Made by a program: the position numbers and the translations under genes | The notes under the pieces: generated by a model | Told to the model about the DNA's origin: nothing | Database searches by the model: none | The model's input: the letters and a program-made list of their open reading frames with translations, nothing else | Assembly: GCA_903850425.1 (NCBI GenBank) | Contig: CAINLR010000089.1 | Coordinates: 1 to 34,880, forward strand | DNA length: 34,880 bases | Direction: 5' to 3' | Source of the DNA: an uncultured Verrucomicrobia subdivision 3 bacterium | GTDB taxonomy: Bacteria; Verrucomicrobiota; Verrucomicrobiia; Limisphaerales; UBA11358 | Part shown: positions 1 to 34,880 of the stretch, one piece after another | How positions within the stretch are numbered: the stretch's first letter is position 1 | Layout: each line of letters begins with the position of its first letter

Positions 1-1
1 A

Positions 2-577
2 GTCCCGCTCCTTCAGAACAAAACGCAAAACAAGAACACAACAGAAAACCTCATCACCACTGGATGCCCCGCAACCGCTCCGCAACCCATCAACCAACTC
101 GTCAAGCCGGTAAAATTCCCGGCTCAACCGCAGGAATGGAAAATCGTTTCATTGAGGGAATGTCCCACTCCCGACACCATGCAACATTGTGAAACGCCTG
201 ATCAGGCAGCCGCCTATTGGAAAACGCATATCGCCACCCATCCTTACTTCAATCCTGAATGTGAATGTTTGGTGGTGTTCATCCTCAACACCCGTCGACG
301 CATTAAAGGTCACTACTTAGTGTCCATTGGCACGATGGATACAATCCTTTGTCATCCGAGGGAAATCTTTAGATTGGCAATAATGGCCAGTGCTGCCGCA
401 ATCATTATCGCGCATTCTCACCCGAGCGGTGATCCAACTCCATCGGAAGCCGACATAAAAATCACCCGTGATCTCATTCGAGCCGGTCAACTGCTCAAAA
501 TCGAAGTTCTCGACCACATCGTAATCGGCAACCCCAACCATCAGAGCTTAAGAAGTCTTGGTTATTTTTACAGCTAA
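2..577 (+). CDS. RadC-like JAB/MPN+ domain protein, 5' end outside the window
   Basis: The reading frame is open from base 2 to a TAA at 575-577, so the gene probably starts just left of the window. An in-frame TTG at 152 and ATG at 179 are weaker start candidates, because the sequence before them (PQEWKIVSLRECPTP) reads as normal protein. The C-terminal half is a RadC-type JAB domain with the JAMM-like core AHSHPSGDPTPSEAD (bases about 412-456) and the family ending VLDHIVIGNPNH. The N-terminal helix-hairpin-helix of full RadC proteins is absent. The family was once called DNA repair, but the biochemical role is unsettled; such short forms often sit near mobile DNA. I infer a metalloprotease-like fold and no certain function. 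A hairpin terminator follows at once, and a fragment of its 3' end is repeated 226 bp downstream. Confidence 0.85.
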   Translation, partial: VPLLQNKTQNKNTTENLITTGCPATAPQPINQLVKPVKFPAQPQEWKIVSLRECPTPDTMQHCETPDQAAAYWKTHIATHPYFNPECECLVVFILNTRRRIKGHYLVSIGTMDTILCHPREIFRLAIMASAAAIIIAHSHPSGDPTPSEADIKITRDLIRAGQLLKIEVLDHIVIGNPNHQSLRSLGYFYS

Positions 578-613
578 CCGATCTCGGCTTCCGAGAAATC
601 GGAGGCCATTTTT
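578..613 (+). terminator. Hairpin terminator after the RadC-like gene
   Basis: A stem pairs CCGATCTCGG with CCGAG-AA-ATCGG (two bulged A) around a CTT loop, directly after the TAA of the radC-like gene, and is followed by a short T run at 609-613. This fits a Rho-independent terminator. Confidence 0.55.
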
Positions 614-730
614 ATCTTCGCCATGCACAAAACCTCAAAATATTTGAGGAATTGTTCCAGCCGACAAGTTGCTCACTTTGACCCATTTGGAGGCGGCGAT
701 TCCTGTGCCACGGCATTATTAACGACAATT

Positions 731-766
731 AGTTCTCGACCAAATCGTAATCGGCAACCCCATCCG
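731..766 (+). pseudogene. Remnant of a second RadC-like gene 3' end
   Basis: Bases 731-762 match bases 505-536 of the radC-like gene with one mismatch in 32, and read VLDQIVIGNP against VLDHIVIGNP. Stops lie just upstream in that frame. It is a short relic of a duplicate or of an excised neighbour copy, abutting the 3' end of cbiO. Confidence 0.6.
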
Positions 767-767
767 C

Positions 768-1513
768 TTAATGTGGATGCAAATGGTGCAAGATGTGTGG
801 GCGCTCCAAGCCATGCGCCAGCATTAGCTTTTCATCCGATAACAACTCCACCGTGCGACCATCGGCGATAATTTGGCCGTGATCCAGAATGATTGTCCTT
901 GCGCATAATTCCACTGCCAGTTCCAAGTCATGCGTGGCAATAAGTTTGGTTGCAGGCAATGTCCGCAGCATCGCCTTAAACTCGCGCCGACCGCGCGGGT
1001 CCAGGTCACTTGTCGGTTCGTCCAGCACCAGCACCGCCGGTTCACACGCCATCACGCCAGCCAGACACGCGCGACGTTTCTCGCCGTGGCTCAAGTGATG
1101 CGTTTGCCGTTGCTCGAATCCGGCCAACCCCACTTGCGCCAAAGATATTTTCACGCGTGCGGCAATTTCCGTTTCGCTCAAACCCAGTTGTTGCGGACCA
1201 AACGCCACATCCTCCGCTACCGTCGGACAAAACAACTGGTCGTCCGGGTCTTGGAAACCAGCCCGACCTGTCGCCGGATTTGCTCCAGATTTTTGGCCGC
1301 GACCGGCTCGCCATAAATTTTCACCGCGCCATCGCCGGAGAGTTTTTCCGGCAGCAAGCCGTTCAAATGCAGCAGCAGGGTGGATTTGCCGGAACCGTTT
1401 GGGCCGAGCAGTGCGATGCACTCGCCGGGCAGCACGCGAAAACTGATTCCCCGCAGCGCTTCCGTGCCGTCGCGGTAGCGGTATTTCAGATCGGTGATTT
1501 CGATTGCGTTCAT
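768..1513 (-). CDS. cbiO: CbiO-type ECF/ABC transporter ATPase, one-base frameshift
   Basis: This is the ATPase of a CbiMQO nickel/cobalt importer and would power metal uptake through CbiQ. The start is the ATG at 1513-1511, one base after the cbiQ stop. The first frame (start [16 protein letters not shown]) contains Walker [10 protein letters not shown] and runs to RRQVGLV. The other frame then carries [21 protein letters not shown] (Q-loop), the signature [13 protein letters not shown] and Walker [16 protein letters not shown], with the H-loop in IATHDLEL, to TAA at 768. The two join if one base is restored in the run at about 1255-1257 (GTTTCCAA read as GTTTTCCAA on the minus strand). Everything on both sides is well conserved, so either the loss is very recent or it is a sequencing error in a homopolymer. 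If real, the transporter would lack its ATPase unless another copy exists. Confidence 0.85.
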
Positions 1514-1514
1514 T

Positions 1515-2138
1515 TTATTTCCAGCCGCGCGCACACATGGCGTTGTAAATCCGTTCCGCCCGTTCCGACGCCCGCACAAAAAGTTGTCCCACCACCGACG
1601 CCAGCGCCAGCCATTGCCAACGCCGTCCGCGCGTGAACGTCCGGCTCGCCCGGGCCCGCCGCATCCGCTCCGCCTCGTCCGCCAGCACAAACAGATACCG
1701 GTGCATCAGTGTCAGCGTGGTGACGAAGATCCACGGCACCCGCAGCCGTTGCAGCACGCGCAGCAATTCCGTGAAGGGCGTGGTGTTCGAGAGCAGCAGG
1801 GTCGTGAGCAGGCACAAATTTGCCTTGAGCATCACCACTGCAAAAATCCTGCCGCCGTCCGGCTGAAACCACATCAGTCCCGCCATGCCCAGCACCAGCG
1901 GTTCCAGTAGCAGCAGCCGTTTCACCAGCTGCCAGAGGGGAATCTGGCTGACCGCCAGCAGCCCGGCGATCACGGCGCCCACGATCATCAATCCGGTCAC
2001 GGCTGTGCGCGGTAGCAGCACGACCGTCAAAATCAAGACCAGTGCCACGACCAATTTCCCGCCTGCCGGCCAGTGTTCCAATGGGCCATGTTCGTGGTCG
2101 TCGGCGTGGTTGTGGGGATGTGAATGATGTCCGCCCAT
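1515..2138 (-). CDS. cbiQ: CbiQ-type transmembrane component of nickel/cobalt ECF transporter
   Basis: The 207-residue protein is the T component that couples the ATPase to the CbiM substrate-binding subunit in the inner membrane. Several hydrophobic segments lie between about residues 28 and 145, and the C-terminal cytoplasmic part holds the coupling motif region (DEAERMRRARASR and RASERAERIYNAMCARG), as expected for CbiQ. The first 23 residues are rich in His (HHSHPHNHADDHEH), an unusual cytoplasmic metal-buffering tail that favours nickel or cobalt as substrate. It is the first gene of a leftward cbiQ-cbiO pair, one base from cbiO, and starts 38 bp from the nearer of two tandem NikR-like operators. 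Family assignment is firm; Ni versus Co rests on the regulator. Confidence 0.88.
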   Translation of the reverse strand: MGGHHSHPHNHADDHEHGPLEHWPAGGKLVVALVLILTVVLLPRTAVTGLMIVGAVIAGLLAVSQIPLWQLVKRLLLLEPLVLGMAGLMWFQPDGGRIFAVVMLKANLCLLTTLLLSNTTPFTELLRVLQRLRVPWIFVTTLTLMHRYLFVLADEAERMRRARASRTFTRGRRWQWLALASVVGQLFVRASERAERIYNAMCARGWK

Positions 2139-2175
2139 GTTGGGTGACGCTGGTTCGGGAATGCCGCTCAGCGCA

Positions 2176-2203
2176 TTATTACTTATTTGTTTGACCGTAA
2201 CAC
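2176..2203. promoter_or_regulatory. NikR-like operator 1
   Basis: TTATTAC-N14-GTAACAC, an imperfect dyad in the divergent cbiQ/cbiM gap. It matches in half-site and spacing the GTGTTAC-N13/14-GTAACAC form I recall for deltaproteobacterial NikR. The right half overlaps the space just after the -35 of the cbiM promoter. Confidence 0.7.
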
Positions 2204-2218
2204 CATACTTATTACTAT
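2191..2218 (+). promoter_or_regulatory. Candidate sigma-70 promoter for the cbiM operon
   Basis: TTGACC (2191-2196), 16 bp, TACTAT (2213-2218), about 50 bp before the cbiM ATG. Both operators overlap it, so bound NikR would exclude RNA polymerase. The boxes are visible; their use is inferred. Confidence 0.5.
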
Positions 2219-2236
2219 ACGTTTAGTTCGTAACAC
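2209..2236. promoter_or_regulatory. NikR-like operator 2
   Basis: A second TTATTAC-N14-GTAACAC, identical in both half-sites and spacing to the first but with an unrelated spacer. The two sites are 33 bp apart, close to three helical turns, so two NikR tetramers could bind the same face and control both cbiM and cbiQO. Confidence 0.7.
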
Positions 2237-2268
2237 TTTAAGCAAACGCGCTGACCGAGCAAGATTAT

Positions 2269-3219
2269 ATGCACATACCCGACGGTTTCCTTGATGCCAA
2301 AACACTCGCCCTCACCGGTGCCCTGTCGGCGGGCGGACTCGCCGTCGCCGCGCGTCAGGTCAATCGCACGTTGCCGCGCAACAAAATTCCGCTGATGGGA
2401 CTTGGCGCGGCGTTCGTCTTCGCGGCGCAAATGCTCAATTTCCCCGTGGCCGGCGGCACCTCCGGCCATCTGCTCGGCGGCGTGCTGGCTGGGGTGCTGT
2501 TGGGACCGGGGGCAGCGGCCATCGTGATTGCCTGCGTCCTGCTCGTGCAGGCACTGCTGTTCAGCGACGGCGGCGTGCTGGCCTTGGGCGCAAACATTTT
2601 CAACATGGCCTTCATCGGCGCGATGGTCGGCTACACCATTTACCGCACGGTGTTCCGGTTTCTGCCCGGACTGCGCGGACGCATCGCCGCCGTGTTTTTC
2701 GCCGCGTGGTGTTCCACTGTGCTGGCGTCCCTGACCTGTGCGGGTGAACTCGCCTTGTCCGGCACACTCGCGCCTGCCGTGGTGTTTCCCGCCATGCTTG
2801 GCACCCACGCGCTCATCGGCATCGGCGAAGGGTTGATCACGTCGCTGGTGATTCTCACGATTGCGCGGACGCGACCGGATTTGCTGGAGCAGGAAACCGC
2901 CCCGGCTACGCGCGGCACCGGTTGGGAATTTCTGGCATTCGGCCTCGTCATCGCGCTGGGGTTGGCCATCTTCGTTTCACCTTACGCCTGCGCCTGGCCG
3001 GATGGACTGGACAAGGTTGCGCAACAATTCGGCTTTGAAGGCCGCGCGGCCACGCTCATCAAGACTTGGATTCCCGATTACAAAATGCCCGGCATCAGTT
3101 CCGAAGGCATTGCCACCGCCGTCGCCGGAGCCATTGGCACACTGATCATGTTCGGCCTCGCCTGTGTGGTTGGCCGCGTATTGGTGCGGACCGGCGAGCC
3201 GCGCAAAACCACTGACTAG
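2269..3219 (+). CDS. cbiM: CbiM/NikM-type substrate-binding membrane subunit with fused PDGLE (CbiN-like) domain
   Basis: This is the substrate-specific membrane subunit of a nickel/cobalt ECF importer. It begins MHIPDGFLD, the family's N-terminus, in which Met1-His2 binds the metal ion. Membrane segments follow, with [15 protein letters not shown] and the motif [14 protein letters not shown]. After about residue 225 a C-terminal extension carries a helix and [14 protein letters not shown] (about 243-256), the PDGLE/CbiN-like module, so M and N functions are fused in one chain (NikMN-like, 316 residues). It is the first gene of a rightward operon: the next gene starts 38 bp on, and no terminator is visible between them. 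Two tandem NikR-like sites lie upstream. Nickel is the best guess for the ion; cobalt cannot be excluded from the sequence alone. Confidence 0.93.
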
Positions 3220-3257
3220 GCCGAGGCGCTTTTCATTGTTTCAGCCAAAGGAATTTT

Positions 3258-3914
3258 TTGAACCCGCACCGACTTCAAAGCTGCCTTGCCAATAAACTCT
3301 CAGCGGTTCTGCGGCGTCCTGCTGGCCTGTCGGCCTTCACGCTCATTGAATTGTTGGTGGTCATTGCCATCATCGCCATCCTTGCTGCGTTGCTGCTGCC
3401 CGCGCTGGCCGGTGCCAAGGAGCGCGGCAAGCGTGCCGCTTGCTTGAGCAATCTCCGGCAGATTGGACTGGCCACTCAGCTTTACGCCGATGATTCCAAG
3501 AGTTATCCGCCAGCGTGGATAGATTCCACCACGCGCTGGATGGATTTGCTGAAACCGTTTATCGGTAAGACTTCCGGGGTCTATTTGTGTCCATCGGATT
3601 TGAAAAAAATTCCCGTGACATGGGACACCAACATATTTTTGAGCTACGGCATCAACACCTTCAACTTTGCTGGCAACGCTTATTGTTTCTGGTATGGCGT
3701 CAATCAAAGTAGTGTCCGCCATCCGTCGAGCACCATCATTTATGCCGACTGCACGCCCGGAAAATACTACTGCGGCGGCGGCAGTTCCTTCACCAATCCA
3801 GTCGTGGACGTGGACTATCGCCATCCCAAGAAAGGTTTTGTGGCTGCCTATTGCGACGATCATGTGGAATTCAAAAACATCTCCACCAAGGAGGAATGGG
3901 ACGCCTCAAATTAA
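3258..3914 (+). CDS. DUF1559-like type II prepilin/pseudopilin-like protein
   Basis: The start is a TTG at 3258, six bases after the ribosome binding site AAAGGA; no ATG fits. The protein has a short basic leader, then a prepilin peptidase site before [20 protein letters not shown] (about residues 27-46). The globular part ([21 protein letters not shown], later a Cys-containing segment and a [10 protein letters not shown] end) is of the DUF1559 kind common in Verrucomicrobiota and Planctomycetota. Such proteins are thought to be cleaved by a prepilin peptidase and held at the inner membrane or assembled into pseudopili. It lies between cbiM and the DUF3344-like gene, with gaps of 38 and 14 bp, so it probably serves the same system, perhaps by presenting or exporting its surface protein. 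That link is inferred from position only. Confidence 0.85.
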
Positions 3915-3928
3915 CCGCCCCTGAATTT

Positions 3929-5119
3929 ATGAAAACATCCGAACGACAACTCATAACCGTCATACTCACCCTCACGCTGGCGGGAGCGTTGCTCCCGCAA
4001 ACTTTGCGCGCGGGTTTCTCGCTCCCGTCCGGCTCGACTTCACCCGGTCACGGCATTTCCAACGTCCTGTCCGGCACTGTCGCCAACGGCGCGCTGTTCT
4101 GGCAAAGCACCACCAATTGGGTCAACACCACGCCCGCCAAGCCTTACGCGGTGACGAACAATTATGCTCTGCCTGCTTGCGATTCCATCGCGGTTGCACG
4201 AATCGTGGCGACCATCTGGGGCGGCACGGCGAACTACGTCAGTGAAATGACCGTGACCGTCAACGGCACAAACCTGCCCGCTGCTAACCCGCTTGTGTTT
4301 GGCACCACCACGGACACGAATGCCGTTTTCAGCGCCACCAGTGCCAATGCCTACGGCTCTGGTTCAGGCGTCTGGCTCGTTACGTTGCCCGTGCCTGCGT
4401 CCATGCTTTTCACCGATGGCACACTTAACAACATTGTGGTTTCGCAAAACACCACGACTGGTTTTGATGGACGCGTGCAGCACGTCACCTTGCTCGTCGT
4501 CTATCAAAGCAGCGCACTCAACAACACGTTTGACTATGCCATCGCTGAAGGTGGCGGTGACATTTACAAGTCGCCCGCCGGCACACAAGTTTCGCAACGG
4601 ACAGTGACCTTCGATGCCGTCCATCCCGCCACCGCCACCGCCGCCACATTGAACGTGCTTTACACCTATGCCGACGCCCTGAATGACCGGCTCTATTTTA
4701 ACGGCACGCAATTCGGCGGCGACAACGTCGCGCAGTTTGATACCAGCGTGGTCAACAATGGCCCATCCGTCTTGAGCTTCGATGTGCTTGCCAATCTGGT
4801 GACCACGAACACCGTTACGTTTTCTCTTGGCGCGGATGTTCCCGGCACTCCCGAAACCAGCTTGCGTCCACAACTCGCCGCGCTGGCGGTGACGCGCACC
4901 GCCGCAACCATCCTTGCCCCGACGCTGGCCATCACGGTTCAAACCAATCTGGCTCGCCTCACCATCACCGGCGAGAGCAACCGCACTTACACCGTGTTGT
5001 CCTCGCCCGACCTGTTCAGCTGGAGCACCAATGCGAGTTTCATCAGCAGCAACGCCGTTTCGCAGTGGAGTGTGCCCGCCACCAACACCACCCGCTTCTT
5101 CCGCGTCCGCGCCCAATAA
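3929..5119 (+). CDS. Secreted DUF3344-like surface protein
   Basis: The ATG at 3929 gives MKTSERQLITVILTLTLAGA and a signal peptide ending near LRA|GFSLP (about residue 28). The frame stays open upstream, but that part overlaps the prepilin gene and is not protein-like. The middle resembles DUF3344: VARIVATIWGGTANYVSEMT, LLVVYQSSALNNTFDYAIAE and DRLYFNGTQFGGD are the family-like blocks. From memory, DUF3344 proteins occur beside CobN, ExbB-like and DUF2149 genes in methanogens. The last 60 residues form a separate module (YTVLSSPDLFSWS ... FFRVRAQ) shared in style with two other secreted proteins here. The next gene starts 10 bp on. It may be the extracytoplasmic receptor for a metal complex; no binding residues can be named. 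Confidence 0.75.
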   Translation: MKTSERQLITVILTLTLAGALLPQTLRAGFSLPSGSTSPGHGISNVLSGTVANGALFWQSTTNWVNTTPAKPYAVTNNYALPACDSIAVARIVATIWGGTANYVSEMTVTVNGTNLPAANPLVFGTTTDTNAVFSATSANAYGSGSGVWLVTLPVPASMLFTDGTLNNIVVSQNTTTGFDGRVQHVTLLVVYQSSALNNTFDYAIAEGGGDIYKSPAGTQVSQRTVTFDAVHPATATAATLNVLYTYADALNDRLYFNGTQFGGDNVAQFDTSVVNNGPSVLSFDVLANLVTTNTVTFSLGADVPGTPETSLRPQLAALAVTRTAATILAPTLAITVQTNLARLTITGESNRTYTVLSSPDLFSWSTNASFISSNAVSQWSVPATNTTRFFRVRAQ

Positions 5120-5129
5120 ATAAAATCCC

Positions 5130-5684
5130 ATGACTGCCGTTGACCAACTCCGCGAATTGTTTCATCACATTGCCGCCTTCCTCGTCTGGCCGGTGCTGCT
5201 CGGCTTGCTCGGCTTGCTCGCTGCCATTCTGATTTCCGTCGGCGCATTTCTGCGCGAAGCGTGGGATCGCCGCGCGGGCCGGCGTTCCGGTTTGGAACGC
5301 GCACAGCAGGCACTGGATGAAATTGCCGCCAAGCAAGCGGGCGAAGGACTTGACCTGCGTTTGGAAGAAATCCTGCAAAACACCGAACGCGAACGCTGGC
5401 GGGCGCTTGGCCGACTGCGGCTCGCCGTGCGCGTTGGCCCGTCGCTTGGCCTAATGGGCACGCTGATTCCGATGGCTGACGCGTTGCAAGGTTTGGCCGA
5501 TGGAAATTTGCCCGCGCTCGCCAGCAACATGGTTACGGCCTTCGCCGCGACCGTCATTGGCTTGACCATCAGCGTGACGGCTTATCTCATTGCCGCCGCA
5601 CGCGAAAGCTGGGTGCGCGCGGATTCACAGGCGTTGGCGTTTCATGCCGAGCGAGTCCTGCGTGCGGCGAAAGGAAAGGAATGA
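5130..5684 (+). CDS. MotA/TolQ/ExbB-type proton channel protein
   Basis: The 184-residue protein has the ExbB/TolQ layout: a first membrane helix (about residues 17-40), a long cytoplasmic helical stretch rich in Arg and Glu, then two more helices. The third region carries the family core RVGPSLGLMGTLIPMADALQ (about 101-120), followed by NMVTAFAATVIGLTISVTAY. Such proteins use the proton gradient to do mechanical work on periplasmic partners. Its partner is probably the DUF2149 protein, whose start overlaps its stop by four bases (ATGA). Between a surface protein and a CobN-like chelatase, it most likely powers substrate transfer or metal extraction, as in hmu-type clusters. No TonB or TonB-dependent receptor is in the window. 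Confidence 0.88.
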   Translation: MTAVDQLRELFHHIAAFLVWPVLLGLLGLLAAILISVGAFLREAWDRRAGRRSGLERAQQALDEIAAKQAGEGLDLRLEEILQNTERERWRALGRLRLAVRVGPSLGLMGTLIPMADALQGLADGNLPALASNMVTAFAATVIGLTISVTAYLIAAARESWVRADSQALAFHAERVLRAAKGKE

Positions 5685-6049
5685 CCATGCGCTTTGTTCA
5701 TCGCCACCGTCTTTCCGCCCACGGGCCAGCCCCCGGACAGGACGAAGACCCGCTCGCCGGCCTCGCCAATCTGTTCGATGTCAGCGTCGCTTTCATCGTC
5801 GCGCTGTTGATTGCGCTGTTTGCCTTGTTCTCGTCCGGCAAGCTGCTCGACAAAAATGCCAACGTCACGCTCGTCAAGCAGACCGAGAATGGCGAAATGG
5901 AAATCATCACCAAACAAGGCGGGCAAATCAAAGTGCAGAAAGTCACCGACAAGACCCTCTCCGGTCAGGGCACGCGGCTCGGCACGGCGTATCGTCTCGC
6001 CAACGGCCAGGTGGTTTATGTGCCGGACGACGAGGCAAAACCGAAATGA
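5681..6049 (+). CDS. DUF2149 family protein, ExbD-like partner of the channel
   Basis: The 122-residue protein overlaps the ExbB-like gene by four bases and is preceded by GAAAGGA. After a basic, Pro-rich N-terminus comes the motif DPLAGLANLFDVSVAF leading into a single membrane helix (about residues 34-52), then a soluble domain with alternating charged strands (VTLVKQTENGEMEIITKQGG). Asp33 at the start of the helix resembles the proton-carrying Asp of ExbD and TolR, which suggests that DUF2149 plays the D-subunit role; that is my inference. The family is known for occurring beside CobN-like chelatases (HmuV in Bacteroides haem loci, as I recall). The chelatase start follows after 7 bp. Confidence 0.82.
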   Translation: MTMRFVHRHRLSAHGPAPGQDEDPLAGLANLFDVSVAFIVALLIALFALFSSGKLLDKNANVTLVKQTENGEMEIITKQGGQIKVQKVTDKTLSGQGTRLGTAYRLANGQVVYVPDDEAKPK

Positions 6050-6056
6050 GCGTGGC

Positions 6057-9000
6057 GTGAAGTTCTTCGCCAAATGTTTCATTCTCACCGGATGCCTGCT
6101 TGGCGCACTCGCCCAGGCTGCGCCGGTGAAAGTCGCGTTGCTTACCGGCGACGCGTCATCCGCCGCCGCCATCGGCGCTATCACGGAACTGCGCCGTGAT
6201 GTCGCGTTAAAAGACGTGACCGTTCGCTCCTTTCCACGCATTGAATTGTCCGATGCTGACCGGCAGTTTGTGCGCGAAAGCGACCTCATCATCGGCTACA
6301 CCCGCTACGGCGCGTTGCTTCGGGCGCTTGCGCCGGAAATTCGCGCGGCAGGAGACCGAGGCAGTTTCGTCGCTGGCGTCGGTGGAACGCTTGACCCGGA
6401 ATTTGCCGACCTTGGTTTCAAACGCGATGCCGCGCTCGCCGCGTATTTCGACGCGGGCGGTCAGGCGAATCTGGTGCAGATGGTTCGCGCCTCGCTCGCC
6501 CGAAAACTTTTCCCCGGATTAAAATTCCTGCCGCCATCCCTTTTCCCTGAAATCGGTTTCTTCGATCCCGCCAGCCGTCGGGCGTTTTCACGGTTTGAAG
6601 ATTATTCCGCCGCCTATCTCGCCGGCAAACCCGAACGCCGCGAGCGTCCGTGGATTGGCATTCTTTTCTCGCGCGACACCGCTACCGCCGGCCAGACCGA
6701 ATTGCTTTCCGCCCTCAATGCCGCCTTGGACGCACGCGGTTTCAACACACTCTTCGGCTTCGGCTATCCGGCCGACGCCGCTTTGCCGGTGTTGTTTCTC
6801 GACACCGCCAACCACAGCCGCGTCGAGGCCATCGTTGGGCTGACGTTGAAGATTGGTAATGTTCCGTCCAAGCTCGCGCCGGTGCTGGCGCAACTGGACG
6901 TTCCCATCGTCAATGCCATTGCCTTGAACAGTCAGAGTCGCGCCGAATGGGAACGCTCCGCCAGTGGCCTTGATTTCATCGAACGCTCCTGGCAAGTCGG
7001 CAGCGCGGAACTCGCGGGCGCGATTGCGCCGACGATTGTTGCCTCGAAAGAAAAGCTCGTGGACGTTGCCACCGGCGAAACTTATGTGATGACCATGCCC
7101 ATTGCCGAGCGCGTCGAAAGGCTTGCCGACCGTGTGCAGGCATGGGTGAAATTACGCCACGAACCAGCCAACGAACGCCGTGTCGCGATCATTTACTACA
7201 ACTATCCGCCGGGCAAGGAGAGCATCGGCGCGTCGTATCTGAATGTCCTGCCAGAATCCTTGCTGCAAATTCTTAACCGTCTTCGCGCCGACGGTTTTGC
7301 CGCGAAAGGCGCACCGACGAATGCCGGTGATTTGTTTACCGCCATCCGCACTTTTGGAAACAATCCCATGCCGGGAACAAATGCCGCCGCCGAATTGGAC
7401 AAGCTGGCGCGTTCGGGCCGCTGCCAACTGCTGGCCGTTTCCGAATACCGAAAATGGTTCAATCAATTGCCCGACGAACTGCGTTACCCCGTCCTCTTCA
7501 AGTGGGGGGAACCAGAGCAAAGCCATATCATGGTCTGGCGCGACGACACCGGAAAACCGTTCTTCGTCTTTCCGGCGCAGCGCTGGGGCAATCTGCTGTT
7601 CGCCGCGCAGCCGACGCGCGGCTGGGATCAGGACTTGGAGGCCGCGTATCACAACGTCAAGCTGCCGCCGCATCACGAGTATCTGGCGTTTTATCTCTGG
7701 CTGCAAAAAAGCTTTCAGGCAGACGCGATGGTTCACGTCGGCGCGCACGCCACGCATGAATGGCTGCCGGGCAAGGAAGTCGGCTTCACCGCCGCCGACA
7801 CCGGCGAAGTCATCGTCGGAGCCGTGCCACAGTTGTATCCGTTCATCGTGGACGACATCGGCGAAGGCTTGCAGGCGAAGCGCCGCGCGATGGCGACCAT
7901 CATCACGCATCTGCCGCCGTCGTTGGATCGCGCCACGCTCAATCCCGAATTGCGCGAGGTTTCCAGCCTCATTAACGACTACCACGCCGCCCGCGAAAAA
8001 GGCGCGGTCGCCAGTGACGACATTCTCCGGGAACTCGCGCGCAACTGCGAAAAAATCGGGTTATTCAAAGACGTTGGCATCACGCTCGCCACGAATGCGC
8101 TCTTGAACGCCGACCAACTTGAAGACCTTGACCATTACCTTGAGAAAGTTGGCGACCGCCTGACGCCGTTTGGAATGCACACGTTTGGCGTTGCGCCCGA
8201 CGAAGCGAAACGCGCCGCCACCGCCGAGGCCATTCTTTCGTTGGAACCGAATCTTTCGCCGGAAGAACACGCGCAGCGCAAAGCGGAGTTGATGGCGCGT
8301 ATCGAGGCTTCCGCCCATGCCGAACTCGACGCGCTTTCCGCCGGACTGGCGGGACGCTACATCGCCGCCGGGCCGGGCAACGATCCGGTTCGCAACCCTG
8401 ATTCGCTGCCGACGGGAAAAGATTTTTATGGCTTTGACCCGTCACGCTTGCCCACGACCGCGACCTTTGCCGCCGGTTCACGGCTGGCAACTGACATCAT
8501 CGCTTCGTATCGCAAGCGGCACGACGGGCAGTTTCCCGACCGCTTGGTTTTCAATCTTTGGGGCACGGAGACGAGCCGGCATGAAGGCGTGATGGAGGCG
8601 CAAATTCTCGCCCTCATGGGGGTGCGCCCGAAGTGGGACGCGCGCGGTCGTGTGCAAGGCTTGGAGTTGATTCCGTCAACGGAACTAGGCCGACCGCGAG
8701 TGGATGTCACCGTGATTCCGTCCGGCCTGTATCGCGACCTGTTTCCGAATCTGATGTTGTTGCTCGATCAGGCCGTGAACGTGGTGAAGACCGACACCAG
8801 TGCGGACAATCCACTGTTGCACAATATCGCCGCCGCGCGGGCCGCACTCGAAGCCCAGGGGGTTGCGCCCGATGAAGCCGAGCGGTTCGCCACCGTGCGG
8901 ATTTTCAGCGTGCCGTCCGGCGCGTATGGCACGGGCCTGGATCATGCCATTCATCATCCCGACACTTGGAACGAACAGCATGACGTCGCCGGCGTGTATT

Positions 9001-9944
9001 TCAATCGCATGAGCCATTTGTTCGGGCAGGGATTTTGGGGCACGCGCGCGGCATCGGGCACGAACCGCGACCTTTCGCCGACGCTGTTGCAACTGGCGTT
9101 AAAGGGGGCGAAAGGCGTCATCCATAGCCGTTCCTCGAATATTTATGGCGCGATTGACAGCGACGATTTTTACCAATACCTCGGCGGCACGGCGATGGCT
9201 GTGCGCAAGGTCAACGGCAAGGCGGCGGAAACCCTCGTCACCGATTTGAGCAATCCCCAGGCCGGTGAAACCATGACGCTGGAGCGTTACATGGGCCGCG
9301 AAATGCGGGCACGTTATCTGAATCCAAAATGGATTGAGGCCATGCTCAAGGAAGGCTACGCGGGCGCGCGGATGATCCGGCAGGTGACCGACAATCTATG
9401 GGGCTGGCAAGTCACCGTGCCCGATGCCGTGGGCGATGCGAAGTGGCAGGAGATGTTTGAAACGTATGTGCAGGACCGCCACGCGCTCGGCATCCGCGAG
9501 AAATTCAAAGCCGCCGAAAACCTTGCCGCCTACAAGGCGATGGTTGATCGGATGCTGACGGTCATTGAAAAAGGATATTGGAAAGCGTCGCCGGAAACCG
9601 TCGCCCGCTTGAAGCAGGCGCAAACCGAACTCGTCCCTGCCGTCGCGGCGGAAAACGAAGCCGTCGCCAAACGCGCCGAAGCGCAGCTTGGCCCGGCGCT
9701 GGGCGGGACGCCACCAGTCAGCGCGGCGGCAACTCCGGCGGCCAAATCCACGCCCGTCGTGCGCGGTCGCGTGCTGGAGGAAAAGCCGCGCGCCGATACA
9801 CCGGCACGCGCCAACGGCAAAAACTCGTCATTGCTTTCGTTGTCAGCGGGACTCATTTCACTCGCATTGATGGCTTTTGGTTGGTGGCGGGGAGGGCGGA
9901 TCAATCTCAAACCACCGGGGCGAAATCCTCGCGTTGGTGAATGA
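6057..9944 (+). CDS. Exported, membrane-anchored CobN-like metallochelatase
   Basis: The GTG at 6057 starts MKFFAKCFILTGCLLGALAQ, a clear signal peptide cleaved near AQA|APVKV; the frame open to 5811 is only overlap with the DUF2149 gene. The 1295-residue protein has CobN/BchH-type blocks: IIYYNYPPGKESIGASYLNV, VHVGAHATHEWLPGK (559-573), LYPFIVDDIGEGLQAKRRA, FNLWGTETSRHEGVMEAQIL, VTVIPSGLYRDLFPN and LWGWQVTVPD. It ends in a low-complexity linker and one membrane helix (SAGLISLALMAFGWW) with a basic tail, so the body faces the periplasm. Cobaltochelatase CobN is cytoplasmic and works with CobS and CobT; neither is here. HmuS-like relatives in Bacteroides remove metal from haem. With CbiMQO, ExbB-like, DUF2149 and NikR around it, release of nickel (or cobalt) from a tetrapyrrole or other chelate is the best hypothesis. 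Confidence 0.9.
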   Translation: MKFFAKCFILTGCLLGALAQAAPVKVALLTGDASSAAAIGAITELRRDVALKDVTVRSFPRIELSDADRQFVRESDLIIGYTRYGALLRALAPEIRAAGDRGSFVAGVGGTLDPEFADLGFKRDAALAAYFDAGGQANLVQMVRASLARKLFPGLKFLPPSLFPEIGFFDPASRRAFSRFEDYSAAYLAGKPERRERPWIGILFSRDTATAGQTELLSALNAALDARGFNTLFGFGYPADAALPVLFLDTANHSRVEAIVGLTLKIGNVPSKLAPVLAQLDVPIVNAIALNSQSRAEWERSASGLDFIERSWQVGSAELAGAIAPTIVASKEKLVDVATGETYVMTMPIAERVERLADRVQAWVKLRHEPANERRVAIIYYNYPPGKESIGASYLNVLPESLLQILNRLRADGFAAKGAPTNAGDLFTAIRTFGNNPMPGTNAAAELDKLARSGRCQLLAVSEYRKWFNQLPDELRYPVLFKWGEPEQSHIMVWRDDTGKPFFVFPAQRWGNLLFAAQPTRGWDQDLEAAYHNVKLPPHHEYLAFYLWLQKSFQADAMVHVGAHATHEWLPGKEVGFTAADTGEVIVGAVPQLYPFIVDDIGEGLQAKRRAMATIITHLPPSLDRATLNPELREVSSLINDYHAAREKGAVASDDILRELARNCEKIGLFKDVGITLATNALLNADQLEDLDHYLEKVGDRLTPFGMHTFGVAPDEAKRAATAEAILSLEPNLSPEEHAQRKAELMARIEASAHAELDALSAGLAGRYIAAGPGNDPVRNPDSLPTGKDFYGFDPSRLPTTATFAAGSRLATDIIASYRKRHDGQFPDRLVFNLWGTETSRHEGVMEAQILALMGVRPKWDARGRVQGLELIPSTELGRPRVDVTVIPSGLYRDLFPNLMLLLDQAVNVVKTDTSADNPLLHNIAAARAALEAQGVAPDEAERFATVRIFSVPSGAYGTGLDHAIHHPDTWNEQHDVAGVYFNRMSHLFGQGFWGTRAASGTNRDLSPTLLQLALKGAKGVIHSRSSNIYGAIDSDDFYQYLGGTAMAVRKVNGKAAETLVTDLSNPQAGETMTLERYMGREMRARYLNPKWIEAMLKEGYAGARMIRQVTDNLWGWQVTVPDAVGDAKWQEMFETYVQDRHALGIREKFKAAENLAAYKAMVDRMLTVIEKGYWKASPETVARLKQAQTELVPAVAAENEAVAKRAEAQLGPALGGTPPVSAAATPAAKSTPVVRGRVLEEKPRADTPARANGKNSSLLSLSAGLISLALMAFGWWRGGRINLKPPGRNPRVGE

Positions 9945-10040
9945 CAAATATGGATTAACATACTCTCGTAATTGCTTCGCTCTTGGTGTCATCGGCGAAT
10001 CTCCTTTGCCATTCCATGCTGTTTAACTAACCTCACTGGA

Positions 10041-10418
10041 GTGCGTTCTGCGGTCAAATTTGTCTCAGTGCTGGTGCTGGTCCTTTCATTGGGCCTGCAT
10101 TGGGCATTGCTGCAATCCGTGGCGTGGACGACGATGCTTGCGGCCAATTTGAGTTGCGAGAATTTCTCCACGGCAATCTCCAATACCTTCGACGGGCAAC
10201 ACCCTTGCTGCTTGTGCAAAACAATTGCTGCTGGGAAGAAATCTGAAAAGAAATCAGACCTTAATCTAAACAAGACCAAACTTGAATATCCGCCGATGGC
10301 TCGAAATTTCCGGCTGTTCGCCCCGGTGAGTTTCAACCTGGTTGCGACTGAAAATTTTCCCGCCGAGTTGGTTTTCTCTAAACCACCGCTCCCGCCGCCG
10401 CGAAACTTCCCCGCCTGA
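10041..10418 (+). CDS. Small membrane-anchored or exported protein with HPCCLCK motif
   Basis: I do not recognise a named family. A GTG at 10041 gives MRSAVKFVSVLVLVLSLGLH, a hydrophobic leader after a basic start; the frame also allows a TTG at 9972 with a poor N-terminus, and no ribosome binding site decides between them. After the leader comes NTFDGQHPCCLCKTIAAGKK, in which a His and three Cys cluster and could hold a metal ion or form disulfides. The remainder is basic and Pro-rich (PPLPPPRNFPA). Similar small proteins with a DGxHPCxxCK-like segment occur in Verrucomicrobiota, as far as I recall, often near metal genes. It lies 96 bp after the chelatase and before the duplicated surface protein. 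Confidence 0.6.
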   Translation: MRSAVKFVSVLVLVLSLGLHWALLQSVAWTTMLAANLSCENFSTAISNTFDGQHPCCLCKTIAAGKKSEKKSDLNLNKTKLEYPPMARNFRLFAPVSFNLVATENFPAELVFSKPPLPPPRNFPA

Positions 10419-10442
10419 TTCATTCTGTCGTTTCTCAAGTCT

Positions 10443-10464
10443 GCGTCGTTTGACGCGGGCCTTT
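10443..10464 (+). terminator. Weak hairpin with T run after the HPCCLCK gene
   Basis: A short GCGTC/GACGC stem with a GTTT loop is followed by GGGCCTTTT. The stem is short, so it may be a leaky terminator or attenuator before the next gene, or chance. Confidence 0.25.
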
Positions 10465-10525
10465 TCCATTTCCATTTAATCCGAGGACGCATTGTCGTGT
10501 CCTCATAATCTTATGTATTTTGAAA

Positions 10526-12037
10526 ATGAAAAAATCTCTTTTGTTTGCAGTCGGTTTGGCGGCTCTCGCGGCAGTTCCTATTGTTCGCGCAGATGCGCTT
10601 TTGAATGGTTCAGCTACAATAAACCTCTATCAGTCAGCTTGGAATTCTTTGGCTTCCGGCTACGGCTCGCCGCCGGTGCTGACGCTCGCGGCGTTCATGG
10701 ATCAAGCGCAGGTCAATACGCTCACAGCGGCGCAAGTGCTGACAAATGTTCCGGGGACGCCGTCTTACACGAATCAAGTCTATGCCATGAATGGCGCGAC
10801 GGTGACAAACCTCACTGGTCGCACGACGCAACCGACGACGTTCGCGTTCACGCCGGGAGATCTCACGCAACATACCGGCAGCATCGGACTCGGTGGCATC
10901 GCACGGTTTGATGTGTTCGGTGGTTTTGGCGGCAGCCTGCTCTACGGCGATTACACGCTGCAATATGACAGTTCACGCATCGCTCTCGGTGGTTCTGGCT
11001 GGTATCTGAAAGGCAATATCCCGCCTGCCGCTGCGCTGTTTGATTTGGTGAACGTCACTGTAACCGAGACGAACAACACGCTCACCATCGCGGGCAATCT
11101 GGCGGTGACGTTTGAAGTCGCTTACTTCCTCTACAACACTCCGGGCGATGCCGGTGCGGTTGTGGGCGATTTCAGTTTCAGTGGGCAAACGGTCGCGACG
11201 GTGTTGAACGGTAAAGCGGTCATCAATTACAACCAAAGTGCATGGGAATCGCTTGCGTCTGGTTTTGCCGCACCGCCGGTGCTGACGCTCTCGGCATTCT
11301 TCAATCAAGCGCAGGCCAACGCGCTCACGCAAAGCCAGCTCTTGAACACAAATCAAACTGGATATTCCTACACGAACGAAATCTATGCGATGAACGGCGC
11401 GACGGTGACGAACTTGCCGACACGCTACACGCAACCGACGACGTTCCAATATCCGCGCGGCGATTTGACAAATCACACCGGCAGCATCGGACTGGGCGGC
11501 GTGGCACGATTCGCCGTGCTTGGCGGATTCGCGGGAAATCTTTTGTTCGGTGATTACACCTTGCAATACGACAGTTCGCGCATCGCACTTGGCGGTTCGG
11601 GTTGGTATCTGCTCGGCAACATACCGCCGTCGGCAGCCGCATTCGACCTCATCAACGTGAGTGTGGTGGAGACGAACAATTACTTCACCATCTCCGGCAA
11701 TCTCGGCGTTTCGTTTGAACTGGCGAATTTCCTTTTCGCCACCCCCGCTGACACGCTGGCAAATGTCGGCACGTTCACCTTCACCGGCTACACCGTGCCA
11801 TTCAGCACGCCAGTCATCAACAGCTTGGTGGTGAGTGGCAGCAATGCAACGTTGCAAGGCACGAATGGTCTGGCTGGCAGCGGCTATTCGGTGCTGTCCA
11901 CCACCAACCTCGCGCTGCCCGTTGCCGCGTGGGATGTCAGTGCTCCGGGAACATTCAGTGGTGACGGCAAGACAACCAATTCAATTCCGGTGTCCGCCGG
12001 TGAACCTGCGCGGTTCTTCCGGTTACAACAGCCGTGA
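10526..12037 (+). CDS. Secreted surface protein with two tandem 200-residue repeats
   Basis: The ATG at 10526 (or a TTG two codons earlier) starts [20 protein letters not shown], a signal peptide ending near VRA|DALL. Two copies of a domain of about 200 residues follow. Each begins LNGxAxINxxQSAWxSLASG and contains [20 protein letters not shown] and [20 protein letters not shown]; copy 1 is about residues 26-223 and copy 2 about 226-423. Identity between copies is high, so the duplication is fairly recent or kept alike. The C-terminal 75 residues form the module [20 protein letters not shown] ending FFRLQQP. The domain family is unknown to me. The next gene, a prepilin, overlaps the stop by four bases, the same pairing of surface protein and prepilin seen at 3.3-5.1 kb. 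Confidence 0.8.
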
Positions 12038-12828
12038 GATTGCAGCATCAAAATACAACTCAACGCCGGACTGCCGTTGTGAACAACGGCGGCAGTCCGT
12101 GCGGTTTTACGCTGATTGAATTGCTCGTGGTCATTGCCGTCATCGCGATTTTGGCGGCGTTGCTGCTTCCCGCGTTGACAAAAGCGAAGCAACGCGCCAA
12201 GCGCACGGTTTGCCTGAATAATCTCCGGCAGATGACGCTGGCCGACACGATTTATTGTAATGACAACGGGCAGTTGCCAGCGCCGAGCGATTATGTTCCC
12301 AGCAGCATTTCCGTCGCGCGCCTCACGCAGATGGCGCAGACCATCGGCATGACCGTGCCGCCGGGCTTGGCCTCCACCTGGCCAAAACGCGCCGAGCAAC
12401 CGAAGTGGTTTAATTGCCCAATTGCAGCGGAGTCCGGCTACGCCGAGGGGGTAACGGTCGGCGGTGGACTTTACACCGGCTACGTTTATGTCGGTGGCAT
12501 TGAAAAATCCGCGATGCTCACGATGGGCTTTGCCACACTGGTCAATCCCGGACAGGCCGCCGATTACAAAAATACGCGGCGCGGTGTTTTGTGGGCGGAC
12601 ATTTTAGATGAGTTCATCACCGCCGACCCGCGACGCTTTGAATTGTTCCATTCGCGCAAACAGGTCAAGTATCCCGACTTTCGTTTTCACGCCGAAGAAC
12701 TCGAAGGCATCAACCGCGCATGGTCGGATGGCTCGGTGGAATGGACGAGCGGCAACCGTCTCGACCTCTCCGGCGCAAACAGTTCCGACCTCCGCATCAA
12801 ACACATCCTCGGCAACTACTACTATTGA
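12034..12828 (+). CDS. DUF1559-like type II prepilin/pseudopilin-like protein
   Basis: The start is GTG at 12034, overlapping the TGA of the surface-protein gene (GTGA), which implies coupled translation. A polar, basic leader precedes the cleavage site in [19 protein letters not shown] (about residues 24-39), followed by [20 protein letters not shown], as in other type II pseudopilin-like proteins. The 264-residue protein is longer than the first prepilin, and its C-terminal part ([33 protein letters not shown]-like end) keeps the DUF1559-type layout of a product-like H-x-G-x-N/W-SDGS block. It is probably the membrane partner of the upstream surface protein. The exact assembly role is unknown. 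Confidence 0.82.
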
Positions 12829-12842
12829 ATCCAAACAAAATT

Positions 12843-13706
12843 ATGAACCAACAAAACATCTCCCGTCGCGACGCTCTCCGATTGCTCGCGCTCGCTTCCG
12901 CCGCTGGCGCAATCGCGCCGCAACTTGTTTCCGCCGCCGAAACTAATTCCACTGAACCAAAATCCTTGCATGGCCAGATTCAGGAACAATTACGCATGGG
13001 CAGCGAACAGATTGCGATTCTGGTCTATCCCGAATTCACCGCTCTCGACGCACTCGGCCCACATTACGCACTTGCTGGCATGATGGGCGCAACGGTTCGC
13101 TTTGTCGCCAAGACGCTTGACCTCGTTCCCTGCGAAGGCGCGAGCAAAGGCGGCTTCTGCGTCAAACCGCAACTCACCTTTGCCGATTGCCCGGAAGATT
13201 TGGACTTGCTGCTTGTGCCCGGCGGTCTGACAGGCACGCTTGCCGCCATCGAGGACAAAGAGACCATCAAATTTCTTCAAAGCCGCGCCGCCAAAACCAA
13301 ACTCGTCGGCAGTGTTTGCACCGGATCGCTTGTGCTGGGTGCTGCGGGTTTGCTGAAAGGTCGCCGCGCCACAAGCCACTGGCAGATGCTTGAAGTGTTG
13401 AAAGATGTTGGCGCAACGCCGGTCAGTGAGCGCGTTGTTTTCGATGGCACAGACCGCGTGACTGCCGCCGGTGTGAGCGCCGGTCTGGATTTGGGCTTTG
13501 AACTCGTCCGCCGTTATCGCGGGGATTTCTATGCGAAGGGCATCCAACTCCTCGGCGAATACGACCCGCATCCAACATTCCCCGGCGGCGGCAATCCCAA
13601 AACCGCTGACCCGACTGTCGTGAACATGCTCAACATGATGCACGCGCCCCTCGTGGAAAAATTCAAGGAAGCCATCCAGCACGCACTGGCGAAATCAAAC
13701 CGCTGA
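12843..13706 (+). CDS. Tat-exported DJ-1/PfpI (isonitrile hydratase-like) protein
   Basis: The ATG at 12843 lies 14 bp after the prepilin stop; the longer open frame overlaps that gene. The N-terminus MNQQNISRRDALRLLALASA carries a twin-arginine signal with a cleavage region near residue 31. The mature part is a class I glutamine-amidotransferase-like fold: VYPEFTALDALGPHYAL near the start, LLLVPGGLTGTL, and the nucleophile elbow GSVCTGSLVLGAAGLLKGRR with Cys159, followed by ATSHW. This pattern is closest to the isonitrile hydratase/transcriptional-regulator-sensor branch of DJ-1/PfpI, but there is no AraC domain. Its substrate is unknown. Tat export implies folding, perhaps with a metal, before leaving the cytoplasm, and it sits just before two SCO-type genes. 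Confidence 0.83.
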   Translation: MNQQNISRRDALRLLALASAAGAIAPQLVSAAETNSTEPKSLHGQIQEQLRMGSEQIAILVYPEFTALDALGPHYALAGMMGATVRFVAKTLDLVPCEGASKGGFCVKPQLTFADCPEDLDLLLVPGGLTGTLAAIEDKETIKFLQSRAAKTKLVGSVCTGSLVLGAAGLLKGRRATSHWQMLEVLKDVGATPVSERVVFDGTDRVTAAGVSAGLDLGFELVRRYRGDFYAKGIQLLGEYDPHPTFPGGGNPKTADPTVVNMLNMMHAPLVEKFKEAIQHALAKSNR

Positions 13707-13732
13707 CGCAGGCCAATAAACGAAACACCGCC

Positions 13733-14605
13733 ATGAAAATTCAGCCATCAAAAACATTTCTCACGCTGGCCGCGCTATTCCTTGCCGTAGCTGCCTTCGC
13801 CCAAACAAACACCAACGTCACACATTACGCCGTCAAAGGTGTGTTCAAGGAATCGCGCGCCGACGGGCGCAAGGCCGTCATCAAGCACGAGACGATTCCC
13901 GGCTACATGGACGCGATGACGATGCCGTTCAACGTGAAAAATCCCGCCGAGTTGAAGCCGCTCAAACCTGGCGATGAAATCACCTTCCGGCTGTCTGTCA
14001 CCGATACGGAAGATTGGATTGATGAGATCAAGAAAACCGGCGAGCGCACGCCGACACCAAAACCCGCGCTGCCGCCGCCGTTGAACATCACGCAGGAGCT
14101 TGAGCCGGGTGCGCTCATGCCGGACTGCATTTTGACCAATCAATCCGGGTTGCCCGTCCGCACAAGTGACTTCAAAGGCCGCGCACTGGCGTTCACGTTC
14201 TTCTTCACGCGCTGTCCCTTGCCAACGTATTGCCCGCGCATGAACAGCAACCTCGCCGCCGTGCAAAAGGCGTTGCAAACCGACACTGCACACACGAACT
14301 GGCAGTTGCTTTCCATCTCGTTCGACCCGCAATTCGACACGCCGTCGCAGCTCGCCGCGCAGGCGAACTTTTATCAGGCCGATACGAACCATTGGAATTT
14401 CGCCACGGCTGATCCGGCGGTCATCCGCCAACTCTCCGGCGCGTTCGGGTTGATGTTTATGCGCGAAGGCGGGTCAATCAGCCACAACCTCCGCACCGTG
14501 GTCGTGGATGCCGCCGGGCGCGTGCAGAAAGTATTCACCGACAATGAATGGCAACCCGCCGAAGTCGTCGCCAAAATGAAACACGCGATGGAAACCAAAC
14601 CATGA
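13733..14605 (+). CDS. SCO1/SenC-type protein fused to a CusF-like copper-binding domain
   Basis: A signal peptide (MKIQPSKTFLTLAALFLAVA, cleaved near AFA|QTN) leads to a small domain with YAVKGVFKE and GYMDAMTMPFNV (57-68), the Met-rich segment of CusF-like/copper-binding domains that accompany SCO proteins. A Pro-rich linker leads to a thioredoxin-like SCO domain with FFTRCPLPTYCPRM (Cys161, Cys167) and His251 in SISHNLRTVVVD, the copper-ligand set of the family, with a CPxxxxxCP-like spacing of five residues between cysteines rather than three. SCO proteins load copper into, or reduce, the CuA site of cytochrome oxidase and related copper proteins. The next SCO gene overlaps by four bases. 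Why a copper pair sits in a nickel locus is unclear. Confidence 0.87.
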   Translation: MKIQPSKTFLTLAALFLAVAAFAQTNTNVTHYAVKGVFKESRADGRKAVIKHETIPGYMDAMTMPFNVKNPAELKPLKPGDEITFRLSVTDTEDWIDEIKKTGERTPTPKPALPPPLNITQELEPGALMPDCILTNQSGLPVRTSDFKGRALAFTFFFTRCPLPTYCPRMNSNLAAVQKALQTDTAHTNWQLLSISFDPQFDTPSQLAAQANFYQADTNHWNFATADPAVIRQLSGAFGLMFMREGGSISHNLRTVVVDAAGRVQKVFTDNEWQPAEVVAKMKHAMETKP

Positions 14606-15225
14606 AATCCGCTGGAAACCATTTTGTGCCGGCGCTGATTGCTGCCACGCTTATTGGCGTGGCGGTAGTCGTTGTGGTTTTCTGGATCAAGGCGGAGAAC
14701 AGCCGTCGCGCACCGTTGCCGCAATACTCCCACGTCGGCGGGTTTCAACTGATCGAGCGCAGCGGTCGGGTGGTCAGCGACGCGGACATTGCGGGGAAAA
14801 TTATCGTGACGGACTTCTTCTTCGGCAGTTGTTCGGCGGAATGTCAGGTGGTGAGCCGACGCATGAGCGAAGTTCAGCGGCTTACCTCCGGCATGGCCGA
14901 TGTCATGTTAGTGTCCATCACCGTTGACCCGAAGTCCGACACGCCCGAAGCACTGACTCGCTACGCCACACAATTGAATGCTTCCACCAACCGCTGGCTG
15001 TTCCTGACCGGCGAAAAGACGAATATCTATCCGCTCGTTCAAAGTGGTTTTCTTCTCTCCGCCGGTGAACCGGACAACACGGTCAGCACGGGTTTCATTC
15101 ACAGCAGCAAGATCGCACTGGTGGACCGTCACGGCATGGTGCGCGGATATTACGACGGCCTTGCCTTGCTTGCGCCTGGTTGGATTCTTCGCGATATACA
15201 AAAACTTCGTTCCGAACCTCAGTAG
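14602..15225 (+). CDS. SCO1/SenC family protein, membrane-anchored
   Basis: The ATG at 14602 overlaps the stop of the previous SCO gene (ATGA), so the pair is translationally coupled; the longer frame from 14548 only overlaps that gene. The 207-residue protein has one N-terminal membrane helix (about residues 8-29) and a periplasmic thioredoxin-like domain with DFFFGSCSAEC (Cys77, Cys81, the classical CxxxC of SCO) and His167 in STGFIHSSKIALVDRHG, so the copper site looks complete. VSITVDPKSDTPEALTRYA matches the family's conserved strand-helix region. It probably works in series with its neighbour in delivering copper or reducing thiols for a respiratory copper enzyme outside the window. It ends 173 bp before nikR. 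Confidence 0.87.
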   Translation: MKSAGNHFVPALIAATLIGVAVVVVVFWIKAENSRRAPLPQYSHVGGFQLIERSGRVVSDADIAGKIIVTDFFFGSCSAECQVVSRRMSEVQRLTSGMADVMLVSITVDPKSDTPEALTRYATQLNASTNRWLFLTGEKTNIYPLVQSGFLLSAGEPDNTVSTGFIHSSKIALVDRHGMVRGYYDGLALLAPGWILRDIQKLRSEPQ

Positions 15226-15398
15226 TGGCCGTTGCTGCCGGATTTTCAATACACCTTCAATCCAGCGGCGAAAATGGCTCGCAAGGACGCGATCATCCTC
15301 TGATTGGGGACAACGATTGTCTTCTCAAGTTGGGATTTTATTGAACCGGCGGAATTTGACAGCCGAGACAATCGGTTTACGATGAGGAGGAATTTCGC

Positions 15399-15827
15399 AT
15401 GAAAAAAGATACCGCCACACGCTTTAGCGTTTCCCTGCCGCCCGCGCTGCTTGATCAACTGGATGAGATGACCGGCGAAAAAGGCTACGACAACCGCTCG
15501 CTTGCCATTGCCGACATGATCCGCGCCCAGCTTATCGAGCACCGCCAGAAGTCTGACACCGGAGAAATTGCCGGCACTATCACGCTCGTCTATGACCACC
15601 ACAAGCCGCATTTGCAGGCGAGCCTCACCGACATCCAACACGACCACCACGACGCGATTCTCTCCACCGTCCACGTCCATCTTGACCATCACAACTGCTT
15701 GGAAGTTTTGATCGTGCGTGGCAAGGCCAGCGTCATCCGCAAGATCGCCGACGAACTCATCGCCGCCAAAGGCGTGAAGCACGGCAAACTCACCGTTACC
15801 ACGACAGGTAAAGACCTTCCGTCATAA
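15399..15827 (+). CDS. nikR: Nickel-responsive transcriptional regulator NikR
   Basis: A strong ribosome binding site (GAGGAGG) precedes the ATG. The 142-residue protein has a ribbon-helix-helix DNA-binding domain (TRFSVSLPPALLDQLDEM ... NRSLAIADMIRAQL, residues 7-46) and a C-terminal ACT-like metal-sensing domain. The high-affinity nickel ligands line up with those of E. coli NikR: His81 in QHDHHD, His92 and His94 in VHVHLDHHNC, and Cys100. NikR binds nickel and then represses nickel uptake genes as a tetramer. Two tandem operator-like dyads lie between cbiQ and cbiM, 13 kb upstream; none is visible before nikR itself. This gene is the strongest reason to call the locus a nickel system rather than a cobalamin or haem one. 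Confidence 0.95.
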   Translation: MKKDTATRFSVSLPPALLDQLDEMTGEKGYDNRSLAIADMIRAQLIEHRQKSDTGEIAGTITLVYDHHKPHLQASLTDIQHDHHDAILSTVHVHLDHHNCLEVLIVRGKASVIRKIADELIAAKGVKHGKLTVTTTGKDLPS

Positions 15828-15901
15828 AAGAGAAGACAGAACTACAAAAAGGCGACGCCCGCGAATCGGTAAAAGTTTGCTCCGCTCAATCCGATAAACT
15901 A

Positions 15902-16255
15902 TCAGCTCTTATTCTCGACCCGATTCGGTTGTGACTCGACTTCAGTTACGGCGATTTCAAGAATCACCGGCTGACCATCCGCAATCAAAGCGCGCTGGCT
16001 GCTCGGCAACTTTGTCAGGAGGGACAATTCCATCCGTTGCATCGCCGTCTCGATGCGGCGCAATGCCTGGCCGGTCACCAAGACTTCGTGCGTTACGAAA
16101 ACCAGCCGCAGAGCATGGTCCGCACCTTCGCGTTTGAGTTCGGCGAAAACAAATTCGTCATGGGGCAGAAGCATCGAATGATCTGCCGAGATTTCAACGC
16201 GAACACCGCGCGCTTGCGCGTCATTCGCCCAACATTCTGGTGATTTTGTGCTCAT
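15902..16255 (-). CDS. Conserved hypothetical protein next to the relaxase
   Basis: The 117-residue protein begins MSTKSPECWANDAQARGVRV and overlaps the 3' end of the helicase half by 35 bp, as expected for a coupled downstream gene. It is soluble, without a signal or membrane segment; LPHDEFVFAELKREGADHAL followed by LRLVFVTHEVLVTGQALRRI and ETAMQRMEL reads as a compact alpha/beta protein. I recall similar genes beside MobF relaxases in Verrucomicrobiota mobile elements but know no function. Confidence 0.65.
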   Translation of the reverse strand: MSTKSPECWANDAQARGVRVEISADHSMLLPHDEFVFAELKREGADHALRLVFVTHEVLVTGQALRRIETAMQRMELSLLTKLPSSQRALIADGQPVILEIAVTEVESQPNRVENKS

Positions 16256-17975
16256 GTTTTTGTCTGGGTTGTTGTCGTTGCCGGCGTGCTAGTGTCAGCC
16301 GGAAGAAATTGTCGGCGGCGCGACGGCCAAAGCGAAGCATGTAGCCGTGCAGCCGATTCCAAAGTCGGTTGTTGCGCCGAGGAACAAAGCCGGTCGCAAA
16401 TTCCATCGCCAGCGGGCGATGACCAGGGCGCGTAACATTTTCACGAAGCTGCTGCTTGTCCGGCGTGAAGATGCGGATTCCGCGCCGCCCGCGTGAAATG
16501 GTCACATACCATTGCTGCGCGTTGGTCGCCGCCTTGATGGTCGAATCGGAAAACAAAACGTGATCCACGGTTTTGCCCTGCGAGCCGTAGGACGTGACCG
16601 CGTAGCCGGGCAAAAATTCGCGAAATGATTTGTCCAAGACCCGGCCATCGGCCAGTTCGACCGCGCCATCGGCACGGACAGATTTAACCGCAACGAGTTC
16701 GCCATTCGTGACCCGGCCACCGGTCACAAGTTTCCGGTTGGCCTTGAGATGCAATCGGTCGCCAGTCGAAAGAGTGATTTCGCGCTGCTGACAGACCGTA
16801 ATCCGGTCCAGCAATTTGTTCGAGACGGTGACAAATTTTCCATCCACCTCCACGAGAACGCCCAGCTTGACGATGCCAGCCAGTTTTCCTTTCGCTCCCG
16901 GTTTGGCCGTGCGGACTTTCTGGTTGAACACGACGACGGCTTCCGGCGGATAAAACCGTTCGTCGCGCTTTTGCGCGTTTGTGAGGTCAAGTTTGTCGAG
17001 TGCCTGAATTGTCGTGTCATTAGCGCCGAGCAATCCTTTCGCTTTGAGCGCATCCCGCACGCATGAGTTGACCCGGTGAACCTCGGCCCAAGTTTGAGAA
17101 ACCACCACCGCCGAGGCGTTTTGTTCCGCGAGCCGGACATATTCGTCGGCAAGTTTGTCCGCCTGTTCGCCCAAGCCGCATTCGACGACTGCGCCCATTT
17201 TATCGAGGCGCTTGAAAGATTCCACATGCTTGCCCGCCGCTGCCGCTTCGACAGCTTTGCGATACTGCTGAATCCGGGCGCGCTCTGCGGCGGTGCGGGC
17301 GAGTGCCGGGTCTTGGCGACGAATCGTGTGCAATTCCACTGGTTTGACGCCGGAATGCCGCTCAATGGCAAGCAGCGCGTCTGAAGCCTCAACTGCGCCA
17401 TGCTGCCGGGTGTCGCCGGACAAAATCACGCGGGCATTCTTGTCACGGGCGAGACGCAGGAGTTCGAGCATTTGTCGGCCACCGATTTGTCCGGCCTCGT
17501 CCACGATAATCAGCGCGCCGGAAACGACTTCGCGCTTGAGCAGAAAACTTGCGATTGTTGATGGCGACGGAAGTCCGGCTTTTTCCATGTCCACGACCTG
17601 TTGGCGCTGCGGCGCGAGAACGACCACTCGCCGCCCCGCTTGTTGAACCTGCTCGGCCAGATCACGGAGGACAAAACTTTTACCAGTGCCAGCACCACCA
17701 CGAAAGATTGAAATCCTGTCCGTTGAGCCAAGCAATTCAGCGAGTGCCTTGCGCTGCTCTTCATCCAACTTTGGATTCAGCGGCTGTGGATTCGCCACCA
17801 ATGTATGACAGTCGGCAACGCCTTGTTTCGTGGTCTGAACGATTTCCCATTCGCGCAGCAGAACTTCACGCATCGTCACTTCGCCGGGCCGCGCTTCGTC
17901 CCGGATATAGCCACGCCGCTGGGTGAATTCCTTGAGGTCGGAAACTGAGAAGCTTTCACCACGCGCCCGGCCCAA
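16221..17975 (-). pseudogene. MobF/TraI-type relaxase, helicase half severed by inversion
   Basis: This is the C-terminal two thirds of a conjugative relaxase-helicase. The frame opens only at a TTG within the breakpoint (17975) and starts GRARGESFSVSDLKEFTQRR, the linker that in full-length MobF proteins follows the relaxase domain. RecD-like helicase motifs are intact: Walker A FRGGAGTGKS, Walker B ALIIVDEAGQIGG, LSGDTRQHGAVEASDAL, TIRRQDP, TSYGSQGKTVDHVLFS and WYVTISRGRRGIRIF. In conjugation this part unwinds DNA behind the nicking domain. The missing relaxase half is on the plus strand at 19682-20746, and inverting 17973-20746 rejoins the two in frame at ATTG. The motifs have not decayed, so the break is recent or is an assembly error. 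Confidence 0.85.
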
Positions 17976-18214
17976 TCCACCACGACCAGATTTGTCTTTG
18001 CTAGCGCCGCAAAAATAGCGTCGAGGTCACGTCGTTTGCTCAAATCGAGAAATCGCGTGTCGGGATGAAACCGTTTCAACGTCGAGTTCTCGTTGTCGCT
18101 GTCAATCGCGACATGGGCAATGCCCTTGTCTTTGAGATACTGGACGAAGTTGACGGCGAAGAAGCTTTTGCCAACGCCGCCTTTGCCATTAAGGATGAGA
18201 ATCAGTTTTTTCAT
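17876..18214 (-). pseudogene. ParA/TraL-like P-loop ATPase, truncated at the inversion breakpoint
   Basis: The N-terminal 81 residues (MKKLILILNGKGGVGKSFFA ... VAIDSDNENSTLKRFHP ... TNLVVVDW) are a deviant-Walker ATPase of the ParA/MinD/TraL kind, with KGGVGKS and a Walker B-like strand. After VVVDW the frame crosses into the helicase sequence and reads 31 unrelated residues before a chance stop. A whole protein of this family is about 200-250 residues, so the catalytic core is incomplete. Such proteins move or position plasmid DNA, or help conjugation. It overlaps the preceding gene by 26 bp. Confidence 0.75.
17973..17976. other. Rearrangement breakpoint A (ATTG)
   Basis: On the minus strand the ParA-like gene (GTGGTGG) runs into ATTG and then into the relaxase linker GGCCGGGCGCG. 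The same four bases occur at breakpoint B in the opposite orientation. Confidence 0.6.
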
Positions 18215-18620
18215 TGTTTTGAGGGGTGAGTTTGCGGATTTGAGCTATGCGCGGACCGCGTGGACGATCTGCCCCAGCCTCGGGGTTGGGCGCTTCGCCG
18301 GGCGCAGCGGCGGTTGGCACAGGGAGGACAAACTTGGATTCGCCTTGTGGTTCGACGACAGCAGGCCGTTTCCTCGGAGTGCGGCGGTGTGGCCGCATGG
18401 ATTCTCCCAGCACTTCGTGACAAAAATTGGCAATGGCCGTCTTGCCCGCTGGCAGGCAGTGTTGCGTGAGCAGTTCAGCGATGGCGCGGTATGAAGCCTG
18501 TCTTTGCCGCAACTCGACGATGACATCTTTGGCCGGCAGCAAGTTCTCGAACTTCTGTTGGTGACGCGGCGTAAATTCCGACACCGCTTTGCGGACATCA
18601 TTTGGATCAAATGCGGACAT
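18189..18620 (-). CDS. Putative HTH plasmid/mobile-element protein upstream of ParA-like gene
   Basis: The ATG at 18620 gives MSAFDPNDVRKAVSEFTPRH; the longer frame runs into the repeat array and is not protein-like. The 143-residue protein has the segment VIVELRQRQASYRAIAELLT then GKTAIANFCHEVLGE, a helix-turn-helix pattern seen in small plasmid and integrative-element genes near parA or mob genes. The C-terminal 60 residues are basic and Pro-rich. It overlaps the ParA-like gene by 26 bp and lies directly downstream of the GGAC array, so it may be the protein that binds that array, as ParB-like adaptors do. That role is inferred. Confidence 0.65.
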   Translation of the reverse strand: MSAFDPNDVRKAVSEFTPRHQQKFENLLPAKDVIVELRQRQASYRAIAELLTQHCLPAGKTAIANFCHEVLGESMRPHRRTPRKRPAVVEPQGESKFVLPVPTAAAPGEAPNPEAGADRPRGPRIAQIRKLTPQNNEKTDSHP

Positions 18621-19022
18621 ACGCGGAAAATATCTGGAGATGAATCGTCCGCAGCGCGGATGCGATGTGACCGTGACGCGGGCATTTGCCGGACGCAACG
18701 CGGTCGCGGACTGGCCACGACCACGGACTGAATACGGTCGCGGAATGCGCGCGGCTGCGGACTGGATGCGGACACGGATAGTTTGCGGACAAGGACTGGT
18801 CACGGACGGCCTCGGTCTGGACATGGACACGGACAGGGACTGACTGCGGACGCGGTTGCGGGCGTGGCCAAGACACGGTTACGGACTGACCACAGCCATA
18901 GTCTCGGAGCGGATGCGGACTGGCTTCGGACTGGACGCGGTCGCGGACTGGCCATGGGCACGACCGGCTGGCCGGGTAATTGCGCGGACATTCCGCGTCC
19001 AAACCGCGACCATTTCGCGGAC
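18591..19022. repeat. GGAC-rich iteron-like array
   Basis: About 25 copies of GGAC, many as GCGGAC or ACGGAC, all but a few in the same orientation, fill about 430 bp. Spacing is mostly 5-6 or 11 bp (for example GGACAT GGACAC GGACAG GGACTG at 18825-18842). No frame through it looks like a gene. Position upstream of a HTH protein and a ParA-like ATPase fits a partition centromere, origin iterons or an oriT-linked binding array. Confidence 0.55.
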
Positions 19023-19063
19023 GCAAAACCCTTCGCTGGCGAAGGAGTAAGGCTTGTCCTGTC

Positions 19064-19318
19064 TTAAACATGATGAGAAACACACTGACTCTGCTGTTGG
19101 AGCATTTCGTTCCGCCACGTTTCCAATTGCGCGGCGACCGTTTCGATGCGTGAGATTTGTTCAATTGTTCGGACTTCCTGGCGGCCAGCTTGCCGGTCGT
19201 GAAGCTGTAAGTCGGACAATTCGACCACCGCGTTGACGGCGTTGTGATTGATGTGTTCGCCATATTTTTTGAGCACCTCGATGGCAGTGCGAATTTGGGC
19301 TGTGGATGGTGTTTGCAT
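19064..19318 (-). CDS. Small hypothetical protein of the mobile element
   Basis: The ATG at 19318 is three bases after the stop of the upstream gene and gives MQTPSTAQIRTAIEVLKKYG, 84 residues. The protein is helical, with YGEHINHNAVNAVVELSDLQ and a C-terminal amphipathic stretch (RIETVAAQLETWRNEMLQQQ) that could dimerise. No signal, membrane segment or known motif is visible. I recall similar short genes upstream of MobF relaxases but no function. The longer frame to 19393 overlaps the preceding gene. Confidence 0.55.
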   Translation of the reverse strand: MQTPSTAQIRTAIEVLKKYGEHINHNAVNAVVELSDLQLHDRQAGRQEVRTIEQISRIETVAAQLETWRNEMLQQQSQCVSHHV

Positions 19319-19320
19319 AA

Positions 19321-19599
19321 TTAGACGTGGATGCAGTGTGATGGTTTGTGCGCGAGTTCTTGCCGGTGGCCTGGCCGGCGTTTGGAAAGCCATTGAGCCC
19401 GTCGCAATTCAGTGGCCGCGACCGGATGTGCCCACGGTTCGCCAAATCCAAGTCGGGCGGCTACCTCCTCGGCTGTGAGCTTGGTGGGAGCTTCAACCAC
19501 GGTGCGAAGTGGATCACCCATCACGCGGGCATATTCCCGGTCGGTGTGGTAAATGCCCCACAGTTGGTTGCCTGGCTTCAGAGTCGCGTTCGTGCTCAT
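19321..19599 (-). CDS. Small hypothetical protein of the mobile element
   Basis: The 92-residue protein begins MSTNATLKPGNQLWGIYHTD and is followed after two bases by the next leftward gene, so the two form a pair. The middle, TKLTAEEVAARLGFGEPWAH, looks like a helix-turn-helix or AlpA/excisionase-style segment, and the C-terminus is basic (RRAQWLSKRRPGHRQEL). DNA binding is plausible but unproven. It diverges from the relaxase gene across an 82-bp gap that should hold both promoters and perhaps oriT. Confidence 0.55.
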   Translation of the reverse strand: MSTNATLKPGNQLWGIYHTDREYARVMGDPLRTVVEAPTKLTAEEVAARLGFGEPWAHPVAATELRRAQWLSKRRPGHRQELAHKPSHCIHV

Positions 19600-19681
19600 G
19601 GAGGCAGTTCAACATAATCAGAGGGCGCAATGGAGTGTCAGGCACACAAAGGCCGCGCGCAGTCCGTGTAATGTCCGGGGT

Positions 19682-20830
19682 ATGGTCACGGCCAAGACGC
19701 AATACAACCTGAAGAACGCGCGGGAATACTTTGAGGAACACCTTTGTGTCGGTGATTACTACGATGAAGGGCAGCGCGTGGCCGGCGAATGGGTTGGTAT
19801 GGGGGCGGTGCGGCTCGGATTGGCCGGAAAAGTCCGCGCCGATGATTTTCTGCGGTTGTGCGAAAATCAACATCCGGGCACAGGCGAGAAGCTGACTCAG
19901 CGCCAAAACACCACGCGGACTGAAGGCGACAAAAATACGGCCAATCGGCGGATATTCTACGACTTCACATTTTCACCCCCAAAATCGGTTTCCCTCGTGG
20001 GTTTCCTTGGCAATGACGAGCGGATTTTCGAGGCTCATGCGCGGGCGGTTCAGGCAGCCTTAAAAAACTTTGAGGCTTTCGCGGCAACTCGTGCTCGCGT
20101 TGGTGGCGTGCGAAACGAGCGGCTTACCGGGAATTTCGTCGCCGCGCAATTCACCCATGACACCTCGCGCGCTCTCGATCCCCATCTGCATACTCATTGC
20201 ATCGTTTTCAACGCGACCTTCGACGCCGTGGAAAACCGGTGGAAAGCGCTTGAGAATTACGAATTACTGCGGGCGAGAAAATTCGCGGAGAACATCTACT
20301 ACCACGAGTTCGCCCGTGACTTGAAGGCTTTCGGGTATCGGATTCGCAACCGATCACGCGGCGATTTTGAAATCGAAGGGGTATCAGAGGAAATTTGCCG
20401 GCGCTTTTCCAAGCGAGATGCGGAAATTGATGCAGCGTTGGCGAAACTGCTGGCGGATCACCCGGAACTTGGCGGGGCAAATATCGCGGAACTCCGGGCA
20501 AAACTCGCCACGGAAAAGCGAACGCGGAAACAGAAAGATTTGAGCCGGGATGAACTGCGGCAACTGTGGGAGGCGCAGTTAAGCAAATCCGAGCATTCCT
20601 CGTTGCGCCAGCTTTCAGAGCAGCCGAAGCATGACGTGAAAGAGGAAAAGCGCGTTAATGTCAGTGAAGCGGTTCAGTGGGCAGAGGAACATTTGTTCGA
20701 CCGCAACTCGGTTGTGCTGGAATGCCAGGTGTGGCAGGAGGCATTGTTCGCCTGGACACGTCGGGCGATAAATTCCGCATTGAACTCGACGGACAGGAAT
20801 CCAACAACCGGGGCATCGCGGGCGAATTGA
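19682..20830 (+). pseudogene. MobF (TrwC/TraI) relaxase domain, severed from its helicase half
   Basis: The ATG at 19682 gives MVTAKTQYNLKNAREYFEEH, the usual MobF N-terminus with the catalytic Tyr region (YDEGQRVAGEWVGMGA follows). RIFYDFTFSPPKSVSLVGFL and the three-His metal motif in DPHLHTHCIVFNA are intact. A relaxase nicks oriT and stays bound to the DNA 5' end during conjugation. The native sequence runs to VVLECQVWQEAL at about 20746 (355 codons); after that the frame reads 28 unrelated residues in methylase DNA to a chance stop at 20830. The helicase half is on the opposite strand at 16221-17972, and the two join in frame if the segment between is inverted. Confidence 0.85.
20743..20746. 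other. Rearrangement breakpoint B (ATTG)
   Basis: The relaxase gene (CAGGAGGC) meets ATTG and then the methylase C-terminal frame (GTTCGCCTGGACACG). It is the partner of the breakpoint at 17973-17976. Confidence 0.6.
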
Positions 20831-21312
20831 TTATGCGCCGGGCGGAAAAACTGAAGGCCCGGTTTGGCGACGACATAAAAATTGGCCGATTCGCCGGTTT
20901 TGATTTGTTTCTGCGTCCGGGTTTCAACAACACCACCGAAATGGTTTTGCGCGGCAAAAACAGTTACGGTGCACGGGTCACGGACACGGCCCTCGGCACC
21001 ATCCGCTCACTGGAATCAACGGTTCAGGGATTTGAAGAACGCGCAGAAAGGTTGGAGTTGGACATCACCGACGCCAACAAGCGTGTCAAAGAACTTGGCG
21101 AAAAAGTAGGCGCGAAGTTTGAGCGCGAGGAACGCTTTCAGGAACTGACCAACCGCCAGAGTGAGATTGAGGAAAAACTTGATCTCACCAAGAACCAAGC
21201 GCCGAGCCAGGTGGAAGCCGTTTCCGCCGGAGACGACGAACAAAAGATTTCCGAGAATCAAACCCACACCCATTCGCCCCGGCGCACGCGCGGGGCGGCC
21301 GTTCATGTATGA
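20743..21312 (+). pseudogene. C-terminal remnant of a large plasmid-type DNA methylase/helicase
   Basis: From IVRLDTSGDKFRIELDG the frame reads the C-terminus of the very large N12-class adenine methylase/SNF2-like helicase proteins carried by plasmids and integrative elements: an insert-like region (KIGRFAGFDLFLRPGF, RGKNSYGARVTDTALGTIRS), then a coiled coil (RAERLELDITDANKRVKELG) and the typical ending RQSEIEEKLDLTKNQAP. Full proteins are well over 1000 residues; about 170 conserved residues remain here, without the methylase or helicase motifs. The remnant begins exactly at the relaxase breakpoint and has no start codon of its own at the right place. Its stop overlaps the next gene by four bases. 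Confidence 0.7.
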
Positions 21313-21608
21313 ATATCACCGCCCAACAAACCGAATTTCTCACTTGGAAAATTATTCCCGCCCGGCTTGATGCCGCGCAAACGGCCTGGTTTCTCGGCTT
21401 CGAGCCGCATGAAATCCCCATGCTGGTCGCAGCGGGACTGCTAAAGCCGCTCGGACATCCAGCCCGCAACAGCACAAAATTCTTCGCCACGGAAATTTTG
21501 GAGCAACTGCGACGAGACGAAAAATGGCTGGCACGGGCCAGTGATGCGATCAGCGCTTACTGGCAGAAACGCAACGCCCGCAAGCAGACGGCTCGCGGGC
21601 GCACGTGA
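21309..21608 (+). CDS. Small conserved protein, possible DNA-binding
   Basis: The ATG at 21309 overlaps the upstream TGA (ATGA). The 99-residue protein contains AAQTAWFLGFEPHEIPMLVA followed by GLLKPLGHPARNSTKFFATE, a winged-helix-like pattern in which a surface is chosen by LGF and then KPLG, as in excisionase-like (AlpA/MerR-type) domains. The C-terminus is basic. It is a recurrent small gene of Verrucomicrobiota and Planctomycetota mobile regions as I recall. It could be an excisionase partner for the integrase 0.5 kb downstream; that is inference. Confidence 0.65.
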   Translation: MNITAQQTEFLTWKIIPARLDAAQTAWFLGFEPHEIPMLVAAGLLKPLGHPARNSTKFFATEILEQLRRDEKWLARASDAISAYWQKRNARKQTARGRT

Positions 21609-21640
21609 GGCAGACAATTCAAAGCATCCAGGTGGACGCA

Positions 21641-21868
21641 TCATAACAGTGTCTTGCCTTTGCTGGGATGAATCCTGACCTCTTCGCGGATGGCAACGCG
21701 GACTTTCGCTTCGATGCGTTCAAGGAAGCTCATTCCGACCCGGCTGAATTTATTGGCGGGCCGGATTGCGGCGGCAATTTCCAGCGCGGTTTGTTTCACC
21801 TTGCTCCGGCAAAGATGCGGAGTTGTATTGATGCTTTTGAGCGTGTCGGTTGTTTCTATTGTTTCCAT
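21641..21868 (-). CDS. Small conserved hypothetical protein
   Basis: The 75-residue protein begins METIETTDTLKSINTTPHLC and has a well-formed C-terminal part, KFSRVGMSFLERIEAKVRVA then REEVRIHPSKGKTLL. The alternating basic and hydrophobic residues and the terminal HPSKGKTL suggest a nucleic-acid-binding or structural helix pair. I recall the ending as recurring in Verrucomicrobiota but know no function. It stands alone, convergent to the gene on its left. Confidence 0.55.
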   Translation of the reverse strand: METIETTDTLKSINTTPHLCRSKVKQTALEIAAAIRPANKFSRVGMSFLERIEAKVRVAIREEVRIHPSKGKTLL

Positions 21869-22134
21869 AATTTGCTTTCTCGGTTATGTCGCTGATTCAT
21901 TCAACGACACACTATTTTATCAGGCGCACTTTTGCTGAGGCGCGAATCTTGCAATCGTAGCCTTGAAAACATTGATCGGAACCGCTGTTGCCGCCGATGC
22001 TTGACACAAAACCACGCTGATTTTATGCGGGGCGATCTGGCCGGAATTCAATTCCGACACCATTTTCGCCCAATGTTTGCAGAGCGAAAAATAATTTATT
22101 TTTTGTGGCGGCGTGGATTGCGTAAATCGAATAT

Positions 22135-23211
22135 TTAACCCGCCGCAGAAAACGAGTGGCCATTCTTTTCAGGGCCGGGCAAAGGCGGCAGCAGTGGCAC
22201 GATGCGGCCTTCCAGATTCTGGTTCTCGTAGCTTTCCAACGATGGCAGTCTGACTTTGGCTTTTCGGGCGTAAGCCCGGTGAACGGCGATGCTGTTGTGG
22301 CCGAGCGCCTCCTGCGCGAAGCGTTCGGGATAGCCGCATTGTTTGGCCCGTTCGGCCCAAGCGTAACGGTAGGAATGCAGCGAGACACCCTCAATGCCAA
22401 GCCGCACGCAGAGGCGCTTGAATTCCTTGGCCCGGTGCTTTTCCAGCATCGGAGCCAACCGGGGAAACAACAACCCCTTGGCTGGCAGCGAATGGAGAAC
22501 GGCTTCGATTGCCGGACCAAAATGAATGAACGCTGAGCTGCCGGTTTTTCTGCGGGCGTAGGCGATCACCCGGTCCGACCAGTCAATGTTTTCCGCCGCC
22601 AGATTGGCGATGTCCGACTGCGAACCGCCGAGATGCCAGCAAAGTTCAAAGAAGGCCCGCCGTTCGATATTTGTGTCCAGGGCGACAATTCGCCGGTGCT
22701 CGTCGGCGGTGATGGCCCGTTTCGGCCCGTATTCAAATTTCGGCCACAGCCGTCGGGGAATAATTGGCCAGGCCAGCCAGTTCATCGCCAAACAATAGTT
22801 GTGCAGTTCGCGCAACAGGATGTTGGTGCTGACGGTGCCCTCCTTCATGCAGGTGAGCAACTGTTCCGCCTGCGTCTCGACGACGACGAGCCGACGGATC
22901 AAATCAAATGCCTGCTGTTTCGCACCCCGCTGCCAGCGTTCCTTGGTCGTTCCCTTCTTGTATTCAATGATGGCATTGAAAGCGTCTTGCCAAGTTCGCG
23001 TTGAAATGCCCGAATCCGTTCCCGCCAGATATGCCTTGGCGATTTGAAGGTTCAGTTGCGGTTGCCGGGAGGCTTCATTGCGGGCGTTGAGCAGCGTCGT
23101 GGCCTCGGCCCGATTTCGCGTGCCGGTGCTTTCCTGCTTTCGGGTTTGGGAGTCTTCGACGTAGAACATACCGCCCATTTTGCGGCGGTAGAGACGGAAA
23201 CGATTTTTCAT
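22135..23211 (-). CDS. Tyrosine recombinase/integrase lacking the first catalytic Arg
   Basis: The 358-residue protein has an N-terminal DNA-binding part (FRLYRRKMGGMFYVEDSQTR) and a SAM-like core-binding domain to about residue 160. The catalytic domain keeps Lys222 (ARRKTGSS), HSYR (His279, Arg282), LGHNSIA (His304) and Tyr314 in HRAYARKA. At the Arg I site it reads WHLGGSQSDIANL, with Ser197 where Arg is usual. I recall the GGSQSD form as a branch feature in Verrucomicrobiota, so the protein may be active by another route or serve as a directionality or accessory factor. It points away from the tRNA-Leu gene, with its start 322 bp from the tRNA 3' end, the normal place for the integrase of a tRNA-inserted element. 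Confidence 0.8.
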   Translation of the reverse strand: MKNRFRLYRRKMGGMFYVEDSQTRKQESTGTRNRAEATTLLNARNEASRQPQLNLQIAKAYLAGTDSGISTRTWQDAFNAIIEYKKGTTKERWQRGAKQQAFDLIRRLVVVETQAEQLLTCMKEGTVSTNILLRELHNYCLAMNWLAWPIIPRRLWPKFEYGPKRAITADEHRRIVALDTNIERRAFFELCWHLGGSQSDIANLAAENIDWSDRVIAYARRKTGSSAFIHFGPAIEAVLHSLPAKGLLFPRLAPMLEKHRAKEFKRLCVRLGIEGVSLHSYRYAWAERAKQCGYPERFAQEALGHNSIAVHRAYARKAKVRLPSLESYENQNLEGRIVPLLPPLPGPEKNGHSFSAAG

Positions 23212-23351
23212 AATTTCGGATTGTTTGTCCGAAAGTTATGAAGCTGTTCGTGGCTTGGGGTGTGCCAGCCACACCAGACGGGCAGCGAATCCCGTCCCCA
23301 CCCAAAATGATTCCCGGATTTTTCGCCGGATTTGCATCCGGTTTTGACTCA

Positions 23352-23374
23352 ACTGGCACTTTCACTGGCACTCC
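23352..23374. repeat. Direct repeat copy 1 near the tRNA
   Basis: ACTGGCACTTTCACTGGCAC, itself two ACTGGCACT units 12 bp apart, recurs at 23466-23488. Paired repeats between an integrase gene and a tRNA are typical arm-type integrase sites. Confidence 0.45.
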
Positions 23375-23465
23375 GGCCTGTCTTTTCAGACATCCAGCCG
23401 GATGGTGACCGCGTTTTCGACCAGTATTTACCGAGTAATCAATGAGTATTGGCCAGTTGTAATTT

Positions 23466-23488
23466 CACTGGCACTTCCGCTGGCACTC
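23466..23488. repeat. Direct repeat copy 2 near the tRNA
   Basis: ACTGGCACTTCCGCTGGCAC, matching copy 1 at 18 of 20 positions and in the same orientation, 114 bp further on and about 45 bp from the tRNA 3' end. Confidence 0.45.
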
Positions 23489-23533
23489 ACTTTTCTGGTC
23501 GCACCATCTCGTTGTAAAACAACGAGATAAAAT

Positions 23534-23621
23534 TGGTGCCGGTGGTGGGACTCGAACCCACACGACGTTTTACGGTCCCAGGATTTTAAGTCCTGTGCGT
23601 CTGCCATTTCGCCACACCGGC
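23534..23621 (-). tRNA. tRNA-Leu (anticodon UAA) with encoded CCA
   Basis: The minus strand folds into a complete class II tRNA: acceptor GCCGGTG/CACCGGC, a D arm with GGCAGACGC, anticodon stem CAGGA/TCCTG around CTTAAAA (anticodon TAA), a long variable arm, T arm GTGGG-TTCGAGT-CCCAC, discriminator A and encoded CCA at 23536-23534. The 3' end faces the integrase at 22135-23211 and is a likely attB-type target. I found no second copy of its 3' end in the window. Confidence 0.95.
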
Positions 23622-23672
23622 AACCGTTTGTTTGCAAGCACTTGCACTGTTTTCAAAAGACGAAGCTTGGCG

Positions 23673-23692
23673 TTGTGACACTATTTGTGACA
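23673..23692. repeat. Paired TTGTGACA motif before the second integrase
   Basis: TTGTGACA occurs at 23673-23680 and 23685-23692, 12 bp apart, 11 bp before the integrase ATG. It may be an autoregulatory operator or integrase binding site. Confidence 0.3.
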
Positions 23693-23702
23693 GTGTTGCC
23701 GT

Positions 23703-24938
23703 ATGCAAGCCAATGCAACACAGCGTAACAGCCAAAACAGGATTCAACGTGCTCGTCATGCGGACAGTTTCGCAAAAGCCATAGGTGGGCGCAAGCAGCC
23801 GATTCGCGGCCTTTGGATACGAAATGGGCGATTCTACGCCCGGTTGAGCGTGGAGGCGGACAACGGCATGAAGAAAACGCGATGGGTGACACTTGTGACA
23901 CCTGAAGGTAATCCGGTGGAAACCGTGCCGCAGGCCGTCGCCGAGCTTGCCCGACTCCGCACACAGCGCACGGACGACGCCTTGCCTGTTCTCGGGCAAA
24001 CCCCGACGTTTGCCGATTACGCCGACAACTATCTGGCACAGGTCAAAGCGGGTAAGGAAAAAAAGGCCAGCACGATCAGCAAGGAGGAAACGGTTCTCGC
24101 CATGTGGAAGAAACACCTGGGCGGGTTGCGGCTGGACAAAATCCGCCCGGCGCACGTCGCCAGTTTCATGAACAAGCGACTGGCGGCAGGCATGAACAAG
24201 CGGACGGCCAATCTCGACATCATTATTCTGCGAAACGTCCTGAAGCAAGCCCGCGACGTGGATGAAATCATTCACGACCTGCCCGTTCCGCCCGGACTCA
24301 ACCGCAAGTTGAAAACCGTCGCCCCGAAACGGGAGCTTTTCACGCCGGAAGAATTGGAGCAGCTTTGCGCGGCGGCGATGGCGAAGGACGCCGACGGCGT
24401 TGCTGTCACCAAGAACGGTTTGCAGTTCTGCGATTATGTCCGGTTGATGGCGTATAGCGGCGCACGTCGCAATGAAGCTTTGGCGCTCCACTGGGCGGAC
24501 GTGGATTTTCAGGGCGAGAAGCTCACCATTGAGCGGCAGGCAGGCGGCGAGGACGGCAAGGAGGAAACGACCAAAAACAAGGAGGAACGCACCGTGGATT
24601 TTAACGGCGCGTTGAAAAAGCATTTGCTGGAAATGAAGGCTCGCCGTGCGCCTGACTCACCATGGCTGTTTCCGTCGCCACAGCGCGGAGACAAAGACAT
24701 TCACGCGATGAGTTTTCGCGAATCGTTGGAGCTCGCCCGTGCGCACGCCAAATTGCGCCAGGTTGGCTTTCACGATTTGCGGCATCACTTCATTTCCTAC
24801 TGCGTCATGTCCGGCATTGATTCCATGACTATTGCCAAATGGGTTGGACACAAGGACGGCGGAATCTTGATTGGCAAAGTCTATGGGCATCTGGCTGAGA
24901 ACCACACCAAAGCGCAGGCTGCGCGGGTGAACTTCTGA
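23703..24938 (+). CDS. Tyrosine recombinase/integrase with complete catalytic set
   Basis: The ATG at 23703 starts 81 bp beyond the 5' end of the tRNA-Leu gene. The 411-residue protein has an N-terminal arm-binding domain (QPIRGLWIRNGRFYARLSVE), a core-binding domain (PTFADYADNYLAQVKAGKEK onward) and a catalytic domain with Arg in YSGARRNEALAL (255/256), Lys291 region (ETTKNKEERTV), FHDLRHHF (His357, Arg360), VGHKDGG (His383) and Tyr394 in IGKVYGHL. All catalytic residues are present, so it is likely functional. It is unrelated in detail to the integrase on the other side of the tRNA and points the other way, so two elements may have used this tRNA from opposite sides. Its own cargo is not seen: beyond it lie only decayed sequence and a chromosomal gene. 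Confidence 0.9.
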   Translation: MQANATQRNSQNRIQRARHADSFAKAIGGRKQPIRGLWIRNGRFYARLSVEADNGMKKTRWVTLVTPEGNPVETVPQAVAELARLRTQRTDDALPVLGQTPTFADYADNYLAQVKAGKEKKASTISKEETVLAMWKKHLGGLRLDKIRPAHVASFMNKRLAAGMNKRTANLDIIILRNVLKQARDVDEIIHDLPVPPGLNRKLKTVAPKRELFTPEELEQLCAAAMAKDADGVAVTKNGLQFCDYVRLMAYSGARRNEALALHWADVDFQGEKLTIERQAGGEDGKEETTKNKEERTVDFNGALKKHLLEMKARRAPDSPWLFPSPQRGDKDIHAMSFRESLELARAHAKLRQVGFHDLRHHFISYCVMSGIDSMTIAKWVGHKDGGILIGKVYGHLAENHTKAQAARVNF

Positions 24939-25377
24939 ACCAAGGGCCAGATCGTGAATGAACGCAGCATGACGTTGAGGAGGGATTGGCAGCCCGGCGA
25001 CGATTTGCGCGGTTGGCCGAGGAAACGCAGCGAGAAGTGCATAACCTGACCGGTGACGCCGTGCCACAAGGCTGGGATCACCAGTTGCACGACGAGCCGA
25101 TCTTCAATCTCGCTTACGAATAGGGCTGGCCAATCGTGCCTTGCAACGTCAGCCGGAAATTGATGCCGGGCCGAACACCCACGCTGCCAATTGCCGGAGC
25201 TGCGCCCAGGCGGCAACGAATGGCGGGGCGCGCGTCTGACCACGTTCGTTCCGCCAGTGCTGCGCTGACGGGCGGGAACCGCCGTAGCGCGGTATCCCTA
25301 CCAACCAAGAACCGTCGTCGAGATGCGCCCAAACCAAAGTTGCTTTCAGGGCTGATGATGGATTTTACGTTTCCGGC
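24939..25377. other. Gene-free gap with decayed sequence
   Basis: This 439-bp stretch between the convergent integrase and giant surface-protein genes holds a relic of an LpxR-like gene (25007-25123). The rest has no open frame that looks like a gene on either strand, and I saw no clear terminator. It is probably the scar of earlier insertions and deletions. Confidence 0.5.
25007..25123 (+). pseudogene. Relic of a lipid A deacylase LpxR-like (DUF2219) gene
   Basis: The frame reads RLAEETQREVHNLTGDAVPQ then GWDHQLHDEPIFNLAYE before a TAG. PQGWDxQLxDEPxxxLxYE is the kind of block found in LpxR/DUF2219 outer-membrane proteins. Only about 35 residues can be matched, there is no start, and later frames are scrambled, so the gene is dead. 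The family call rests on one motif. Confidence 0.45.
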
Positions 25378-28300
25378 TTAAGGCACATAGCGGGTGCGGA
25401 AGAACGCCGGTGGGGCCACCGTGTCGAACGTATAGTTCAACTGGCCATTGGCCGCCGCCGTGTTCGTGATCACCGGCGTCCAGCTTATCACCGGCGTCAG
25501 ATTCGTCGTCACATCCAGCGCGTATTTGTAGCCGGGGATGCCCAGATAACTGATCGAGGACGTGGCTCCGTTGACGACCAGGTCGGAGAGTTGGTTGTAA
25601 CTGCCGCCGTTGGCCAGCACGGTGACGGTCACGAGGTTGGTGGCCAGACCACCGCGACCATCGCTGACGATGTAATTGAATGTGTCAATGCCGGTGAAGT
25701 TACTTGGCGCCGTATAAATGGCGCTCGTGCCATCAGTGCTGACCGTGCCGCCGGCACTGGCTGGATTCTGAACCGCTGACACCACTAGTGGATCGCCGTC
25801 GGCATCGGTTGGCGCATATTTGCCGCCGATGATCTGCACCGCCGTGGTCGCGCCACTCAGCCCGCCCATTGGAATCGGAACGGCCACGGGCGCGCGGTTC
25901 AGCACAATGACGCCATTGGCAGCGAGGCTGCCTTGCCACCAGTTCAGATTGGCGGCGAGCGCGGGCGTGGTGGTGATGGTTGCGAAGGTGCCGCTGGACG
26001 TGCCGGAGAAATCAAACAAGTCAAACGTCTCGCCGCCCGTGAGCGTGCCGGCGGTGACCGTCAGCGCCAGCGTGCCGCCGTAGTTCACTTGCGTCGCGCC
26101 CGCCACCAGATCATGCGTGCCGTTCGCCGCGTTGATCTCCATCGCCGCAGTGGCGCCAGCCTGATAGGTCACGCTGCCGTTGACGGTGAGCGTGCCGATC
26201 GAGTTGCCGGGTGCGAGGTTGGCCCCGGGACCGACCGTCAGCGAACCGGCGATGATCCCGCTGCCGGCGAGGGTGCCGTTAGCGACGACCGTAGGGCCGG
26301 TGTAAGTGTTGACACTGTTCAGATAAACCGTGCCCGCGCCTTGCTTGGTGAGGCCGCCACCGGGCGAGGAAACATCCGCGATCAGCGGCTGGGTGTTGGT
26401 AATGACATAGCCTCCGTCGTCGAGCACCAGACCACCGGCTTTGACGTTGGCATTATTGATCGTGATGAAGTTGGCGTTGTTGCCATTGGCCAGCAGGGTG
26501 CCGCCGTTAAAATTGGCGATGCTGGACAAACCCTGGGCATTGTAGCGGGTCAGGGCAGTGCATTGCACCATGCCACCATTGAGATTCAGCAAAGCGACGG
26601 CTCCCGCATTTTCGCCCATGGCGAGCCATGAGTTATTGTAGAAGTTGCCGCCGTTGACGTTCAAAGTGCCGTTGCCACCGATCGAGCCCAGGATCACGTT
26701 GCCGGAGCCGGTCTTGGTGATCGTGCCGCTGTTCAGCGTGACGGTGCCTTGGGCACTGGTGCTGTTACGTCCAGCCACGAACCAATTGGTGCAGGTGATG
26801 GTGCCCCCGTTGATGATGCAGGCACCGGTCACCGCGTTTTGCGCCACCCAGAACTCGCCCCCGGAAATGATTGCGGTGTTTGCGGGCACGATCATGGTGC
26901 CCCCATTGATCTGCACCACGGAAGCGCCGGTCCGGAGATAATAGTTGGTCGCGCCCAGCGTGATCGTGTTGGTGTTCACCTTCACCAGGACGCCGTTGGT
27001 CCCATAGACCGGATTGTTGAAAGTGAAGTCGTCACTGCGGTTGAACTGCAGCGTGCCGTTGTCGTTGGTAATCGCTCCCGTGCCTGCATCGCCGCCCACG
27101 CCGCCGTTGCCAAGCTGCAACGTGCCCGTCGTCATGGCCGTGCCGCCCGTGTAAGTGTTGGTGCCACCTAACACAAGCAAGGTTGCGCCGGGAGCTTTGG
27201 TTAGCAGGGCCGGCACCGTCTCGCCGATGGGACCACTCAGGGTGAGGGACGTGCCAGCGACGTTGAGTGTGCTGGCAGCATTGAGCGTGATGGGGCCAAT
27301 GATCGTGTTCGCCCCGCTGCCGTTATTGATCGCGTTGGTGCCCCCGTTCAGGACGATCCGCTTGTTGAGCTGGTTCGTTGCGTTCCACATCATCAGCGTG
27401 GCATTCGACCAGATCGTCAGCGTATTGGCTGGATTACCCAAACCCGTGCTGGCGGATTCGAAGCTGAAAATCCCGCGCTGAACGTCCACGTTGGCCAAGG
27501 CCGGATCCACGGTGGCTCCGACCAACGCGCAGGTGACCAGATTACTGATGGCCAGATTGGAAGGATTCCCGCCCGTGCTCAAGCCGGCGGTGGTGGGGTC
27601 GGCGGTATTGGAACCCCGGATGTCCCACCGATTGGTGCCGGCAAAAAGCGTGTCCCCGGTCAGCGTGACATAGCGCAGGGCGTTCTGCTGGCTGGCTCCG
27701 GAGTTGATGATCGCTCCGTTGCCACCCCAACCGTTGCCGGCCACCGTTACCGGTTCGGCCCCGAGGTTCAAACCATTGACATCGAGCGTCGCGCCGCTGG
27801 CGATGTTCACGCTGCCATTGGTGGCGCCGAACGCCGCCGCATTCCCCGCGATGACCGTGCCCTCATTGATGTTCACCGGGCCGGTGAAGTCGTTGGCCGT
27901 GTTGATGCGCAGGAAGTTGGTGCCCGCTTTGTTGATCACGGCCGGGCCGCTGATCTTGCCGGTGCCGCTGAAGAAGTAGTTCAACAAGGTGTTGCTCACC
28001 GTGATGGCGGCGGGCGAAACTGCGTTGGTGAGGTTCACATTGGTCAGGCCCGTGAGAATGAGGCTGTCGTCAAAACGCACCGAATTGCCGGGGATAACGG
28101 GCTCCTGATATTTGGTGGCGACGCTGTTCAAATCCCAGTTCGCCGTCGTGTTGATGTCCCAATTGGTATTGCCGACGGTGCCGCGCCAGACCAGGGGCTG
28201 AGCGGCGGTGATAGTCAGTTCGATGCTGTTGCCATTGGTTGCAATCCCGGAGGCGGTCACGCCCGGCGGCAGCGTGCCGAGGACGAAGCCACCAGCACCG

Positions 28301-31300
28301 GCGATGGGGTTTTCAAACGTGATGAGCTTCACGGCCCCGGGAGTCAGATTGCCCGCGACCACATTCACCGTGATGGTGCCGTTGAGAACCAAGTTTGTGG
28401 CGTGGATGGGAGCGACGGACGGATTGCCATAGGAACTAAAGTTGAAGTCCGCCCCGACGCCAACACCGCCGCCCAAAGTGACACTGGATGCGTTGAGACT
28501 GGTGCCGAACTTGCCCACGGTGACGCCCAGCGTGGCGGTGTCGGCCACGCTGATCGTGCCGCCGCCGGTGCTTAACGTGGAGAGCATCAACCGGCCATTG
28601 CTCACGAGGGTCGGGCCGGTGTAGGTGCTGGCACCTTCCAGTCGGAAACTGCCAAGGCCAATTTTGGTGAGGCCGCCGGTTCCGCCGGCCAGCAACGGCT
28701 GTCCGACCGTGACATCGTAACCGGACGAGTCCAGAATCGCCCCGCCATTCAGGATGCGGGCGACGTCGAGACCTTGCATGAAGGTGAGGTTGTTGGTTCC
28801 GGCGCGGAGGGTGCCGCCGTCAAAATTAAAAGTGCCATAGCCGGCCACATTTCCTTTGGCTACCTTCGGGACAGTGATCAATCCGCCGGTGACCAGTGCC
28901 ACGGTGCCGGTGCCGGGCGTGGTGTTGAAGTTGCCGACGTTGAGCGTGTTCGAGCAGAAGAGCACGCCCGTGTTTGAAACGACCAACGATCCCGTGCCAC
29001 CCTCGCCGATGTTCATCGTCGTGGTGGTGACGAAGTGGTTGAACTGTCCGCCGCTAATCACGAGTCGGCCGAGGGCGTTGGTGAACCGCCCCACCGCCGG
29101 GGTGCCGGCCCAGATATTGGCCTGACCGCCGCTGACGATCATCTCACCGATGCCGTAGGCACCGATTTGGAAATTCGCCCGGACATCCAGGCGTCCGCCG
29201 GAAAGATAGTAGCCACTCACCGTGTTGGAGGCGGCCCCATTGTCACCCGCTATCCGCCAGTCGCTGGACGCGGTGAAGGCATTGGTCACCACGCCGCCAG
29301 ATTGATACATATAGCCCTGACAGGTGGTGTTCTTCCCGAGCCAGAGATTCTTGAGGTAGAGTTTCGCGGTGTCCTGGACATAAAGGCGACCGATGGCATT
29401 GACCGTGTCGCCGACATTGAAATCAGCATTGGTGACGACCCAGACGGCGTTGTTCCGCAAGTAGCACGTCACATCGTCGCTCCCGATTCGGCCAATGGAG
29501 ACATAGGCGCTGTTGGTGATGACGGCGTTGTTCTGCAGCCAGACTGCTCCATTCTGCGGCCAGAAGCTGCCGAACGTGCCGGCACCGGTAAGCACCAGGT
29601 TGCCGCCGCCGATTTTGGTCAAGGTTTGTGCCCCCGTCCAATTACCGCCCAATTGCAGGGTGGTGCCTGCGTCCAGATTGAGGGTCGTGGCACCCACCAA
29701 AGTTACCGCGCCGCTGTTGGTGATATTGCCCAGCGTGTGCAGGGTGCCGTTCAAGCTGAGGTTGCCGGTCGGAGTGGCCGGACCATTCAGCGTCAACGAA
29801 CCTGCGGAAAGCGTCAGGTTGCCGGAGAAGGAATTGTTGCCCGACAGCGTGAGGCCGCCGGCACCGACCTTGGTCAGCGACAAGGCTCCGGTATTTTGGA
29901 TCGGGCCGGTGAAAACGCCCGATTGATTATTATTGCCGAGCGTCAGCGTCGTCGCCGTCGCCGCTGAATTGGTGATGTTGCCGGAGCCATTCAAGCCGTT
30001 GATGGTTTCTGCGAAGCCGGCCAGATCCAGCGTGCCGCCGAGCACGACGTTGCCTTTGCCGGCCCCGTCGGGAATGACGTTCGCGGCTCCCAGCCGGAAG
30101 GTGCCTTTGTTGATGAGCGTGTCGCCGCTGTAAGTATTGGCGGTCGCGACCGTGACCATGCCCGCGCCGCCTTTGGTAAACCGGCCCGCGCCGATGATCG
30201 CGCTGGCACCGGTGATGGCATAGTCCCTGGCGGCGTTTGTAACCGTCACGCTGCCGGGTGCGACGCTGGCGGCGAGCGTCACGAGATTCGTGCCCGGAGC
30301 GCTGTCATCAAATTGCACGACTTGTCCGTCGGTGTAAACCGTCGGCAGCACGGTCAGGCTATCCACCCAGTTGGAAGTGGTGTTAATGTCCCAGCCGCTT
30401 TGCAGCACCAGATTGACGCCATCATTGGTGCCGCCGGTCCAGGCGATGAGTGGTGCCGCCGTGACCACCAGATCAATCGAAGCGTTGGCGATATTGTTGG
30501 AAGCATAAGCCAGAACGCCGGCGGGGAGGATGTTCGCAACGAACGTGCTGCCACTCACGCCGCTGGCGCTGCCATATTTGAGGAGCGGAAATTGTCCGAG
30601 CGCGAGGCCTAGACCGGTCACGTTGACATAGACCGTGCCGTTGGCAGTCAAATTAGTCGCATAGATGGCGGGAGCCGTGGGATTGCCGCTGCCCAAGTTA
30701 TACTCGTTGGTGACGACGGTGCCACTGCCCAGAGTGAGCGCGACAGTTTGGAGGGTGGTGCCCGCCGTGGGAATGGTGACGCCGAGCGTGGTGCCGTTAT
30801 TCGCCGTGAAGCTGGCACCGCCGGTCTGCAGGGTGTTGACGACCAGCTTCGATCCGGCGTCGTTGATGAGGGTGGGACCGGAGTAGGAGTTGGTGCTGGT
30901 GAGCGTCAAAGAACCGCCGCCGGCCATCGTCAATGCAAGCTTGCGGGTGCCGCCGGACACACTGTCCATGAGCGTGCCGGTGAAGGTCGAATTGCTGACG
31001 CTTTGGTAGCTCAGCGTGGAGTCCGCCAGCAGACTGCTGTTGCCGATGATCGCGCCCTGCGGGTTGGTCATGAGCGCGTTGACCAACAGATTGGTCAGCG
31101 TCTGATTGAAACCACCCAGATCAAGCACCGGGCTATTCGCACCCGTTTGGCCCAAAACAAAGGCCGCCGTCGTGGGCAGCGCATTGTTCACGCCCAGCTT
31201 CACCGTGCCGTTGAGAATTTCCGTCGCCGACCAAGTGTGTCCCGAGGTGTTGATGGTGACGACATTTGCATCGGTCTTATCAAAGCGGCCGGCTCCGAGG

Positions 31301-32181
31301 TTGATGTTCGGGCTGTTGAAGATCAACGGGGCCGCACCGCGCGCGAACAGGAGGCCCGTGAGGGCAGCCCCGGTGATGTTGCCATTCACCACCAACGTTT
31401 GACCTGCGGTGTTGCAAGTGATCTGGCAGCTGCCATCGCCTTGCAGAATGAGCGGGCCATTCACATTGTTGGAGCCAGCGGTCGTGTAGATCGAGGAACG
31501 CGCATCGGTAGCCAAGACCGAATTCATGGTGATGGTGGTCGTGGCGGGCGAGTTGACGCCGTTCAATCCAAGCTTGTTGCCCTTTGTGCCCGTGCTACCC
31601 ACCGTCGAAGCGTTGAGGGTGACACCAGTGCTGTTGCCCAGCGCGCCGAGACTGCTGAGCCGAAGTTCACCCCCGCCATCCACCACCACGTTGCCGCCGG
31701 CGTTGAACGTATTGGCACCGCTCAGAATGAGCGTGCCGGATCCGGCCTTATTGATGCCGCCCGCGCCCGCCAGCACGCCGGAAAGCGTCAGCGTGTTGGC
31801 GGCGGCTTCCACCGTCACCAATTGGGTCGTGTTGAAGGTCGTGTTGATGGCCCAAATATTATTCGATGTCGTGTTGCTGATACCATTGGTAATCGTGACC
31901 GCGTTGCCACTCACGGTGAAGTTGCCGTTCGTAAACGTGAGCGTCCCGATGGAGGTCAACAGGTTGTTCGTGATGATGAGTTTGGTGCCCGAGCCGAACA
32001 CCAGGTTGTCCCCATTCGTCGGTGCGACGTCGAGATCCCAGTTGGCCGCGTTGTTCCAAACATTGGTGGTGCCACCGCTATCCCAAGTCTTGGTGACGGC
32101 AGCCAGAGCGTTGCCGGCGGTGGTCAGGGCGAACGTGGTCAGGACAACGCCCAGCCATTGGTGGAGGTTTGTTTTCATCAT
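25378..32181 (-). CDS. Giant secreted passenger-repeat (PATR-like) surface protein
   Basis: The 2267-residue protein starts MMKTNLHQWLGVVLTTFALT with a signal peptide ending near ALA|AVTKTW. The body is a long beta-helix of the kind seen in autotransporter passengers, with at least seven PATR-type units, such as GSGTLILSGANTFNAG, LTKVGAGGLTLSGNNSFSG, LTKIGLGSFRLEGASTYTGP, LLVLGGTNTYTGGT and LTKQGAGTVYLNSVNTYTGP. WD-type openings (VTKTWDSGGTTNVWNNAANW, later WDINTTSNW and WDINTTANW) mark three large blocks. Near residue 2085-2180 comes a cadherin/Ig-like domain (APTDADGDPLVVSAVQNPAS, IDTFNYIVSDGRGG). There is no C-terminal beta-barrel; it ends in the module KYALDVTTNLTPVISW and FFRTRYVP, so export is not classical type V. 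It is Thr, Asn and Gly rich and likely an adhesin or sheath protein. Confidence 0.88.
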   Translation of the reverse strand: MMKTNLHQWLGVVLTTFALTTAGNALAAVTKTWDSGGTTNVWNNAANWDLDVAPTNGDNLVFGSGTKLIITNNLLTSIGTLTFTNGNFTVSGNAVTITNGISNTTSNNIWAINTTFNTTQLVTVEAAANTLTLSGVLAGAGGINKAGSGTLILSGANTFNAGGNVVVDGGGELRLSSLGALGNSTGVTLNASTVGSTGTKGNKLGLNGVNSPATTTITMNSVLATDARSSIYTTAGSNNVNGPLILQGDGSCQITCNTAGQTLVVNGNITGAALTGLLFARGAAPLIFNSPNINLGAGRFDKTDANVVTINTSGHTWSATEILNGTVKLGVNNALPTTAAFVLGQTGANSPVLDLGGFNQTLTNLLVNALMTNPQGAIIGNSSLLADSTLSYQSVSNSTFTGTLMDSVSGGTRKLALTMAGGGSLTLTSTNSYSGPTLINDAGSKLVVNTLQTGGASFTANNGTTLGVTIPTAGTTLQTVALTLGSGTVVTNEYNLGSGNPTAPAIYATNLTANGTVYVNVTGLGLALGQFPLLKYGSASGVSGSTFVANILPAGVLAYASNNIANASIDLVVTAAPLIAWTGGTNDGVNLVLQSGWDINTTSNWVDSLTVLPTVYTDGQVVQFDDSAPGTNLVTLAASVAPGSVTVTNAARDYAITGASAIIGAGRFTKGGAGMVTVATANTYSGDTLINKGTFRLGAANVIPDGAGKGNVVLGGTLDLAGFAETINGLNGSGNITNSAATATTLTLGNNNQSGVFTGPIQNTGALSLTKVGAGGLTLSGNNSFSGNLTLSAGSLTLNGPATPTGNLSLNGTLHTLGNITNSGAVTLVGATTLNLDAGTTLQLGGNWTGAQTLTKIGGGNLVLTGAGTFGSFWPQNGAVWLQNNAVITNSAYVSIGRIGSDDVTCYLRNNAVWVVTNADFNVGDTVNAIGRLYVQDTAKLYLKNLWLGKNTTCQGYMYQSGGVVTNAFTASSDWRIAGDNGAASNTVSGYYLSGGRLDVRANFQIGAYGIGEMIVSGGQANIWAGTPAVGRFTNALGRLVISGGQFNHFVTTTTMNIGEGGTGSLVVSNTGVLFCSNTLNVGNFNTTPGTGTVALVTGGLITVPKVAKGNVAGYGTFNFDGGTLRAGTNNLTFMQGLDVARILNGGAILDSSGYDVTVGQPLLAGGTGGLTKIGLGSFRLEGASTYTGPTLVSNGRLMLSTLSTGGGTISVADTATLGVTVGKFGTSLNASSVTLGGGVGVGADFNFSSYGNPSVAPIHATNLVLNGTITVNVVAGNLTPGAVKLITFENPIAGAGGFVLGTLPPGVTASGIATNGNSIELTITAAQPLVWRGTVGNTNWDINTTANWDLNSVATKYQEPVIPGNSVRFDDSLILTGLTNVNLTNAVSPAAITVSNTLLNYFFSGTGKISGPAVINKAGTNFLRINTANDFTGPVNINEGTVIAGNAAAFGATNGSVNIASGATLDVNGLNLGAEPVTVAGNGWGGNGAIINSGASQQNALRYVTLTGDTLFAGTNRWDIRGSNTADPTTAGLSTGGNPSNLAISNLVTCALVGATVDPALANVDVQRGIFSFESASTGLGNPANTLTIWSNATLMMWNATNQLNKRIVLNGGTNAINNGSGANTIIGPITLNAASTLNVAGTSLTLSGPIGETVPALLTKAPGATLLVLGGTNTYTGGTAMTTGTLQLGNGGVGGDAGTGAITNDNGTLQFNRSDDFTFNNPVYGTNGVLVKVNTNTITLGATNYYLRTGASVVQINGGTMIVPANTAIISGGEFWVAQNAVTGACIINGGTITCTNWFVAGRNSTSAQGTVTLNSGTITKTGSGNVILGSIGGNGTLNVNGGNFYNNSWLAMGENAGAVALLNLNGGMVQCTALTRYNAQGLSSIANFNGGTLLANGNNANFITINNANVKAGGLVLDDGGYVITNTQPLIADVSSPGGGLTKQGAGTVYLNSVNTYTGPTVVANGTLAGSGIIAGSLTVGPGANLAPGNSIGTLTVNGSVTYQAGATAAMEINAANGTHDLVAGATQVNYGGTLALTVTAGTLTGGETFDLFDFSGTSSGTFATITTTPALAANLNWWQGSLAANGVIVLNRAPVAVPIPMGGLSGATTAVQIIGGKYAPTDADGDPLVVSAVQNPASAGGTVSTDGTSAIYTAPSNFTGIDTFNYIVSDGRGGLATNLVTVTVLANGGSYNQLSDLVVNGATSSISYLGIPGYKYALDVTTNLTPVISWTPVITNTAAANGQLNYTFDTVAPPAFFRTRYVP

Positions 32182-32429
32182 ACTCGGTTTTGGTTTTGAA
32201 GGGCCGTCTTACGGGCGGGATTCACTGCTGATTTGGTTAATGTTTTCTTGGCGAACGTGGCGCGGAGGGAGAAGCATCAGATGTCTTTTGGGAATTAGTG
32301 GGGCACGGTCTAGCAAGCAGGCACAAGGGTGTCAACCGCAAATGTCCATAAACTTTGTTCGCGGATTTTTTTTGCGGATTTTGTCAGCGCGGCGGCCGCG
32401 ATGTGGTTTTGCTTTCCGTCACCGGTAAA

Positions 32430-34037
32430 ATGTCGCAAACTCCCTCTATGTCTGGACTCATCGCCATTGTCGGTCGCCCCAACGTGGGTAAATCCGCGCT
32501 CTTCAACCGCATCATCCGGCGGCGCATGGCCATTGTGCATGACCAACCAGGCGTCACGCGTGACCGCGTCAGCGCTGAATCTGAATGGCATGGTCGGCCG
32601 TTTACGCTCGTTGATACTGGCGGCATTGGCCTGTTGCGCCGCGAAAAATCCGATGATGTCATCATCAAAGCGGCGGTGGAGCAGGTGGATATCGCCATCG
32701 AATCCGCGCAAGTCATCATTCTCGTCGTCAACGTCCAGGAAGGCATTGTGCCTTTGGATCGTGAAGTGACCGAACGCTTGCGGCGCAGCGGCAAACCCGT
32801 CCTGGTCGCCGCGAATAAAGTGGATACGGTCCGCATGGAAAAGGATGCCGACGTGTTTGCCGGTTTGGGCTTCGATAAAATTTTTCCCGTCAGCGCCATT
32901 CACGGCGAAGGCATTGAAAATCTGATGGCCGCCGCCTTCGCTTTTTTACCGGCACCCCTGCCGACCGATGAGATTCCAAGTGAAGAAACCGTGGAAATGG
33001 AACTCGGCTCCGACGGCAAGGAACATCCCGTGCGTAAAAGCGGCCCCCTGAAGATCGCCATCGTGGGTCGCCCGAATGTCGGCAAATCGTCCATCATCAA
33101 TGCCCTTACGAATTCCGAGCGCGTCATTGTTTCGCCCATCCCCGGCACCACGCGCGACTCCATTGACGTGCCGTTCGAAGTTGAAACCGAAGGCGTGCGC
33201 TCGAAATATATTTTGATTGATACCGCCGGCATGAGAAAAGCGCGGCGCGTGGAAGATTCTGTGGAGTTCTACAGCGTCCAGCGCTCGGCCGATTCCATCA
33301 TCCGCAGCGATATTTCAGTTTTGGTGCTGGATGCCGAAGCCGGCGTCACCGAACAGGACAAGAAAATCGCCGACACCATTGTCGAGAACCGTCGCGCCTG
33401 CATCATCGTCATCAACAAGTGGGATCTCTTCGATGACAAGGTGCGCGAAGACCGCATCAAGGAAATCGAGCGGCGTAAAAGTAAGAAGCGCACCGAGGGC
33501 CAGGAGAAAACCATGTCCACGCTGATGGAATTTGGTGAATGGGTGCAGAAGAAATTATTTTTCCTCGACTACGCGCCCGTGATTTTCACCTCCGCCAAAT
33601 CCGGTTTTCATCTCGACCGCCTGCTTGAAACCGTGCGCTTCGTGGCCGCGCAACTACAACAGAAAGTTCCCACCGCCATCCTCAATCGCTCATTGCGCGA
33701 TGCCGTGGAGAAACGCCAACCCATCAGCGCCGCCGGTCACCGGCTGAAATTCTTCTACGCCACCCAAGTGCGCCAAGCCCCACCCACCTTCTTGTTATTC
33801 GTCAACCGCGACGAATTATTCTCCGACGCCTATAAGAAATATCTCGCTGGTGAAATGCGCGCTGCCTTCGGCTACGAAGGATGTCCCGTGGTGCTCGTGC
33901 CCAAAGCCCGGCCCAAGACCGTTGAATCCGTGCGCAAGCTCAAACCATCCAACAAGAATCTGGCCGGCCGCATGGATGCCTATCGCGAAGCGCGGCGCAA
34001 CCGCTATTCACGGAAAAATCCGAAAAACACGCGCTGA
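32430..34037 (+). CDS. der: Ribosome-associated GTPase Der (EngA)
   Basis: Der has two GTPase domains in tandem and helps late assembly of the 50S ribosomal subunit. From the ATG at 32430 (MSQTPSMSGLIAIVGRPNVG; a second ATG at 32448 is possible, with no ribosome binding site to choose), GTPase 1 has GRPNVGKSALFNR, DTGGIG and AANKVD, and GTPase 2 has GRPNVGKSSIINAL, DTAGMRKARRVEDSVEFYSV and INKWDLFDD. A C-terminal KH-like domain (APPTFLLFVNRDELFSDAYK ... GYEGCPVVLVPKARP) closes the 535-residue protein. Between NKWD and the SAK motif (FTSAKSGFHLD) there is an extra insert of about 30 residues (RRKSKKRTEGQEKTMSTLME), longer than in E. coli Der. It is a housekeeping gene and marks a return to core chromosome. 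Confidence 0.95.
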   Translation: MSQTPSMSGLIAIVGRPNVGKSALFNRIIRRRMAIVHDQPGVTRDRVSAESEWHGRPFTLVDTGGIGLLRREKSDDVIIKAAVEQVDIAIESAQVIILVVNVQEGIVPLDREVTERLRRSGKPVLVAANKVDTVRMEKDADVFAGLGFDKIFPVSAIHGEGIENLMAAAFAFLPAPLPTDEIPSEETVEMELGSDGKEHPVRKSGPLKIAIVGRPNVGKSSIINALTNSERVIVSPIPGTTRDSIDVPFEVETEGVRSKYILIDTAGMRKARRVEDSVEFYSVQRSADSIIRSDISVLVLDAEAGVTEQDKKIADTIVENRRACIIVINKWDLFDDKVREDRIKEIERRKSKKRTEGQEKTMSTLMEFGEWVQKKLFFLDYAPVIFTSAKSGFHLDRLLETVRFVAAQLQQKVPTAILNRSLRDAVEKRQPISAAGHRLKFFYATQVRQAPPTFLLFVNRDELFSDAYKKYLAGEMRAAFGYEGCPVVLVPKARPKTVESVRKLKPSNKNLAGRMDAYREARRNRYSRKNPKNTR

Positions 34038-34062
34038 ACGCCCGCTGCCGTCACGCGTGACT

Positions 34063-34296
34063 AGGTTTCCAGTGGAAGGCATCACCTCGACTGCCCACGC
34101 GGCCAACGCAGATGTATTGGCGGGCGGCTATGTGGGGACGCAGGCCACGGTAAAGTTATCCAAAGCGCTGAATGTCTTTGCCGGCATCCAGTTTCAATCA
34201 AGCGAATCCTACCAGCTTAACGCCGGCAGCAAACAGGCCGAGATAGATTTGCGCCAGGAGCTCTATTTCTCAGCGGGCTTGAGCTGCTCGTTTTGA
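34063..34296 (+). pseudogene. C-terminal relic of an outer-membrane beta-barrel protein
   Basis: The frame reads STAHAANADVLAGGYVGTQA, VKLSKALNVFAGIQFQSSES and IDLRQELYFSAGLSCSF then TGA, alternating strands with a terminal Phe as in outer-membrane barrels. There is no start codon or signal peptide; it follows the der stop by 25 bp in an out-of-frame position. Probably the tail of a lost gene. Confidence 0.5.
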
Positions 34297-34687
34297 GCGG
34301 CTGAATCATGGCACGAGCATGGGCTGGCCAGTGCAAAGTCTCTTTCCAAATCCGGAGAGAGACATTGCTTTTAGTAAAAAATGCTTTGACAGGCTCGTTG
34401 TTAATTAACTAGAGTCGCCTTCGAGTTTTTCTGTGCTCCGGCCAGTTGCCTGGGAGTGAACCAATCGGAAAAATTCCGGGCGGATATGGTCGGATATTAC
34501 AACCATTTGGTTTGTTGTCGGGAGTTGGGGAGAGCTTCATCTTCTCAGGATGCTTCACGGAAAAACTATCCCCAGTCATCAGCCTCGGCCACGGCGGCAA
34601 TCGCTGCGGATTCAGTTTGCCCGGCTAAAAGGTTTTATCAAATGGTCGGCGCTCTGAAATTACCAATTCAAATCAACCCTCAAATCT
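34297..34687. other. Gene-free gap
   Basis: This 391-bp stretch holds only short frames without protein-like composition. It should contain the promoter of the next gene. A TTGACA at 34385-34390 is a candidate -35, with no convincing -10 at the right spacing. Confidence 0.4.
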
Positions 34688-34880
34688 ATGAAACAAAACA
34701 AGGTCGCTCGGTGGCGGAGTTTTAAATCGGGATCAGGTTTCCGCTGGCCATCGCTGGTGCTTTTTTCGTTTCTATTGTTGGAGCCTTGCTGGGCACAACG
34801 TCCGCCCGCGCGACCTTTGTTGCCGGCCATTGACAAACGGCACGAGACGCCACCGACCGCCGCGGCGGCGGCGCAGAAAA
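34688..34880 (+). CDS. Start of a secreted protein, cut by the window end
   Basis: The ATG at 34688 opens a frame that stays open to the edge. Its product begins MKQNKVARWRSFKSGSGFRW, a long basic n-region, then a hydrophobic core (PSLVLFSFLLLEPCWA) with a signal peptidase I site near CWA|QRPP; LLEPC could also be read as a poor lipobox. The rest seen is Pro and Ala rich. The family cannot be told from 64 residues. Confidence 0.6.
   Translation, partial: MKQNKVARWRSFKSGSGFRWPSLVLFSFLLLEPCWAQRPPARPLLPAIDKRHETPPTAAAAAQK

Follow-up and report, generated by a model that had tools for sequence, protein, structure and literature searches.

Which regulator controls cbiM in the window analysed here, a 34,880-base stretch of DNA from a genome of the Verrucomicrobiota, and through which sites does it act? 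The gene (2269–3219, plus strand) encodes a CbiM/NikM protein with a fused PDGLE (CbiN-like) domain (Pfam CbiM, 211 bits; PDGLE, 52 bits), predicted to be the substrate subunit of an ECF-type nickel/cobalt importer, and it is the proposed regulated gene. Divergent from it lies cbiQ for the transmembrane subunit (1515–2138, minus strand; Pfam CbiQ, and NCBIfam TIGR02454 above cut-off), followed by cbiO for the ATPase subunit (768–1513, minus strand). In this assembly cbiO is broken into two overlapping frames, which join near 1256, and it was recovered as two overlapping tblastn pieces against an intact paralogue on contig C57 of the same genome; the break is either a genuine frameshift or a fault of the assembly. 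The N-terminus of CbiQ (2080–2138, minus strand) reads by eye as rich in histidine, and may perhaps form a metal-binding tail.

Two tandem dyads over the cbiM promoter

The gap between the start codons of cbiQ (2138, minus strand) and cbiM (2269) contains two exact plus-strand copies of TTATTAC-N14-GTAACAC, just where the earlier note had placed them: a distal dyad at 2176–2203 (half-sites 2176–2182 and 2197–2203; −93 from the cbiM ATG) and a proximal dyad at 2209–2236 (half-sites 2209–2215 and 2230–2236; −60 from the ATG). The two copies stand in a 33-bp register and share identical half-sites and the N14 spacing, and their spacers differ in sequence, again as claimed. Each dyad spans 28 bp with two inverted half-sites, which is the geometry of a NikR operator (27–28 bp, about two helical turns), and the dyad centres lie 33 bp, or about three helical turns, apart.

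The pattern had no match in 100 dinucleotide shuffles. GTAACAC and TTATTAC each occur twice in the 34,880 bases, in both cases only within the dyads, and the reverse complement of neither is present in the window. Across the whole genome (G000; 6,888,713 bases in 197 contigs), exact TTATTAC-N14-GTAACAC was found only at these two dyads. The dyads are not a product of chance. When up to two mismatches were allowed, the genome scan returned 49 and 40 places as against 98 and 104 for the reversed control, so that at this tolerance the pattern has no power to reveal a wider NikR regulon in the same genome. Two near matches in this genome were inspected: L004 belongs to the C57 locus, and L007 falls within a long reading frame.

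Both dyads overlap a consensus promoter of a CbiM/NikM-type permease gene, for a permease whose nickel specificity we infer. The promoter, TTGACC-N16-TACTAT, occupies 2191–2218 and overlaps both dyads, in agreement with the note. Its −35 hexamer TTGACC (2191–2196, plus strand) falls in the spacer of the distal dyad, directly beside that dyad's right half-site, and its −10 hexamer TACTAT (2213–2218, plus strand) shares its first three bases with the end of the left half-site of the proximal dyad. A promoter scan of 2050–2350 on both strands found it to be the sole promoter-like site (1 found, 0.2 expected). The description of the dyads as lying over a divergent promoter thus holds for the gene layout, but the only promoter found reads towards cbiM; for cbiQ, nothing on the minus strand of 2050–2350 exceeded the scan threshold, and no convincing hexamer pair was seen by eye. 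Repression of cbiQO on the opposite strand is plausible as well, since the cbiQ start codon lies just 37 bases away from the distal dyad. TTGAC is kept in all 11 aligned upstream regions, and by eye most close relatives carry TACnnT at N16 or N17 from the −35 box. In single-dyad loci and in several distant ones, too, a TTGAC box was seen by eye with TACnnT 16 to 18 bases further on, and from this recurrence the half-site of the operator seems to serve also as the beginning of the −10 box.

Conservation upstream of cbiM in the family

The earlier note had staked its reading on conservation of the dyads in close relatives, and a dyad at 13/14 or better was found in 12 of the 16 distinct cbiM upstream regions of the family. 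The family set comprised 49 genomes, all labelled as one genus, of which 15 encode CbiM; the 16 upstream regions with a readable start were scored against KTRTTAC-N13/14-GTAAYAC after L024 (a start-less fragment) and L027 (the same gene as L023) had been set aside. In nine of the 12 loci the dyad sits at −59/−60, and the left halves of the relatives include GTATTAC and GTGTTAC. Exact KTATTAC-N14-GTAACAC occurs at 11 places in the 49 genomes, 10 of them before cbiM and the exception in G030. With one mismatch allowed, the motif was no commoner in these genomes than its reversed control; its meaning therefore comes from its placement.

The four upstream regions without a dyad belong to G007, G027, G037 and G001. 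The CbiM of G007 is 89% identical to that of the window; this genome, listed as 81% complete, gave no nikR hit, and its upstream region keeps TTGACA and TACGAT by eye, as if the promoter had been released from control. No operator was found elsewhere in the loci of G027, G037 and G001 at 12/14. Both G037 and G027 have nikR near cbiM with no NikR dyad, and in both (L020, L021) a palindrome with arms ATTACG/CGTAAT, less complete in G037, lies within about 75 bases before cbiM.

The tandem layout, with dyads at −93 and −60, is present in five loci (the window, G041, G036, G005 and G013). These loci align without an indel, retain the 33-bp spacing in every case, and in the relatives encode CbiM proteins 76 to 87% identical to that of the window. 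Between −93 and −33, no variation was seen in 22 of 28 half-site columns, as compared with 10 of 33 other columns (p = 0.00018), and without the −35 box the other columns drop to 5 of 27 (p = 8e-6), both p-values being optimistic because the sequences are related. The half-sites are thus more conserved than the spacers. Conservation is strongest in the proximal dyad, where 13 of 14 half-site columns, including all seven of the left half, are invariant across the five loci; the distal right half keeps 6/7 columns and the distal left half, the least conserved, 3/7.

This asymmetry bears on whether both dyads act. It is possible, though we lean against it, that the proximal dyad alone works, the distal copy being weaker or in decay and conserved mainly at the −35 box and the adjoining half-site. 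Scored against KTATTAC/GTAACAC, the distal dyad reaches 14 of 14 in the window and in G041, 12 in G036, 11 in G005 and 12 in G013, and is thus weaker (11 or 12/14) in three of the five tandem loci, where its left half reads ATAATAC (G036), GTGTTAT (G005) and GTAATAC (G013) beside an invariant proximal left half. Four further loci (the C57 locus of G000, and G048, G032 and G040) carry a 14/14 proximal dyad at −59/−60 and no distal dyad at 11/14 or better. Decay of the distal copy is harder to reconcile with its perfect form in the window and G041, with the retention of its right half across all five loci, and with a 33-bp spacing that never varies among them. Both dyads are likely to be functional. 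A tree of 19 CbiM rows did not separate the tandem from the single layouts into supported clades.

The second cbiM locus of the same genome, on contig C57, encodes a CbiM 88% identical to that of the window, with cbiQ and cbiO divergent from it and nikR downstream of cbiM. Its gap contains a single dyad, GTATTAC-N14-GTAACAC, at −60 from the ATG, which is the position of the proximal dyad in the window.

NikR and its link to the motif

The proposed binder is encoded in the window itself. The nikR gene (15399–15827, plus strand) specifies a nickel-responsive ribbon-helix-helix regulator (Pfam NikR_C, 119 bits, and RHH_1; NCBIfam NF003381, 191.6 bits against a cut-off of 105) and is one of two copies in the genome, the other being on C57. 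Besides the ribbon-helix-helix and NikR_C domains, the protein has a segment, diqH...HvHldhhnC, that aligns with solved NikR chains; which of its residues are the His/His/His/Cys nickel ligands is our assumption. The best solved match was 2bj1, which we take to be NikR of Pyrococcus horikoshii, followed by 2wvd/2ca9, presumably NikR of Helicobacter pylori; the window protein shares with 2wvd/2ca9 an RFSVSL strand that we assume to be the DNA-contacting one.

At E ≤ 0.001, nikR was detected in 21 of the 49 family genomes and 71 of 320 genomes of the order. Its co-occurrence with the dyad in the family is not decisive: nine genomes have both, three have nikR without a cbiM dyad (G001, G027, G037), two have the dyad without a full nikR (G012 and G032; 74% and 88% complete), and one has neither (G007). 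In the C57 locus, G036 and G040, nikR adjoins cbiM or sits just downstream of it.

A stronger link came from the regions upstream of nikR itself. Among 45 distinct nikR loci that had not been fetched by the motif, GTRTTAC-N13/14-GTAAYAC at 12/14 or better was found upstream of nikR in 11, eight of them at 13/14 or better and four perfect, versus 0/45 in coding controls from the same loci. Over all nikR loci the motif was present in 12 of 46, a count that includes the motif-fetched loci L139 and L143 (the L143 site is also in L185, brought in by CbiM), whereas the reversed and everted forms were each found in 0/46 and resampled sequences gave 4/2300. In nine of the 11 the motif precedes the start by 26 to 43 bases; in the others it is at −105 (L202) and −192 (L117), the latter perhaps belonging to a neighbouring cbiM promoter. 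The contigs concerned are assigned to Planctomycetota, Lentisphaerae, Verrucomicrobia, Hydrogenedentota, Omnitrophica, Elusimicrobia and Actinomycetota, among others, and its recurrence close before nikR in several phyla ties the motif to NikR. In the window's own family the motif was found upstream of no nikR; there it marks cbiM and not nikR.

Outside the family the signal before cbiM is weak. Other cbiM loci of the order carried the motif at 12/14 or better in six of 37 cases, and loci from named genomes in seven of 80, versus 0/80 coding controls; four of these seven (L147, L148, L154 and L177) are contigs already counted as G040, G013, G005 and G116. The full GTGTTAC-N14-GTAACAC was found before cbiM in L153 (uncultured bacterium; −85) and L162 (uncultured Verrucomicrobia; −56), in both of which cbiM, cbiQ and cbiO run in one direction, the layout in the window's group being divergent. 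Exact KTRTTAC-N13/14-GTAAYAC occurs at 30 distinct places in the 320 order genomes, 11 before cbiM, two directly before nikR and 17 elsewhere, 12 of the latter inside a mechanical reading frame. A dyad that is almost the same in both, TTATTAC-N14-GTAAYAC, occurs in G091 and G092 (L132 and L133) at a site apart from their nikR, with prepilin-like and kinase-like reading frames (by eye) nearby.

The deltaproteobacterial consensus that the earlier note had invoked, GTGTTAC-N13/14-GTAACAC, was found in print as a set of predicted NikR sites (PMC545781, Genome Biol. 2004). The window dyads match its right half at 7/7 and its left half at 5/7 (TTATTAC against GTGTTAC), and a GTaTTAC left half is listed there for one D. 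desulfuricans site, before hydAB (PMC545781). The full published form, GTGTTAC-N12 to N15-GTAACAC, has no exact match in the window's own genome. The sites listed in that paper likewise form 27–28-bp inverted repeats with the same right half before a nikM-type transporter gene; unlike them, the present pair has a TTATTAC left half, two head-to-tail dyads 33 bp apart, divergent cbiM and cbiQO, and a host outside the Proteobacteria (PMC545781). More than one predicted NikR site per promoter region is listed there too, upstream of D. psychrophila 422176, but those two are everted (GTAACAC-N13-GTGTTAC) and by their listed positions 73 bp apart (PMC545781). The Escherichia coli operator GTATGA-N16-TCATAC, which regulates nikABCDE, has the same 28-bp geometry of two half-sites for a NikR tetramer; its half-site letters differ and nikABCDE belongs to another transporter family (PMC7055735). 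The H. pylori consensus TRTTA-N15-TAWTA resembles TATTA-N16-TAACA here in its TRTTA core, with a spacing one base shorter, but the H. pylori sites are AT-rich and less symmetrical, and NikR of that species is described as also inducing urease transcription (PMC5385501). As here, a NikR-like motif has been placed in another non-proteobacterial phylum, before two nik loci of Caldithrix abyssi (PMC5317091). Our literature search, mostly of open-access papers, found none on NikR operators in the Verrucomicrobiota.

Transported metal and a model of control

The substrate is probably nickel and possibly also cobalt. We infer nickel from the predicted NikR control, from the fact that no riboswitch in the window reached its Rfam gathering score, and from the presence on contig C12 of the same genome of a gene for a full-length NiFe hydrogenase large subunit; urease was sought in this genome and not found. 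One Verrucomicrobia genome is listed without any of the nickel/cobalt transporter families surveyed (PMC2667541).

An improbable alternative is that another metal regulator binds the dyads and that the transporter serves cobalt. The NCBIfam models for the transporter are named after cobalt, the window CbiM itself scoring below the NCBIfam CbiM cut-offs; the same stretch also contains a gene for a CobN-like chelatase, which scores under the NCBIfam CobN cut-offs; and the family has the two genomes with a dyad and no full nikR and the three with nikR and no cbiM dyad. Such a regulator would leave unexplained the motif before nikR in 11 of the 45 loci not fetched by it and the closeness of nikR to cbiM at C57, G036 and G040, and a cobalt substrate fits poorly with the riboswitch and hydrogenase results. 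Least credible of all is that one dyad was lately duplicated in tandem by chance and that the pair has no role in regulation. The identical half-sites of the two window copies might point that way, but their spacers differ, and relatives with CbiM proteins 76 to 87% identical keep the layout.

The genes around the importer show two further features. Between cbiM and nikR, 3851–9944 contains a DUF3344 gene, a MotA/TolQ/ExbB gene, a DUF2149 gene and the CobN/Mg-chelatase-like gene, possibly a further metal or corrinoid system. RadC (2–577, at the left edge), a TraI-type helicase (16221–17975), a TrwC relaxase (19553–20830), a phage-type integrase (22135–23211) and tRNA-Leu (23534–23621) possibly mark an integrative element with the nik cluster as cargo; a second copy of the tRNA-Leu end, as an attachment-site repeat, was not found in the genome at up to two mismatches.

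Judged from sequence, we hold it highly probable that the dyads are a tandem pair of NikR operators on the cbiM (nikM) promoter. The NikR-like reading of the earlier note gains support from family conservation, from the motif upstream of nikR and from the published consensus. The pair most likely represses cbiM, and is very likely a known type of nickel switch, here with a tandem layout. When nickel suffices, a nickel-loaded NikR tetramer would sit on each 28-bp dyad: the distal one would cover the −35 box in its spacer, and the proximal one the −10 box and the likely transcription start, expected from its position to fall within the proximal spacer. Together, the two tetramers would cover the whole core promoter and shut out RNA polymerase, and uptake of nickel, possibly also of cobalt, would then stop. 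Because the dyad centres lie 33 bp, about three turns, apart, the tetramers would occupy the same face of the DNA and may help each other to bind. More tentatively, cooperative filling by two tetramers may sharpen the switch, the distal tetramer may also shut cbiQO and so set all subunits together, and the single-dyad promoter on C57 may respond at a different nickel level.

For specialists, this is a useful confirmation and not a surprise. The pair would extend the GTGTTAC-type NikR code from the Deltaproteobacteria to a Limisphaerales-related group of the Verrucomicrobiota, and it helps to place a transporter named for cobalt under nickel control. With double- and single-operator copies of the same promoter, this one genome offers a clean natural test of what the second operator may add.
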